Source: an uncultured Acetobacteraceae bacterium (lineage in GTDB: Bacteria > Pseudomonadota > Alphaproteobacteria > Acetobacterales > Acetobacteraceae). Taken from it: a stretch of 64,000 bases of DNA. Below, piece by piece: positions 1-64,000 of this stretch. The stretch covers positions 1-64,000 of the forward strand of contig CAIXDS010000201.1 of NCBI GenBank assembly GCA_903918195.1. The letters are read 5' to 3'. A program made the translations under genes and the position numbers. Numbering within the stretch: the first letter of the stretch is position 1; the number at the start of each line of letters is the position of its first letter. The notes under the pieces were generated by a model, which saw only the letters and a list, made by a program, of their open reading frames with translations, was not told the DNA's origin and searched no databases.

Positions 1-300
1 GCCGAAATAGGCGTTGCCGGGGGTGAAAGCGATGCTGTAGCCGACCACGAACCAAAGCACCGTGACCAGGCAGGTGATGATGAACGACTGCATCATCGTC
101 GCCAGCACGTTCTTCTTACGCACCATGCCGGCGTAGAACAGGGCCAGGCCCGGAACCGTCATCAGCAGCACAAGGGCAGTGCTGGTCAGCATCCATGCGG
201 TATCGCCCGAATCGATCTTCGGCGCGTCTTCGGCGAAAGCCGGAAAAGTACACAAGAGTATCGGAAGCGCCCAACAGGCGCGCCGCAACAGCGTTTTCAT
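1..300 (-). CDS. amtB: Ammonium transporter AmtB, N-terminal part (runs off left edge)
   Basis: Inner-membrane channel for ammonium/ammonia uptake. Only the first 100 residues lie in the window. They show a cleavable-looking signal segment ending near FAEDAP, then the conserved first helix of Amt proteins with DTAWMLTSTALVLLMTVPGL and FYAGMVRKKN, followed by a second membrane helix. The ATG at 300 lies 17 bp downstream of the glnK stop, so the two form the usual glnK-amtB operon in which the PII protein plugs the channel when nitrogen is plentiful. Family assignment is firm; the rest of the gene lies outside the window. Confidence 0.95.
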   Translation of the reverse strand, partial: MKTLLRRACWALPILLCTFPAFAEDAPKIDSGDTAWMLTSTALVLLMTVPGLALFYAGMVRKKNVLATMMQSFIITCLVTVLWFVVGYSIAFTPGNAYFG

Positions 301-317
301 ACGGGTCGGATCCTTGA

Positions 318-1041
<724 letters not shown>

Positions 1042-1125
1042 ATGCTCGACATTGTGTTTCTCGCCGCCGGGCTGGCCTTCCTCGGCCTGTGCCTGGCCTA
1101 CGCAACGCTCTGCGACCGGCTCTGA
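1042..1125 (+). CDS. Small membrane protein preceding kdpF (27 aa)
   Basis: An ATG-initiated frame of 27 codons encodes a single hydrophobic helix (MLDIVFLAAGLAFLGLCLAY) followed by a short polar tail CDRL. It stops 10 bp before the kdpF start, so it is the first gene of the kdp operon. Similar tiny proteins upstream of kdpF occur in other alphaproteobacteria (recollection, not searched). A role as an extra small subunit or a translated leader is a guess. It is too short for composition-based tests, so coding status rests on hydrophobic pattern and position. Confidence 0.6.
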   Translation: MLDIVFLAAGLAFLGLCLAYATLCDRL

Positions 1126-1135
1126 GGCATCCGTC

Positions 1136-1225
1136 ATGATCCTCGATTACGCGCTCGGCGGCCTGGTGACCGCCGGATTGCTTGTCTATCTGGTGTGGGC
1201 GCTGTTGCGTCCGGAACGGTTCTGA
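1136..1225 (+). CDS. kdpF: KdpF, small stabilising subunit of the Kdp K+ pump
   Basis: A 29-residue single-helix protein, the normal KdpF size, with the family pattern [21 protein letters not shown] and a basic/aromatic end. In E. coli KdpF binds and stabilises the KdpABC complex in the inner membrane. It ends 10 bp before kdpA and follows a second tiny ORF. The call is based on sequence pattern plus position at the head of kdpABC. Confidence 0.9.
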
Positions 1226-1235
1226 GGACCCGCTC

Positions 1236-2945
1236 ATGACAGGCAACGGCTGGGTCCAGATCGTTCTGTTCGCCGCGATCATCATCGCCCTCACCGCCCC
1301 GGTCGGCGCCTGGCTGGCCGGCATCGCCGAGGGGCGGCGCAATTTTCTTACCCCTGTACTCGGCCCCGTGGAAAGGGGCCTCTACTGGCTCGGCGGCATC
1401 GATCCGACGCGTGAGCAGAGCTGGGTCGGCTACGCCGCGAGCATGCTGGCCTCCAAGGCGGCCGGTTTTGTCCTGCTGTACGTTTTGCTGCGACTGCAGG
1501 ACTGGCTGCCGCTCAACCCGGCCGGCCAACCCGCGGTGCCACCCGACCTCTCCTTCAACACCGCGGTCAGCTTCCTGACCAACACCAACTGGCAGAGCTA
1601 CAGCGGCGAGACGACGATGTCGTATTTCTCGCAGATGGCCGGGCTCACGGTGCAGAATTTCGTCAGCGCCGCCGCCGGCATCGCCATCGCCATCGCCTTC
1701 GTGCGCGGCTTTGCCCGGCGCTCGGCAAAGACCATCGGCAACTACTGGGCCGACCTGGTCCGCATCACGCTCTATGCTCTGCTGCCGTTCTCCATCGTCA
1801 TCGCCCTGGTGTTCGTCTGGCAGGGCGTGCCGCAAACCATCGGCCCGTATGTGGACGCCACCACGCTCGAAGGCGCCAAACAGACCATCGCCCTCGGACC
1901 GGTCGCCTCGCAGGAGGCGATAAAAATGCTGGGCACCAACGGCGGCGGTTTCTTCAACGCCAACTCGGCGCACCCGTTCGAGAACCCCACCGCCTTCACC
2001 AATTTGATCCAGTTGGTCGCCATCTTCACCCTCGGCGCCGGGCTGACCTCCATGTTCGGCCGCATGGTCGGCGACCGGCGGCAAGGCTGGGCGGTGTTCG
2101 CCGCCATGGGCATCCTGTTTCTGGCCGGCGTGGCCGTCGCCTATTGGTCGGAGAGCCAGGGCAACCCGCTGCTCACCGCGCTGGGCGTGGACCCCACGCT
2201 TGGCAACATGGAGGGCAAGGAGGTCCGCTTCGGTGCGCCCCTCAGCGCGCTGTTCGCCACCGTCACCACCGATGCCTCCTGCGGCGCGGTGAACGCCATG
2301 CACGAAAGCTTTCTCCCGCTCGGCGGCGCGGTGCCGCTGGTCAACATGATGCTGGGCGAAATCATCTACGGCGGCGTCGGCTCGGGCCTGTACGGCTTCC
2401 TGCTGTTCGCCATCATCGCCGTGTTCGTGGCCGGGCTGATGGTCGGGCGCACCCCGGAATACCTGGGCAAGAAGATCGAGGCGAAGGAGGTGAAGATGAC
2501 CATGCTGGCCATCCTCTGCCTGCCGCTCGCCATGCTGGGTTTCACCGCGGTCGCGGTGGTGCTGCCCGATGCGGTCGCCGGGATATCCGCCAGCGGGCCG
2601 CACGGATTCACCGAGGCGCTCTACGCCTATGTCTCGAGCGCGGCGAACAACGGCAGCGCCTTCGCCGGGCTGTCGGCCAACACGCCCTGGTGGAACAGCT
2701 CGCTCGCCTTCGGCATGCTGATCGGGCGGTTCTTCGTGATCATCCCGGCGCTGGCCATCGCCGGCTCGCTCGCGGCGAAAAAAACCGTCCCCCCCTCCGC
2801 TGGCACATTTCCCACCACCGGGCCGCTGTTCGTCTTCCTGGCCGTCGGCGTCATCCTGATCGTCGGCGGCCTCACCTTCTTCCCCGCACTGGCCCTGGGC
2901 CCCATCGCCGAGCATCTCGCGATGGCCGCCGGCACGACGTACTGA
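1236..2945 (+). CDS. kdpA: Potassium-transporting ATPase subunit KdpA
   Basis: K+-selective channel-like subunit of the KdpFABC pump, 569 residues against about 560 in the family, with ten membrane segments expected. Diagnostic stretches are visible: the first selectivity-filter region [11 protein letters not shown] and the motif [20 protein letters not shown]. The ATG at 1236 gives the family start MTGNGWVQ; an earlier in-frame start at 1182 lies inside kdpF and is rejected. Stops 9 bp before kdpB. High-affinity potassium uptake under K+ limitation is the established role. Confidence 0.98.
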
Positions 2946-2954
2946 GGTCCCGCC

Positions 2955-5054
<2,100 letters not shown>

Positions 5055-5075
5055 AATTTCTCCGGGAGTCCGCAC

Positions 5076-5681
5076 ATGCTTCGCGAAATCCGTCCGGCCA
5101 TCACCATCATGCTGGCGCTGACCGTGCTCACCGGGCTGGCCTATCCGTTGTTCATCACCGGCATCGCCCAGGCGGTGTTTCCCCGCCAGGCCAATGGCAG
5201 CCTGATCGAACGTGACGGCCGCGTGGTCGGGTCGGCGCTGATCGGCCAGAGCTTCGCCGGCGAACGTTATTTCCATGGCCGCCCCTCGGCGACCACCGGC
5301 ACCGACCCGGGCGACGCCACGAAAACCATCCCGGCGCCGTACAACGCGGCCAATTCCGCCGGCTCCAACCTGGCGCCGACCGCCAAGGCGCTGATCGACC
5401 GGGTGCAGGAGGATGTCGGCAAGCTGAAGGAGGAAGCCGCCGGCGCGCCGATCCCCGCCGACCTGGTCACCACCTCGGCAAGCGGCCTCGACCCCGACAT
5501 CTCGCCGGCGGCAGCACTGCTGCAGGTCAAGCGTGTCGCGGCGGCACGCCATCTGCCGGAAGCGGCGTTGCGGGCGCTGGTCGAGCAGTCCGTCGAGAAG
5601 CGGACGCTCGGCCTGGTCGGCGAGCCGCATGTCAACGTCCTGGCGCTCAATCTGGTCCTGGATGGCCTGAAGATGCACTGA
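5076..5681 (+). CDS. kdpC: Potassium-transporting ATPase subunit KdpC
   Basis: Single-spanning accessory subunit of 201 residues. It opens with [20 protein letters not shown], the family's membrane anchor, followed by the periplasmic domain with [11 protein letters not shown] and a C-terminal region containing [12 protein letters not shown]. It is thought to raise ATP affinity or help assembly of KdpFABC. It lies 21 bp after kdpB and 4 bp before kdpD, so one transcript is likely. Confidence 0.97.
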
Positions 5682-5685
5682 AGCC

Positions 5686-8451
5686 ATGTCGGGCCGCGAC
5701 GTCCGGCCTTCGCCGGAAGCCCTGCTGAAGGAAGCCGCCCGCGAATCCGGCCGCGGGCGGCTGAAGATTTTCCTCGGCGCCGCCCCCGGGGTGGGCAAGA
5801 CCTATGAAATGCTGTCGAGCGGGCAGGCGCGCCGGCACGACGGTGTCGATGTGGTGGTCGGCGTGGTCGAAACGCATGGCCGCGCCGAGACGGCTTGCCT
5901 GCTCGAGGGGCTCGACGTCCTGCCGCGCCGCCAGATCGACTACAAGGGCCAGACGCTGGAGGAGATGGACCTCGACGGCCTGCTGGCCCGCCGGCCGGCG
6001 CTCGCCCTGGTCGATGAACTTGCCCACAGCAACGCGCCGGGCAGCCGCCACCCGAAGCGCTACATGGATGTGGAGGAATTGCTGGCCGCCGGCATCGACG
6101 TCTGGACCACGCTGAACATCCAGCATGTCGAGAGCCTCAACGACGTGGTCGCCCGCATCACCCGCATCCGCGTGCGCGAGACGGTACCGGACGGCGTGCT
6201 GGACCGCGCCGATGAGATCGAGGTGGTGGACCTCACGCCCGACGACCTGATGCAGCGGCTGCGCGGGGGCAAGGTGTATGTGCCGCACACCGCGGCGCGC
6301 GCGCTGGACCATTATTTCTCACCCGGCAACCTGACGGCGCTGCGCGAGCTGGCACTGCGGCGCACCGCGCAGCGGGTGGACGCGCAGTTGCTCGACCACA
6401 TGCAGGCGCACGCCATCAGCGGCCCCTGGGCGGCCGGCGAGCGCGTGCTGGTATGCGTGGCCGGAACCGGCAGCGGGCCTGCGCTGGTGCGCTATGGCCG
6501 CCGGGTGGCCGAGCGTCTGCGCGCGCCCTGGACGGCGCTGCACGTCGAGACCGCCTCCCGCGCGGAGCTGTCCGAGGCGACCCGCACCAACATCGCCGAC
6601 GCGCTGCGCCTGGCCGAGCGGCTGGGCGCCGAGGCGGTGACCATCCCCGGCCACGACGTGCCGGGCGACATACTGGCCTATGCGCGCGAGCGGAATTTTT
6701 CCCATCTGGTGGTGGGCCGGCCAACCCGGACCGGTCCGTTCGGCTGGCTGCGCTCCAGCTTCGCCACCGCCCTGATCGACCGGGCCGGCGACATTCCCGT
6801 GCACGTGGTCGGCGGCGGCGATCCCCGCACCGCCCGCGCGCCGGCCCCGCCGGCGGCGCGCGACGTCCGGCCCTGGCCGTACGTCGCCAGCACCTGCATC
6901 GTGGCGGCGGCGGTGCTGGTCGGGCTCGGGCTGCAGCTTGTGCTGACGGTCAGCAACATTTCGCTGGTGTTCCTCACCGCGGTGCTGGTGACCGCCGCGA
7001 CGTTTGGCCTGTGGCCGTCACTGTATGCCTGCATGATCAGCGTGCTGGCCTATAATTTCTTCTTTCTGCCGCCGGTCTACACCTTCACCATCGCCGATCC
7101 CGAGAACGTGGTGGCGCTGTTCTTTTTCCTGGTGGCCGCGCTGATTGCCGGCAACCTCGCCGCCGGCATGCGCGCGCAGGCGCTGGCGGCGCGCGGACGG
7201 GCCGGCACGACCGAGGAACTCTATCGCTTCAGCCGCAAGCTGGCCGGCATCCTCGACATGGACGACCTGCTATGGGCCACCGCCTACCAGGTCGCGACCA
7301 TGCTGAAGGTGCGCGTGGTGCTGCTGCTGCCGGAAGGCGAACACAGGGGCGAGGGTCTCGCCGTGCGCGCCGGCTACCCGCCGGAGGACGAACTCGACCC
7401 GGCCGACCTAGCGGCCGCTTCGTGGTGCTGGAAGAACAACCGCGAGGCCGGCAGGGGCGCCGACACGCTGCCCGGCGCACCCCGGCTGTTCCTGCCGCTG
7501 CGCACCGGCAGCGGTCCCGTCGGCGTGCTCGGCATCGACCGCGAAGGGCCGGTGACCGACACCACCCGCCCGCTGCTCCCCCCCGACCAGCGCCGCCTGC
7601 TCGATGCGCTGGCCGACCAGGCGGCGGTGGCGATCGAACGGGTGAACCTCGCAGCGGACGTCGACCGCACCCGCCTGCTGGCCGAGACCGAGCGGCTGCG
7701 CTCGGCGCTGCTGACCTCGATCTCGCACGATTTGCGCACCCCGCTCGCCGCCATCCTGGGCGCCGCCAGCGGGCTGGAGAGCTACCACGCGCTGCTGGAC
7801 GAGGCCGGGCGGCGCGACCTGCTCGCCACCATCCGCGACGAGGCCGAGCGGCTGAACCGCTTCGTCGGCAACCTGCTGGACATGACCCGGCTGGAATCGG
7901 GCGCGCTGGCGCCGCGAATGGAGGCGGCCGATCTCGGCGAGATGGTCGGCGCTGCTCTGGCCCGTGCCGGACGCGTGCTGGCCGACCACCGGGTGGAGAT
8001 GGACCTCGCCCCCGACCTGCCGCTGCTGAAGATCGACCCGGTGCTGTTCGAGCAGGTGTTGTTCAACCTGCTCGACAACGCGGCGAAATACGCCCCCGAG
8101 GGCAGCACCGTGATGCTGCGCGCCTGGCACGAAACCCTGCCCGGCACGGAACGGCAAAGGATGGAACGGCTGGTGCGGCTGCAGGTGATCGACGAGGGGC
8201 CGGGGCTGCCCGAGGACGCGCTTGAACGGGTTTTCGACAAGTTTCACCGCATCGCCGGCGGCGACCGCCAGCGCGCCGGCACCGGTCTCGGGCTGGCGAT
8301 CTGCCGCGGCTTCGTCGAAGCGATGGGCGGCAGTGTTTCCGCCAGCAACCGGCGGGACCGCTCCGGCGCGGTGTTCACCGTCACCCTTCCGGCCCACCCG
8401 GCCAGTGCGGACATGCCGGTCCGCACCACAGCGGAGGACCCGCCGGCGTGA
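5686..8451 (+). CDS. kdpD: Sensor histidine kinase KdpD
   Basis: Membrane sensor for K+ limitation/turgor, 921 residues. Domains: N-terminal KdpD domain with P-loop GAAPGVGKT at 31-39; a USP-like domain around 255-375; four closely spaced membrane helices (about 396-495); a GAF-like linker; HisKA with [11 protein letters not shown], phospho-acceptor His681; and an HATPase domain ending around 900. It phosphorylates KdpE, whose GTG start overlaps the kdpD stop by 4 bp. Unlike E. coli, where kdpDE can be transcribed separately, no gap or promoter is visible before it. Confidence 0.97.
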
Positions 8452-9146
8452 CCGGGCAGAGCGTGCTGATCGTCGATGACGAACCGGCCATCCGGCGCCT
8501 GCTGCGCACCAATCTCGGCGCACAGGGCTACCGCACGCTGGAGGCCGCCAGCGGCGCCGAGGCGCTGGCGCGGATCGCCGCCGACCGGCCGGACGTGGTT
8601 ATTCTGGATCTCGGCCTGCCCGACCGCGACGGCCTCGATATCATCCGCACCGTGCGTGCCAGCAGCGCCGTGCCGATCGTGGTACTGACCTCGCGCGAGG
8701 CCGAGCGGGCCAAGGTGGAGGCACTCGACCTGGGTGCGGATGACTACGTGACAAAACCGTTCGGCATGGACGAGCTGATGGCCCGGCTGCGCACCGCGCT
8801 GCGCCACCGGCTGGCGCAGGACGGCGCGCAGCCGGTGTTCCGCAGCGGCGATCTGGAAGTCGATCTGGTCCGCCGGCACGTCCGGGCGGGCGGCGCAGAA
8901 AAGAAACTATCGCCACGGGAGTGGGATATCCTGACCCTGATGGTCGCGCATGCAGGCCGCGTGCTGACCCACCGCTTCATCCTCGGCCGCCTGTGGGGCG
9001 CAGGGGGCGACGTACAACAGTTGCGGGTATATGTGAGACAGATTCGTCAGAAGATCGAGGCCGACCCCGAGCGGCCCCGCCATATCCTCACCGAGACCGG
9101 CGTGGGCTACCGCCTCGCCGAGCATGAGATGCCGCATGACGCTTGA
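8448..9146 (+). CDS. kdpE: Response regulator KdpE
   Basis: OmpR/PhoB-type transcription factor of 232 residues that activates kdp. Receiver domain with acidic pair at 10-12, phosphoacceptor Asp54 ([10 protein letters not shown]) and Lys in TKPFG, then a winged-helix DNA-binding domain ending [13 protein letters not shown]. The GTG at 8448 overlaps the kdpD stop (GTGA), indicating translational coupling. It is followed at once by a PtsN-like gene, an uncommon addition to a kdp operon. Confidence 0.97.
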
Positions 9147-9576
9147 TGAGCTGATCCCGCCCGACCACGTGTTCGACCGCCTGCGCGCGGCCGACAAGGC
9201 GGCGTTGCTCGGTGCGCTCGCGCGGGCGGCCGGCGAATTGCTCGGTCTGCCGCCGGCCGAGATCGCCGCGGCGCTGGCCGCGCGCGAGGCGCTCGGCTCG
9301 ACCGGAATCGGTGGCGGCATCGCGGTGCCGCATGCCAGGATGAGCGCGCTGGCGGCCCCGTCCGGGTTCTTCGCCCGGCTGGACCGGCCGGTCGCCTTCG
9401 ACGCGGTCGATGGCCGGCCGGTCGATCTGGTTTTCCTGCTGCTCAGCCCGGCGGCAGACGGGGAGCATCTGCGCGCGCTCGCCGCGGTGTCGCGGCGGCT
9501 GCGCACGCCGGGCGTAGCCGAGGCGATGCGCACCGCCGCCCCCGCCGCCCTGCGGGCGGCCCTGCTGGGAGCATAG
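9136..9576 (+). CDS. PTS EIIA (PtsN/EIIA-Ntr-like) protein in the kdp operon
   Basis: 146-residue PTS_EIIA_2-type domain. The phosphorylatable histidine is His66 in GGGIAVPHARM, the family signature. Start chosen at the ATG at 9136 (MTLDELIPP), overlapping the end of kdpE by 11 bp; an ATG at 9124 adds four residues. In E. coli the dephosphorylated PtsN protein contacts KdpD and stimulates kdp expression, so its place directly after kdpDE suggests a dedicated phospho-regulator of K+ uptake. That functional link is inference here. The cognate EI-Ntr/NPr partners are not in the window. Confidence 0.85.
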   Translation: MTLDELIPPDHVFDRLRAADKAALLGALARAAGELLGLPPAEIAAALAAREALGSTGIGGGIAVPHARMSALAAPSGFFARLDRPVAFDAVDGRPVDLVFLLLSPAADGEHLRALAAVSRRLRTPGVAEAMRTAAPAALRAALLGA

Positions 9577-9579
9577 CAT

Positions 9580-9756
9580 ATGGACGCGTTCCGGCAGTTG
9601 CAGGTGCTCAGCCTGTTGGTCATGGCGCTGTTCGTGGCGCCCGGTGCGATGCCGCCGCTGCGCCCGTACGCCCGCTGGCTGCGCATCGTCGCGCTCGGGC
9701 TCTATGTCGCCGGTGGCCTGGCGATCCTGGCCAACTGGCAGCTCACCCGCACCTGA
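9580..9756 (+). CDS. Small two-helix membrane protein at the end of the kdp operon
   Basis: 58 codons from an ATG 3 bp after the ptsN-like stop. Two hydrophobic segments (about 8-24 and 35-53) are separated by a proline/arginine-rich turn PPLRPYARW. The spacing implies co-transcription with kdp. No family recognised. It might be an accessory subunit or an unrelated small membrane protein; coding status is supported by tight spacing, start and strongly biased hydrophobic composition. Confidence 0.6.
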   Translation: MDAFRQLQVLSLLVMALFVAPGAMPPLRPYARWLRIVALGLYVAGGLAILANWQLTRT

Positions 9757-9758
9757 CC

Positions 9759-9774
9759 GCGGGCGGGCGCCCGC
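9759..9774 (+). terminator. GC-rich hairpin after the kdp operon (possible terminator)
   Basis: GCGGGC at 9759-9764 pairs with GCCCGC at 9769-9774 across a 4-base loop, starting 2 bp after the last kdp-operon stop codon. There is no run of T after the stem, so intrinsic termination is uncertain. Confidence 0.3.
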
Positions 9775-9892
9775 GCGGCGGCGCTTGGTGGCGCAATTTT
9801 CCGGTCCTATAAGCAGTCAGTGCGCCTTCGCAACGCGCCGGAACCAAGCCGATGGCATGCCGGCCTTCCGGCACCAGTAGGAACATTACCGC

Positions 9893-12802
9893 GTGCAAGC
9901 TGCGCAGGAGCAACTCCGGCTCGCCCTCCTGGACTCCTACCAGATCATGGACACGCCGCCGGAGCCGGGGTTCGACCGGATCACCGGGCTCGCCGCACGC
10001 CTGCTGGACGCACCGGTTGCCCTGCTCTGCCTGGTCGGCGCCGACCGGTTGTATTTCAAGTCGCGCCACGGCACCGCCCTGACCGAAGCGCCGCGGCAGG
10101 CCGGGTTCTGCCACCTGACGGTCGACTCCCCCCGCACGCTGGTCATTCCCGATACGCTGGCCGACCCCGCCCATGCCGGCAATCCCATGGTCACCGGCGC
10201 CCCGCATGTCCGCTTTTATGCCGGCACGCCGTTGCGCGCCGCCGGTGGCCACGCGATCGGCACCCTCTGCGTGCTCGACGCGGTGCCGCACCCGGCCCCG
10301 GACGGCGAAGCGCTCCGCGTGCTGGAGGATCTGGCCGCCACCGTGGTCGCCCTGCTCGATGCCCGGCTGCGCGAGCGGCAACTGGCGGCGGCCAGCCACA
10401 CCGCCCGGCTGCACACCGAATTGCTGCGGCTGAGCTTCGAGGCGCCGGACTGGCCGACCATGATCCGCGCGGTCCTGGCACGGATCTGTGCGGCGAACGG
10501 CGCGCGCGCCGGCTCGGTGTGGCGCCTGCTGCCCGACGGGCACGTGTGCATGGCCGAATACCATGTCGCCGGACCGCCCTTGCCCGAACCGTTCCTCGCC
10601 TGGTGCCGCGCCGCGCGGCCGCCCGCGGACGCGACGCTGATGGGCCGGGCGATGCGGCAGGAACGCCGTTTCGCCCTCGACTTCTCGCAGGCCGACCTGG
10701 CGGCAATGCCGGTGCTGCAATCCTGCCGGGACGCCGGCCTGCACGCCATCCTGGTGCAGCCGGTCAGCCTGGGCGAGCGCAAGTTCGTCATTACGGTGCT
10801 GTTCGAACACTCCCCCGCCGACCTGCAGGCGCTCGGCGACCGGCTGTTCGATCTGGTTGACACGCTGCGGCCGGCGATGTTCCGCCACGTCGCCGAGGAA
10901 CAGCAGCGCCTGCTCGGGGCGGCGTTGGACGCCGCCTCGGATTCGGTGCTGATCGTGCAGGCCGGGCCGGCCGCTGGCGCCGCCCCCAGCATCCTGTATG
11001 CCAGTGCCGCAGTGTCGCGGGTAACCGGGTGGCAGCGGAACGAAATCGTCGGCGCCTCGCCTGCCCTGTTCATCGGGCCGGAAACCGACCGGCGGCAGCT
11101 CGCCGCCATCCGGGCGGCCGCCCGCGCCGGGCGACGTATCCGCACGGAGTTGCTGGGCCACCGCAAGGACGGCAGCAATGTCTGGGTGGAAACCGAGATC
11201 AGTACGCTGTCGGATGCCGGCGGCGTGCCGACCCATTGGATCGCCATCCAGCGCGACATCACCCAGCGGCGCGCCGACGAACGCGCCCTCGCCGAGCGCA
11301 ACCGCGCCTTCCGCCTGATCTTCGAGGACAACCCGCTGCCGATCTGCATCTACGAGGAAGCCACATTGCGCTTCCTGGAAGTGAACGCCGCGGCGGTGCG
11401 GATGTTCGGCTGGAACCGGGATGAATTCCTCGGCCTCACCATCGCCGACCTGCGCCCGCCTGAGCAGCGCGCGGGCCTCTTGAGCGAGGTGGCCGCGCGC
11501 GGCGGCGGCTATCACACTATCGGCCCGCTGCCCAACCTCACCCGGACCGGCGAAGTGCTGCATGTGCAGATCGCCTCGCAGCCGATGCACTTCCAGGGCC
11601 GGCCGGCCCGCATCGCAGTGGTCGCCAACGTCACCGAGCTGCACCGCGCCCAGGAAGCCCTGCTGCAGTCGGAACGGCTGAGCACGATCGGCCAGATCAC
11701 CGGCGGGGTGGCGCATGATTTCAACAACCTGCTCACCGTGGTGATGCTCAACCTCGGCGACGCGCTGGCCGAGGCGCCGGCCGGCAGCGCGCTGCACGAC
11801 ATGCTGGATTCGGCACTGTATGCGGCCAACCGGGGGGCGGAACTGACCAGCCAGTTGCTGTCGTACGCCCGCCGCCAGACCCTGCGGCCGCAGGTGGTGC
11901 GACTGCATGAGCAACTGGCCCGTCTGGTGCCGCTGCTGCGCCGCGCGCTGGCCGCGCGGCACCAGCTGGAAACCGCGTTCGGCGGCCCGGAGCTGACGGT
12001 GAATGTCGACCCCGCGCAGCTGGAAACCGCGGTGATGAACCTGGTGCTGAACGCCCGCGACGCCCTGCCGGAGGGCGGGCGGATCACGCTCGGGGTCGCC
12101 CGCCGCACGGTCGACAGCCCCCTGCCCGCGCTGCCGGACCCGATCGCCCCGGGGCGCTACGCCGCGGTGTTCGTCGAGGATTCCGGGCGCGGTATTCCCG
12201 AAGCGGCGCAGCGCCGCGTGTTCGACCCGTTCTTCACCACCAAGCAGGCGGGCGAGGGCAGTGGGCTCGGGCTCAGCATGGTGTATGGCTTCGTCCGCCA
12301 GTCGGGCGGCCACCTCGATCTGCGCAGCCGGCCCGGCAGCGGCACCCGGGTGGACCTGCTGCTGCCGGTGATCGAGACGGCGGCAAAAGCCGCCTCGCCG
12401 CCGGCCGCCAGCCTGTTCCGCGCCGAGGGCATGACGGTGCTGCTGGTCGAGGACCAGGAGGCGGTGCTGCGCGTGGTGTCGCGCCATTTCGCAGGCCTCG
12501 GCTTCCGCGTGCTGGCGGCCTGCTGCGCCGAGGCGGCGCTGCCGCTGCTGCGCGGCGGCGAGCCGATCGACCTGCTGTTCAGCGACGTGGTGCTGCCCGG
12601 CAGCATGGACGGGGCCGCACTGGCCGGACACGCCCTGATTCTGCGGCCGGGCCTGCGGGTGCTGCTGACCTCGGGCTTTGCCGGCGAGTCATCGGGCAGC
12701 GCCAGACGGTTCAACCTGCTGCGCAAGCCTTATCTGCGCCGCGACCTCGTCGCCAGCCTGGAGCGGGTCTTTGCCGCCCCGCCGCCGGGCGCCGCGGGAT
12801 AA
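9893..12802 (+). CDS. Hybrid sensor histidine kinase (GAF-PAS-PAS-HisKA-HATPase-REC)
   Basis: 969-residue cytoplasmic hybrid kinase without clear membrane helices. Order: N-terminal GAF (about 20-165, opening DSYQIMDTPPEPGFDRIT), a second GAF-like stretch (about 178-325), PAS domains near 339-460 and 465-590, HisKA with phospho-acceptor His608 (GGVAHDFNNLL), HATPase about 705-830 (GSGLGLSMVYGF), and a C-terminal receiver from 847 with Asp898 (LLFSDVVLPG). The GTG at 9893 is taken as start. No partner regulator with an output domain is adjacent, so the signal and target are unknown. Confidence 0.9.
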   Translation: MQAAQEQLRLALLDSYQIMDTPPEPGFDRITGLAARLLDAPVALLCLVGADRLYFKSRHGTALTEAPRQAGFCHLTVDSPRTLVIPDTLADPAHAGNPMVTGAPHVRFYAGTPLRAAGGHAIGTLCVLDAVPHPAPDGEALRVLEDLAATVVALLDARLRERQLAAASHTARLHTELLRLSFEAPDWPTMIRAVLARICAANGARAGSVWRLLPDGHVCMAEYHVAGPPLPEPFLAWCRAARPPADATLMGRAMRQERRFALDFSQADLAAMPVLQSCRDAGLHAILVQPVSLGERKFVITVLFEHSPADLQALGDRLFDLVDTLRPAMFRHVAEEQQRLLGAALDAASDSVLIVQAGPAAGAAPSILYASAAVSRVTGWQRNEIVGASPALFIGPETDRRQLAAIRAAARAGRRIRTELLGHRKDGSNVWVETEISTLSDAGGVPTHWIAIQRDITQRRADERALAERNRAFRLIFEDNPLPICIYEEATLRFLEVNAAAVRMFGWNRDEFLGLTIADLRPPEQRAGLLSEVAARGGGYHTIGPLPNLTRTGEVLHVQIASQPMHFQGRPARIAVVANVTELHRAQEALLQSERLSTIGQITGGVAHDFNNLLTVVMLNLGDALAEAPAGSALHDMLDSALYAANRGAELTSQLLSYARRQTLRPQVVRLHEQLARLVPLLRRALAARHQLETAFGGPELTVNVDPAQLETAVMNLVLNARDALPEGGRITLGVARRTVDSPLPALPDPIAPGRYAAVFVEDSGRGIPEAAQRRVFDPFFTTKQAGEGSGLGLSMVYGFVRQSGGHLDLRSRPGSGTRVDLLLPVIETAAKAASPPAASLFRAEGMTVLLVEDQEAVLRVVSRHFAGLGFRVLAACCAEAALPLLRGGEPIDLLFSDVVLPGSMDGAALAGHALILRPGLRVLLTSGFAGESSGSARRFNLLRKPYLRRDLVASLERVFAAPPPGAAG

Positions 12803-12831
12803 CCGGCAGCCGCAACGATGCTGATGCGCGG

Positions 12832-13266
12832 TTACCTGAAGCTGCGGCCGCGCGGGATGATCATCGGCGCGATGATACCAAGGCCGATGCCCCAGAAACC
12901 ATTGATCACGACCGAGCGCAGCATGGCGTCCGGTGCCCAGCCGCCGGCGATCGGCAGGCCCTTGAGCGGTGCCACCACGAACCAGCCCACCGCAGCGGCC
13001 AGCAGGCCGAAACCGAGGCCGACCAGCCATTTGGGCACGCGCCGCAGTAACGGCAGGACAACGCCGAACCCCACGCCATACAGCCCGCCCCAGAAGCACA
13101 GGTCAGCCAACCGCGGGATGTGCAGCGGACCGTACGGAGAAAGGTCATACGGTCGGAACGGCGCCAGGCCGTTGCTGTACAACACCCAGACCATGCCCTG
13201 GTGAAACACCACGACGGCCAGGGAACCGGCGACAAAGCCGAGGGCGGCACGCAGCAGGATCGTCAT
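12832..13266 (-). CDS. Unknown four-helix membrane protein
   Basis: 144 residues, almost wholly hydrophobic, with about four membrane helices: MTILLRAALGFVAGSLAVVV, a segment with FWGGLYGVGFGVVLPLL, GLGFGLLAAAVGWFVVAP, and GFWGIGLGIIAPMIIP. The ATG at 13266 is chosen because it begins the first helix directly. Converges with the hybrid kinase gene. I do not recognise a characterised family; function unknown. Confidence 0.7.
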   Translation of the reverse strand: MTILLRAALGFVAGSLAVVVFHQGMVWVLYSNGLAPFRPYDLSPYGPLHIPRLADLCFWGGLYGVGFGVVLPLLRRVPKWLVGLGFGLLAAAVGWFVVAPLKGLPIAGGWAPDAMLRSVVINGFWGIGLGIIAPMIIPRGRSFR

Positions 13267-13346
13267 TGGTCGTTTCCTCGGTGGTCGGCCGGCCGTCACC
13301 ACGGTCAGCAGCAGACCCGCGCCGGGCGCCGGCGCGGGGACGGATG

Positions 13347-13793
13347 TTACTTCGCGCGGTAAGGGCGATGGCAGCCGCCGCAGGCATCGGCGGTGGCCTT
13401 GAAGGCGGTGGCGAAGGCGGCCGGGTCATTGGCATCGGCGGCCTTGACCAGGGTCTCGGCGGCGGCGCTCAGACCGGCGGCAGCCTTCTCGAAGCCGGCG
13501 CGATCCGACCAGACCGCGGGCAGGGCCTTGGTGTCCTTGTCGGTGCCCTTCGGGAACAGTGCCGGGATCACCTTCGACCAGGCCAGAATCGCCTCTGCGT
13601 TCGCCTTGAACGGCTTGACCTCGGTGGTCCTGGAGTCCACCGCGCGCTTGAGATCGCCGAGGTTGGCGCCCTGCAAAAGGTAGCCGGCCTGCCGGATCGA
13701 AACGAGAGTGGATGGCGCCAGTTCCACCTCGTCCGCCCGCGCCGCGGCCCCGAACAGGCTCAACAGCCCGATCACCAGAATCGCTTGCCTCAT
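13347..13793 (-). CDS. Periplasmic cytochrome c (cytochrome c'-like), C-terminal haem site
   Basis: 148 residues: a signal peptide cleaved near ARADE, then a helical domain and a single haem-attachment motif CGGCH nine residues from... the C-terminus region CGGCHRPYRAK. A C-terminal CxxCH on a four-helix-bundle-sized protein is the hallmark of class II cytochromes (c'/c556). Such proteins bind NO or shuttle electrons in the periplasm; which applies here cannot be told. Start at 13793 gives a clean signal peptide. It stands alone between unrelated genes. Confidence 0.85.
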   Translation of the reverse strand: MRQAILVIGLLSLFGAAARADEVELAPSTLVSIRQAGYLLQGANLGDLKRAVDSRTTEVKPFKANAEAILAWSKVIPALFPKGTDKDTKALPAVWSDRAGFEKAAAGLSAAAETLVKAADANDPAAFATAFKATADACGGCHRPYRAK

Positions 13794-14009
13794 CCTATTG
13801 CCATCCCTGTTTCGGCCATGCACAGGCATCCGGCCCCCCGGACTACTCGCAGCCGCGTAGATGGCCCGAAGTTCATGCCGCACAAGGGATCGCGAGGTTC
13901 TCCCGAAGCGGAAAAGCCGCGGGAATTCGGCCCGGCTTTGACCGGCCGGCGGCCCCGGCACGCGCGGATCATCGCCGCCGTTGTGGCCGGGGCTGCCGGG
14001 CAGCCATGT

Positions 14010-14177
14010 TCACAGCCCCAGCCCCCAGGATGCGACCTCAATGAGCCCCCACCAGAGCCCGACGGAGAACCTGGTGATTGCGGCCACACTAAGTCGCAAG
14101 GGGAGGCGTGCAGGCTCATCCGGATGTTGGGTCATGGAATGTGGCGACGTTCTGCGCGTCTCATGCTGCCGTTTCAT
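14010..14177 (-). CDS. Possible 55-residue small protein downstream of the DUF6502 operon
   Basis: ATG at 14177 preceded by GGGAGGCGGGCG, a strong Shine-Dalgarno sequence. The 55-codon frame has a polar N-terminal half (MKRQHETRRTSPHS...) and a hydrophobic/amphipathic C-terminal half with RFSVGLWWGLIEVASWGLGL. It starts 31 bp downstream of the tiny lipoprotein gene on the same strand, so it could be the third gene of that operon. No family recognised; the call rests on the ribosome binding site and the one-sided hydrophobic pattern. Confidence 0.45.
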   Translation of the reverse strand: MKRQHETRRTSPHSMTQHPDEPARLPLRLSVAAITRFSVGLWWGLIEVASWGLGL

Positions 14178-14208
14178 CGCCCGCCTCCCGTGCGGCCGCG
14201 AACAAGGA

Positions 14209-14334
14209 TCAGGCGGACTGAAACCAGTTCAGCCGCCGGTTGGCAGGCGGTGGCGCAGCCGCGGGCCCCGCGCAGGCAGCCACCACCGCCACTCCCAGCG
14301 CTGCGAGCGCAGCCGCCGTGCTGCGTGCCATCAT
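14209..14334 (-). CDS. Tiny lipoprotein-like peptide (41 aa)
   Basis: 41 codons whose start overlaps the end of the DUF6502 gene by 4 bp. The peptide has a basic start (MMARS), a hydrophobic core and a lipobox-like VVAAC at residues 17-21, followed by a proline/alanine linker and NRRLNWFQSA. If processed, the mature lipoprotein would be about 20 residues, in the range of entericidin-like peptides. Translational coupling to the upstream gene is the main evidence that it is real. Function unknown. Confidence 0.55.
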   Translation of the reverse strand: MMARSTAAALAALGVAVVAACAGPAAAPPPANRRLNWFQSA

Positions 14335-15170
14335 GCCTCCTCGTCGGGCAGATCGGCATCGGCGAAAATAAACACGCCAAGATTGATCCGCCGCCCCGGC
14401 TGGGGAGCCTCGCCTGCCGCGTCCGCTTCTGCCAGAGCGGCCCGGTTGAATTCCAGCAGCATTCGTTGCGAAATTTCCCGCCCGAGCGCCCCCAGCCGCA
14501 ACACCGCCTCGGCCGGCAGGTGATCGTAGTGCACGCTGCGGTCCAGGAACGGCGCCGGCCCGGCCGCCGACACGTTCGCGGCCGCGGCGGCAAGGTGGTC
14601 GTGCAGGTTGCGGCCGAAATAGAACAGTTGCTCCGCCCGGCCCGGCGGCGGCACGAAGGCGCGAACATTCAGTTCCAGCCGGTCCGCCGCATCCAGCGTC
14701 ACCAATGCCTGGCTCAGCCATTCGTCCAGCACGGCGCGCGGGCGCACGTCGCGGGTGACCGACTCGACCAGCGCCTCGAACGACGCCTCGCCGGGACCCG
14801 CGGCGCGTGGCAGGGGGATCGGCCGGCCCTGCGCGTCGGCCCAGGGTGGCGTGCCGAGCCAGCGGGCGATGATCTCCCCCGTCAGCGTCACCGCCGCCGG
14901 TACCGGCCCGGCCGCCGTGTCGAGCAGGCGCAGGCGGCGGATTTCCTTGCGGTGCACGCCGCTGATCAGGCTGATCCGGCTGTCCGTTGCCGCCTTCGGA
15001 TCACCCAGCAGGTCGCGCGCCGCCACGTCCACATACAACGCGCGCAGCAGCTCGCCGAGTACGGGGAAGGTCACGCCGCTCTGCATCAGCAACCGTACCA
15101 GCGGGCGCAGCAGGTGCGTCACCGCGCGCAGCAGCTTGTCAGGCGGTATCGCCGTGAAAGGTTCGCGCAT
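14331..15170 (-). CDS. DUF6502 family protein
   Basis: 279-residue cytoplasmic protein resembling the DUF6502 family. The N-terminal third (LLRPLVRLLMQSGVTFPVLG, then a RISLISGVHRKEIRRL stretch) looks like a helix-turn-helix region, so DNA binding is plausible but not shown. The C-terminal half contains AEQLFYFGRNLHDHLAAAAAN and ends acidic. Starts at the ATG at 15170; the stop overlaps a tiny lipoprotein gene. Function unknown; family call is from memory of the sequence pattern. Confidence 0.65.
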   Translation of the reverse strand: MREPFTAIPPDKLLRAVTHLLRPLVRLLMQSGVTFPVLGELLRALYVDVAARDLLGDPKAATDSRISLISGVHRKEIRRLRLLDTAAGPVPAAVTLTGEIIARWLGTPPWADAQGRPIPLPRAAGPGEASFEALVESVTRDVRPRAVLDEWLSQALVTLDAADRLELNVRAFVPPPGRAEQLFYFGRNLHDHLAAAAANVSAAGPAPFLDRSVHYDHLPAEAVLRLGALGREISQRMLLEFNRAALAEADAAGEAPQPGRRINLGVFIFADADLPDEEA

Positions 15171-15421
15171 CGCTCTGCCCGTTGCCAGTTTCGCGACATG
15201 CTAACCGGTTCTTTCGTGGGAAAAAAGTCCACGAAATGCAACCGGACACCTCATGCGACGCGATGTCATCAACCTGCGGCGACTCGTCCCCCTGGCAACG
15301 GCTCTCTCTCGCGCTCCGCCTTACGGTCGTGTGCGCCTCGGATGGCCCAGCCCGGCGCTGCGGCTGTGGTTGCAGCCGGCCTCCACGGGTCAGGCCGGCG
15401 TGCGTGTCGCCGGCCTGCGTG

Positions 15422-15877
15422 TCATCGGCTGGTCCGCGCGATCGTGCCTTGCAATACCACGCCGGCAATGATCCCCCCGGCATGGCACTCATACTCTGTT
15501 TCGCTGGCGAATGGAATTTTATCGTAGTAGCTGACCACGTTGACAACGGCGTTGCCGCCCTCCCGCAGGGCGCGCTCGCGCAGCGAGACCAGCGCGGACA
15601 CCATGGCCCAGGCGCAGGCGCGTTCGTCGGACTTGCCGACCGAGTTGGTCTTGTGATTGGCGACGAAGGTGCCCTTCAGCGTCGCGCCCGCGGGCGCCGA
15701 TTGATTGCCGAAGAAGAACATGACGTCATTGCCGACATGCGTGCGGAAATCCTCGCTGTCGAGCACGTCCTTGATACTCAGGTGATAGACCGAGTTACGT
15801 GCCACGGCGGGCAGCGCAAAACCGACCAGAAGGGCTGCAACCAGTGCGGCGACCGGCGCGTTGGCAATGCGTGGCAC
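15422..15877 (-). CDS. Small exported protein of the group often labelled 'excinuclease subunit A-like'
   Basis: 151 residues with a signal peptide (MPRIANAPVAALVAALLVGF, cleavage near AVARN). The mature part contains KTNSVGKSDERACAWAMVSA and EYECHAGGIIAGVVLQGT, which I recall from small periplasmic proteins frequently annotated as excinuclease ATPase subunit; there is no ATPase motif here, so that name is misleading. Two or three cysteines are conserved-looking. Role unknown. It is divergent from the aryl-polyene-type cluster. Confidence 0.7.
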   Translation of the reverse strand: MPRIANAPVAALVAALLVGFALPAVARNSVYHLSIKDVLDSEDFRTHVGNDVMFFFGNQSAPAGATLKGTFVANHKTNSVGKSDERACAWAMVSALVSLRERALREGGNAVVNVVSYYDKIPFASETEYECHAGGIIAGVVLQGTIARTSR

Positions 15878-16208
15878 GGCTTCTCCTATTTATTACTTGA
15901 CAACCCATGGCTCCTTGCCGCGCCGCCGGACGGAACATCGAAGCGGCCACCAACACGCGGGTCAGGAAGGCAACGCTGTTACAGGTGCAACCTAGCCTCG
16001 CCATTACTGGCTGGCAAGCCGCACTGGCTGGCAAGCCACGGGCCGGCCTTTGGCGCGGCTTGATATGCCTTCGCCGGATGCGCTATAGGCATCCAGGTCG
16101 CGAGATTTATGCTGGCATGTGGTCGTTAGCGGTGCAGCAACTACGCCGGCGTAAATTGGTTTTTTGGGCGATGCAAGAAGTTGGCATGCAACAACCCGGA
16201 TTCGTTCT
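15878..16208. other. Divergent region upstream of the ape cluster
   Basis: About 330 bp between the exported small protein and the first ape gene, depending on which start the latter uses. It holds a 17-bp direct repeat at 16006-16039 and is less GC-rich than the genes around it. It should contain the promoter of the long ape operon. No gene was supported within it. Confidence 0.5.
16006..16039. repeat. 17-bp tandem direct repeat upstream of the ape cluster
   Basis: ACTGGCTGGCAAGCC occurs at 16006-16020 and again at 16023-16037, each followed by a two-base tail (GC, then AC), giving two head-to-tail copies with a 17-bp period. Each copy contains the near-palindromic core GGCTGGCAAGCC. Location about 170 bp before the first ape gene suits an operator or promoter element, but this is inference. 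Confidence 0.5.
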
Positions 16209-16922
16209 TTGGCAACCACGCAGCCCCTGGCCTTTACAGTGCGTGCCTGGGCGGCCTGGAACGAGGCGGTTTCGCCGGGCGACAGTCCCGCCAGCGCGCC
16301 CGAAGCGGCGCCACCCCCATTGCTGCGCCGACGCGTCAGCACGCTTGGGCAACACGCGTTGCAGCTCGCCTGGAGCATGGCATGCTCGGGCGAAGCGCGG
16401 CTCGTCGCCTCGTCGCGGCACGGCGAGTTCGGCCGTTCTCTCGGCATTATCGACTCGATCATCGCCGGCGAAGGTGTCTCTCCCGCCGAGTTCACCTTGG
16501 CCGTGCACCACGCCCTCGTCGGCCTGCTGTCGATCGCACGGGGCAATCCGCGGGCCCACACCGCGGTTGCGGCCGGGCCGGAGAGCTTCTGCTTCGGCTT
16601 CCTCGAGGCGGTTGCCTGCCTCGCCGAAACCCCGGCCGAGCCGGTGCTGCTGATCCATTACGATGAGCCGCTGCCCGAGCCCTTCACCCGCTTCGCTGAA
16701 CCGTCCGGGCCGGCGCTGGCGCTGGTGGTGGTGCTGGCCGCCGGGGGGGAGGGCGAGCCGATGACGCTGGTCATGGCGCCGACCGCGGCCCCGGAGCAGG
16801 CTTGCCTGCCTGCCACCGCCGCCGGCTTCCGCGACTTCCTGGCCGACCCACAGGCGCGCCGATTCACCGCGGCGGGCTCGCGGATGACCTGGCACTGGGC
16901 GCGCCATGTTACGTCGGATTGA
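16209..16922 (+). CDS. apeC: Chain-length-factor-like beta-ketoacyl synthase (ApeC-like)
   Basis: First gene of the aryl-polyene-type cluster. A short ketosynthase-like protein (about 237 residues) that lacks the Cys nucleophile and His pair of active synthases, matching the CLF partner that pairs with the KS of the cluster (ApeO:ApeC in E. coli). Recognisable segments are FTVRAWAAW at the start and SFCFGFLEAVACLAE. The start is uncertain: TTG at 16209 is proposed, with alternatives TTG 16164 and GTG 16239. The end overlaps the next gene by 17 bp. Confidence 0.8.
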   Translation: MATTQPLAFTVRAWAAWNEAVSPGDSPASAPEAAPPPLLRRRVSTLGQHALQLAWSMACSGEARLVASSRHGEFGRSLGIIDSIIAGEGVSPAEFTLAVHHALVGLLSIARGNPRAHTAVAAGPESFCFGFLEAVACLAETPAEPVLLIHYDEPLPEPFTRFAEPSGPALALVVVLAAGGEGEPMTLVMAPTAAPEQACLPATAAGFRDFLADPQARRFTAAGSRMTWHWARHVTSD

Positions 16923-17706
16923 CCGTTTCTGGCGGATCGCCGCCACCGGCCTGGCCTTCGCCTTCGTGTTCGCCGGCGGCGGCCTGCTGGCCGCAACCGT
17001 GCTGCCGGTGCTGGTACTGCTGCCGGGCGACCCGCGCCAGCGCGCCCAGCGGGTCATCCGCACCGCCTTCCGCGCCTACCTGGCAACGCTGCAAGGCATC
17101 CGGCTGATCCGGATTCAGACCGAGGGCCTGGAGCGGCTGGCCGATAGCGGCGGCGCCATCGTCATCGCCAACCATCCGTCGCTGCTCGATGTGGTGATGC
17201 TGATGGCCTTCATCCCGCACAGCCAGTGCATCGTGAAGCACCAGCTCTGGACCAGCTCGCTGCTGGGCGGCCTGGTGCGCCGGGCCGGTTATATCCGCAA
17301 CGACCTGGACGGCGAACAGATGCTGGCGTCCTGCCGCGAAAGCCTGGAGCGCGGCGCGGCGCTGATCATTTTCCCCGAGGGCACGCGCTCGCAGCCTGGC
17401 GTGCCCCGGCACTTCCAGCGCGGCTTCGCCAATCTCGCGGTGCTGACCGGCGCGCCGGTGCTGCCGGTGCTGATCACCTGCGACCCGCCCACCCTGTGCA
17501 AAGGCGAGGCCTGGTGGGTAGTGCCGGAGCGACGGCCGCTGTTCCGGCTGCGCGTCGGCGAGAAGCTGGACACCGCCGCCTGGGCGGGCAGCGCCACCCG
17601 CGCCCTCGCGGCGCGGCGGCTGGTGCGCAGCCTGGAACAATATTATGCGCAACGACTTGACCCGCCGCCGATAACCGGCGCCGCGCCGGCAGATTTCTCT
17701 CGTTGA
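16906..17706 (+). CDS. apeD: Lysophospholipid-type acyltransferase (ApeD-like)
   Basis: 266-residue 1-acylglycerol-3-phosphate O-acyltransferase-type enzyme. Seen: an N-terminal membrane helix (about 10-38), the catalytic HX4D motif in NHPSLLD, and FPEGTRSQPG for substrate binding. In aryl polyene clusters this enzyme is thought to help attach the polyene to a lipid carrier at the inner membrane. Overlaps the chain-length-factor gene, and is followed by two acyl carrier proteins. A second acyltransferase domain sits in the MMPL gene downstream. Confidence 0.88.
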   Translation: MLRRIDRFWRIAATGLAFAFVFAGGGLLAATVLPVLVLLPGDPRQRAQRVIRTAFRAYLATLQGIRLIRIQTEGLERLADSGGAIVIANHPSLLDVVMLMAFIPHSQCIVKHQLWTSSLLGGLVRRAGYIRNDLDGEQMLASCRESLERGAALIIFPEGTRSQPGVPRHFQRGFANLAVLTGAPVLPVLITCDPPTLCKGEAWWVVPERRPLFRLRVGEKLDTAAWAGSATRALAARRLVRSLEQYYAQRLDPPPITGAAPADFSR

Positions 17707-17771
17707 GGCAGCGGCGCGAACTGGTTAGGGTCGCAACCTTTCCGATCAAGCTGGGGTATCGGAGTGATAAC

Positions 17772-18053
17772 GTGGGAAAAATGGTGCAGGACATCGAACA
17801 CGACCTGAAGGTGCTCCTGGTCGACGCTTTGGCGCTGGAAGGCATTTTGCCCGACGAGATCGGCTCCGATGAGCCGTTGTTCGGCGAAGGGCTTGGACTC
17901 GACTCGATCGACGGCCTGGAACTCGGCGTGGCACTGCGCAAGGCTTACGGCATCCAGATCGAGGCGGTCGGCGCCGAGGTGAAGGCGGCGTTCGCCAACG
18001 TGCGGAGTCTGGCCTGCTTCGTCCGGATGCGCCTGGAGGCGAAGCCATGCTGA
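17772..18053 (+). CDS. apeE: Acyl carrier protein 1 of the ape cluster
   Basis: 93-residue carrier protein with the phosphopantetheine-attachment serine at residue 45 in GLDSIDGLEL. Start chosen at GTG 17772, which has GGAG seven bases upstream; ATG 17781 is an alternative. Frame-open sequence before this has no carrier-protein character. Overlaps the second carrier-protein gene by 7 bp. Two distinct carriers are typical of aryl polyene clusters, where they hold starter and growing chain. Confidence 0.9.
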   Translation: MGKMVQDIEHDLKVLLVDALALEGILPDEIGSDEPLFGEGLGLDSIDGLELGVALRKAYGIQIEAVGAEVKAAFANVRSLACFVRMRLEAKPC

Positions 18054-18382
18054 CCCGCGAGCGCATCTACGATGAACTGGCCGCCGGGCTGGAGGAACTG
18101 TTCGAGGTGCCGCGCGCCAAGGTCACCCCGGAGGCACGCCTCTACGAGGATCTCGACCTCGACAGTATCGATGCGGTCGATCTGGTGGTGAAGCTGCAGG
18201 CCATGGTCGGGCGCCGCATCAAGCCGGAGGAGTTCCGCGCCGCGCGCAGCGTTGCCGATGTGGTCGACTGCATCGAGCGACTGCTGCAGCAAGGGACCGC
18301 CCCCCATGCCGACCAGGAACTTGCCAGCCGGGAACATGCCGACCAGGAACATGCCGGCCAGGAATCCGGCCAACTGGCCTAA
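18047..18382 (+). CDS. apeF: Acyl carrier protein 2 of the ape cluster, with repeat-encoded tail
   Basis: Carrier protein with Ser40 in YEDLDLDSIDAVDL. The domain proper ends near residue 83 (IERLLQQG), the usual length; a further 28 residues consist largely of five-residue repeats (ADQEL, ASREH, ADQEH, AGQES) encoded by a 15-bp tandem repeat that also forms the start of the next gene in another frame. The tail is probably a by-product of the overlap. Function otherwise as for aryl polyene carrier proteins. Confidence 0.9.
   Translation: MLTRERIYDELAAGLEELFEVPRAKVTPEARLYEDLDLDSIDAVDLVVKLQAMVGRRIKPEEFRAARSVADVVDCIERLLQQGTAPHADQELASREHADQEHAGQESGQLA
18306..18365 (+). repeat. 15-bp tandem repeat, four units, read in two frames
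   Basis: Units at 18306, 18321, 18336 and 18351: ATGCCGACCAGGAAC, TTGCCAGCCGGGAAC, ATGCCGACCAGGAAC, ATGCCGGCCAGGAAT. Units 1 and 3 are identical. The repeat forms the C-terminal tail of apeF in one frame and, in another, five-residue units of the type MPTRN at the start of the following membrane-protein gene. Confidence 0.9.
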
Positions 18383-18926
18383 GTTCATGGTGGCGACGGG
18401 CCTGGCCTATCCGTTCCTGGTCTATGCCGGACTGCCCTACCTTCCCGGGCGCGCCCTGCTGTTGCTGGGTCTGGCGGCAGTGCTGGCCCGGCTGCTGCTG
18501 GTGCGCAAGGTGGCGGTGCTGGCGGCCTGGACCGCGCCGCTCGCCGCCGGCGTGGCCTGCCTGGCGGTGCTCGCCGTGCTCGACCCGCCCTGGGGCGCGC
18601 GCGCCTATCCGGTGGTGATGAATCTGGCGGCCTGCGGCGCCTTCGCGACCACGCTGCTGTACCCGCCCAGCCTGGTCGAGCGCATCGCCCGCCTGCGCGA
18701 GCCCAACCTGCCGCCGCGCGGGGTGCGCTACACCCGCCGCGTCACCCAGGTCTGGGCCGGCTTCCTCGCCGCCAACGCGGCGGCCTCGGCGGCGGTGGCG
18801 GCCTGGGGCACGCTGGCGCAATGGACGCTGTGGAACGGGTTTTTCGCCTATCTGCTGATGGGTGCGCTGTTCGCCGGTGAGCTGCTGGTCCGCCGTCGCG
18901 TGCGCCGGCAAGCCGGGCCGGCATGA
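18306..18926 (+). CDS. apeG: COG4648-type integral membrane protein (ApeG-like)
   Basis: Multi-spanning membrane protein with helices such as GLAYPFLVYAGLPYL and LLLLGLAAVLARLLLV, and the motif GVRYTRRVTQVWAGFLAAN characteristic of the COG4648 proteins found in aryl polyene clusters. Two starts are possible: ATG 18306, preceded at about nine bases by AAGGGA but adding 27 repeat-derived residues, or ATG 18387, which begins at the first helix but has no good ribosome site. Its job in the pathway is not established; membrane transfer of the product is a guess. Confidence 0.8.
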   Translation: MPTRNLPAGNMPTRNMPARNPANWPKFMVATGLAYPFLVYAGLPYLPGRALLLLGLAAVLARLLLVRKVAVLAAWTAPLAAGVACLAVLAVLDPPWGARAYPVVMNLAACGAFATTLLYPPSLVERIARLREPNLPPRGVRYTRRVTQVWAGFLAANAAASAAVAAWGTLAQWTLWNGFFAYLLMGALFAGELLVRRRVRRQAGPA

Positions 18927-20251
18927 GCTGGCTGCCGATCGCCGCCGTGCTGGCAACCGGCCGGGCGGCAGACCGCCCGGTGGCGCTGCACGGCAACAGG
19001 ATGCTGCGGCATGCCAGCTTCGCCGCGGCATCTGCCGGTGTGGCCGCGCGGCTGGGCGCCGGCCCATGGCGCCGGGCGGTGCTGCTGACGGAAGACAGCT
19101 GGCTGTTCGCCCTGGGGTTCCTCGGAGCGCTGCATGCCGGATTGACCGTGGTCCTGCCGCCTCACAAGGTCGCTGCCCGGACCGCCGCGGCGGCGGACCC
19201 GGAGGCGCTGGTACTCGACGATTGCTGGCTTGCGGCCGTCGAGCCGGTCGGTGCCGCGCTCGCGCCGCTGGACCCCGCCAGCGCCCGGGTCGAATTCTTC
19301 ACCTCCGGCTCGACCGGCGTGCCGAAGCGGGTGCGGCGCAGCCTGGCCGGGCTGCAGGCGGAGTTGGACGTGTTCCAGCTGATGTGGGGCAGTACCAGCG
19401 GTTGCGGGCTGGTGCGCGCGACGGTATCTCACCAGCACCTGTACGGCCTGACCTTCAAGGTGCTGTGGTCGCTCTCGGCCGGGCGCCCGTTTGCGGCCGA
19501 AAACCACGAACTCTGGGAGGCGGTGCTGCCGCTGCTCGACACCGAAACCATGCTGGTGAGCAGCCCGGCGCACCTGACCCGGATGACCGGACTGCCGGCG
19601 CTGCCACCCGGCCGGCAACCGCGGCTTGTGTTTTCCGCCGGCGCGCTGCTGCCGCACGCCGCCAGCCGCGAGGCGGCCGCGCTGCTCGGCGCCATCCCCA
19701 CCGAGATTTTCGGCAGCACCGAGACCGGTGCCATCGCGACCCGCAGCAATGCCGACGCCAGCACGCCATGGAGCCTGCTGCCGGGTATCGCCATGCGGAT
19801 CGGCGAGGACGAACGGTTGCTGCTGCGCAGTCCGGCGATTGATGGCGACGACTGGTATCAGACCGAGGACCGGGTGGCCCCGGCGGCGAGCGGGTTCCAC
19901 TTCCTCGGCCGCGCCGACCGGATGGCCAAGATCGAGGGCAAGCGGGTTGACCTGTCGGCGCTGGAACGGGCGCTGGAGGATTCCATCTGGGCCGATGCTG
20001 CCGCCGTGCTGGTGCTGCCCGGCCTCCGGCCGCAACTGGCCGCGGTGGTGGTGCCGAGCGATGCCGGACGCCAGCACCTGGCCGAAATCGGCGCGTTCCG
20101 CTTCGGCCGCCTGCTGCGGCGGCTGCTCGCCGCCGCGCATGGGCTGGCCGGATTGCCGCGGCAATGGCGCTTCGTGAACACCCTGCCGGCGGCGCGCCTG
20201 GGCAAGCGGAGCGAGACCGAGCTGCTTTCCCTGTTCGCGGACCGGCCATGA
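18923..20251 (+). CDS. apeH: AMP-dependent acyl/aryl ligase (ApeH-like)
   Basis: 442-residue adenylate-forming enzyme. The A3 P-loop is FTSGSTGVPKRVRRS; the adenylation signature FGSTETGAIATR and the hinge DRMAKIEGKRVDL are present. In the E. coli pathway ApeH activates the aromatic starter (4-hydroxybenzoate) and loads it on a carrier protein. It is shorter than typical ligases because it lacks a long C-terminal extension. Starts in an ATGA overlap with the membrane protein gene; ends in an ATGA overlap with the dehydratase. Confidence 0.9.
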   Translation: MSWLPIAAVLATGRAADRPVALHGNRMLRHASFAAASAGVAARLGAGPWRRAVLLTEDSWLFALGFLGALHAGLTVVLPPHKVAARTAAAADPEALVLDDCWLAAVEPVGAALAPLDPASARVEFFTSGSTGVPKRVRRSLAGLQAELDVFQLMWGSTSGCGLVRATVSHQHLYGLTFKVLWSLSAGRPFAAENHELWEAVLPLLDTETMLVSSPAHLTRMTGLPALPPGRQPRLVFSAGALLPHAASREAAALLGAIPTEIFGSTETGAIATRSNADASTPWSLLPGIAMRIGEDERLLLRSPAIDGDDWYQTEDRVAPAASGFHFLGRADRMAKIEGKRVDLSALERALEDSIWADAAAVLVLPGLRPQLAAVVVPSDAGRQHLAEIGAFRFGRLLRRLLAAAHGLAGLPRQWRFVNTLPAARLGKRSETELLSLFADRP

Positions 20252-20592
20252 TCCTGCCGCCGTTCGACACGGCTCGGCCGGGCCCGGACGAGGCACGGTT
20301 CGAGCTGCATCTGGGCCCCGACCACCCGGCGTTCCGTGGCCATTTCCCGGGCATGCCGGTGCTGCCGGGGGTGATCCAGATCGACTGGGCGATGCAGTTG
20401 GCGCAGGCGCAGTTCGGCCTGGGCCACGGCAGCGCCGACGATTTCCACGTAAAATTCCGCCGCATCGTGCGGCCCGGCCGGACGCTGTGGCTGCATCTTC
20501 GCATCGACCGGGCACGGCGGCGGCTGGTGTTCGAATACCTGGTCGACGGCGAGAGCGCCTCGATCGGCCAGATTCGCCTCGGAGCATCATGA
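20248..20592 (+). CDS. apeI: Hotdog-fold dehydratase (ApeI-like)
   Basis: 114-residue FabA/FabZ-type 3-hydroxyacyl-ACP dehydratase fragment-sized enzyme. The motif DHPAFRGHFPGMPVLPGV matches the FabZ active-site region with its histidine; the acidic partner is not evident, consistent with work on E. coli in which ApeI and ApeP act as a pair. Starts and stops in 4-bp overlaps with its neighbours. Introduces the double bonds of the polyene after ketoreduction. Confidence 0.87.
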   Translation: MILPPFDTARPGPDEARFELHLGPDHPAFRGHFPGMPVLPGVIQIDWAMQLAQAQFGLGHGSADDFHVKFRRIVRPGRTLWLHLRIDRARRRLVFEYLVDGESASIGQIRLGAS

Positions 20593-21338
20593 CCGTTCCC
20601 CGCCTGTGCGCCGTCGTGCCCACCCATGATCACTGGCAGGTGCTGGGCAAGGTGGTGGAGTGCCTGCTGGAGGCCGGCCTGCCCGTGTTCATCGTGGACG
20701 ACGGCAGCGGCGATGCCGCGCGGGTGGCGATCGCGGCGCTGGCCGCCCCGCCGCGCGTCGTGGTCGCACGGCACGCGGGCAACCAGGGCAAGGGGGCGGC
20801 GGTGCTGACCGGGTTCACGCTGGCTGGCGCCGCCGGCTTCACCCATGCGGTGCAGGTGGATGCCGACGGCCAGCACGATCTGTCCGTGCTGCCCCGCCTG
20901 CTGGTGGCGGCGCGGTCCCATCCGGACGCGCTGGTCTGCGGCGACCCCATTTTCGACGCCTCGGCCCCGGCGGCGCGGCGGATCGGGCGCCAGATCACCC
21001 GGTTCTGGGCGGCGATCGAAACGCTGTGCCGGCGCCTGCCCGACACGATGTGCGGCCTGCGCGTCTATCCGCTGGGTCCGGTCGGCCGGCTGGCCAGCAG
21101 AAAGCGGCTCGGGCGGCGGATGGATTTCGACACCGACATCCTGGTGCGGCTGGTCTGGGCCGGCGTGCCGATCGCCAGGGTGCCGGTTGCGGTGCGCTAC
21201 CGCGCCGATAATTTCTCCAATTTTGCCCTGTTCGCCGACAACTGGCGGATCAGCCGCATGCATGCGCGGCTGGTTATGGCCCTGCCGCTGCACGCAGCCC
21301 GGCTGCTGCGGCACCGGCCGGTGGTGTTCGATGCCTGA
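20589..21338 (+). CDS. apeJ: Family 2 glycosyltransferase (ApeJ-like, lacking the acyltransferase half)
   Basis: 249-residue GT-A fold enzyme of the dolichyl-phosphate-mannose-synthase type: VVPTHDHWQVLGKV at the start, IVDDGSGD for nucleotide binding and VDADGQHDL as the metal-binding DXD region. In E. coli the corresponding protein is, to my recollection, a glycosyltransferase joined to an acyltransferase; here the protein stops after the GT domain and the acyltransferase half appears fused to the MMPL protein instead. Sugar donor and acceptor unknown. ATGA overlap with the dehydratase. Confidence 0.85.
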   Translation: MTVPRLCAVVPTHDHWQVLGKVVECLLEAGLPVFIVDDGSGDAARVAIAALAAPPRVVVARHAGNQGKGAAVLTGFTLAGAAGFTHAVQVDADGQHDLSVLPRLLVAARSHPDALVCGDPIFDASAPAARRIGRQITRFWAAIETLCRRLPDTMCGLRVYPLGPVGRLASRKRLGRRMDFDTDILVRLVWAGVPIARVPVAVRYRADNFSNFALFADNWRISRMHARLVMALPLHAARLLRHRPVVFDA

Positions 21339-21759
21339 AGCAGACCGGCCGATGCCCAGCGTCGAGGTGGCGATCAAGGTGCAGTTCTTCGACCTCGATC
21401 CGATGAACGTGGTCTGGCACGGCAATTACGCGCGCTACCTGGAGGTGGCGCGCTGCGCGCTGCTCGACCGCATCGGCTACAATTACGAGCAGATGGCGGC
21501 CTCGGGCCATGCCTGGCCGATCGTCGATCTGCGCATCAAGTTTGTCGGGCCGCTGCGCTTTGGCCAGGAGGCCCTGGTCTCGGCGCGAATCGTGGCGTTC
21601 GAGAACGGGCTGAAGATCGACTACCTGATCCGTGACGCCACCAGCGGGGCGGTGCTGACGCGGGCGCACACCTTCCAGGTGCCGGTGCGCATGGACACCG
21701 GCGAGCTGTGCCTGGAATCCCCGCCCGACCTGACCGAGCGTGTGCGGGGCCTGATGTGA
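21331..21759 (+). CDS. apeK: Hotdog thioesterase, 4-hydroxybenzoyl-CoA type (ApeK-like)
   Basis: 142 residues with the 4HBT signature FFDLDPMNVVWHGNYARYLE, in which the first Asp and the WHGNY segment line the active site. In the aryl polyene pathway the thioesterase releases or edits carrier-bound chains. Start ATG 21331 overlaps the glycosyltransferase stop by 8 bp; the stop overlaps the LolA-type gene by one base. Confidence 0.88.
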   Translation: MPEADRPMPSVEVAIKVQFFDLDPMNVVWHGNYARYLEVARCALLDRIGYNYEQMAASGHAWPIVDLRIKFVGPLRFGQEALVSARIVAFENGLKIDYLIRDATSGAVLTRAHTFQVPVRMDTGELCLESPPDLTERVRGLM

Positions 21760-22376
21760 TGCGCCGCCGCGCCCTCCTCCTGGGTGCCCTGGCCATCCCG
21801 GCGGGGTCCGTGTCGGCGCAGGAAATCGGCCCGGCCGCGCTGCAGCCGGGCGAGGTGCTGCGCGGCCGCTTCGTGCAGGAGCGGCGGCTGTCCGGCTTCG
21901 CCGGCGCACTGCGCACGCAGGGGCATTTCGTGCTCGCCCCGGGGCGCGGGCTGATCTGGCAGGCCGAGACGCCGTTCGCGGTGCGCACCGTCATCACCCC
22001 GGCCGGCCTGACCCAACGCATCGGCGAGGCGGAAACACTGCGCCTGTCGGCCGGGCGCATCCCCTTCCTCGCCCGTCTGGCGGACATGCTCACCGGCACG
22101 CTGGCGCGCGACTGGCGCGGGCTGGAACAGGATTTCCTGCTCACGCGCTCCGGCGACGCCGCCGGCTGGCAGGTGGTGCTGACGCCGCGCCGCCCGCCCG
22201 ACCCCGCCAGCATGCCGTTCGAGCGCATTGTGGTCAGCGGCGGCCGGCTGGTGGACAGGGTGGAGATGACCCGCCCGGGCGGCGATGCCGATACCGTGCG
22301 CTTCGCTGACCAGGTGGTGACCCGGGCACCGTTGCGCGCGGAGGAACGGCAGCTGTTCGACAGCAACGGACAATGA
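21759..22376 (+). CDS. apeL: LolA-like outer-membrane lipoprotein carrier protein (ApeL-like)
   Basis: 205 residues with a signal peptide (MRRRALLLGALAIPAGSVSA) and a LolA-type beta-sheet domain, including the typical early stretch GRFVQERRLSGFAGALRTQG and FVLAPGRGLIWQAETPF. Dedicated LolA paralogues are a constant part of aryl polyene clusters and are believed to ferry the lipidated product across the periplasm. Ends in an ATGA overlap with the MMPL gene. Confidence 0.88.
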   Translation: MRRRALLLGALAIPAGSVSAQEIGPAALQPGEVLRGRFVQERRLSGFAGALRTQGHFVLAPGRGLIWQAETPFAVRTVITPAGLTQRIGEAETLRLSAGRIPFLARLADMLTGTLARDWRGLEQDFLLTRSGDAAGWQVVLTPRRPPDPASMPFERIVVSGGRLVDRVEMTRPGGDADTVRFADQVVTRAPLRAEERQLFDSNGQ

Positions 22377-25300
22377 TGCGCCGCGCCGCGTGGCTGTGGC
22401 TCGGCCTGGTGCTGCTCGCCGCCGGCTATCTCGGCCTGCGGCTGCACGAGGGCTTGCAGTTCCGCACCGACCTGCTGGCGCTGCTGCCGCAGGCCCAGCA
22501 GGACGCAGCGGCACAGCGCATCGACGACCGGATCGCCGCCGCCGTGTCGCGCCGGATCGTGCTGCTGCTTGGCCACCCGGACCCGGCGCAGGCGCGCGCC
22601 GCAGCCGCGGACATCGCCGCCCGGCTGCGCGCGGCCGGCGTGGCCGAGCTGTCCGCCAGCGCGCCGGACCGCGCGGCCCTCACCCGCATCGGCGCCCTGT
22701 ATGCCCCCTACCGGCGCGGGCTGCTGGCCGAGACCGATCGCAGCCTGCTGCTGGCCGGGCGCACCGACGAACTGGCCGACCGGGCGCTGGCGAAAGTGTT
22801 CGGCTTCGTCGGCCTGGTCGAGGCGCGGCAGGTGCGCACCGACCCGTTCCTGCTGCTGACCGATTTCTTCGCCGCCCTGCCGCTGCCCGCCTCGCGCCTG
22901 CAGCCCGAGGAAGGCATGCTATCGCTGCGCGACGGCGACACCTCCTGGGTCATGCTGACCGGCACCGCCAGCGGGGAGCCGTTTGCGCTGACCTTCCAGC
23001 AGCGTATCGCCGGCGGGCTGGCGGCGGCGCAGGCGGAGGCGGCGGCGGCCCATCCGGGGCTGCAGATGCTGCGGCTGGGGGCGGTGTTCTTCGCCGCCGC
23101 CGGCGCGGCGCAGGCGCTGGACGAAAGCACGCTGATCGGCCTCGCCTCCGTGCTTGGCACGGTGGTCCTGGTGCTGGCGGCGTTCCGTTCGGCGCAGGCC
23201 CTGTGGCTGACCCTGCTGGCCATGGGGGTCGGCATCGTGGTGGCGCTGTCCGCCTGCCTGGCGCTGTTCGGCGCGCCGCATGTCGCCGCGGTGCTGTTCG
23301 GCGTCAGCCTGATCGGCGTGGTGGTGGATTACAGCCTGCAGTACTGCACCGAGATCTTCGCCCATCCCGCCGTCCCGCCCTGGGCGCGGCTGCGGCGGGT
23401 GCTGGTGGGCATCTCGATCGGCACCGCCACCACCATGATCGGCTATCTGACCCTGCTGCTGGCGCCCTTCCCGGGGCTGCGGCAGATCGCGGTGTTCTCG
23501 GCCGTCGGGCTGGCGGCGTCCTGGCTGACCGTGGTGCTGTGGCTGCCGACGCTCGACCGCAGCCGCACGCCGCGCCATGGGGCGGCGATGCTGGGGCTGG
23601 CCGGGCGGGTGATGGCGTGGTGGCAAACCGCGCCGCCGCGCCGGCTGGCGGCGCTGCTGGTGGGGCTGGCCGTGCTCATCGGCGCCGGCTGGCTGACGCT
23701 GCGGCCGGACGACGATGTCCGCCGCATGCAGTCGCTGTCGCCGCCGCTGGTGGCCGAGCAGCAGCGCATCGCCGGGCTGCTCGGCCGCGGCGCCGAGGCG
23801 CAGTTCTTCGTGGTCGCGGCGTCGGACGACGAAACCGCGCTGCAGCACGAGGAGGTGCTGGCCGAGCGGCTGCGTCCGTTGCTGGGCCACGCGCTGGAGG
23901 GGTTCCAGGCGCCGGCGCAGTACGTGCCCTCGGCCGAGCGGCAGCGGGCGAACCGGGCGCTGCTGCGCGCCCATCTGGACGGCGAGCCGCTGCAGCGCCA
24001 GGCGGCGCGGCTGGGCCTCCCTGCTGCCCCGGATAACGACGCCGCCAACGACGACGCCGCGCCGGTACTGACGCTGGCCCAGGTGCCGGCGGGAACGCTG
24101 GGTTTCCTCGCCACCATGGTGCTGCCGCCCGAGGCAGGGATGGTGCTGCATCTGGTGCCGCTGGAGGGGGTGCACCGCGCCGATCTGCTGGCGCAGGCCG
24201 CCGCCGGGCTCCCGGGCGTCCGGCTGGTTGATCCGGCCGGCGATTTCAGTGCCCTGCTCGGCCGCTACCGCGTGCGCGCGGTGGGGCTGCTGCTGCTGAG
24301 TGCGGCGCTGATGCTGCCGCTGCTGGCCTGGCGCTACGGGCTGCGGCGCGGCGCGCTGGTCATGCTGCCGCCGGCGCTGGCGGTGCTGCTGGCGCCGGCG
24401 CTGCGCGCGCTGGGCGGCGGTGGGTTCAGCTTCTTCGACGCCATGGCGCAGGTGCTGGTGCTGTCCATCGGCGTCGACTATGCGGTGTTCTGCGCCGAAA
24501 CAACCGCCGCGCGGCGGGCGGTGACCCTGCTGGCGGTAACGCTCGCGGCGCTGGCGGCGCTGCTGTCCTTCGGCCTGCTGGCGTTGAGCGGAGTTGCGGC
24601 GGTGCACGGTTTCGGTCTGACCATGACGCTCGGCATCGCCGCCGCCTGTGGTCTCGCGCCGATGGCCCGGCTCGGAAATGGCGCCCCCCCCAGACGCGCC
24701 GGCGTGCACTGGGCCGCCCTCGCCGAGCGCGGCGCCTGGGGCGGGCTGCAGTTCGTCGCCGCCTGCTACCGCCTGCTCGGCCGCCGCGCCTGCCTCGCGG
24801 TGCTGCGGCCAATCGTGCTGTATTTCTACCTCGCCGGCGGGCGGCACCGGGGCTGGACACAGGACTACCTCGCCCGGGTGGCGCGCATCACCGGGACGGC
24901 GCCGCATCCCTGGCGCGACGGCTACCAGATGTATCTGAACTTCGCCGCCCGCGCGCTGGACAACTTCATCGCCCTGCGCGCCCCCGACCGCGCCGGTGCC
25001 ATCGAGTTGGTCGGCGGCGGGGCGCTGGAAGACTATGCCCGCGCCGGGGTCGGCGGCGTGCTGATCGTGTCGCACCATGGCAATGTCGATATCTGCCGCG
25101 CCAGCCTGGTCGCCCGCCTGGGCCGGGTGGTGAACATCCTGCTGCACACCCGCCAGGCCGTCCGCTACAACGAGATGCTGCGCCGGGTGCGGCCGGAATA
25201 CATGGCCCATACCATCCAGGTCAGCGAGATCGGGCCGGACACGGCGATCGACCTGCTGACGCGGGTGGAGCGCGGCGAGTGGGTCGCCATCGCCGGCGAC

Positions 25301-25747
25301 CGCCCGCCGCTGAGCGGCGAGGGCCGGGTCAGCCGCGTTGACTTCCTCGGCGAACCGGCGCCGTTCAGCCAGGGGCCGTACATCCTGGCTTCCCTGCTGC
25401 GCTGCCCGGTGCTGCTGCTGTTCTGCGTGCGCGACGGCGCGGGGTATCGGGTCACCTTCGAACCCTTCGCGGCGCGCATCGAACTGCCGGCCCGCCGCAA
25501 GCAGGCGGCGCTGGAGGGCTGGGTCGGCGCTTATGTCGCGCGCCTGCAGGAACACTGTCTGCGCGACCCGTTGCAATGGTACAACTTCTTCGATTTCTGG
25601 GCGGCGGACGAGAATGCGGCTTCTGGTACCGGTTCTAAGCATGGCACTCCTGGCGGCGTGCACGACGACGCCCCCTCCCCCACCACCCAAGCCGCTGAGC
25701 GTGACAATCGCCCCGGACCTGGCCATGACCCTGCCGCCGCCGTCTGA
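22373..25747 (+). CDS. apeM: MMPL-family exporter fused to an LpxL-like acyltransferase (ApeM-like)
   Basis: 1124 residues, about 350 more than an ordinary MMPL protein of these clusters. Residues 1-770 are an RND/MMPL transporter: first helix WLWLGLVLLAAGYLGLRL, a large periplasmic domain, helices around 255-400 including SLIGVVVDYSLQYC, a second periplasmic domain, and a second helix block with SIGVDYAVFCAET. Residues about 780-1085 are a lipid A/LPLAT-type acyltransferase with HX4D His901-Asp906 (SHHGNVD) and YNFFDFW near its end. The last 44 residues are encoded inside the next gene. Exports polyene lipid; the fusion could couple acylation to export. Confidence 0.9.
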   Translation: MMRRAAWLWLGLVLLAAGYLGLRLHEGLQFRTDLLALLPQAQQDAAAQRIDDRIAAAVSRRIVLLLGHPDPAQARAAAADIAARLRAAGVAELSASAPDRAALTRIGALYAPYRRGLLAETDRSLLLAGRTDELADRALAKVFGFVGLVEARQVRTDPFLLLTDFFAALPLPASRLQPEEGMLSLRDGDTSWVMLTGTASGEPFALTFQQRIAGGLAAAQAEAAAAHPGLQMLRLGAVFFAAAGAAQALDESTLIGLASVLGTVVLVLAAFRSAQALWLTLLAMGVGIVVALSACLALFGAPHVAAVLFGVSLIGVVVDYSLQYCTEIFAHPAVPPWARLRRVLVGISIGTATTMIGYLTLLLAPFPGLRQIAVFSAVGLAASWLTVVLWLPTLDRSRTPRHGAAMLGLAGRVMAWWQTAPPRRLAALLVGLAVLIGAGWLTLRPDDDVRRMQSLSPPLVAEQQRIAGLLGRGAEAQFFVVAASDDETALQHEEVLAERLRPLLGHALEGFQAPAQYVPSAERQRANRALLRAHLDGEPLQRQAARLGLPAAPDNDAANDDAAPVLTLAQVPAGTLGFLATMVLPPEAGMVLHLVPLEGVHRADLLAQAAAGLPGVRLVDPAGDFSALLGRYRVRAVGLLLLSAALMLPLLAWRYGLRRGALVMLPPALAVLLAPALRALGGGGFSFFDAMAQVLVLSIGVDYAVFCAETTAARRAVTLLAVTLAALAALLSFGLLALSGVAAVHGFGLTMTLGIAAACGLAPMARLGNGAPPRRAGVHWAALAERGAWGGLQFVAACYRLLGRRACLAVLRPIVLYFYLAGGRHRGWTQDYLARVARITGTAPHPWRDGYQMYLNFAARALDNFIALRAPDRAGAIELVGGGALEDYARAGVGGVLIVSHHGNVDICRASLVARLGRVVNILLHTRQAVRYNEMLRRVRPEYMAHTIQVSEIGPDTAIDLLTRVERGEWVAIAGDRPPLSGEGRVSRVDFLGEPAPFSQGPYILASLLRCPVLLLFCVRDGAGYRVTFEPFAARIELPARRKQAALEGWVGAYVARLQEHCLRDPLQWYNFFDFWAADENAASGTGSKHGTPGGVHDDAPSPTTQAAERDNRPGPGHDPAAAV

Positions 25748-26219
25748 ACTCGGCCACGACCTGCGGGCGGTGCATCTGGTCACCGCGCGCTACGGCGACC
25801 GGGTGATCAGCTTCGAGGGCCATATCGAGGTCACCGCCGGGCACTTCCGGCTGGCGGTGCTGGACCCGCTCGGCCGCAAGGCGCTGTCGGTGGACTGGAC
25901 CGGCAACGAGGTGGTGTTCGACGCCGCGCCCTGGTTCCCCGCCGGTCTGCACCCACAGAACATGCTGGCCGACCTGGTGCTGATCTACTGGCCGGCCGAT
26001 GTGCTGCAACGCGCGCTGCGCCCCGCGCAGGCCGGCTTCGAGGCCACCGGCGACCACCGCACGGTGACACGCAACGGCCAGGAGATCATCCGCGCCGACT
26101 TCACCCCGGCAGCCGGCCCGGACGCGCCCAACCTCGACCAGAGCGGCGCGCACGTGCAGTTCAGCAACCTCGCCTTTGGCTACAGCCTCGACATCCGCAC
26201 CGCCGGGCTGGCGCCGTGA
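25614..26219 (+). CDS. apeN: Outer-membrane lipoprotein, DUF3261-like (ApeN-like)
   Basis: 201 residues with a clear lipoprotein signal, lipobox LLAAC at residues 12-16, followed by a proline run (TTTPPPPPPKP) and a domain with FEGHIEVTAGHFRLAVLDPLGRKAL resembling DUF3261 proteins of aryl polyene clusters. The start lies 134 bp inside the end of the MMPL-acyltransferase gene, an unusually long same-strand overlap; the signal peptide fixes the start. Likely the outer-membrane end of the transport route. Confidence 0.85.
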   Translation: MRLLVPVLSMALLAACTTTPPPPPPKPLSVTIAPDLAMTLPPPSELGHDLRAVHLVTARYGDRVISFEGHIEVTAGHFRLAVLDPLGRKALSVDWTGNEVVFDAAPWFPAGLHPQNMLADLVLIYWPADVLQRALRPAQAGFEATGDHRTVTRNGQEIIRADFTPAAGPDAPNLDQSGAHVQFSNLAFGYSLDIRTAGLAP

Positions 26220-27412
26220 CCGGGCGACTGTTCCTCAATGCCTGCGGGCTGATCACGCCGTTCGGCCGCACCGCGGCGACCGCTGCCGGGGTGTTCGCCG
26301 GCCGCGACGATGCGCTGCGCTGGCGCGACGGGCTGATCGGCGGCCGCGCCGTGCTGGTGGGCGCGGTGGACGAGACCCTGCCAGCAGCGCCGGCGGCGCT
26401 CGCCGCCTTTGCGGGGCGCAACAACCGGCTGATGCTGGCGGCCCTGGACGAGGTGCGCGCGCCGGTGGCGGAGGCCATCGCCCGCTGGGGTGCCGACCGG
26501 GTAGCGGTGGTGCTGGGCAGCAGCACCTCGGGCATTGCCGAGGGCGAGGCGGCGCTGGCGGAGTACCGCCGTTCCGGCAGCTGGCCGCCGGAGTACGATT
26601 ATCGCCGGCAGGAACTCGGCAGCCTGGGCGAGTTCGCCGCCCGTGCCCTGGGACTGACCGGACCGGCCTATACCATTGGCACCGCCTGCGCCTCGAGTTC
26701 CAAAGTGTTCGCCGCGGCGCGCCGGCTGATCCGCGCCGGGCTAGCCGATGCGGCCGTGGTGGGCGGCGCCGATACGCTGTGCCGCATGACCCTGCAGGGC
26801 TTCGATTCGCTGCAGGCGCTGGCGAAAGGCCGCTGCAACCCGTTCAGCCGCAACCGCGACGGCATCACCATCGGCGAGGGCGCCGCCGCCTTCCTGCTGT
26901 CCGCCGCGCCGGGACCGGTCGAACTGCTCGGCCTGGGCGAGAGTTCGGATGCGCACCACCCAACCTCGCCGGACCCCGCCGGCACCGGCGCGCGGCAGGC
27001 CATGCTGGCGGCACTGGCCGAAGCGGGGCTGGCACCGTCCGATATCGGCTACATCAACCTGCACGGCACCGCGACGCGGTTGAACGACGCGATGGAAAGC
27101 CGGGCGGTGGCCGCGGTGTTCGGTACCGGGGTGCCGTGCAGTTCGACCAAGCCCCTGACCGGCCATCTGCTGGGCGCCGCCGGCGGCTGCGAGGCCGGGT
27201 TCCTGTGGCTGATGCTGGCCGCCGATGCGCCGCCGCCGATACCGCCGCATCTGTGGGACGGCCAGCCCGACCCCGACCTGCCGCCACTGCGGATGGTGCG
27301 GCCGGGCGAGCGTCTGGCGCCGGGGCGGGCGGTGCTGAGCACCACCTTCGGCTTCGCCGGCAGCAACGTGGCCGTGCTGCTCGGCCGCCCGCGCGAATGG
27401 AGCGCCGCATGA
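26216..27412 (+). CDS. apeO: Beta-ketoacyl-ACP synthase (ApeO-like)
   Basis: 398-residue active ketosynthase: nucleophile Cys158 in GTACASSS, His283 in NLHGTAT and His317 in TGHLLGAAGG. It would extend the polyene chain with malonyl-ACP units as partner of the catalytically dead ApeC-like factor at the start of the cluster. GTG start in a GTGA overlap with the lipoprotein gene; ATGA overlap at the end. Confidence 0.92.
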   Translation: MTGRLFLNACGLITPFGRTAATAAGVFAGRDDALRWRDGLIGGRAVLVGAVDETLPAAPAALAAFAGRNNRLMLAALDEVRAPVAEAIARWGADRVAVVLGSSTSGIAEGEAALAEYRRSGSWPPEYDYRRQELGSLGEFAARALGLTGPAYTIGTACASSSKVFAAARRLIRAGLADAAVVGGADTLCRMTLQGFDSLQALAKGRCNPFSRNRDGITIGEGAAAFLLSAAPGPVELLGLGESSDAHHPTSPDPAGTGARQAMLAALAEAGLAPSDIGYINLHGTATRLNDAMESRAVAAVFGTGVPCSSTKPLTGHLLGAAGGCEAGFLWLMLAADAPPPIPPHLWDGQPDPDLPPLRMVRPGERLAPGRAVLSTTFGFAGSNVAVLLGRPREWSAA

Positions 27413-27879
27413 CCGCCGCCTTCCCGCCGGTGCTCGAACTGCTGCCGCACGGGCCGGAGCTGATGCTGCTCGACCAGGTGCTCGCCAAGGATGCCGACGG
27501 CATCGCGGTGGCAGTGGCGATCCGTCCCGACTCGCTGTTCATGGTGGCCGGGCACGGCGTGCCGGCGCATGCCGGGCTGGAATACATGGCGCAGGCCTGC
27601 GGCGCCTTCGCCGGCCTGGAGGCACGGGCGCGCGGCGAACCGGTACGGATCGCCTTCCTGCTCGGCACCCGCCGCTACCGTGCCGCCCGTCCCTGGTTCG
27701 CCATTGGTGAGCGCCTGGAGGTGGCGGCCCGGCTGTTGCTGCGCGACGGCCCCATGGCGGTGTTCGAGTGCCGCATCGACGCCGGCGGCGCCGAACTGGC
27801 AACCGCGCAGCTCACCGTCTACCAGCCGGACGCCCAGGCGGAAACGGGGCCGGAAACGGGACCGGAGGCGGCGGCATGA
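27409..27879 (+). CDS. apeP: Hotdog-fold 3-hydroxyacyl-ACP dehydratase (ApeP-like)
   Basis: 156 residues. The active-site helix is AHAGLEYMAQACGAFAGLEA, as in ApeP/FabA-like dehydratases, preceded by LLPHGPELMLLDQV. The C-terminal tail (ETGPETGPEAAA) is low-complexity. Acts with the ApeI-like protein in forming the conjugated double bonds. Four-base overlaps with both neighbours imply coupled translation. Confidence 0.88.
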   Translation: MTAAFPPVLELLPHGPELMLLDQVLAKDADGIAVAVAIRPDSLFMVAGHGVPAHAGLEYMAQACGAFAGLEARARGEPVRIAFLLGTRRYRAARPWFAIGERLEVAARLLLRDGPMAVFECRIDAGGAELATAQLTVYQPDAQAETGPETGPEAAA

Positions 27880-28616
27880 TCCGGCGCATCCTGGTGACCG
27901 GCGCCAGCAAGGGCATCGGCCGGGCGATCGCCGAGCGGCTCGGCGCCGACGGCTTCGCCATTGCCGCCCATTACGGGCGCGACCAGGCCGGCGCCGAGGC
28001 CGCGCTCGCCGCCATCCGTGCCGCCGGCGGCAGCGGCCATGTGCTCAGCTTCGACATCGCCGACCGGGCCGCCTGCCGGACCGCCCTGGAGACGGATATC
28101 GCCACCCACGGGCCGTTCTACGGCGCGGTGCTGAACGCCGGCATCGTCCGCGACGCGGCCTTTCCGGCCATGACGGACGACGAGTGGGACGCGGTCATCC
28201 GCACCAACCTCGACGGGTTCTACAACGTGTTGCATCCGCTGGTGATGCCCATGGTGCAGGCGCGCGGCGGCGGGCGGATCGTCACGCTCTCCTCGGTGGC
28301 CGGGCTGGCGGGCAATCGCGGGCAGACCAACTATGCCGCCGCCAAGGCGGGCATCATCGGCGCCACCAAGTCGCTGGCCATCGAGTTGGCCAAGCGCAAC
28401 ATCACGGTGAACTGCGTCGCCCCCGGCATCATCGCCACGCAGATGACCGAAAACCTGCTGGCCGGGGGGCTGCCGGCGGAAGAGCTGACGCGCCTGGTGC
28501 CGCTGCGCCGCGCCGGGCGGCCGGAGGAGGTGGCGGCGGTGGTCTCGTTCCTGTGCTCGGATGGTGCTGCGTATGTGACGCGGCAGGTGATCTCGGTGAA
28601 CGGCGGCATGCTGTGA
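27876..28616 (+). CDS. apeQ: 3-ketoacyl-ACP reductase, FabG-like (ApeQ-like)
   Basis: 246-residue short-chain dehydrogenase: NADPH-binding TGASKGIG at about 8-15, NAGIV segment, catalytic Ser in TLSSVAG and the YAAAK Tyr/Lys pair. It reduces the beta-keto group in each elongation round. ATGA overlap with the dehydratase and GTGA overlap with the last ketosynthase gene. Confidence 0.93.
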   Translation: MIRRILVTGASKGIGRAIAERLGADGFAIAAHYGRDQAGAEAALAAIRAAGGSGHVLSFDIADRAACRTALETDIATHGPFYGAVLNAGIVRDAAFPAMTDDEWDAVIRTNLDGFYNVLHPLVMPMVQARGGGRIVTLSSVAGLAGNRGQTNYAAAKAGIIGATKSLAIELAKRNITVNCVAPGIIATQMTENLLAGGLPAEELTRLVPLRRAGRPEEVAAVVSFLCSDGAAYVTRQVISVNGGML

Positions 28617-29839
28617 CGCGCCGTGTGGTGGTCACCGGCATGGGCGGCGTGACGGCGCTGGGCGACGACTGGCCGGCCATCCGCGGCCAGTTCGCCGCCG
28701 GGCGGACCGGGGTGCGGCGGATGGCGGACTGGGAGCAGTTTGCCGGGATGAACACACGGCTGGCCGCGCCAGTGACGGGGTTCTCGGTCGGTGAGCGCTA
28801 TCCGCGCAAGGCGCTGCGCACCATGGGGCCGGTGGCGCAGATGGGCGTGTATGCCGCCGAGCGGGCGCTGGGCGATGCCGGGCTGATCGGCGAGCGCGTG
28901 CTGACCGGCGGGCGGACCGGCGTGGCGTTCGGATCTTCCTTCGGCTCGCCCGAGGCGGTGATGGGCTTCTACGAGCTGCGCACCACCGGCGCCTCGAGGC
29001 ACCTGAACGCCACCAACTACATCCGCATGATGAGCCACACGGCGCTGGTCAATATCGGGCTGTTCTTCGGCATCACCGGCCGGCTGATTCCGACCTCATC
29101 GGCCTGCACCTCGGGCAGCCAGGCGATCGGCTTCGCCTACGAGGCGATCCGGCTGAACCGCGCCGACGTGATGCTGGCCGGCGGGGGGGAGGAGCTCGAC
29201 ATCACCGACGCGGCGGTATTCGACACGATGTTCGCCACCAGCACGCGCAACGACCGGCCGGAGACCACGCCGCGCCCGTTCGACCGTGACCGCGACGGCC
29301 TGGTGATCGGCGAGGGCGCCGCCGCGCTGGTGCTGGAGGAACGCGAGCACGCCCGCGCCCGCGGCGCGCGCATCCTGGCCGAGCTGGTGGGCTTCGCCAC
29401 CAATTCGGATGGCAACCACGTGACCCAGCCGCAGGCGGAAACCATGCGTACCGCGTTGCTGCTGGCATTGGACGATGCGCAGCTCGCCCCGGCAGCGATC
29501 GGCTTCGTCTGCGGCCACGGCACCGCCACCGAGTGGGGTGACATCGCCGAATCCGCGGCGACCAACGCGGTGTTCGGGCCGCGCGCGCCGATCCACTCGC
29601 TGAAGGGGCATTTCGGCCACTCGCTGGGCGCCTGTGGAGCGATCGAAGCGTGGCTGGCGATCGAGATGATGCGCGAAGGGCTGTTCTGGCCCACCGCCAA
29701 CCTGCAGCATGTCGATCCGCGCTGCGCCGAGTTGGACTATGTGATGGGGGAAGCGCGGGCGATCGATGCCGAGTGCATCATGAGCAACAATTTCGCCTTC
29801 GGTGGGATCAATACGTCATTGATATTCCGGAGACCCTGA
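28613..29839 (+). CDS. apeR: Beta-ketoacyl-ACP synthase, FabF-like (ApeR-like)
   Basis: 408-residue ketosynthase with the full triad: Cys165 (SSACTSGSQ), His302 (CGHGTATEW) and His336 in KGHFGHSLGACG. Two active synthases per cluster are normal; the second is thought to act early in chain formation or to be partly redundant. Last gene of the cluster, ending 12 bp before the convergent cytochrome b561 gene. Confidence 0.93.
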   Translation: MTRRVVVTGMGGVTALGDDWPAIRGQFAAGRTGVRRMADWEQFAGMNTRLAAPVTGFSVGERYPRKALRTMGPVAQMGVYAAERALGDAGLIGERVLTGGRTGVAFGSSFGSPEAVMGFYELRTTGASRHLNATNYIRMMSHTALVNIGLFFGITGRLIPTSSACTSGSQAIGFAYEAIRLNRADVMLAGGGEELDITDAAVFDTMFATSTRNDRPETTPRPFDRDRDGLVIGEGAAALVLEEREHARARGARILAELVGFATNSDGNHVTQPQAETMRTALLLALDDAQLAPAAIGFVCGHGTATEWGDIAESAATNAVFGPRAPIHSLKGHFGHSLGACGAIEAWLAIEMMREGLFWPTANLQHVDPRCAELDYVMGEARAIDAECIMSNNFAFGGINTSLIFRRP

Positions 29840-29851
29840 CGACTGTTCAGA

Positions 29852-30400
29852 TCAGCCGCGCAGCATCCGGATCAGGGTCGCCTTGCCATGTCTGTGATGC
29901 TGCACGGCGATGAAGGCGTGGCCGCAGGCCAGCAGAACCAGCAGCCCCGCAAGGGCGAGGTGAACCTGGCGCAGCACGCCGAACCACACGGGGTCGGTCC
30001 CGACCAGATGCGGCACCGGTATGACGCCCAGAAACAGCGTCGGGATCTTGGCGGGTGCAGTGGCAGCGGTCAGATATCCCACGAAAGGGGTTACCGCCAA
30101 CAGCGCGAACAGGGTGACATGAACGGCTGACGCGGCCCGGACCTGCCACGCCGGAAGGCTCGAATCCCAGGCCGGGCGGCCACGCCAGGAATGCACGGAG
30201 AGTTGGACGAGTACGAGCAGGAAGACCGCGATGCCGAGGGTCTTGTGCAATTGGTACAGCACGAATTTCAGCAGCAGGTCGCGGAACGGCAGCCCGACCA
30301 TGATGACGCCCATCGGCGCGGCCAGCAGAACGAGCGCCGCCATCGTCCAATGCAGCCGGCGCTGCAACCGGCTCCAGGAAGCCTGTGGCTCAATGACCAT
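29852..30400 (-). CDS. Cytochrome b561 family protein
   Basis: 182-residue four-helix membrane cytochrome. Candidate haem ligands are His17 (RRLHWTM), the histidine in YQLHKTLG, the one in RQVHLALAG and the GHAF/VQHH histidines in the last helix. It probably passes electrons between the quinone pool and a periplasmic partner. Its start overlaps the end of the YceI-type gene by 11 bp; b561 plus YceI is a common operon pair. Confidence 0.9.
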   Translation of the reverse strand: MVIEPQASWSRLQRRLHWTMAALVLLAAPMGVIMVGLPFRDLLLKFVLYQLHKTLGIAVFLLVLVQLSVHSWRGRPAWDSSLPAWQVRAASAVHVTLFALLAVTPFVGYLTAATAPAKIPTLFLGVIPVPHLVGTDPVWFGVLRQVHLALAGLLVLLACGHAFIAVQHHRHGKATLIRMLRG

Positions 30401-31007
30401 CCGGCTGCCCGCTCATCGTCAGGTGGATGCGGATGTCCAGCGTGACGGTGTCGGAGATCATGATCCGGTCGGCAACCATGCCGAACGCGGAGCGCTTGAT
30501 ACGGCCGGTGACAACGAAGTCCGCGACCTCGAGTCGCCGGTCCTTATCAAGGTGCTGGTCCTGCAGGATGGCATCGAGATCCTGCGGCTGCGCGATGCCC
30601 CGGATCGTCAGCATGCCGTGGATGACGTAGTGCTCCGGCGAGAGGGCCTCGATCGATGTGCTGACGAAGTGTTCGGTCGGGTGGTGGGCGGTGTCGAAAT
30701 AGGCGTCCGAGCGCAGCAGATCGGCCTGCTCCTGGAGCGGCATTTCGACGGCGTCGGCATCGATGTTGACGTCAATGTGCGAGCGTTCCGGCTGGTCAAC
30801 ATCGAGCAGGAATTCGCCCACGAAGCTCGGGAACCGCCCCTCGGTGGTGAAAAGGCCGAGCGAGCTGACCGAGAAAACGATCCTGCCGTAGCGCTGATCG
30901 ATCCGGTAGAGCGATGCCGCCATTGCCGGGAGCGCCGCCGCGAGCCAGACCGCCAGTCCAAGGTAGCCGGCCAGCCACCATCGACGTTGCTGGCGCTGTG
31001 CGCGCAT
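30390..31007 (-). CDS. YceI-family periplasmic protein
   Basis: 205 residues: N-terminal signal/anchor (WWLAGYLGLAVWLAAALPAM, cleavage near MAASL) then the lipocalin-like YceI domain, opening SLYRIDQRYGRIVFSVSSLG, with FVGEFLLDVDQPE and the typical strand pattern to ISDTVTLDIRIHL. YceI proteins bind isoprenoid lipids such as polyprenyl quinones. ATG 31007 is chosen over an upstream in-frame ATG because GGGGGAA precedes it at the right distance. Coupled to the b561 gene. Confidence 0.88.
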   Translation of the reverse strand: MRAQRQQRRWWLAGYLGLAVWLAAALPAMAASLYRIDQRYGRIVFSVSSLGLFTTEGRFPSFVGEFLLDVDQPERSHIDVNIDADAVEMPLQEQADLLRSDAYFDTAHHPTEHFVSTSIEALSPEHYVIHGMLTIRGIAQPQDLDAILQDQHLDKDRRLEVADFVVTGRIKRSAFGMVADRIMISDTVTLDIRIHLTMSGQPDGH

Positions 31008-31080
31008 CAAGAATTCCCCCCTCTTAGTTACAGCGCTTCGTGCCCGGACGACCTTGCGGTTCAAGGTTATTCAAGGAGCG

Positions 31081-31139
31081 GGGTCCACCAGGGGCCTCTC
31101 GGCCCTTGGCGGGTCCAGGGCAGAGCCCTGGCCTTCCTT
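31081..31139. repeat. GC-rich palindromic element, copy A
   Basis: Begins GGGTCCACC and contains two hairpins: one with nine-base arms at 31088-31096 and 31101-31109 (one G-T-type mismatch) and a perfect one with CCAGGGC at 31115-31121 and GCCCTGG at 31125-31131 around AGA. The second hairpin is preceded by GGGTCC and followed by CTTCCTT. The same order of blocks occurs at 57780-57830. Lies between the YceI gene start and the end of the methyltransferase-like gene. Confidence 0.75.
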
Positions 31140-31141
31140 CT

Positions 31142-32035
31142 TTACCCAGCCGCAGGAGCCTTGGGCGCCGGCGTTTTCATCATCGTCCCGGTCATCGGGA
31201 TGAAATACACGCCCACATCGCGGCGGGAGTGAATTTTGCCCTCTTCGTCCTTGGTATAGACGTAGAGGATCTGCCCCTTCTTGAACGGCTGGCCGATCGG
31301 AATGATCATCCGCCCGCCCGGCTTCATCTGCTTGAACAGCTCCGGCGGCGCATACTGGGCGGCGCAGGTGACGATGATGATGTCGAAGCCGCCCTCGACC
31401 TCGGGCCAGCCAAAATAACCGTCGCCGACCTTGGAATGCACGTTGTCATAGCCCAGCGGGGCGAAGATTTTGCCGACCGCATGGCCCAGCGGCTCGATGA
31501 TCTCGATCGAGTAGGCCTGCTTCACGATCCGGCTGAGCAGCGAGCTTTGAAAGCCACTGCCGGTGCCGATCTCCAGCGTGGTGTCGCCGGCCGCGGGCTT
31601 GGCGATCTGGGTCATGTAGGCCTGCCCCAGATAGTCCGACAGGGCGGAGCCGAAGCCGAGCGCCCAGGGCTTGGGCTCGGCCTCGTAGGCCTCGCTGGGC
31701 GTCGCATAATGGCCGTCGTACATGTAGTGGAAATACTCGCGCGGCACCGCCTGGAACGCGGCCATCACGGCCGGGTCGGCGCTGCCCAGGCGGTCCTTCA
31801 GGTAGGATTCGATCCGTTTGATCGCCGCCGGCTTGCGCGCCTGGATGGCCTGGAACTGGGCCTCGGTGAGCTCGACCGGCCGGCCGGATTTGGCCATTGC
31901 CTCCTCGAAGGCCTGCCGCGTCCAGGTGCCAGGGGCGGGAGCAACGGCGGTGGCGGCGGCGGGCCTCGCCAGCAGGGTGCATGCGGCACCCGCCACAAAG
32001 CCACGGCGGTTCAGGCTGATCTTGTGTCCGGGCAC
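31142..32035 (-). CDS. Tat-exported protein-L-isoaspartate O-methyltransferase-like protein
   Basis: 297 residues. The N-terminus MPGHKISLNRRGFVAGAACT has a twin-arginine motif and hydrophobic core, cleavage near ATAVAP. The rest is a SAM-dependent PCMT-type domain with motif I LEIGTGSGFQSSLLSRI, motif II IEIIEPL and PGGRMIIPIGQP. A PCMT fold outside the cytoplasm is unusual because SAM is cytoplasmic; either a cofactor-loaded enzyme is exported (as Tat permits) or the Tat-like start is a membrane anchor. Overlaps the upstream membrane-protein gene by 25 bp. Confidence 0.8.
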   Translation of the reverse strand: MPGHKISLNRRGFVAGAACTLLARPAAATAVAPAPGTWTRQAFEEAMAKSGRPVELTEAQFQAIQARKPAAIKRIESYLKDRLGSADPAVMAAFQAVPREYFHYMYDGHYATPSEAYEAEPKPWALGFGSALSDYLGQAYMTQIAKPAAGDTTLEIGTGSGFQSSLLSRIVKQAYSIEIIEPLGHAVGKIFAPLGYDNVHSKVGDGYFGWPEVEGGFDIIIVTCAAQYAPPELFKQMKPGGRMIIPIGQPFKKGQILYVYTKDEEGKIHSRRDVGVYFIPMTGTMMKTPAPKAPAAG

Positions 32036-34458
32036 AGCAAGCTCTTCCGCGTCGGGGGGAACGAAACAATGGCCCCCACATACAGCAGCAGTGCCAATAA
32101 CAGAACCCTGTCATAACCAAACTTGATCGCAATCAGGTTGGCGAGTGGCGTGGCTACCACGCTGAAGGCGCCGTTCAGCCCCCAGGCCCAGGGCAGGAAC
32201 CCACCATGGCCCATGCGCGACAGCCCGAGCGGGAACGGCAGGCCCAGCGCGATCGAGACGGGCGCCAGCAGCAGCAGCAGCACGCCCACCCGCACCGCAT
32301 AGGGAAGATCCAGCGTCGCGAGGAAAAATCCCTGCAGTCCCGCCAGCAGCGCCGCGCACCAGGCCACCACCACCAGGCCGGCCAGGAGCGCGCCGCGCCG
32401 CTCGCGCCCCTCGAACCGTCCGGCCAGCAGGCTGCCCAGCCCGGAGAACACCAGCATGCCGGACAGCACCAGGGAGAAGCCGGTGGTGCGGTCGTTGAGG
32501 TAGAAACTCGCGCGCTCGATCAGCGCGATCTCGATCGACAGGAAGCCGAGCCCGAGCGCAGCGAAATACACCGCCGCCCGCAACGCTCCCGGCCCGCCGG
32601 CGCGGAAGCGGCGCCCCCCCAGCAGCGGCACGGACAGGACCAGCAGCGCCACCACCACCGCCTGCGCCAGCACCGCCAGGTTCACCAGCGGCCCGAGTTC
32701 GGCCTGCGGCAGAAGCTCGATGCGTTTCAGGATGGTGCCGAGCTGGGACAGCCGCAGCACGGCATAAAAAGACGGTCGGTCATAGGTGATGGGCGAAAGG
32801 TCGAACGCCGCCGCGGATTCGGTCGGCTGCCCCCGCAGCACGGCAAGCGCCTCGTCGGCGATGGCGTCGTTGGGGCCGTCGCCGGAAGTAACCTCGCCCG
32901 CCTCGAAGGAAACCGCCGGCAAATCATTATAGATATTGGCCCGGGCGGCGGCCACGTCGATGCCGGGGAAAAAGCTTATGTCGAATGATCGTTCGTCACA
33001 GAACTTTTTGGCGGTGCCGATCCGGTCCGCGCCGAACGGCCGGTTCGACACCAGGATGCGCACGTTCCAGGCCGAGCGGATGACCAGCACATGCGCCGGC
33101 GGGTCGGCGATGCCGGCGATGTGCAGGGCGGCACGCACGGTCGCCAGCATGCGCACGGCATAGGCCGGGAACTCGCGAATGGAGACCGGGATGGAAACCA
33201 CCCCGCCCGGCGCCAGGGCGCGCAGATACTGGGCGATCGCCTCGGCGGCGAAGGCGCTGGCATTGGCTTCCGCCGAGTCGAGAAAATCGGACGAGATGTC
33301 GATCACGTCCCACGCCCCGCCCCTGCGGGTGGCGGCGATCGGCCCGGCGCGGGAGAGCCGCACCCGATCGGACGCGGCATATGGCGGCGAGGCGGCAAGA
33401 CCGTGGCGCAGCGCGCCAAGCAACACCGGCTCGGGCTCAAGCGCCAGCACCTCGGCGGCGCCGAGCGCCTGCGCCTCGGCGAGGCGGAATCCCCCGGAGG
33501 CGCCCACCAGCAACACCCTTGCATGCGGATGCAGCACGTAGGGCAGCGCGCCCAGGGTGGCGCCGGCGTAGCCGGCTTGCAGCTGCCCTTTGGGAAGTGC
33601 GGCCACCCGGTTGCCGTCGCGGTAGAGCCCGAGGCTCGGCGGCGGCCCGGGCAGGCCGAGCATGCCAGCGTTGTTGGAAATGTCGGTGTCAACCCGCTCG
33701 GTGAAGTCATCGAGCAACTGATAAAGACCGCGCGGGGAGGTGATCTGCGCCGCCGCGTGGCTATCCGGCACGTGCAAAGGCGCATAGATCGCCTTGAAAT
33801 CGTTGATTTCGGCCCGGTCGTCCAGCAGCAGCAGCGCCTCCCCGCCGGCCAGCGCCAGCACCGCCAGCGCCACCGCCCGGCCGCGCCGCAGCGGCGCGAA
33901 ACCCGCGGCGAGCACAAACGGCACCAGCAGGCAGGGCACCAGCCGGAACGGGTGCACGACCCACATCAGCCCGAGCACCGCCAGGGCGCCGGTGCCGGCG
34001 CCGGTAAGGTCGAAACCGTAGACGCGGCCGACATCCTCGTCGTTGAGGACAAAGCACAGGCTGATATACAGGCCGGAGAGGAAAAAGAACGGCAGCAGCG
34101 CCGCATAATAGCCGGCGATGTTCCATAGCTGGACATCGAAGGTCGCCGGATTCTGCAACTGCAACGGGTTGAACGGGTTGATGGTCACCAGGTGGAAGCC
34201 GCCGGCGGCGGCCAGAATAAGCGCCACCGGCAGGGCGGATTGCAGCGCCTTCCCGTGGCGGGCAAAGGCGTCGCGCCCGAGCGCCATCGCCACGCCGCTG
34301 AAGGCGAAGCCGGCCAGAACGATGGAAATGACCCAGTAGCCGTATTCCGACCATTTCGCGACGGCGAAATACCGGGTCAGCGCGATCTCGAACCCGACCG
34401 TCGCCAGCGACACCAGGAACAGCGGCGCGAGCGTGGTGAGATCAGCCCGCCGCCTCAC
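32011..34458 (-). CDS. Multi-spanning membrane protein with spermidine-synthase-like domain
   Basis: 815 residues. N-terminal membrane helices (about 8-240, starting LTTLAPLFLVSLATVGFEIA), a central soluble domain resembling spermidine synthases (about 290-490) in which the nucleotide motif reads VLLVGASGGFRLAEAQ instead of GGGDG, then a second set of helices to the end. Such membrane-spermidine-synthase proteins are widespread and uncharacterised. The degenerate glycine motif leaves activity doubtful. Middle gene of a three-gene overlapping operon with an alpha/beta hydrolase and a methyltransferase-like protein. Confidence 0.78.
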   Translation of the reverse strand: MRRRADLTTLAPLFLVSLATVGFEIALTRYFAVAKWSEYGYWVISIVLAGFAFSGVAMALGRDAFARHGKALQSALPVALILAAAGGFHLVTINPFNPLQLQNPATFDVQLWNIAGYYAALLPFFFLSGLYISLCFVLNDEDVGRVYGFDLTGAGTGALAVLGLMWVVHPFRLVPCLLVPFVLAAGFAPLRRGRAVALAVLALAGGEALLLLDDRAEINDFKAIYAPLHVPDSHAAAQITSPRGLYQLLDDFTERVDTDISNNAGMLGLPGPPPSLGLYRDGNRVAALPKGQLQAGYAGATLGALPYVLHPHARVLLVGASGGFRLAEAQALGAAEVLALEPEPVLLGALRHGLAASPPYAASDRVRLSRAGPIAATRRGGAWDVIDISSDFLDSAEANASAFAAEAIAQYLRALAPGGVVSIPVSIREFPAYAVRMLATVRAALHIAGIADPPAHVLVIRSAWNVRILVSNRPFGADRIGTAKKFCDERSFDISFFPGIDVAAARANIYNDLPAVSFEAGEVTSGDGPNDAIADEALAVLRGQPTESAAAFDLSPITYDRPSFYAVLRLSQLGTILKRIELLPQAELGPLVNLAVLAQAVVVALLVLSVPLLGGRRFRAGGPGALRAAVYFAALGLGFLSIEIALIERASFYLNDRTTGFSLVLSGMLVFSGLGSLLAGRFEGRERRGALLAGLVVVAWCAALLAGLQGFFLATLDLPYAVRVGVLLLLLAPVSIALGLPFPLGLSRMGHGGFLPWAWGLNGAFSVVATPLANLIAIKFGYDRVLLLALLLYVGAIVSFPPTRKSLLCPDTRSA

Positions 34459-35306
34459 GGCCAGACGCGGCGATGGATGAAGCCGTCCACCACGCCGTCG
34501 AAACGCCCCGGGTCGTCAACGAACAGCGCGTGGCCGACCCCGTCCATGATGACGGTCTCGGCGTTCGGGTGGTGGGCGGCGAGGTTGGCCGCCTGCCCCG
34601 CCCATCTTGGACGCACCACGTACAATACGGGCTGGGCAGTGGAATACACCGCCGCCTTCCAGAACGTCCGCGGCACCGGATAGGCGCGCAGCGCGGAGGC
34701 GGCTTCCGGCGGGGTGCGCAGGCAGGCCTCGGTCAGCCGGTCGAGCCAGGGTTGCGGCTGCGGCCGGGCGAACATGCCGGCGACGAAAAGCCGCATCTCC
34801 TCGGCACGCGACAGTTTCCGGCCATGGTGGACCGGACCACCCGAACCGCTCGGCGGCGGGTCCTCGCCGACCGAGTTATCGACCAGCACCAGGCCGGCGA
34901 GGCGGCGGTCCCCGTAGCTATGGACATAGGCCAGGCTGTCCAGCACGCCGAGCGACCAGCCCATCAGCAGCACCGGGTCGGGACCCAGCCGGTCGATCAG
35001 TTCGGCGATGTCCTGGCCGCGCCGCCAGGGGTCGTGGCCGGTGGCGGCCACGTCGCTGTCACCCTGCGAGCGCGGGTCGAAGGCGATCACGCGGTAATGT
35101 TGCGAGAAGGCGCGGATCTGCATCTCGAAAATCCAGGCCGGCATGGTCCAGCCCGGCACCATGACGATGGTGCGGCCCTGCCCGGTCTCCCCGTAATGCA
35201 GGTGCACCCCGTCGCTGGTGAGAAAGTAGCGGTCGGCCGCACGCGCTGCGCTCGCCAGCAGCACTCCGGCCAGAATGAGACTCGCGATTGCACCGGCGCG
35301 TCGCAT
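34455..35306 (-). CDS. Alpha/beta hydrolase with signal peptide
   Basis: 283 residues, start at ATG 35306 giving a signal peptide (RRAGAIASLILAGVLLASAA, cleavage near ARAADR). The core has the oxyanion-region VPGWTMPAWIFE, DPRSQGDSD, the nucleophile elbow GWSLGV (Ser) and a late GVGHALFVDD with the catalytic His. Probably periplasmic esterase/peptidase-like; substrate unknown. First gene of the operon, overlapping the membrane protein gene by 4 bp. Confidence 0.85.
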   Translation of the reverse strand: MRRAGAIASLILAGVLLASAARAADRYFLTSDGVHLHYGETGQGRTIVMVPGWTMPAWIFEMQIRAFSQHYRVIAFDPRSQGDSDVAATGHDPWRRGQDIAELIDRLGPDPVLLMGWSLGVLDSLAYVHSYGDRRLAGLVLVDNSVGEDPPPSGSGGPVHHGRKLSRAEEMRLFVAGMFARPQPQPWLDRLTEACLRTPPEAASALRAYPVPRTFWKAAVYSTAQPVLYVVRPRWAGQAANLAAHHPNAETVIMDGVGHALFVDDPGRFDGVVDGFIHRRVWP

Positions 35307-35348
35307 CCGCTCAGATGACCGGGGAATGACCCGGGAGTCAACCAAAGC

Positions 35349-35516
35349 ATGGATGAAAACGAACCGCCGTCACGCCGCGCCGCCCTGATCGCCCTTTTCG
35401 TGGTGGCGGCGATCGTGGCGGGCGGGTTCTGGGTGGCGCGGGTGCTGCACGATGCCGGTCGCACCGAGGATTGCCTCATGCGCGGCGGCCACAATTGCGC
35501 ACCACTGGAACGGTAG
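35349..35516 (+). CDS. Small single-helix protein (55 aa)
   Basis: ATG at 35349, 55 codons. Sequence starts polar (MDENEPPSRRA), has one membrane helix (about 12-31) and a C-terminal part with two cysteines, EDCLMRGGHNCAPLER. The Cys-x(7)-Cys pair outside the membrane could form a disulphide. It lies divergently from the hydrolase gene and just before the convergent pyrophosphatase gene. I have the impression that similar small proteins occur in related genomes, but this was not checked. Function unknown. Confidence 0.6.
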   Translation: MDENEPPSRRAALIALFVVAAIVAGGFWVARVLHDAGRTEDCLMRGGHNCAPLER

Positions 35517-35530
35517 GGCAGAGCCTCTTC

Positions 35531-36058
35531 TTACGCCTTGGCCCGCTCGATCGCCTCCGCGATCAGGTATTTCGCCTCGGCGGCGTCGCCCCAGCCGCTC
35601 AGCTTGACCCACTTGCCCGGTTCCAGATCCTTGTAGTGCTCGAAGAAGTGCTGGATCTGCTGCAGCGTAATGGCCGGCAGGTCGCTGTAATTCTCGATGC
35701 GGATATAGCGCTGGCTGATATGGTGCGACGGCACGGCGATGATCTTTTCGTCCCCGCCGGCATTGTCCTCCATCTTCAGCACGCCGACCGGGCGCACGTT
35801 GATGACCGCGCCCGGCACGATCGGGCGGGTATTGGCGACCAGCACGTCGATCGGGTCGCCGTCTTCGGACAAAGTGTGCGGCACGAAGCCGTAATTGCCC
35901 GGGTAGCGCATCGGCGTGTAGAGAAAACGGTCGACGAACAGGGTGCCGGCCGCCTTGTGCATCTCGTACTTGATCGGCTCGCCGCCGATGGCGACCTCCA
36001 CGACGACATTGATGTCATCGGGCGGCGTGGTGCCGATGGGGATGGCGTCGATGCGCAT
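35531..36058 (-). CDS. ppa: Inorganic pyrophosphatase (family I)
   Basis: 175-residue soluble enzyme hydrolysing PPi to phosphate, pulling biosynthetic reactions forward. The active-site signature [10 protein letters not shown] with its aspartates, the early [15 protein letters not shown] and [16 protein letters not shown] are intact and the length matches bacterial Ppa. Single gene, with its own upstream region before the ABC transporter genes. Confidence 0.97.
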
Positions 36059-36103
36059 GGGAAATCTCCAGTTTGCGGGGAAACAGCGGTGTAGCCGAGG
36101 CTA

Positions 36104-37065
<962 letters not shown>

Positions 37066-37069
<4 letters not shown>

Positions 37070-38043
37070 GCCGCAACCTCAGCCGCGCCAAGCGGATAAT
37101 GGCAGCGGGCGCGCCGTCCGGGCGGACCGGCCAGCAGCGGCGGCTCCGTGCGGCATTTTTCGTCGGCAAACCGACAGCGCGGGTTGAACAGGCAGCCCTG
37201 CGGGCGATCGTCGATGCCCGGGACCACACCGGGGATGGTGGGCAGGCGGGCGCGGCCCATGGCACGCTCGGGCAGGGCCGCGAGCAGCGCCGCGGTATAG
37301 GGGTGGCGCGGGGCGGCGAACAGGGCCTCGGTGGGTTGTTCCTCCACCATCTGGCCGGCGTACATCACCTGCACCCGGTGCGCGGTTTCCGCCACCACGC
37401 CCATGTCGTGGGTGATCAGCACCAGCCCCATGCCGCGCTGGCGCCGCAAATCCACCAGCAGATCGAGAATCTGCTTCTGGATGGTGACATCCAGCGCCGT
37501 GGTGGGCTCGTCGGCGATCAGCAGCAGCGGATTGCAGGAGATCGCCATGGCGATCATGACCCGCTGGTTCATGCCACCGGACAATTGGTGCGGAAAGGCG
37601 CCCAGCCTTGTCGCGGGCGCGGGGATGCCAACCTGATCGAGCAGGTCCACCACGCGGTCGCGCACCTTGCGGCGCGGCACGGCGTGGTGGGTGCGCAGCG
37701 CCTCGGCGATCTGCCAGCCCACGGGGTAGCAGGGATTGAGGCTGGACATCGGCTCCTGGAACACCATCGCCATGTCCTTGCCCACCACGCGGCGGCGCTG
37801 GCGCGGCGAGAGCGACAGCAGATCGCTGCCGTTGAAGCGCATCGCTGCGGCGGTGACCCGGCCGGGCCACGCGATCAGCCCCATGGCGGCCAGCATGGAC
37901 ACGCTTTTGCCCGAGCCGGATTCGCCGACGATGCACAGGATTTCGCCCGGCTCGACGCTGACATCAACGCCATCGACCGCCCGGAAACGACCGCGCGCGG
38001 TGGCGAACTCGACCGCCAGATTGCGGATGTCCAGCAGGGGCAT
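37066..38043 (-). CDS. Peptide ABC transporter ATP-binding protein (DppD/OppD type)
   Basis: 325 residues. Walker [11 protein letters not shown], signature [14 protein letters not shown], Walker [13 protein letters not shown] and the C-terminal oligopeptide-ATPase extension with [14 protein letters not shown]. Start ATG 38043 gives [13 protein letters not shown], the family start; upstream open sequence belongs to the permease gene in another frame. Forms the ATPase pair with the gene downstream. Confidence 0.94.
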
Positions 38044-38951
38044 CAGCGTTTCAGCTTGGGATCGAGGGCGTCGCGCAACCCGTCGCCGAACAGGTTGAAG
38101 GCCAGCACGGTGAGCAGGATGAACAGGCCGGGAAAGGCCAGCACCCACCAGGCGCGCTGGTAGTACTGCAGGGCGCCGGCCAGCATGGTGCCCCATTCCG
38201 GCGTCGGCGGCTGGGCGCCGAGGCCGAGGAAGCCGAGGGCGGCGGCGTCGAGAATGGCGGTGGAAAAGCCGAGCGAGGCCTGCACGATCAGCGGCGCCAG
38301 ACAGTTCGGCAGCACCGTGTCGAACATCAGGTGCAGCCGGCCGGCGCCGGCGCAGCGGGTGGCGGTGACGTAATCGCGCGACAGCTCGGCAAGGGCGGAG
38401 GCCCGCGAGAGGCGCGTGTAGCCGGGCAGCGTGACGACGGCGACGGCCAGCATGGCGTTGAACAGGCTGGGGCCGAGGATGGCGACGATGACGATGGCCA
38501 GCAGCAGGCTGGGGAACACCAGCAGGACATCCATGACCCGCATGATGATGGAGTCGACAACCCCGCCGGCGAAAGCGGCGGTGAGGCCGAGGGTGGTGCC
38601 GCAGGTGAGCGACAGGGTCACCACCGAAAGGCCGATCACCAGCGAAAGCCGGGCGCCGTAGATCAGCCGGGAGAGCATATCGCGGCCGACATCGTCGGTG
38701 CCGAGAAGAAAATCCCAGCTGCCGCCCGGCTCCCAGACCGGCGGGGTGAGGAAGGCGGTGCGGAACTGCTCGATGGGCGAATGCGGGGCGGCGATGTCGG
38801 CGGTGATCGCCAGCAGCGACAGCACGACCATGAAGCCGAGGCCAAGCACGGCGCCGCGGTTCTCGGCGAAACCGCGCCAGAACAGGCGGAAACGGCCGGG
38901 CATCGGCGCGGCGGCCGGAAGGGTGCCCGCGGTGGACTCGATCCCGGACAT
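38043..38951 (-). CDS. Peptide ABC transporter permease (DppC type)
   Basis: 302-residue inner-membrane permease. N-terminal cytoplasmic tail and first helix ([17 protein letters not shown]), a [19 protein letters not shown] segment typical of DppC/OppC, and the permease EAA-like loop with [19 protein letters not shown]. The stop overlaps the ATPase start by one base; 20 bp follow the sister permease gene. Confidence 0.94.
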
Positions 38952-38971
38952 TCAGGCCACCTGCGGCGCGG

Positions 38972-39976
<1,005 letters not shown>

Positions 39977-40022
39977 GCGGCCGCCCTCCCCTCACCCGGC
40001 GCGTCGCACGCTTTCGGTCACG

Positions 40023-41612
40023 CTACTTCAGATCGACGGCGTCGAACTGCATGCGGCCGAACGGACTCATTTTGAAGTTCACCACGTTCTTGCGCATCGG
40101 CAGAAACACCACCGAATGGGCGATGAGGTAGAACGGTGCCTCCTCGTGCATGATCACCTGGGCCTGCTCGTACAGCTTCGCGCGCTCAGCCGGATTGGCG
40201 GTGACCACGGCCTTGTCGATCAGGGTCTGGAAGTCCTGGTTGCACCATTTCGACGCACTGCCGCCGCCGGGTCGCGCCGCCGCGCAACTGGCCAACGGGG
40301 TGAAGAAATTGTCCGGATCGCCGTTGTCGCCGGTCCAGCCGAGCAGCGCCATGCCGTGCTCGCCGTTCTGCACCCGCTTGCGGTACTCGCCCCATTCATA
40401 GCTGACGATGCTCGCCTTGATGCCCACCTTGGCCAGATCGGCCTGCATCAGCTCGGCCATGCGGCGGGCGTCGGGATTGTACGGACGCTGCACCGGCATG
40501 GCCCACAGCGTGGTTTCGAACCCGTCCGGGAAGCCGGCCTCGGCCAGCAGTGCGCGGGCCTTCGCCGGGTCGTACGGCCAGTCCTGAACCTTATCGTTGT
40601 AGCTCCACAGTGTCGGCGGGATCAGGTTCTTCGCCGGCTGGCCGGCGCCCTGGTAGATCGCGGTCAGGATCGACTGCTTGTCGATCGCGTAGTTGATCGC
40701 CTGACGCACCCGCTTGTCGGTGAATGGCGGCCTGAGGGCGTTGAAGGCGAGATAGCCGATGTTGAGGCCCGGCTGCGATTGCAGCTGCAGGGCCGGGTCG
40801 TTGCGGATGGCATCGAGGTCGGCCGGGTTCGGATAGACCGCGATCTGGCATTCATCGGCGCGCAGCTTGGCCAGCCGCACCGCCGGGTCCTTGGCGATGG
40901 CGAAGACCAACGAATCGAGCGGTGGCTTCGGCCCCCAGTATTGCGGGAAGGCGCGGTAGCGGATCGTGCTGTCCTTGCTATAGGCGACCAGCTGGAACGG
41001 GCCGGTGCCGATCGGGTCCTGATCGATCTGCTCCGGCTTGCCGGCGGCCAGCAGGGTGTCGGCATATTCCTTCGACTGGATGGTGGCGAAATCCATCGCC
41101 AGATCGGCCAGGAACGGTGCCTGCGGGGCGTTCAGCACGAACCGGACCGTATAGTCGTCAATCTTGTCGATCGACTGCAGCAGCTTGGGTAGGGCCATGT
41201 CATTGAAGTAATCGTAGCCGCCACCCGAGACCTTGTGGTAGGGATTGCTGTCTTTCCACTGCCGCTCGAAGCTGAAGATCACGTCGTCGGCATCGAAATC
41301 GCGGGTGGGTTTGAGCGATTTGTTGCTGTGCCACTTGACGCCATGGCGCAGATGAAAGGTGAAGGTTTTGCCGTCCTCTGAAACCTCCCACTTCTCCGCC
41401 AGGCCGGGCTGGATTTCGGTCGAACCGGGACGGAATTCGACCAGGCGGTTGTAGATCGGCAAGTTGGCGTTGAACGTGGTCCCGGTGGTGTTGATCATCG
41501 GGTTGAAGTTCTCGGGCGAGCCCTCGCTGCAATAGACGAGGGTCTTGGCCTGCGCCGCCGCACCTGCCAGAATAGCCACGCATGCGGCGGCCATGATCCA
41601 TCCGGTTCTCAT
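40023..41612 (-). CDS. Peptide ABC transporter substrate-binding protein (DppA type)
   Basis: 529-residue periplasmic SBP family 5 protein. Signal peptide MRTGWIMAAACVAILAGAAA, cleavage near AQAKT; then KTLVYCSEGSPENFNPMINT, the typical opening of dipeptide-binding proteins (YCSEGSP), and KVKWHSNKSLKPTRDFDADD-type region in the middle. First gene of the operon; delivers peptides to the permeases. The cysteine in the YCSEGSP segment matches DppA-like proteins. Confidence 0.95.
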   Translation of the reverse strand: MRTGWIMAAACVAILAGAAAQAKTLVYCSEGSPENFNPMINTTGTTFNANLPIYNRLVEFRPGSTEIQPGLAEKWEVSEDGKTFTFHLRHGVKWHSNKSLKPTRDFDADDVIFSFERQWKDSNPYHKVSGGGYDYFNDMALPKLLQSIDKIDDYTVRFVLNAPQAPFLADLAMDFATIQSKEYADTLLAAGKPEQIDQDPIGTGPFQLVAYSKDSTIRYRAFPQYWGPKPPLDSLVFAIAKDPAVRLAKLRADECQIAVYPNPADLDAIRNDPALQLQSQPGLNIGYLAFNALRPPFTDKRVRQAINYAIDKQSILTAIYQGAGQPAKNLIPPTLWSYNDKVQDWPYDPAKARALLAEAGFPDGFETTLWAMPVQRPYNPDARRMAELMQADLAKVGIKASIVSYEWGEYRKRVQNGEHGMALLGWTGDNGDPDNFFTPLASCAAARPGGGSASKWCNQDFQTLIDKAVVTANPAERAKLYEQAQVIMHEEAPFYLIAHSVVFLPMRKNVVNFKMSPFGRMQFDAVDLK

Positions 41613-42086
41613 CGGTGGCTCCCCCTCCGGGTCCCTTGCACACGGCCGCGCGGCCGCCCCGTGCTGAATAGGAGCACATGGGTCGCCTCACAAGAGAGCG
41701 GTCGGCAGGCAGGGCAATCGGGTGAAGCAAGGCCAGACGGAAGCGATGGCTCGCGAGCCAGGAGACCTGCCACCTCGGTCGTACGTCCTCGGGCGGGGTG
41801 TCTCGGTGGTGCGCTTGCGCGCGGGCACCGTTGGCTGTCCCGGATGTCACAATGCGTTTCCTCCAACCCACGCTCCTGGCTGCCGTTGGAGTGTGAGCGT
41901 GGCTTTTGGTTTCCAGACCTGTGCGCCGAATCCGCCGACCAGTTCGCCCAAGCGGGCGAGCGTAGATGGACGCTGCACGACGCCAAATCCTCTACGGCGC
42001 CGGGAGCGAAATGGCCTTTCGCGAATAAGCCGAGGTAGTATGATCTTTTTGTCAAAGCATCATACCAACCTGACCCGAGGACTCCT
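41613..42086. other. Intergenic region between the peptide transporter and porin 1
   Basis: 474 bp between divergent genes. Open frames exist on both strands but have proline/arginine/cysteine-rich translations with no family resemblance, so none is called. It should carry the promoters of the peptide-transport operon (minus) and of porin 1 (plus). A perfect inverted repeat at 42038-42065 lies just before the porin gene. Codon-like GC bias is weaker here than in the flanking genes. Confidence 0.5.
42038..42065. promoter_or_regulatory. Inverted repeat just upstream of porin 1
   Basis: GTATGAT at 42038-42044 and ATCATAC at 42059-42065 are perfect 7-bp arms separated by 14 bases that include a T-run (CTTTTTGTC). 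It ends 21 bp before the porin ATG, in the expected leader. Either an operator for a dimeric regulator or a leader hairpin; no protein partner can be named. Confidence 0.45.
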
Positions 42087-43538
42087 ATGCACCGGACGCG
42101 GACCGCCGTGCCTCATCCTCAATCGCGTTGCATCCGGCCGGCGCACCGGTTCCGCCGGCTGTTCGCTGGCCGGGTTCTTTCGCTTACCGCGGCCGGCCTG
42201 CTGCTCGCGCCGCACATGGGGCACGCGCAGTCATCCGGTCCGACGCCGCAACCGCCTCCCGTTCCGGTCACGCCGGAACAGGCCGAGCAGGTAACCGAAC
42301 AGCAATGGGCGATCCACGGCCAGACCACCACCACCTGGGGACTTCAGCCGGCATTCCGCTCCCCCTATGAGGGGGCGCATAGCCTGTCCGGGGCGGCGAA
42401 TGGCCGCGAAACCTTCGATCTCACGCTCTATGGCGGCTTCCGTCCCTGGCAGGGTGCGGAAATCTGGGTCAATCCGGAGATCGACCAGGGCTACGGGCTG
42501 GGCAACACTTTCGGTGTCGCCGGCTACCTCAGCGGCGAGGCCTACAAGCTCGGCGCAACCGACCCCTACTTCAAATTGCCGCGCGTCTTCTTCCGCCAGA
42601 CCATCGATCTGGGCGGCGAAACCGAGAACATCGCGCCCGACCTGAACCAGCTTGGCGGCACGCAGACCGCCAACCGGCTGGTGATCACCATCGGCAAGTT
42701 CTCCGTCGTCGACATCTTCGACAACAACACCTACGCGCATAATCCGCGCAGCGACTTCCTGAACTGGTCGGTGCTCGACCTGGGATCGTTCGATTACGCG
42801 GCGGATGCCTGGGGCTTTACCTACGGCGCCGCGGTGGAGTGGTACCAGGGACGCTGGGCCGCCCGGCTCGGCGCGTTCGACCTGACCAACATGCCGAACA
42901 GCTCGTATCTGGCCATCCCGCTGCTGCAGCAGACCCAGTACGTCGGGGAACTGGAGGAGCGGCATACGCTGTGGGATCAGCCCGGCAAGCTGAAGGCCCT
43001 GTACTGGATCAGTTTCGGCAAGCTAGGCACCTACAACGATGCCGTGGCGGTGGGGGCGGCGACCGGGCAGACGCCTTCGACCATCGCGGTGGAACACTGG
43101 CAAAGCAAATACGGCGCCGGGCTGAACCTGGAGCAGCAGATCGCCCCCGATCTCGGCCTGTTCGCCCGCGCCGGCTGGATGCAGGGGAGCGTGGAGGAAA
43201 CCGATTTCACCGATATCGACCAATCGGCGCAGGTCGGACTTTCGCTGGCCGGCACACGCTGGGGGCGGGCGAACGACACGGTGGGGCTGGCCGGCGTGGT
43301 CAATCAGATTTCCCATGCCGCCAAGGTGTATCTGGCCGCCGGCGGGCTGGGCGGGATCATCGGCGATGGCCAACTGCCGCAGGCCGGCCCGGAGCAGATA
43401 CTTGAGACGTATTACAAATACTCTATCGCCAGCTTTGCCAATATTTCCGCCGACTACCAGTTCGTCAACAACCCCGCCTACAACCGCCAGCGCGGCCCCG
43501 CCAACGTGTTTGCACTGCGCCTGCATGCCGAGTTTTGA
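42087..43538 (+). CDS. OprB-type carbohydrate porin, copy 1
   Basis: 483-residue outer-membrane beta-barrel protein. Long signal peptide ending near GHAQS, proline-rich linker, then a barrel with alternating strands, e.g. FDLTLYGGFRPWQGAEIWVN and LNWSVLDLGSFDYAADAW, ending in a C-terminal Phe (LRLHAEF) as required for barrel insertion. Resembles OprB-family porins that admit sugars and small solutes. A close paralogue lies in opposite orientation 1.6 kb downstream. GAGGA precedes the ATG. Confidence 0.88.
   Translation: MHRTRTAVPHPQSRCIRPAHRFRRLFAGRVLSLTAAGLLLAPHMGHAQSSGPTPQPPPVPVTPEQAEQVTEQQWAIHGQTTTTWGLQPAFRSPYEGAHSLSGAANGRETFDLTLYGGFRPWQGAEIWVNPEIDQGYGLGNTFGVAGYLSGEAYKLGATDPYFKLPRVFFRQTIDLGGETENIAPDLNQLGGTQTANRLVITIGKFSVVDIFDNNTYAHNPRSDFLNWSVLDLGSFDYAADAWGFTYGAAVEWYQGRWAARLGAFDLTNMPNSSYLAIPLLQQTQYVGELEERHTLWDQPGKLKALYWISFGKLGTYNDAVAVGAATGQTPSTIAVEHWQSKYGAGLNLEQQIAPDLGLFARAGWMQGSVEETDFTDIDQSAQVGLSLAGTRWGRANDTVGLAGVVNQISHAAKVYLAAGGLGGIIGDGQLPQAGPEQILETYYKYSIASFANISADYQFVNNPAYNRQRGPANVFALRLHAEF
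43401..43456 (+). repeat. Left arm of a 56-bp perfect inverted repeat (within porin 1)
   Basis: The 56 bases from 43401 to 43456 are identical to the reverse complement of 45262-45317 in porin 2. They encode LETYYKYSIASFANISAD in both. Bases flanking the run differ at synonymous positions, so identity stops sharply. Confidence 0.9.
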
Positions 43539-43667
43539 AATCCGGTCGTGCGCCTGACAGCATCAGGCGACCGCACCGGGGCGCCTTTCCGTCCGATTTC
43601 GCGGCAACGCTAGCCAACCCCAACCATGCGGGCGATAGTCACACCCCCCATCGGGACGGAGACGCCC

Positions 43668-45146
43668 GTGCGCGCTGTTTTCCTCGCTGCCACCCTTCTG
43701 CTGGCGGTTCCCGCCTACGCCCAGACCGGACCTGCGCCTGCCGCCGCCCGGCCGGACGCCGCGCGTCCGGAGGCCGAGGCATGCCCGCCGCTGCCGGCGG
43801 ACAGCGTGACCCAGCACACCCTGCCCCTCCCCGGGCGGACGCTGCATTTCATCGCCACCGCCGGCGCGTTCCGCCTCACCGATGCCCAGGGCAAGGCACA
43901 GGCGGATATCGCCTATACCTCCTACACGCTGGACGGCGCCGACCCGTCCACCCGCCCGGTGGCCTTCGCGGTGAACGGCGGCCCCGGCGCATCCTCGGCC
44001 TGGCTGCAGCTGGGCGCGATGGGCCCCTGGCGGCTGGCGCTGCAGGGACCGCCCATCCCCTCCGCACCGCCCGTGCCAACGCCCAATGCCGAGACCTGGC
44101 TGGACTTCGCCGATCTGGTGTTCATCGACCCGCCCGGCACCGGCTTCAGCCGGCTGGCCAGCGGGGCGGACGAATTGCGGCGGAAATTCTACTCGGTCGA
44201 AGGCGACATTCCGCCGCTCGCCGAAGTGATCCGCCGCTGGACGGTCAGGCAGGCGCGCACCGCCTCGCCCCGGCTGATCGTGGGCGAAAGCTATGGCGGG
44301 TTCCGCGGCCCGCGCCTGGTGCACGCACTGCAGACCGGCGAGGGGCTGGGCGTGACCGGGCTGGTGCTGGTTTCGCCGGTGCTGGATTTCGGCTGGACGA
44401 ATTTCGGCACCGACCCGATGTCGCTGGCCGGCCGGCTGCCCTCGATGGCCGCGGTGGCGGCCGAGACAGCCGGCCACGAGCCGGATCTGGCAGGGGTCGA
44501 GCAATATGCCGCCACCGAGTTCCTCGCCGACCTGCTGCGCGGGCCGCGCGATGCGGCGGCGGTCGAGCGCCTGACCGCCCGGGTGGCGGCGCTGACCGGG
44601 CTCGATCCCGCGCTGGTGCGCCGCCGGGCCGGACGGATCGACCTGGACACCTTCCAGAGCGAGCGGGTGCGCGGCGAAATGACGAGCCTGTATGACGGAA
44701 CCATCGCCTCCCCGGATGCCACGCCCACCGCCCCGTGGCACGACCAGCCCGACGCCGTGCTGGATGCGCTGCGGGCGCCGCTGACCAGCACCATGCTCGC
44801 GCTCTACCAGATTCTCGGCTGGCAGCCCGAGGGCCAGTACCAGGTGCTGAACGAGGACGTAGCAAGCGCCTGGGACTGGGGACACGGGTTGCATCGCCCG
44901 AATTCCGTGCAGCAACTGCGCACCGCGCTGGCGCTCGACCCCGCGCTGCGCGTGCTGGTGGCGCATGGGCGCGACGACCTGGTGACGCCCTATTTCGCCA
45001 CCAAGCTGCTGCTGGCGCAATTGCCCGAGATCGGCGCGCCCGACCGGGTGCGGCTGCTGGTCACGCCCGGCGGGCACATGCTGTATTTGCGCGATGCCAG
45101 CCGGGCGGCACTGCGGGACGCGGCGCGAGCGCTGGTGGAGCGGTAA
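43668..45146 (+). CDS. S10-family serine carboxypeptidase-like protein, exported
   Basis: 492 residues from GTG 43668, which has GGAG eight bases upstream and starts a signal peptide (MRAVFLAATLLLAVPAYAQ); ATG 43626 is the alternative. Catalytic features: FAVNGGPGASSAWLQLGA (oxyanion region), the nucleophile in VGESYGGFRG, Asp in AHGRDDLVTPY and His in TPGGHMLYL. Serine carboxypeptidases trim C-terminal residues of peptides, here in the periplasm. It lies between two porin paralogues and near the peptide transporter, which would suit peptide scavenging (inference). Confidence 0.9.
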   Translation: MRAVFLAATLLLAVPAYAQTGPAPAAARPDAARPEAEACPPLPADSVTQHTLPLPGRTLHFIATAGAFRLTDAQGKAQADIAYTSYTLDGADPSTRPVAFAVNGGPGASSAWLQLGAMGPWRLALQGPPIPSAPPVPTPNAETWLDFADLVFIDPPGTGFSRLASGADELRRKFYSVEGDIPPLAEVIRRWTVRQARTASPRLIVGESYGGFRGPRLVHALQTGEGLGVTGLVLVSPVLDFGWTNFGTDPMSLAGRLPSMAAVAAETAGHEPDLAGVEQYAATEFLADLLRGPRDAAAVERLTARVAALTGLDPALVRRRAGRIDLDTFQSERVRGEMTSLYDGTIASPDATPTAPWHDQPDAVLDALRAPLTSTMLALYQILGWQPEGQYQVLNEDVASAWDWGHGLHRPNSVQQLRTALALDPALRVLVAHGRDDLVTPYFATKLLLAQLPEIGAPDRVRLLVTPGGHMLYLRDASRAALRDAARALVER

Positions 45147-45179
45147 GGAGGCAGCCGGGGCGCTGGCGTGGATTGTGCG

Positions 45180-46658
45180 TCAGAACTGGGCGTGCAGCCG
45201 CAACGCGAACGCGGATACGGGACCGCGTTCGCGATTATAGGCCGGATTGTTGACGAACTGATAGTCGGCGGAAATATTGGCAAAGCTGGCGATAGAGTAT
45301 TTGTAATACGTCTCAAGGATCTGCTCTGGACCCGCCTTCGGCAGCTGGCCGTCGCCGATGATCCCGCCCAGCCCGCCGGCCGCCAGATAGTCCTTGCCGG
45401 CATGGGAAATCTGGTTGACCACGCCGGCCAGCCCCACCGTGTCGTCCGGCCGCCCCCAGCGCGTACCGGCCAGCGACAGGCCGATTGACGCCGACTGGTT
45501 GATGTCGGTGAAATCGACCTCCTCCACGCTCCCCTGCGACCAGCCTGCGCGGGCAAACATGCCGAGATCGGTCGTGATCTGCTGTTCCAGGTTGAACCCC
45601 ACCCCGTACTTGCTCTGCCAGTGGCGCACATCCCCCGTTACCGGCGTCTGGCCAGTCGCCGCCCCCACCGCGAGCGCGTCGTTGTAGGTGCCGAGATTGC
45701 CGAACGTGATCCAGTACAGTGCCTTGAGCTTGCCGGGCTGATCCCACAGCGTATGCCGCTCTTCCAGTTCCGCAACGTACTGGTTCTGCTGCAACAGCGG
45801 TACGGCGAGGTAAGCGCTGTTCGGCATGTTGGTCATGTCAAACGCCCCGACCCTGGCGGTCCAGCGTCCCTGGTACCATTCCGCCGCGGCGCCGTAGGTG
45901 AAGCCCCAGGCATCCGCCGCATAGTCGAAAGACCCGAGGTCGAGGACCGCCCAGTTCAGAAAGTCGCCGCGCGGGTCATGCGCAAATCGGTTGGTATCGA
46001 ATATGTCGACGACCGAGAACTTGCCGATGGTGATCACCACGCGGTTCGCCGTCTGCGTGCCACCAAGCTGGTTCAGGTCGGGGTCGAGTTTCTCCTCTTC
46101 GCCGCCCAGATCGATGGTCTGGCGCAGGAATGCGCGTGCCAGCCGGCCATAGGGGTCGGTCGCGCCGAGCTTGTAGGCCTCGCCGCTGAGATAGCCGGCG
46201 ACGCCGAGGCTGTTGCCCAGCCCGAAACCCTGGTCGATCTCCGGATTGACCCAGAACTCCGCCCCTTGCCACAAACGAACGCCGCCATAGATCGTAATAT
46301 CGAACGTTTGCCGGCCATTGGCATCCGGCGGCAGGCTGTGCGCTCCCACATAGGGGGAGCGGAACCCCGGCTGACCCTGCCAGACGAAGGTGCTCTGCCC
46401 GTGGAGCGCCCATTGCTCCTCGGGCTCCTGTTCGGCCTGCGCTGGCGTAATCAGAATGGGTTCCGGTTGCGGCGTCGGGCCGAGTGCCTGGGCGCGGCTC
46501 GTTTGTGGCGCAGACAGCAGGCTGAAAACCACCAGGACAAGAGCCGTCGGACATTTCGATACAAAAGGCCGGAGAAAAGGCGCACGGAGGCACGGGGCGC
46601 CACCAGTCAGGATCGGCATCGTCGGTTCGGTGTGGGCAGTCGGCATGAGGAAATCCAT
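45180..46658 (-). CDS. OprB-type carbohydrate porin, copy 2
   Basis: Paralogue of the porin at 42087-43538: the same barrel blocks (WVNPEIDQGFGLGNSLGVAG, LNQLGGTQTANRVVITIGK) and the same C-terminal LRLHAQF. Signal peptide cleaved near SRAQA. Start uncertain: ATG 46658 (AAAGG four bases upstream) is used, with in-frame ATGs at 46679, 46646 and 46619. Orientation is opposite to copy 1, so the pair brackets the carboxypeptidase gene. Probably admits small solutes; substrate unknown. Confidence 0.87.
   Translation of the reverse strand: MDFLMPTAHTEPTMPILTGGAPCLRAPFLRPFVSKCPTALVLVVFSLLSAPQTSRAQALGPTPQPEPILITPAQAEQEPEEQWALHGQSTFVWQGQPGFRSPYVGAHSLPPDANGRQTFDITIYGGVRLWQGAEFWVNPEIDQGFGLGNSLGVAGYLSGEAYKLGATDPYGRLARAFLRQTIDLGGEEEKLDPDLNQLGGTQTANRVVITIGKFSVVDIFDTNRFAHDPRGDFLNWAVLDLGSFDYAADAWGFTYGAAAEWYQGRWTARVGAFDMTNMPNSAYLAVPLLQQNQYVAELEERHTLWDQPGKLKALYWITFGNLGTYNDALAVGAATGQTPVTGDVRHWQSKYGVGFNLEQQITTDLGMFARAGWSQGSVEEVDFTDINQSASIGLSLAGTRWGRPDDTVGLAGVVNQISHAGKDYLAAGGLGGIIGDGQLPKAGPEQILETYYKYSIASFANISADYQFVNNPAYNRERGPVSAFALRLHAQF
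45262..45317 (-). repeat. Right arm of the 56-bp perfect inverted repeat (within porin 2)
   Basis: Reverse complement of 43401-43456, without a mismatch over 56 bases. The two arms face each other across about 1.8 kb containing the whole S10 peptidase gene. Confidence 0.9.
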
Positions 46659-46775
46659 CGAACCTTTAAAAGTCGGCATCCGTTACCGGTGATTACGTGC
46701 GATCGGCAATCAAACAGCCGCCACAGTCAGCGTTGGAGGACCCTAGTGCATAGACAGCGAACATTCCATGACAAC

Positions 46776-46798
46776 CAAAGGAATTTTAACTTCCTTTG
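46776..46798. promoter_or_regulatory. Inverted repeat upstream of porin 2
   Basis: CAAAGGAA at 46776-46783 and TTCCTTTG at 46791-46798 form perfect 8-bp arms around TTTTAAC. It lies about 120 bp before the porin 2 start and 110 bp after the lipoprotein gene that is read in the same direction, so it could be an operator for the porin or a terminator for the upstream gene. No downstream T-run on the minus strand, which favours an operator. Confidence 0.4.
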
Positions 46799-46907
46799 TC
46801 ACGAAACAACTCTGTGTCACGATCCGTCACAGCGACTCAAACTTGCGTTGCCACCGGCGGAAATGCTGTTTGCCGCACCCGGCTAAACGGCCACCACCAT
46901 TTTCGTC

Positions 46908-47786
46908 TTACTCGAACTCCGTCTCCCGGCGGTACAGAATCTGTTCGTTGGCGGCGTGCCACGCGGCATTATCGCTCAATCGTTTCCGTCCGTTCAAACG
47001 GCCGGTCAGCACACTGAACAACCGGATGCCGGTCTGAACGTCGATCTCTTCCACGCCGGCCATCCACACTTGCGCATCAAGACGATCGGTGCGGATTTTC
47101 TGATCCAGCAGACAGGAGAATACCAACGTGTCGCGGCCATGCTCGCGATGCATGCCTTCCGGACGGCACGCCATCACGATATCCAACGGGAACGGCACGG
47201 CCAGGCGCACCGGCAGCGCCAGGGTATCATTTGGACTGATCACCTGGCGTGCCGTGAGGCCGATATCGCGGGCCAGAATCTCCGCGGCGTCGCGGACATC
47301 CGACCCCTGCGCAAGCAGCCCGGTATCGCCCGGCCCGGCTGGCCGCGCCACGCCGCTGCTGTTGCGCTCCATGCGCAACACCAACGGCGACGCCGAGGGT
47401 TGATTGATATTGCCGACACTCGCCGTGATGTCCGCCGTATCGTGGCCGGAAAGCAAAGCCGAGAACCCGATGCAGGTGCCGTAGACGTCAGCAACCTGGG
47501 TCTCGCCAACGCGCCAACGGGTGGCCGTATGCGAAACGCGTGTCGTGTCGCATTGGCGCGCAAACGGACCCCAGGCCGCCTCCATCGCCTCAACCGGCCG
47601 GCTCATGGGGGCGTCGGCGGTCGGTGCCGGTGCGCAGCCGGTCAGCGACGCCGCAACGACGACGACCCAACAGGCGAAGGCACACGCCGCAGGTTGCAGG
47701 ATGACGCGGCCTCGGCTTCGCCGGGCCCGCTGGCGACATCGCTGCCCGGTCTGCCCAAGCGCTTCATCCGCGATGTCCGGTGTCAT
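46908..47786 (-). CDS. Unknown lipoprotein-like protein
   Basis: 292 residues. A lipobox-like VVAASLTGC places the lipidated Cys at about residue 51, after an unusually long basic N-terminus (QRCRQRARRSRGR); no better start codon exists nearer the hydrophobic core, so the start is uncertain. The mature part has no family I recognise; it contains paired cysteines (RQCDTTR, YGTCIGF) and ends ILYRRETEFE. Stands alone between porin 2 and cobT. Confidence 0.6.
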   Translation of the reverse strand: MTPDIADEALGQTGQRCRQRARRSRGRVILQPAACAFACWVVVVAASLTGCAPAPTADAPMSRPVEAMEAAWGPFARQCDTTRVSHTATRWRVGETQVADVYGTCIGFSALLSGHDTADITASVGNINQPSASPLVLRMERNSSGVARPAGPGDTGLLAQGSDVRDAAEILARDIGLTARQVISPNDTLALPVRLAVPFPLDIVMACRPEGMHREHGRDTLVFSCLLDQKIRTDRLDAQVWMAGVEEIDVQTGIRLFSVLTGRLNGRKRLSDNAAWHAANEQILYRRETEFE

Positions 47787-48057
47787 GTCCGATCCCTCGA
47801 GATCAGTGCCTTGCCACCGTTCACGTTAGGGCGTGCCGCACGGATCGGCAACGTGTCGCTTGTCGGCCCGATCCTGTTGCTGGAGTGGTCTGTCGCCTGT
47901 TCACCGCGGCACTGATCCTTTTCGCGCGCATCGTGCCGGTGCTCAGCCAGGCGGTCAGCGTGTGCGGGCTGTAATGCAATGGCCGCTTCCATGCAATTAC
48001 AGTCACGTGACAGTTACGGCTCGGACGTTTCCCGTGCGAAGCCCCGGCCCGTGCCGC

Positions 48058-49935
48058 TCAGGCCACCAAAGCCGACCGCTCGCTCGCCGCCCGCGCCCAG
48101 GCCAGCCCGGCATCTTCGTCGAACAACTCGGTCAGCTTCTTCATCATCGTGCCACCCAGTTCTTCAGCATCCACGATGGTTACCGCACGGCGGTAGTACC
48201 GCGTCACGTCATGGCCGATGCCGATGGCGTTCAGCTCCACCATGTCGCGCGATTCAATGTCGCGGATCACCTCGCGCAGGTGCCTCTCCAGGTAGTTGCC
48301 CGGGTTCACCGACAGGGTGGAATCGTCCACCGGCGCGCCGTCGCTGATGACCATCAGAATACGCCGGTGTTCGGTGCGCAGCAGCAGGCGGCGATACGCC
48401 CATTGCAGCGCCTCGCCGTCGATATTCTCCTTCAGCAGCCCCTCGCGCAACATCAGGCCGAGATTCTTCCGGCTGCGCCGCCAGGGCGCGTCGGCCGATT
48501 TGTAGATGATGTGGCGCAGATCGTTCAGCCGCCCCGGGTTGCGCGGCTTGCCGTCGGCCACCCAGCGTTCCCGGCTCTGGCCGCCCTTCCAGGCCCGGGT
48601 GGTGAAGCCCAGCACCTCAACCTTCACCGCGCAACGCTCCAGCGTGCGCGCCAGGATGTCGCCGCACATGGCAGCCACGGTGATCGGCCGGCCGCGCATC
48701 GAGCCGGAATTGTCGATCAGCAGCGTCACCACGGTGTCGCGGAAATCGGTGTCGCGCTCGCGCTTGTAGGACAGCGCCTGCAGCGGGTTCACCACCACCC
48801 GCGCCAGCCGGCCGGCATCCAGCAGCCCTTCCTCGAGATCGAAATCCCAGGCGCGGGTCTGCTGCGCCAGCAACCGACGTTGCAGCCGGTTGGCGAGCTT
48901 GGCCACCACCCCCTGCAGGTGCTGCAATTGCTGGTCGAGCTGCTGACGCAGCCGGGTGAGTTCCTCGGGATCGCACAGATCCTCGGCCGACACTTCCTCG
49001 TCGCAGGAGCGGGTATAGGCGCGGTAGCCGATTTCGGAATCGACCGAGGGCCGCTCGCGGCGCGGCTGCGGGCCACCCGGACGGTCCTCGCCCTCCGCCG
49101 CCGTCGCCGTGTCGTCGCGGTCGTCGCCGGACTCGTCGTCGGAAGCCTGGCCGTCCATCTGCTCGGGCTGGGCGCCCAGCGTGCTGTCGGCGTCGGACTC
49201 GCTTTGCCCCTCGCCGTCCGGCGCGTTGTCCTGCTGGCCGGATTGCTCGCCGGCATCGTCGCCCGCGTCGTTGTTGTCCGGTTCGGCATCCACCTCGGCC
49301 TCGGCCAGGTCGAGGGCGGCGAGCAGCTTGCGGGCGGCACGGGTGAAGGCGGTCTGGTTGTCCTGCGTGGCGGCCATTTCGGACAGCGCATTGTCGGCAG
49401 CCTCGCCGAGCGTGCCGCGCCACAAATTCAGCACCCGGCGGGCGGCCTCCGGACTGGGCTCGCCGGACATCCGCTCGCGCGCCAGCATGGACAAGGCCGC
49501 CGCGACCGGCAGCTGGTCCTTGAGGGTCATGCGGTCGTAGCCCTCGGCCTCGCACTCATCGGCCAGCCGCGCCCGCAGATTGGCGGCGACGCCGGCCATG
49601 AAGCGGGCGCCGACCACCTCGACTCGGGCCTGTTCGAGCTGGTCGTAGGCGTCGCGCGCCTCGCGGCGGGCCGGGGCGCGGGCGGCGTGCACGGCATCGT
49701 CATGATGGCGCAGCCGCAGGGCGAGGCTGTCGGCCGCCCCGCGCAACCGGGCGATCTCCGCAGGCGGCAGGGCGCGGGTGGGCAATGGCAGCCGCGCCCG
49801 CTTGCCGGCCAGGCCGCAGGGGCCGGGCTGGAAAGCGACCTGCACCTCGCGGCAATCGGCCAGCGCGCGCAACACACCGGTGGTGGCGCGCTTGAATTCT
49901 TCCGACCGCGTGGTGTCCTTGCCGCCGCCGCTCAT
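48058..49935 (-). CDS. cobT: Cobaltochelatase subunit CobT
   Basis: 625 residues. Partner of CobS in the ATP-dependent CobNST cobalt chelatase of aerobic cobalamin synthesis. N-terminal helical domain, a strongly acidic low-complexity middle (about 225-290, rich in D/E/Q), then a VWA domain with the metal-site motif [11 protein letters not shown] around residue 405 and [12 protein letters not shown]. Lies 30 bp after cobS. CobN is not in the window, as is common in alphaproteobacteria where cobST is unlinked. Confidence 0.95.
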
Positions 49936-49965
49936 TCCCGCCGCGTCTCCCCCGTCCGATCGTGG

Positions 49966-51006
49966 TCAGGCGCTGCGGCGGATCAGGCTGCCGGTCGGCA
50001 GTTCCTCGTTGAAGCAGCGCTGGTAGTACTCGGCCACCGTGCTGCGCTCGGCCTCGTCGCACTTGTTGAGGAAGGTCATGCGGAAGGCGAAACCGATCTC
50101 GCCGAAGATTCGGGCATTCTCGGCCCAGGTGATGACCGTGCGCGGTGACATCACGGTGGAGATATCGCCATTGATGAAGCCGGCGCGGGTGAGTTCGGCC
50201 AGCGCCACCATGCTCTCGATGCGCTTCTTTTCCGCCTTGTTGGTAGAGTCCAGCCCGAGCTTCGCCATCACGATCTCGGTCTCCTGCGCGTGCGGCAGGT
50301 AGTTGAGCGTGGCGACGATGTTCCAGCGGTCCATCTGGCCCTGATTGATCTGCTGGGTGCCGTGATACAGCCCGGTCGTATCGCCCAGCCCCACCGTGTT
50401 GGCGGTCGAAAACAGCCGGAAACTGCGGTGCGGGCGGATCACCCGGTTCTGGTCCAGCAGGGTCAGCTTGCCCTCGACTTCCAGCACGCGCTGGATGACG
50501 AACATCACATCCGGGCGGCCGGCGTCGTACTCGTCGAACACCAGCGCGCAGGCGTGCTGCAGTGTCCAGGGCAGGATGCCCTCGCGGAATTCCGTCACCT
50601 GCTTGCCGTCCTTGAGGACGATGGCGTCCTTGCCGATCAGGTCGATGCGGCTGATATGGCTGTCCAGGTTGACGCGGATGCAGGGCCAGTTCAGCCGCGC
50701 CGCCACCTGCTCGATATGGGTGGACTTGCCGGTGCCATGGTAGCCCTGGATCATCACCCGCCGGTTGAAGGCGAAGCCGGCCAGGATGGCCAGCGTCGTA
50801 TCGCGGTCAAAGCGGTAGGCCGGGTCCACGTCGGGAACATGCTCGGTGCGGATCGAGAAGGCCGGCACCTCCATGTCGCTGTCGACGCCGAAGGTCTCGC
50901 GCGCATTGATGGTGATGTCCGGTAGGTCGATCGCCGAGGTGGGCGCCAGGAGGGGCCCCAGGGCGGGCGAGCTGCGGGGATCGGAGAGGGCGGCAACCTT
51001 GGTCAT
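49966..51006 (-). CDS. cobS: Cobaltochelatase subunit CobS (AAA+ ATPase)
   Basis: 346 residues. AAA+ protein with Walker [11 protein letters not shown] at about 88-97, Walker [11 protein letters not shown], and the family segment [12 protein letters not shown]. It forms a ring with CobT that powers cobalt insertion into hydrogenobyrinic acid diamide. Start ATG 51006 gives MTKVAALSD and avoids an upstream stretch unlike CobS. Transcribed after a DnaJ-domain gene and before cobT. Confidence 0.95.
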
Positions 51007-51083
51007 CAGCCAGTCATCCCGTGGTTCTTGCCGGCAGACTATACACGTAGGCCGGCTAAAGGTAGGCGCCAGACGGGGTGCTG

Positions 51084-51668
51084 TCATCCGGCGGCGGCGC
51101 GCGGCTCGGCAAGGCGGGTGCGCAGCGCGGCGTAAGCGAGGTTGATGGTCTTGAGGCGTTCCTCGGCGGCGCGATCGCCGTTGTTCGCGTCCGGGTGGTG
51201 CCGCTTGGCCAGTTCCTTGTAGCGGGTCTTCACCTCGTCCATGGTCACCGGCCAGCCCAGGCCCAGCGTGGCCAGCGGCTCGCGCATCTCCGCCGGCACC
51301 TCGGCCCCGACGCGGCCGCCGCGGCGGCCCTGGAACCCGGCCGCGTTGAGGATATGCAGCGGGTCGCCGGCAACCGCGTCGTCCAGCCGCGCGCCCACAT
51401 GGCCGAGCGGCCAGGACGGGCGCTGCCAGGCGGTGTCGGCGCGCAACTGCGCTTCGATCTCGCCGGGGCTCATGCCCTTATAGAAGTCCCAGGCGGCATT
51501 GTAGCCGCGCACGTGGTCGAGGCAGAACCACCAGTACTCGGCGAGTTGAAACCGCGATTTCGGCGCCCGGTACTCGCCTGGAGCACCGCATCCGGGCATG
51601 TCACAATGTCGGCCCGGCGCGTCCGGGTCGGGCGCATAGGCCCGGGGGCGGGAAGAGCGTCGGGTCAT
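51084..51668 (-). CDS. DnaJ-domain protein (alphaproteobacterial type linked to cobS)
   Basis: 194 residues. The N-terminal half has [17 protein letters not shown] and [17 protein letters not shown], a cysteine-containing conserved block; the C-terminal half is a J domain with the HPD motif in [12 protein letters not shown] domains stimulate Hsp70 ATPase. The position next to cobS and bolA is recurrent in alphaproteobacteria. Start at ATG 51668. Client protein unknown. Confidence 0.9.
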
Positions 51669-51834
51669 TTCACGATATGTGCGGTGATCGCGCCGGTTTG
51701 CAAAGAGGATTTCGCGGCCGCCAGCCACGCGAGAACAGATTCACCTGAAACGGGAAAACACATACTCCTGTACCGGCCAACGCCCCCTCCGCCGCTCTTG
51801 GCATGCACGCCGGAACCAGCGATTATCACTCCCC

Positions 51835-52128
51835 ATGACAACGCGCGCAGAACGCATGGCCGCCCTGTTGCGGCAGCATTTCACACCGGAACGCCTGCAG
51901 GTGGCGGACGAGTCCTCCCGTCACGCCGGCCACGCGGGTGCTGCCCCGGGCGGCGAGACGCATTACCGCCTGCTGATTGTGTCCCATGTGTTCCGCGGCC
52001 AATCACGGGTCGCGCGTTCCCGGAGCGTTCACGCCGTCCTCAGCGACGAATTTGCCGGCGGCCTGCACGCCTTGGAAATGACCTTGCGAACGCCGGAGGA
52101 GCAGGCCGCCCTCGGCGGGAAAAGTTGA
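51835..52128 (+). CDS. BolA-family protein
   Basis: 97 residues. The BolA-type stretch is LLIVSHVFRGQSRVARSRSV with the invariant His region, following SSRHAGHAGA; the end LHALEMTLRTPEE is typical. BolA proteins pair with monothiol glutaredoxins in iron-sulphur/iron regulation. Divergent from the DnaJ-domain gene, a frequent arrangement. Confidence 0.9.
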   Translation: MTTRAERMAALLRQHFTPERLQVADESSRHAGHAGAAPGGETHYRLLIVSHVFRGQSRVARSRSVHAVLSDEFAGGLHALEMTLRTPEEQAALGGKS

Positions 52129-52195
52129 TTCCGCAACCTTCATTTAACAATCCCCGTTGCATGCTCACGTAATCCGAAAGGGATGAGGTGTGAGC

Positions 52196-52483
52196 ATGTC
52201 AGGCAGCCGCCTGGTCAGCCGTAACGTCAAAGGGGACCAGGGTCGCACCAGCATGCGGCTGGAACCCGAATTATGGGCCGCGTTGGAGGAGATGTGCCAG
52301 CGCGAGCGTGTCGCCATCCGCGACATGGTGCGCCGCATCGGCGCCAGGGCACGGCCCGGCGGGCGCACCAGCGCGGTGCGCGTGGAATTGCTCGATTATT
52401 TCCGTGCCGCCGCCACCGAAGAAGGGCACCGCGCGGCCGGCCATGGCTCGTTGCAGGATTCGGACAGCATGGCAGCCGGATGA
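52196..52483 (+). CDS. Ribbon-helix-helix domain protein
   Basis: 95 residues from ATG 52196 with GAGG upstream; a GTG at 52190 would add two. The core KGDQGRTSMRLEPELWAALEE followed by VAIRDMVRRIGARA fits the ribbon-helix-helix DNA-binding fold (RHH_4-like): a strand that reads the DNA groove and two helices. Possible regulator of a nearby gene or of itself. No toxin gene is adjacent, so an antitoxin role is not supported. Confidence 0.75.
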   Translation: MSGSRLVSRNVKGDQGRTSMRLEPELWAALEEMCQRERVAIRDMVRRIGARARPGGRTSAVRVELLDYFRAAATEEGHRAAGHGSLQDSDSMAAG

Positions 52484-52496
52484 AGCGGGGCCGGCA

Positions 52497-53132
52497 TCAG
52501 CCGGGCCTGTTCGTGGCTGCGTCATCCGCGGGCACGTCGTCCGGGCCGCGATACAGATGCGGCCAGCGGCGCTTCACCGCATCGCGTGTGTCCGCATAGG
52601 CGTAGCAGGTGTTCAGCAGCGTGGTGCTGGCCTCGAGCGCGATCTCGGCCTGGCTGTGGCCCTGCCCGGCCAGTTGCCGGCGTCGCTCCTCGGCGCGGCG
52701 CATGCGCACCGGCCACAACGTCTGGAATGCCGTGGTGGCCACCTGCTGCAGCAATTCGCGCAGATGTGTGCAACCCTCGGTGCCGCCCACCCGCGCAGTG
52801 GCCTCGCGCAGGAAGCCCGGCTTGATGGCCAGGCCGGCCAGACGGCTGAAATTCTGCGCGCCGTCGCGGCAGATCGCGAACGGGCCGTACTCCGTCACCG
52901 CCTCGCAGGCCACGATGGTCATGTCCATGTCGATGGTCAGGCGCAGCCACATGTCGTGCAGCGGCTCGCCCGGCTCGATCCAGCCGCCGCGATCGACGTT
53001 CTTAAAGCCCAACGTCTTGGTATCGCGGATATGCGCCTCGATGTCGAACAATCCGTCGCGGCGCTGGTAACCGCGCAGCGTGATGTCGCGCAGATGCGTC
53101 AACTCGCGCTCGGCGGGCGGGGTCAGGGGCAT
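52497..53132 (-). CDS. DUF2889 family protein
   Basis: 211 residues. Opens with RDITLRGYQRRDGLFDIEAH, the DUF2889 signature, and continues with a region containing CRDGAQNFSRLAGLAIKPGF and GGTEGCTHLRELLQQVATTA. Function not established. Sits 16 bp downstream of the CinA-like gene on the same strand, suggesting co-transcription. Confidence 0.85.
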   Translation of the reverse strand: MPLTPPAERELTHLRDITLRGYQRRDGLFDIEAHIRDTKTLGFKNVDRGGWIEPGEPLHDMWLRLTIDMDMTIVACEAVTEYGPFAICRDGAQNFSRLAGLAIKPGFLREATARVGGTEGCTHLRELLQQVATTAFQTLWPVRMRRAEERRRQLAGQGHSQAEIALEASTTLLNTCYAYADTRDAVKRRWPHLYRGPDDVPADDAATNRPG

Positions 53133-53148
53133 GCGGGAGTCTCCTCGG

Positions 53149-53913
53149 TCAGACCGGTGGTTCGCCCTGGACCGGCGCGCCGCCCAGTTCGCGCATCAGC
53201 GCCGTCACCTCGGCGATCGCCGCCTCGGCTTGGGCCGGATCGGGTCCCTTGGCGACGATCGCGACGCCGGTGCCGGTGCCGCGGTAATATGGGTAGCTGC
53301 CGAGATCGAGTCCGGGATGGCGGGCCTGGATGGCGCCCAGCCCGTCGGCGATGCGGCCTTCCGGCAGGCCGTCGGCATGCACCGCGCATGAGACGATCGG
53401 CGGGCCGCCGGCAAGCCGGGGGGCCAGTCCCTCGAACATCGCCTGCATGATGCGCGGCACCCCGGCGAGCACATGCACGTTACCGATGCTGAAGCCGGGC
53501 GCGATTGAGACCGGGTTGTCGATCAGCTCCGCGCCGCGCGGCAGGGTGGCCATGCGCTGGCGGGCGGGGTTGAACTCGCCGGGCTGGTAGTGGCGGGCCA
53601 GCCGGGACCAGGCCTCCGCATGCGGCTGCCACGGCACGCCGAAGGCGGCGGCCACGCATTCGCTGGTGATGTCGTCATGCGTAGGACCGATGCCGCCGGT
53701 GGTGAACACGTGGTCGAAGCGGGCGCGCACCTCATTGACGGTGCCGATGATGGTGGCCGCCACGTCGGGAATCACCCGCACCTCGCGCAAGGGGATGCCG
53801 AGCGCGCCCAGGCGGGTGGCGAGATACTGGATGTTGGCGTCCCGGGTGCGGCCCGACAGCACCTCGTTGCCGATCACCAGCAGGCAGGCGGTGGGGTTGG
53901 TCCGGTCCGGCAT
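53149..53913 (-). CDS. CinA-type molybdopterin-binding-domain protein
   Basis: 254 residues with the MoCF/CinA N-terminal domain: LVIGNEVLSGRTRDANIQYL at the start, VFTTGGIGPTHDDITSECVA as core motif, and PVSIAPGFSIGNVHVLAGVP. The C-terminal nicotinamide-nucleotide amidase domain of full CinA is missing, as in many short relatives; a role in nucleotide pyrophosphate (e.g. ADP-ribose) hydrolysis is known for the family. Start ATG 53913 fits the family start. Confidence 0.88.
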   Translation of the reverse strand: MPDRTNPTACLLVIGNEVLSGRTRDANIQYLATRLGALGIPLREVRVIPDVAATIIGTVNEVRARFDHVFTTGGIGPTHDDITSECVAAAFGVPWQPHAEAWSRLARHYQPGEFNPARQRMATLPRGAELIDNPVSIAPGFSIGNVHVLAGVPRIMQAMFEGLAPRLAGGPPIVSCAVHADGLPEGRIADGLGAIQARHPGLDLGSYPYYRGTGTGVAIVAKGPDPAQAEAAIAEVTALMRELGGAPVQGEPPV

Positions 53914-54040
53914 CGTCTTCTCCCTGGTGGGAGCGGATGGTGGCAGCATGCCCGGGTGGCGCCAAGGGCACCGGAATTTTCGCCGTGCAAACGCTATACT
54001 GATTCCATTCGGCCCCTGGCCATGCAACGGAGACCCGTCG

Positions 54041-54427
54041 ATGACCCCGCCCCTCGCCCTCGCACTCGCGGTTGTCCTCGCGCTCGGCGGCTGCGCGTCG
54101 CTGGCCCACCACGCGGATGACAGCTTCGAGCACACCGCCAAGCTGGCGGAAGCGGCAGAGCCCGATGCCCAGCTTGATCTGGCGCGGATGTATGCCGACC
54201 CCGCCGCCTGGCCGCAGGCCGCCGACCGGCAGCCGGACCCGGTCCTGGCGGCGAAATGGTGCACCCTCGTAGGCTGGGGCCCCTCGCCCACGCCGGCGGC
54301 GCTGGCGCGGGGACCGTCCTGTCAGCAGATCCTCGCCAGCCTGCCACCGGCAGCGGTCGGCATGGGCATCTACCTCGCCGACGTCCGGCGGCAACCGCCC
54401 GGGGGAGGCGGCGGCCGCTGCCGCTGA
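54041..54427 (+). CDS. Small lipoprotein of unknown function
   Basis: 128 residues. Signal with lipobox ALGGC at 14-18 (MTPPLALALAVVLALGGCAS). The mature part has AEAAEPDAQLDLARMYADP followed by a segment with KWCTLVGWGP, reminiscent of a single Sel1-like helical repeat, and ends glycine/arginine-rich. Convergent with the GNAT-NUDIX gene. Function unknown. Confidence 0.7.
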   Translation: MTPPLALALAVVLALGGCASLAHHADDSFEHTAKLAEAAEPDAQLDLARMYADPAAWPQAADRQPDPVLAAKWCTLVGWGPSPTPAALARGPSCQQILASLPPAAVGMGIYLADVRRQPPGGGGGRCR

Positions 54428-54457
54428 GCCGGCAAATCGCCCGAACGTCAGCCCGGG

Positions 54458-55501
54458 CTACAGGAAGTCGCGCAGCAGCGGCACCAGCGGCTGGTCGGCC
54501 TCCGGCATCGGGTAGTCGGCCAGCTTGTCGGGTCGCACCCAGGCAAGCGTCTGGCCTTCGAGCGGCTGCAGCTTTCCTTTCCAGCGTCGGCACAGATACA
54601 GCGGCATGAGCAGGTGGAACCGCTCATAGGCGTGCGAGGCAAAGGCGAACGCGGCGAGGCAGGTGGCCGCCACGTCGATGCCCAGCTCCTCCTGCAATTC
54701 GCGGATCAGCGCCGCCTCGGGCGTCTCGCCCGGGTGCAGCTTGCCGCCCGGGAACTCCCACAGCCCGGCCATCTTCTTGCCTTCCGGCCGGCGCGCCAGC
54801 AGCACCCGCCCATCCACATCGATCAGCGCGCAGGCCGCCACCAGCAATAGTGGCTTCGAGCCATCCGCCGCCGGCTCGGCCTCGGGCTGCCCGAACAGGT
54901 CGTCGCGCGTCGCCTCGAAGCGCAGCACCGGGTGCTCGCCGCCGCGCGCCACGAAGGTCTCGGCCCCCTTCCCCACCTGACGGAAACCGATCCGGCGCAG
55001 CACCGCGATGGAGCCGGAATTGTCGGTGGCGACGGTGGCTTCCAGCCGCACCAGGTCGAGATTGGCGAGCGCCCAGCGGGCCAGCCGCCCGGCCGCCTCG
55101 CTGGCGACGCCGAGGCGCCAGAAGCGGCGTCCGACCCAGTAGCCCAGCCGGCCGGTGCGCGCGGTGGCGTCGATGCGCAGGCCGACGCCGCCGACGATGA
55201 TCTCCCGCTCACCCTCGGTGCCCGAAATCAGCAGATGATAGGCGGACCCGCCGGCCAGCGAGTCTCTGGCTGAGGCGATCCACTCATCGGCCAGGGCGCG
55301 CGGATAGGGGAACGGCACCGCGGCGAGGTTGCGCGTGACCTCCCAGTCATTGATCAGCCGGTGCAGTTCGGCCGCGTCGTCCGGGCGGTACGGGCGCAGC
55401 GCCAACCGTTCGGTGGCAAGCGGGGCGAAGCTGGCTGCCGGGGCAGCGGGCTTGAAACTATGTCGCAGATCGACCTGGGACTTACGGGCGGGCATCCGCA
55501 T
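54458..55501 (-). CDS. GNAT acetyltransferase fused to NUDIX hydrolase (MutT-like)
   Basis: 347 residues. Residues about 27-190 are a GNAT domain of the RimJ type (TERLALRPYRPDDAAELHRL, RFWRLGVASEAAGRLARW). Residues about 215-347 are a MutT-like NUDIX domain, with the Nudix box from GGKLHPGETPEAALIRE to LQEELGI and ARRPEGKKMAGLWEFPGG before it. MutT cleans 8-oxo-dGTP; the GNAT target is unknown. Start: ATG 55501 or 55495. It follows argJ by 82 bp; a mutT gene next to argJ is familiar, the joined GNAT domain less so. Confidence 0.9.
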   Translation of the reverse strand: MRMPARKSQVDLRHSFKPAAPAASFAPLATERLALRPYRPDDAAELHRLINDWEVTRNLAAVPFPYPRALADEWIASARDSLAGGSAYHLLISGTEGEREIIVGGVGLRIDATARTGRLGYWVGRRFWRLGVASEAAGRLARWALANLDLVRLEATVATDNSGSIAVLRRIGFRQVGKGAETFVARGGEHPVLRFEATRDDLFGQPEAEPAADGSKPLLLVAACALIDVDGRVLLARRPEGKKMAGLWEFPGGKLHPGETPEAALIRELQEELGIDVAATCLAAFAFASHAYERFHLLMPLYLCRRWKGKLQPLEGQTLAWVRPDKLADYPMPEADQPLVPLLRDFL

Positions 55502-55583
55502 GGAGTGCCGCAAGCGCCGGCACCCTGCAAGGGCCGTTGTAAGAGCGCAGCGAAAATCCGGGCGGCCACGCCCGGACTCGACG

Positions 55584-56813
55584 TCAGGACCGGTAGCTGC
55601 CGTTAATATCAATATATCCGTGCGTCAGATCGCAGGTCCACACGGTCGCGTGGCCGCTGCCGAGGCCAAGATCGACCTCGATATGCACCTCGCGGCCTTT
55701 CATATGCGCCACCACCGGCGCCTCGTCGTAGCCCGTCACCACGCCGCCGTCGCGCGCCATCCACACCCCGCCGACCGCCACGCTCAACCGGTCGCGGTCG
55801 GCCGGCTCGCCGGCCTTGCCCACCGCCATGACGATGCGCCCCCAATTGGCGTCCTCGCCGGCGATCGCGGTCTTCACCAGCGGCGAATTGGCGATCGAAA
55901 ACGCCACCCGCTTCGCCGATTTCTTCGAGACGGCGCCGGCCACGTCGATGCGCACCAGCTTCTGCGCCCCCTCGCCGTCACGCACCACCTGCAGCGCGAG
56001 GTCCAGCAGCAGGTCGGCCAGCGCCGAGCGGAAGCCGCGCAGCAGCGGGCCGCCCTTGTCCGGCACCCGCTTGTGCTTCGCCTGGCCGGTGGCGAACAGC
56101 AGCACGGTGTCGGAGGTGGAGGTGTCGGAATCGACCGTGGTGCAATTGAAACTGGACTCCACCCCACGGCGGAGCAGCCCCTCCATCACCGGCGCGGGCA
56201 GCTTCGCGTCGGTGAACACGAAGCACAGCATGGTCGCCATGTCGGGGGCGATCATGCCGCTGCCCTTGGCGAAGCCCTGGATGGTCACCTCGGCATCGCC
56301 GATCTGCGCGCGGCGCATGGCTGCCTTGGGAAACGTATCGGTGGTCATGATGCCGCGCGCGGCCGCGGTCCAGGCATCCTCGCGCAGGGAAGCGTGCAGC
56401 CCCGGCAGGGCGGCGGTCAGCCGGGCATGCGGCAGCACCTCGCCAATCACGCCAGTGCTGGACAGCATGACCTCGCGCGGCTTGCAGCCAACCAGCTTCG
56501 CCGCCGCTTCGGCCGAGGCGCGTGCGGCGTCGGCGCCGGCACGGCCGGTGAAGACATTCGCGTTGCCGGCATTGACCACCAGCGCCCGCGCCCGTCCGCC
56601 TTTCAGCGCATCGCGGCACCAGTCCACCGGCGCGCCGGGGCACTTGCTGCGGGTGAACACGCCGGCCGCGGTGGTGCCGGGCGCCAGTTCCACCAGCACC
56701 AGGTCGGTGCGCCCCTGGTAGCGGATGCCGGCGGCGGTGGCACCGAGGCGCACGCCCGCCAGCGGCTTCAGCTCCGGCAGATCAACGGCAAGCGGCGAGA
56801 CGGGCGGGGCCAT
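55584..56813 (-). CDS. argJ: Bifunctional ornithine/glutamate N-acetyltransferase ArgJ
   Basis: 409 residues. Transfers the acetyl group from N-acetylornithine to glutamate in arginine synthesis and, in bifunctional forms, can also use acetyl-CoA. The self-cleavage site is Ala193-Thr194 in APDMATMLCF, making Thr194 the nucleophile; TTVDSDTSTSDT is the matching downstream motif. Follows the parvulin gene by 7 bp. Starts MAPPVSPLAVDLPEL. Confidence 0.95.
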   Translation of the reverse strand: MAPPVSPLAVDLPELKPLAGVRLGATAAGIRYQGRTDLVLVELAPGTTAAGVFTRSKCPGAPVDWCRDALKGGRARALVVNAGNANVFTGRAGADAARASAEAAAKLVGCKPREVMLSSTGVIGEVLPHARLTAALPGLHASLREDAWTAAARGIMTTDTFPKAAMRRAQIGDAEVTIQGFAKGSGMIAPDMATMLCFVFTDAKLPAPVMEGLLRRGVESSFNCTTVDSDTSTSDTVLLFATGQAKHKRVPDKGGPLLRGFRSALADLLLDLALQVVRDGEGAQKLVRIDVAGAVSKKSAKRVAFSIANSPLVKTAIAGEDANWGRIVMAVGKAGEPADRDRLSVAVGGVWMARDGGVVTGYDEAPVVAHMKGREVHIEVDLGLGSGHATVWTCDLTHGYIDINGSYRS

Positions 56814-56820
56814 GTTGCGG

Positions 56821-57702
56821 TTACTTCGCCGCCGGTGCCGGCGGCGGCTCGGCGCTGTCGGTCGGACGCGGAGTCGAGCCGTCGATGTTGAATTTCTCCA
56901 CTTTCGTCGCGGCGCGGGCGCTGGCGAGCAGCTTCTGCACGCCCTCCTGGATCATCTGGTTGCGCAGTTCCTCGCGCATCTGCTCGTAGCTCGGCGGCGG
57001 TGCGGTGCGGCGCTCCTGCACCTGGATGACATGCCAGCCATAGCTGGTGTGCACCGGCTTGTCGGAGACCTCGCCGGGCTTGAGCGCGAAAGCGGCCTCG
57101 GAGAACTCCGGCAGCATGTCGCCCTTCTTGAACCAGCCCAGATCGCCGCCCTGGGCAGCCCCGGGGTCGCTGCTGCGGGCCTTGGCGATGGCGGCGAAGT
57201 CACCGCCCTTCTTGAGCTCGGCAATGATGGCGGTGGCGTCGGCCTCGCTGCCCACCAGGATGTGGCGGGCATGCACCTCGGTCTCCCCCGGCTTGCCGGC
57301 GAAATCGCGATCGTAGCGGGCGCGCACTGCCTGGTCGGTCACCAGCGGGCCTACGTCGCGGTGAAACAGCGCCGATTGCAGCGCCTCTTCCTGGGCGCGG
57401 GCCATCTGGCGCTGCACCGCGGGGTCCTTGTCCAGGCCCTCCTTGCGGGCCATCACCGACACCGCCTTGCGGTCGATCAGCTGGTCGATCAGCGCCGTGT
57501 AGAGCGCTTGCTGCGGCATGCTGCGGTATTCGGCGGGCAGGCTCTGCATGGCCTCCTCGACGTCGCTCTGGTGGATCTCGCTGCCGTCCACCCGGGCCAC
57601 CACAGGGTCCGTGCCTGGCGGCGGCGCGGCGGCGGCGGGGCCGGCGAGGCACCAGAGGGCCGCCAGCGCGGCAAACGGAACAATCCGGGCGAAGTGCCGC
57701 AT
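56821..57702 (-). CDS. Exported parvulin-type peptidyl-prolyl isomerase
   Basis: 293 residues. Signal peptide to about residue 25 (GPAAAAPP), SurA/PrsA-like N-terminal helices (VDGSEIHQSDVEEAMQSLPA), the rotamase domain about 138-235 (EVHARHILVGS, GGDLGWFKKGDMLPEFSEAA, HTSYGWHVIQVQ), and a C-terminal helical tail ending in PPAPAAK. Periplasmic folding helper for outer-membrane proteins. Its position divergent from secA and ahead of argJ is typical of alphaproteobacteria. Start at ATG 57702. Confidence 0.93.
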   Translation of the reverse strand: MRHFARIVPFAALAALWCLAGPAAAAPPPGTDPVVARVDGSEIHQSDVEEAMQSLPAEYRSMPQQALYTALIDQLIDRKAVSVMARKEGLDKDPAVQRQMARAQEEALQSALFHRDVGPLVTDQAVRARYDRDFAGKPGETEVHARHILVGSEADATAIIAELKKGGDFAAIAKARSSDPGAAQGGDLGWFKKGDMLPEFSEAAFALKPGEVSDKPVHTSYGWHVIQVQERRTAPPPSYEQMREELRNQMIQEGVQKLLASARAATKVEKFNIDGSTPRPTDSAEPPPAPAAK

Positions 57703-58009
57703 GTGGTGAGTCCTTCCAAAAGCGGGCGGAGTTATGGCCGAACCGGCCCCGGGCGACAACCGGGGGATAACGGTTCCACGGGTCCACCGGCCACTGCCGG
57801 GGTCCAGGGGCAGAACCCCTGACGTTCCTTAACAGGTCCCGTGCCCCGCCCTGTGCCCCGTCCTGTGCGTTGACCGCGCCCGCGGGGGGTCCTATCTGAC
57901 AGCCCTGCCCAACTGACGGAAAGAGGGCGGGCAGTTGATCGGGTGGCGGCGGACCGGTGGGCACGCCGCTGCATCGTCGTGGCTGTATCCGCCCCCCGAA
58001 AGGCTTGTC
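57703..58009. other. Divergent intergenic region parvulin / secA
   Basis: 307 bp without a gene. It contains palindromic repeat copy B (57780-57830) and must hold the promoters of the parvulin-argJ operon (minus) and secA (plus). An in-frame ATG for secA at 57935 is not used because the translation between it and 58010 is unlike SecA. Confidence 0.55.
57780..57830. repeat. GC-rich palindromic element, copy B
   Basis: GGGTCCACC, then a hairpin CCGGC 57787-57791 / GCCGG 57796-57800, then GGGTCC and a hairpin CAGGGG 57805-57810 / CCCCTG 57816-57821, then a tail GACGTTCCTT. The same blocks in the same order occur at 31081-31139. Confidence 0.75.
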
Positions 58010-60745
<2,736 letters not shown>

Positions 60746-61123
60746 CGGCGGCGGCGCCGGAGCGGCGGAGGAATGAGCCCGGGCTGACCTTCGCTTGGCG
60801 GGGCTCCGCCCCGCGCCCCGCCAGGGCTCCGCCCTGGACCCGGCAGGGGCCATAGGCCCCTGCACCCCGAATTATATGGGTTCCAAGGGCGACGCCCTTG
60901 GCGGAGGTGCAGGAGGCGGAGCCTCCTGCCGGGTCCGGGGCAGCGCCCCGGATCGGGAACGATGATCATTTTTCGGGCAGGTTGGGATTGTACCAGCGGC
61001 GCCGCTGAACGACCCGTTTCGACCCGAAGCGGTCAAATTGACGCCCCTCTCGCCGTTTCAAGTTGGACCTGCTATCGTCCGAATGGCAAGGTACGTGAAC
61101 CATAACTCTTTGCCAGGCGACGC
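60746..61123. other. Intergenic region secA / ATPase gene
   Basis: 378 bp with no gene. The first two thirds are an array of six perfect GC-rich hairpins (60798-60951). The last part, from about 60960, changes abruptly to an AT-richer composition that continues into the following ATPase gene, suggesting the edge of an inserted segment. Probably acts as terminator for secA. Confidence 0.7.
60798..60951. repeat. Array of six perfect hairpins, two inverted three-hairpin modules
   Basis: Perfect stems with three-base loops: GCGGGGC 60798-60804 / 60808-60814 (loop TCC); CCAGGGC 60821-60827 / 60831-60837 (TCC); GCAGGGGCC 60843-60851 / 60855-60863 (ATA); CCAAGGGC 60883-60890 / 60894-60901 (GAC); GCAGGAGGC 60909-60917 / 60921-60929 (GGA); CCGGGGC 60935-60941 / 60945-60951 (AGC). 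The linker ACCCG at 60838-60842 is mirrored by CGGGT at 60930-60934, so the two halves are inverted copies around a short AT-rich centre (60869-60877). Confidence 0.92.
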
Positions 61124-62428
61124 ATGAGTGCACCATTAACGCCGACCGATGTCTTCACGCCGAACGACTTCCCACGCCACACGTACGTATCTCGGTCAGC
61201 TAATCCTCCATTTGAAGGTCGGCTTCGGAATGCTTTGGCGATCCCGAAGGAAGTTATATCAATATCTGGGCCATCGAAATCAGGCAAGACAGTCCTAATC
61301 GAACGGGTGGTTGACGCTGACAACCTTATTACCGTTTCTGGATCTGAGATTTATTCTGCTGATGCTTTATGGGATCGCGTGCTGGATTGGATGGGGGCGC
61401 CGTCATCGCGAACCAATGCCTCCAGCAGTGCAACGACAAGCGGCAGGTCAGGGCAAATCGGTGGATCGCTTAGCCTTCCATTTGGTGCCTTTACCGGGAA
61501 GGCATCGGCATCGGCCCAGGGGGGCAATACGACCACCGAAGGTATCACGTCTACACAAGATCGTCGCGGAATGGCGCAGGTTCAGGAAGAAATTGGTGAT
61601 AGTTCATTTTGTGTACTTGTTGATGATTTCCACTACATTGCGACTGAGCTGCAAGTCGAGATCGGTCGGCAAATTAAAACGGCAGCCGAGCGAGGTATTC
61701 GAATCATCGTGGCATCAGTTCCTCATAGGTCGGACGACGTTGTCCGGAGCAACAGCGAGTTGCGTGGTAGGACCCAAAACATCGATATAGGATTCTGGGA
61801 CAATTGCGAACTTTTGGAGATCGCCAAACTAGGGTTCCGGGCGCTCAACATGCATCTGAGTGACGCTGTCCTTAAGGAGCTCGCTGAGAACTCCTGTGGT
61901 TCACCGCAGTTAATGCAACGCATCTGCCTGAATTTGAGCGTCAGCCTTGGTGTGGTTGCTGCCTACGAAGCAACCCGTTACGTCGCTGACAATGAAATTA
62001 ACCTAAGAAACGCACTACTGACTACCTCCACAAGCTGTGATTATAAAACATTGCTGACTACCATGCATGGTGGCCCAAAAACTCGTGGAATGGAGCGGAA
62101 TAAGTATGATTTCATCGACGGATCACGGGGCGATGTGTACCGATGTATTTTGCTTGCGATAAGGCAAGACCCGCCCCTGATGGACCTACCGTATTCTGTC
62201 CTGATGGAGCGGGTTCGCAGCGTTTGCATCGAAGAAGCGCCTATGGGACGAGGTGTTACCGAGGCATGCGGCCAGATTTCGGAATTCGCGACCAAGGACC
62301 GCACTGTTGAATTCGATACGGACGCAGATGTAGAAACTTTCCACATATCTGATCCTTACTGGCTGTTCTACCTTCGCTGCTCACCCAAAATGGAAGAGTT
62401 GGCCAAAGATCACCATGCCGGGCATTAG
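61124..62428 (+). CDS. Uncharacterised P-loop ATPase (AAA/STAND-like), foreign-looking composition
   Basis: 434 residues. Walker A GPSKSGKT at 49-56; a Gly/Ser/Thr-rich insertion about 95-145; Walker B FCVLVDDFHY at 162-171; a sensor-like IIVASVPHRSDD at 194-205; then a helical lid with ENSCGSPQLMQRICLNLSVS around 255-274, of the type seen in ORC/STAND ATPases; a C-terminal winged-helix-like part ends SDPYWLFYLRCSP. GC content is near 50%, against about 70% around it, and codon use differs accordingly. No partner gene is adjacent. I recall similar lone ATPase genes in many bacteria without assigned function; a defence role is only a guess. Confidence 0.85.
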   Translation: MSAPLTPTDVFTPNDFPRHTYVSRSANPPFEGRLRNALAIPKEVISISGPSKSGKTVLIERVVDADNLITVSGSEIYSADALWDRVLDWMGAPSSRTNASSSATTSGRSGQIGGSLSLPFGAFTGKASASAQGGNTTTEGITSTQDRRGMAQVQEEIGDSSFCVLVDDFHYIATELQVEIGRQIKTAAERGIRIIVASVPHRSDDVVRSNSELRGRTQNIDIGFWDNCELLEIAKLGFRALNMHLSDAVLKELAENSCGSPQLMQRICLNLSVSLGVVAAYEATRYVADNEINLRNALLTTSTSCDYKTLLTTMHGGPKTRGMERNKYDFIDGSRGDVYRCILLAIRQDPPLMDLPYSVLMERVRSVCIEEAPMGRGVTEACGQISEFATKDRTVEFDTDADVETFHISDPYWLFYLRCSPKMEELAKDHHAGH

Positions 62429-62483
62429 TCGCGAATGAAATGCGCTCATGCGCAAGCGAGAAAGTTCGGCATTCTGATCGGGG

Positions 62484-62497
62484 CCTGCGCAAGCAGG
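62484..62497. terminator. Short hairpin between the ATPase gene and livF
   Basis: CCTGC at 62484-62488 pairs with GCAGG at 62493-62497 around a GCAA tetraloop, in the 109-bp gap between two convergent genes. No T-run; termination is only plausible from position. Confidence 0.25.
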
Positions 62498-62537
62498 TCG
62501 GCTCACCACCCAAACCGGCCCGTGACACCCCCCCGCC

Positions 62538-63248
62538 TCACCCCCCCAGATAAGCCGCCACCACCGCCGGATCATGCGCCACCTCCGCCGCCTTCCCCTG
62601 CAGCACGATCCGGCCGGTCTCCAGCACATAAGCGACATCCGCCACTTCCAGCGCCGCCGAGGCGTTCTGCTCGACCAGCAGGATGGTGCGGCCCTCGCGC
62701 CTGAGGTCGGCGATGATGGCGAAGATTTCTTCCACGAATAGCGGGGCGAGGCCCATGCTCGGCTCGTCCAGCAGCAGCCGCCGCGGTGCGCCCATCAGCG
62801 CCCGGCCCAGCGCCAGCATCTGCTGCTCGCCGCCCGACATCGAACCTGCCAGTTGCGACAGCCGCTCGCGCAGGCGCGGAAACCGTGCCAGCACCTGCTC
62901 CTGCCGGCGCGCCCGTTCGGCCGGCACTTGTTCCAGCCAGGCGCCGACGGACAAATTCTCGGCCACCGTCAGCCCGGCGAAAATCTGCCGCCCTTCGGGC
63001 ACATGGCGCATCCCCAGTGCCGCGATCCGGTGCGCGGAAAAACCGGTGATATCGGTGCCGCCGAACAGGATGCGTCCCGATTGCGGGCGCAGCAGGCCGG
63101 AAAGCGCCCGCATCAGGGTGGTCTTGCCGGCGCCGTTGGCGCCGATCAGGCAGACCACCTGCCCTTCCGCCACGGTCAGATCGATCCCCTTCACCGCCGC
63201 CGTCCGCCCATAGGCGACCACCAGCCGCTCCACCGCCAGCAGGCTCAC
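62538..63248 (-). CDS. livF: Branched-chain amino acid ABC transporter ATP-binding protein LivF
   Basis: 236 residues, the usual LivF length. Walker A GANGAGKTT, Q-loop, signature MSGGEQQMLALGRALM, Walker B LLLDEPSMGL and switch His region; start MSLLAVERLVVAYGRT. Works with LivG, which overlaps it by 4 bp, to energise uptake of branched-chain amino acids or similar solutes (urea and amide uptake systems share this type). Confidence 0.94.
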   Translation of the reverse strand: MSLLAVERLVVAYGRTAAVKGIDLTVAEGQVVCLIGANGAGKTTLMRALSGLLRPQSGRILFGGTDITGFSAHRIAALGMRHVPEGRQIFAGLTVAENLSVGAWLEQVPAERARRQEQVLARFPRLRERLSQLAGSMSGGEQQMLALGRALMGAPRRLLLDEPSMGLAPLFVEEIFAIIADLRREGRTILLVEQNASAALEVADVAYVLETGRIVLQGKAAEVAHDPAVVAAYLGG

Positions 63249-64000
63249 GGGACCACCTTCCGCGCCCGCGCCGCCAGCCGGGCCGCCATCTTCTGGCCGA
63301 GATAGGCCGTCATCACCTCCGGCGCCTGCCGGGCCGCCGCGGGCGGGCCCTGAAAGATCAGCCGGCCGAAATTCAGCACGGTCACGTCATCGGCGATGTC
63401 CATGACAAAACCCATGTCGTGCTCGACCAGCAGCACGGTGGTGCCGAGGTCGCGGATGCGGCGCACCAGCCCGGCCAGCGCCGCGGTCTCGGCCGGGTTC
63501 ATCCCCGCCGCCGGCTCGTCCAGCAGCAGCAGCGCCGGTTCGGGCGCCATGGCGCGGGCGATCTCCAGCAGCCGCTGCTCGCCATAGGGCAACGTGGCGG
63601 CTTGCGCTTCGGCGCGGGCGGACAGACCCACCATCTCCAGCGCCTCGCGCGCCCGCGCCACCAGCGCCCGCTCCTCGCGCCGGAAGGCGGGCGTGCGCAG
63701 AATGGTCTGGATCAGACCGACGGTGCGGCGCGGCTGCAGGCCGGTCAGCACGTTCTCCAGCACGGTCATGGCGCCGAAGATGCGGATGTTCTGGAAGGTG
63801 CGCGCCAGCCCCAGCGCCGTGCGCCGGTCGGCCCGCAATGGCGTGATGTCCCGGCCGCGTAACAACACCGCGCCCTCGCTCGGCGGCTCAAGGCCGGAAA
63901 TCAGGTTGAACAGCGTGGTCTTGCCGGCGCCGTTCGGCCCGATCAGCGCGTGCACGCGGCCCGCCTGCACCGCCATGTCCACGCTGTCCACCGCGAGCAG
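63245..64000 (-). CDS. livG: Branched-chain amino acid ABC transporter ATP-binding protein LivG (runs off right edge)
   Basis: At least 251 residues; the beginning lies beyond the window, since the frame continues open to 64000 with LLAVDSVDMAVQAGRVHALI. Walker A GPNGAGKTT, the LivG-type signature LPYGEQRLLEIARAMA, Walker B LLLDEPAAGMNP, H-loop VEHDMGFVMDIA. The valine GTG at 63991 is an internal codon, not the start. Permease and binding-protein genes are expected upstream, outside the window. Confidence 0.94.
   Translation of the reverse strand: MLAVDSVDMAVQAGRVHALIGPNGAGKTTLFNLISGLEPPSEGAVLLRGRDITPLRADRRTALGLARTFQNIRIFGAMTVLENVLTGLQPRRTVGLIQTILRTPAFRREERALVARAREALEMVGLSARAEAQAATLPYGEQRLLEIARAMAPEPALLLLDEPAAGMNPAETAALAGLVRRIRDLGTTVLLVEHDMGFVMDIADDVTVLNFGRLIFQGPPAAARQAPEVMTAYLGQKMAARLAARARKVVP

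What the first reader, a model, noticed from the sequence alone, without database searches (positions are those of the whole stretch)
61124..62428. AT-rich P-loop ATPase gene with no family name, inserted next to secA
The sequence shows an intact 434-residue ATPase with Walker A (49-56), Walker B (162-171), a sensor-like segment and an ORC/STAND-like lid, plus a Gly/Ser-rich insertion between the two Walker motifs. Its GC content is about 20 points below its neighbours and the change begins right after the hairpin array, which points to horizontal transfer. Single-gene, sporadically acquired ATPases of this shape are good candidates for defence or stress-sensing functions; that part is inference.
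Basis: partly seen in the sequence, partly recalled or inferred. Interest (0 to 1): 0.65.

Follow-up and report, generated by a model that had tools for sequence, protein, structure and literature searches.

The report
Mobile prophage-type ATPase, defence candidate
An AT-rich gene between secA and livF encodes a stand-alone ATPase of a rare, mobile family that prophages carry as an optional extra gene and that is already listed as an untested anti-phage candidate (PDC-S59); its unusual part is a long Gly/Ser-rich beta-hairpin planted in the ATPase core.

Summary
In detail: 61124-62428 (+) is an intact 434-codon gene, GC 51.5% against 68% in its flanks. All 6 congeners held lack it; in three of them secA and livF are still neighbours, with unrelated cargo between. 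The protein is not nameless: it and 39 relatives all match PADLOC's PDC-S59, a candidate defence family for which I found no paper. Pfam gives only a sub-threshold AAA_22 hit. AlphaFold (pLDDT 88.8) shows an AAA+/STAND-like core, lid and C-terminal winged helix, closest to archaeal ATPases (2qen) and Cdc6/Orc1. The Gly/Ser-rich insertion is a beta-hairpin splitting helix 2, with a disordered tip. Relatives are sporadic, AT-richer than their flanks in 37 of 40 loci, and in prophages lie beside CI-type repressors or inside tail, head and recombination modules: moron behaviour. Across the family the insert shows beta-amphipathic periodicity around a hydrophobic tip, though weakly in this protein. 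I infer a single-gene superinfection-exclusion or abortive-infection switch. The proposed effector, hairpins of an oligomer inserting into the membrane, is speculative. Enrichment in defence islands was not demonstrated and no activity has been tested. Horizontal transfer is well supported; defence is likely but inferred.

The parts
61124..62428 (+). PDC-S59-family AAA+/STAND-like ATPase gene, 434 aa
61151..61195 (+). N-terminal family motif VFTPNDFPRHTYVSR (residues 10-24)
   Evidence: V10, F11, P17, R24 nearly invariant, Y21 invariant
61268..61291 (+). Walker A GPSKSGKT (residues 49-56)
   Evidence: G49, K52, G54, K55 invariant in 40/40
61406..61561 (+). Helix-2 beta-hairpin insertion, Gly/Ser-rich, disordered tip (residues 95-146)
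   Evidence: AlphaFold model; composition and periodicity
61610..61636 (+). Walker B and FHY motif (residues 163-171, CVLVDDFHY)
   Evidence: H170, Y171 invariant
61769..61771 (+). R216, invariant, at the arginine-finger position just before beta 5
   Evidence: 40/40; beta 5 is 217-221 in the model; position of the arginine finger per PMC5039278
61898..61918 (+). Lid motif GSPQLMQ (residues 259-265), GxP-like
   Evidence: Q265 invariant; P261 in 30/40
62135..62383 (+). C-terminal winged-helix region (residues 338-420) ending in DPYWLFYLR
   Evidence: model, conservation

Best explanation
The gene is a horizontally acquired, single-gene accessory ATPase of the PDC-S59 family, of the kind prophages carry as a moron, and most likely an anti-phage (superinfection-exclusion or abortive-infection) switch. 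Proposed working: the winged helix and lid hold the ATPase inactive; an infection cue releases it; ATP binding, with the invariant R216 reaching into the neighbour's site, drives ring or spiral assembly; assembly brings the helix-2 beta-hairpins together near the axis, where they act as effector. My first choice is that their amphipathic strands and hydrophobic tips insert into the inner membrane and depolarise the infected cell. Shown: the gene, its family, predicted fold, mobility and prophage carriage. Inferred: defence (about 0.65), oligomerisation (about 0.6), membrane insertion by the hairpins (about 0.25).
For: Matches PDC-S59 (E=1.1e-27), as do all 40 members. Absent from 6 of 6 congeners; variable secA-livF slot. 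Gene AT-richer than flanks by more than 3 points in 37 of 40 loci. 36 viral-contig relatives; beside phrog_4 repressors in L054, L058, L063, L065, L066; between tail genes in L083 and L077, beside head genes in L079, near RusA in L072. AAA+/STAND-like fold with closest matches 2qen, Cdc6/Orc1, NLR resistosomes. Invariant R216 at the arginine-finger place. Insert is beta-periodic in 37 of 40 members, mean z 1.53, alpha mean z -0.50.
Against: No activity tested. Defence-type neighbours are few and no control was run. The beta periodicity is weak in this protein (z 0.71) and negative in its nearest relative (z -0.98); the sequences are related, so scores are not independent. The hairpin tip is modelled at pLDDT under 50. 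One plasmid member, L020, lacks the hairpin, and two (L021, L022) have a short one, so it is not essential family-wide. Many chromosomal copies, including this one, lie alone among housekeeping genes.
Confidence: 0.5

Rival explanations
1. Same defence ATPase, but the hairpin is a sensing or substrate loop: in the assembled ring it binds DNA or a phage protein, and the ATPase remodels or blocks that target instead of attacking the membrane.
For: Helix-2 inserts of other AAA+ proteins mediate target contacts (NtrC; PMC5039278). The fold is closest to ORC/Cdc6-like DNA-binding ATPases and also resembles DNA-binding MuB and TnsC. Members with a short or no hairpin exist.
Against: The hairpin is rich in acidic as well as basic residues and has a hydrophobic tip, unlike a DNA-binding loop. 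The residue at 168 is Asp or Asn, not the usual catalytic Glu, which speaks against a vigorous motor.
Confidence: 0.25
2. A mobile accessory ATPase without defence function: a regulator, stress-response or replication-related protein spread by prophages and plasmids.
For: Lone copies among housekeeping genes; morons serve many functions; winged helix and ORC-like fold would suit a DNA-binding regulator.
Against: No conserved neighbour suggests a pathway. Sporadic presence and family membership in a defence-candidate profile.
Confidence: 0.2
3. A transposition ATPase of the TniB/TnsC/MuB kind left behind by a transposon.
For: 11 of 40 members have weak TniB matches; TnsC and MuB are among the fold matches (Z about 13.6).
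Against: No transposase or TniQ-like gene was recognised beside the gene here or in the relatives read; the C-terminal winged helix and the lone, repeated moron positions do not fit.
Confidence: 0.04

Closest known systems
PADLOC PDC-S59 (candidate single-gene phage defence family, PDLC05049)
   Same: The window protein and all 39 aligned relatives match the profile.
   Different: The window protein sits in a separate VFTP branch and matches over profile positions 14-285 of 428 only; the best matches include the VFGVSRDP branch. Function of PDC-S59 is unpublished as far as I could find.
Archaeal Walker-type ATPases (2qen from Pyrococcus abyssi; 2fna, SSO1545; Pfam ATPase_2)
   Same: Best fold match: 2qen Z 19.7, rmsd 5.6, 304 aligned; 2fna Z 16.5, rmsd 6.2, 300 aligned. 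ATPase_2 is matched weakly by 13 of 40 members.
   Different: Sequence identity 13-16%; the long helix-2 hairpin here was not compared with those structures in detail.
Cdc6/Orc1 initiators
   Same: Core, lid and winged helix align: 1fnn Z 17.2, rmsd 7.5, 312 aligned.
   Different: No initiator-type extra helix between beta 2 and alpha 2 in the model; no link to an origin.
NLR/STAND proteins (NRC4 resistosome, CED-4)
   Same: Nucleotide-binding module: 9cc9 Z 14.8, rmsd 6.5, 304 aligned; GxP-like lid motif in most members.
   Different: No separate effector domain and no repeat sensor; invariant arginine at the AAA+ arginine-finger place.
AAA+ helix-2-insert clade (NtrC, McrB)
   Same: Beta-hairpin inserted in helix 2 (definition in PMC5039278).
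   Different: Lacks the pre-sensor-1 hairpin that the superclade requires; GAFTGK in this protein is not conserved in relatives.

Membership tests
PDC-S59 | Significant match to the PADLOC profile | tested here: met
   E=1.1e-27, residues 15-295 to profile 14-285/428; 40 of 40 members
PDC-S59 | Protects against phage | not testable with these tools
   needs an experiment
AAA+ ATPases | Walker A and B, sensor 1 region, arginine finger before beta 5, helical lid | tested here: met
   definitions in PMC5039278. Whether R216 acts in trans is untested
AAA+ ATPases | Catalytic Glu in Walker B | tested here: not met
   position 168 is Asp in 32 and Asn in 8 of 40; not universal in the superfamily
[quoted passage not shown]
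   model: beta 2 68-72, then alpha 2 79-89, no helix between; definition
Orc/Cdc6 initiator clade | C-terminal winged helix that binds origin DNA | tested here: inconclusive
   winged helix predicted; DNA binding not testable
STAND NTPases | GxP-type motif in the lid/winged-helix module | tested here: inconclusive
   GSP at 259-261; G in 27, P in 30 of 40; criterion from own knowledge of the STAND literature
STAND NTPases | Fused effector and C-terminal sensor repeats | tested here: not met
   the 434-aa chain ends after the winged helix; no such domain in the model
[quoted passage not shown]
   H79-89, E95-104, E137-146, H150-157
[quoted passage not shown]
   alpha 3 174-189 runs straight into beta 4 193-198; definition
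TniB/TnsC transposition ATPases | Linked transposase or TniQ partner | tested here: inconclusive
   none recognised by eye among neighbours read; no exhaustive profile search

The most novel reading that the evidence does not exclude
A minimal single-chain NLR-like switch whose death effector is built into the ATPase core: on assembly, the helix-2 beta-hairpins of all subunits meet near the ring axis and form a membrane-spanning beta-structure, with no separate effector or sensor domain.
Probability: 0.18. Interest if true: 0.85.

Novelty: new member of a known kind. Interest (0 to 1): 0.45.

Why it matters
PDC-S59 is an uncharacterised candidate for which I found no paper. This work adds a separate branch, a confident fold, prophage moron positions and one specific testable element, the helix-2 hairpin. 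If it defends by hairpin insertion, it would be a self-contained NLR-like immune switch with its membrane-active part inside the nucleotide-binding domain.

Tried and rejected
GAFTGK at the hairpin tip looks like the GAFTGA loop of sigma-54 activators: rejected, no relative keeps it. Hairpin array as the boundary or mobility device: rejected, it is a dispersed native repeat. Flanking direct repeats that could mark an insertion: none convincing. Promoter scan: nothing above chance. Rfam hits over the repeat lie far below their gathering scores. A viral-contig scan with the single sequence found nothing; the alignment found 36. Three family hits at about 1e-4 (G515, G533, G634) look like chance; L017 reads as a cytidylate kinase. 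PDB sequence hits such as RecA and RuvB are P-loop background. No E. coli DNA match to the VFGVSRDP-branch gene of L076. A second model, of L076 (pLDDT 83.3), keeps the architecture, but its insert is low confidence. Paper searches for PDC-S59, mad8 and related terms found nothing on this family. A matched control for defence neighbours was not run, so no enrichment is claimed.

Full report
Observation. The gene at 61124-62428 (+) is intact, 434 aa, with the motifs described. Its GC is 0.515 against 0.678 in the flanks, and it is the lowest-GC stretch of its size in the window. Purifying selection is visible against the 68%-identical Roseococcus copy (L002): differences at codon positions 1/2/3 are 0.28/0.19/0.66. 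The own genome has one copy.

Locus in relatives. None of six congeners has the gene. In three (G570, G638, G665) secA and livF are still neighbours, but the interval holds other genes: read by eye from the translations, a PAP2-like membrane protein, an amidohydrolase-like protein, and transporter-like genes. In the Roseococcus locus neither secA nor livF is found in the 21 kb fetched. The slot is therefore variable and the gene is an insertion. The hairpin array before it is native: parts of it follow secA in two congeners without the gene, and the own genome has 49 matches to it.

Family. Pfam gives only a sub-threshold AAA_22 match, NCBIfam nothing near a cut-off, PHROGs one family of unknown function, phrog_6841, E=3.5e-6. 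PADLOC gives PDC-S59, E=1.1e-27. All 40 near full-length members of A2 match PDC-S59. The tree separates a VFTP branch with the window protein from a distant VFGVSRDP branch. Invariant in 40/40 are Y21, G49, K52, G54, K55, L58, H170, Y171, R216, W225 and Q265. Position 168, where AAA+ proteins usually have the catalytic Glu, is Asp in 32 and Asn in 8; I infer slow turnover and switch-like use of ATP.

Distribution. Solid matches (E under 1e-40) occur in 8 of 299 genomes of the family and 6 of 398 in the phylum sample; the PDC-S59 profile finds 3 of 385 in the class sample. The window's own genome is counted in each. Relatives lie on plasmids of Bacillota, Actinomycetota and Pseudomonadota, in one Clostridioides phage and in 36 viral contigs. 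Gene GC is lower than flank GC by more than 3 points in 37 of 40 loci, in AT-rich and GC-rich hosts alike.

Prophage positions. Repressor-like proteins (phrog_4) lie beside the gene in L054, L058, L063, L065 and L066. In L083 the order is major tail protein, phrog_791, ATPase, a small protein, tape measure protein; L077 has the same two upstream genes. In L079 the gene lies between a minor head protein and a head maturation protease, and in L072 near a RusA-like resolvase. Insertion at four different kinds of place is how morons behave, and prophage accessory genes often include defence systems (PMC9122126). Defence-type neighbours are scattered: ThsB-like (L024), WGR_XIII (L031), PDC-S14 (L059), PDC-S15 (L061), and a few methyltransferases. 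No control was run, so enrichment is not claimed.

Structure. AlphaFold gives pLDDT 88.8, pTM 0.84: P-loop core, lid, winged helix. Best fold matches are 2qen (Z 19.7, rmsd 5.6, 304 aligned), 2qby_A (Z 17.3, rmsd 8.8, 319), 1fnn_A (Z 17.2, rmsd 7.5, 312), 2fna_A (Z 16.5, rmsd 6.2, 300) and the NRC4 resistosome 9cc9_G (Z 14.8, rmsd 6.5, 304). Helix 2 is split by a beta-hairpin: base strands 95-104 and 137-146, tip 104-138 disordered. AAA+ clade 6 also has a helix-2 insert but requires a pre-sensor-1 hairpin (PMC5039278) that is missing here, so the protein resembles that clade in one feature only and is not filed there.

Hairpin. The insert is rich in G, S, T and A (45% against 25% in the rest of the proteins). 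Its beta hydrophobic moment exceeds the mean of its own shuffles in 37 of 40 members (mean z 1.53), while the alpha moment does not (mean z -0.50). Hydrophobic tips recur (GIPLIA, LPFLA, GWQWLAGLIG). The signal is weak in this protein (0.71) and negative in L002 (-0.98), and one plasmid member (L020) has no hairpin. The sequences are related, so the scores are not independent.

Mechanism. Shown or directly seen: mobility, prophage carriage, predicted fold, invariant arginine at the arginine-finger place. Inferred: nucleotide-driven oligomerisation, infection sensing, and a hairpin effector at the membrane. The main rival within the same frame is a hairpin that binds DNA or a phage protein. The tests that would decide are listed under next steps.

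Noticed in passing
window 60796-60960: GC-rich hairpin array after secA is a dispersed REP-like repeat: 49 matches in the own genome, parts also behind secA in two congeners, a related copy at 31101-31128.
   Followed up: partly
window 60746-62537 (secA-livF interval): The interval is a variable slot in the genus: three congeners carry three different unrelated cargoes there (L045, L046, L047).
   Followed up: partly
L012/L018 (G547), L009 (G469), L057: Apparently broken copies of the family: split over two contigs at about residue 235, an in-frame TAG, and a frame change, which fits rapid turnover or assembly breaks.
   Followed up: no
L084:2951-4298 (-) and 8004-9302 (+): Two diverged copies of the family lie about 4 kb apart on opposite strands of one viral contig.
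   Followed up: no
L003: A contig labelled Bacteroidetes carries a relative nested near the proteobacterial branch, in flanks of 65% GC; possibly a misbinned contig.
   Followed up: no
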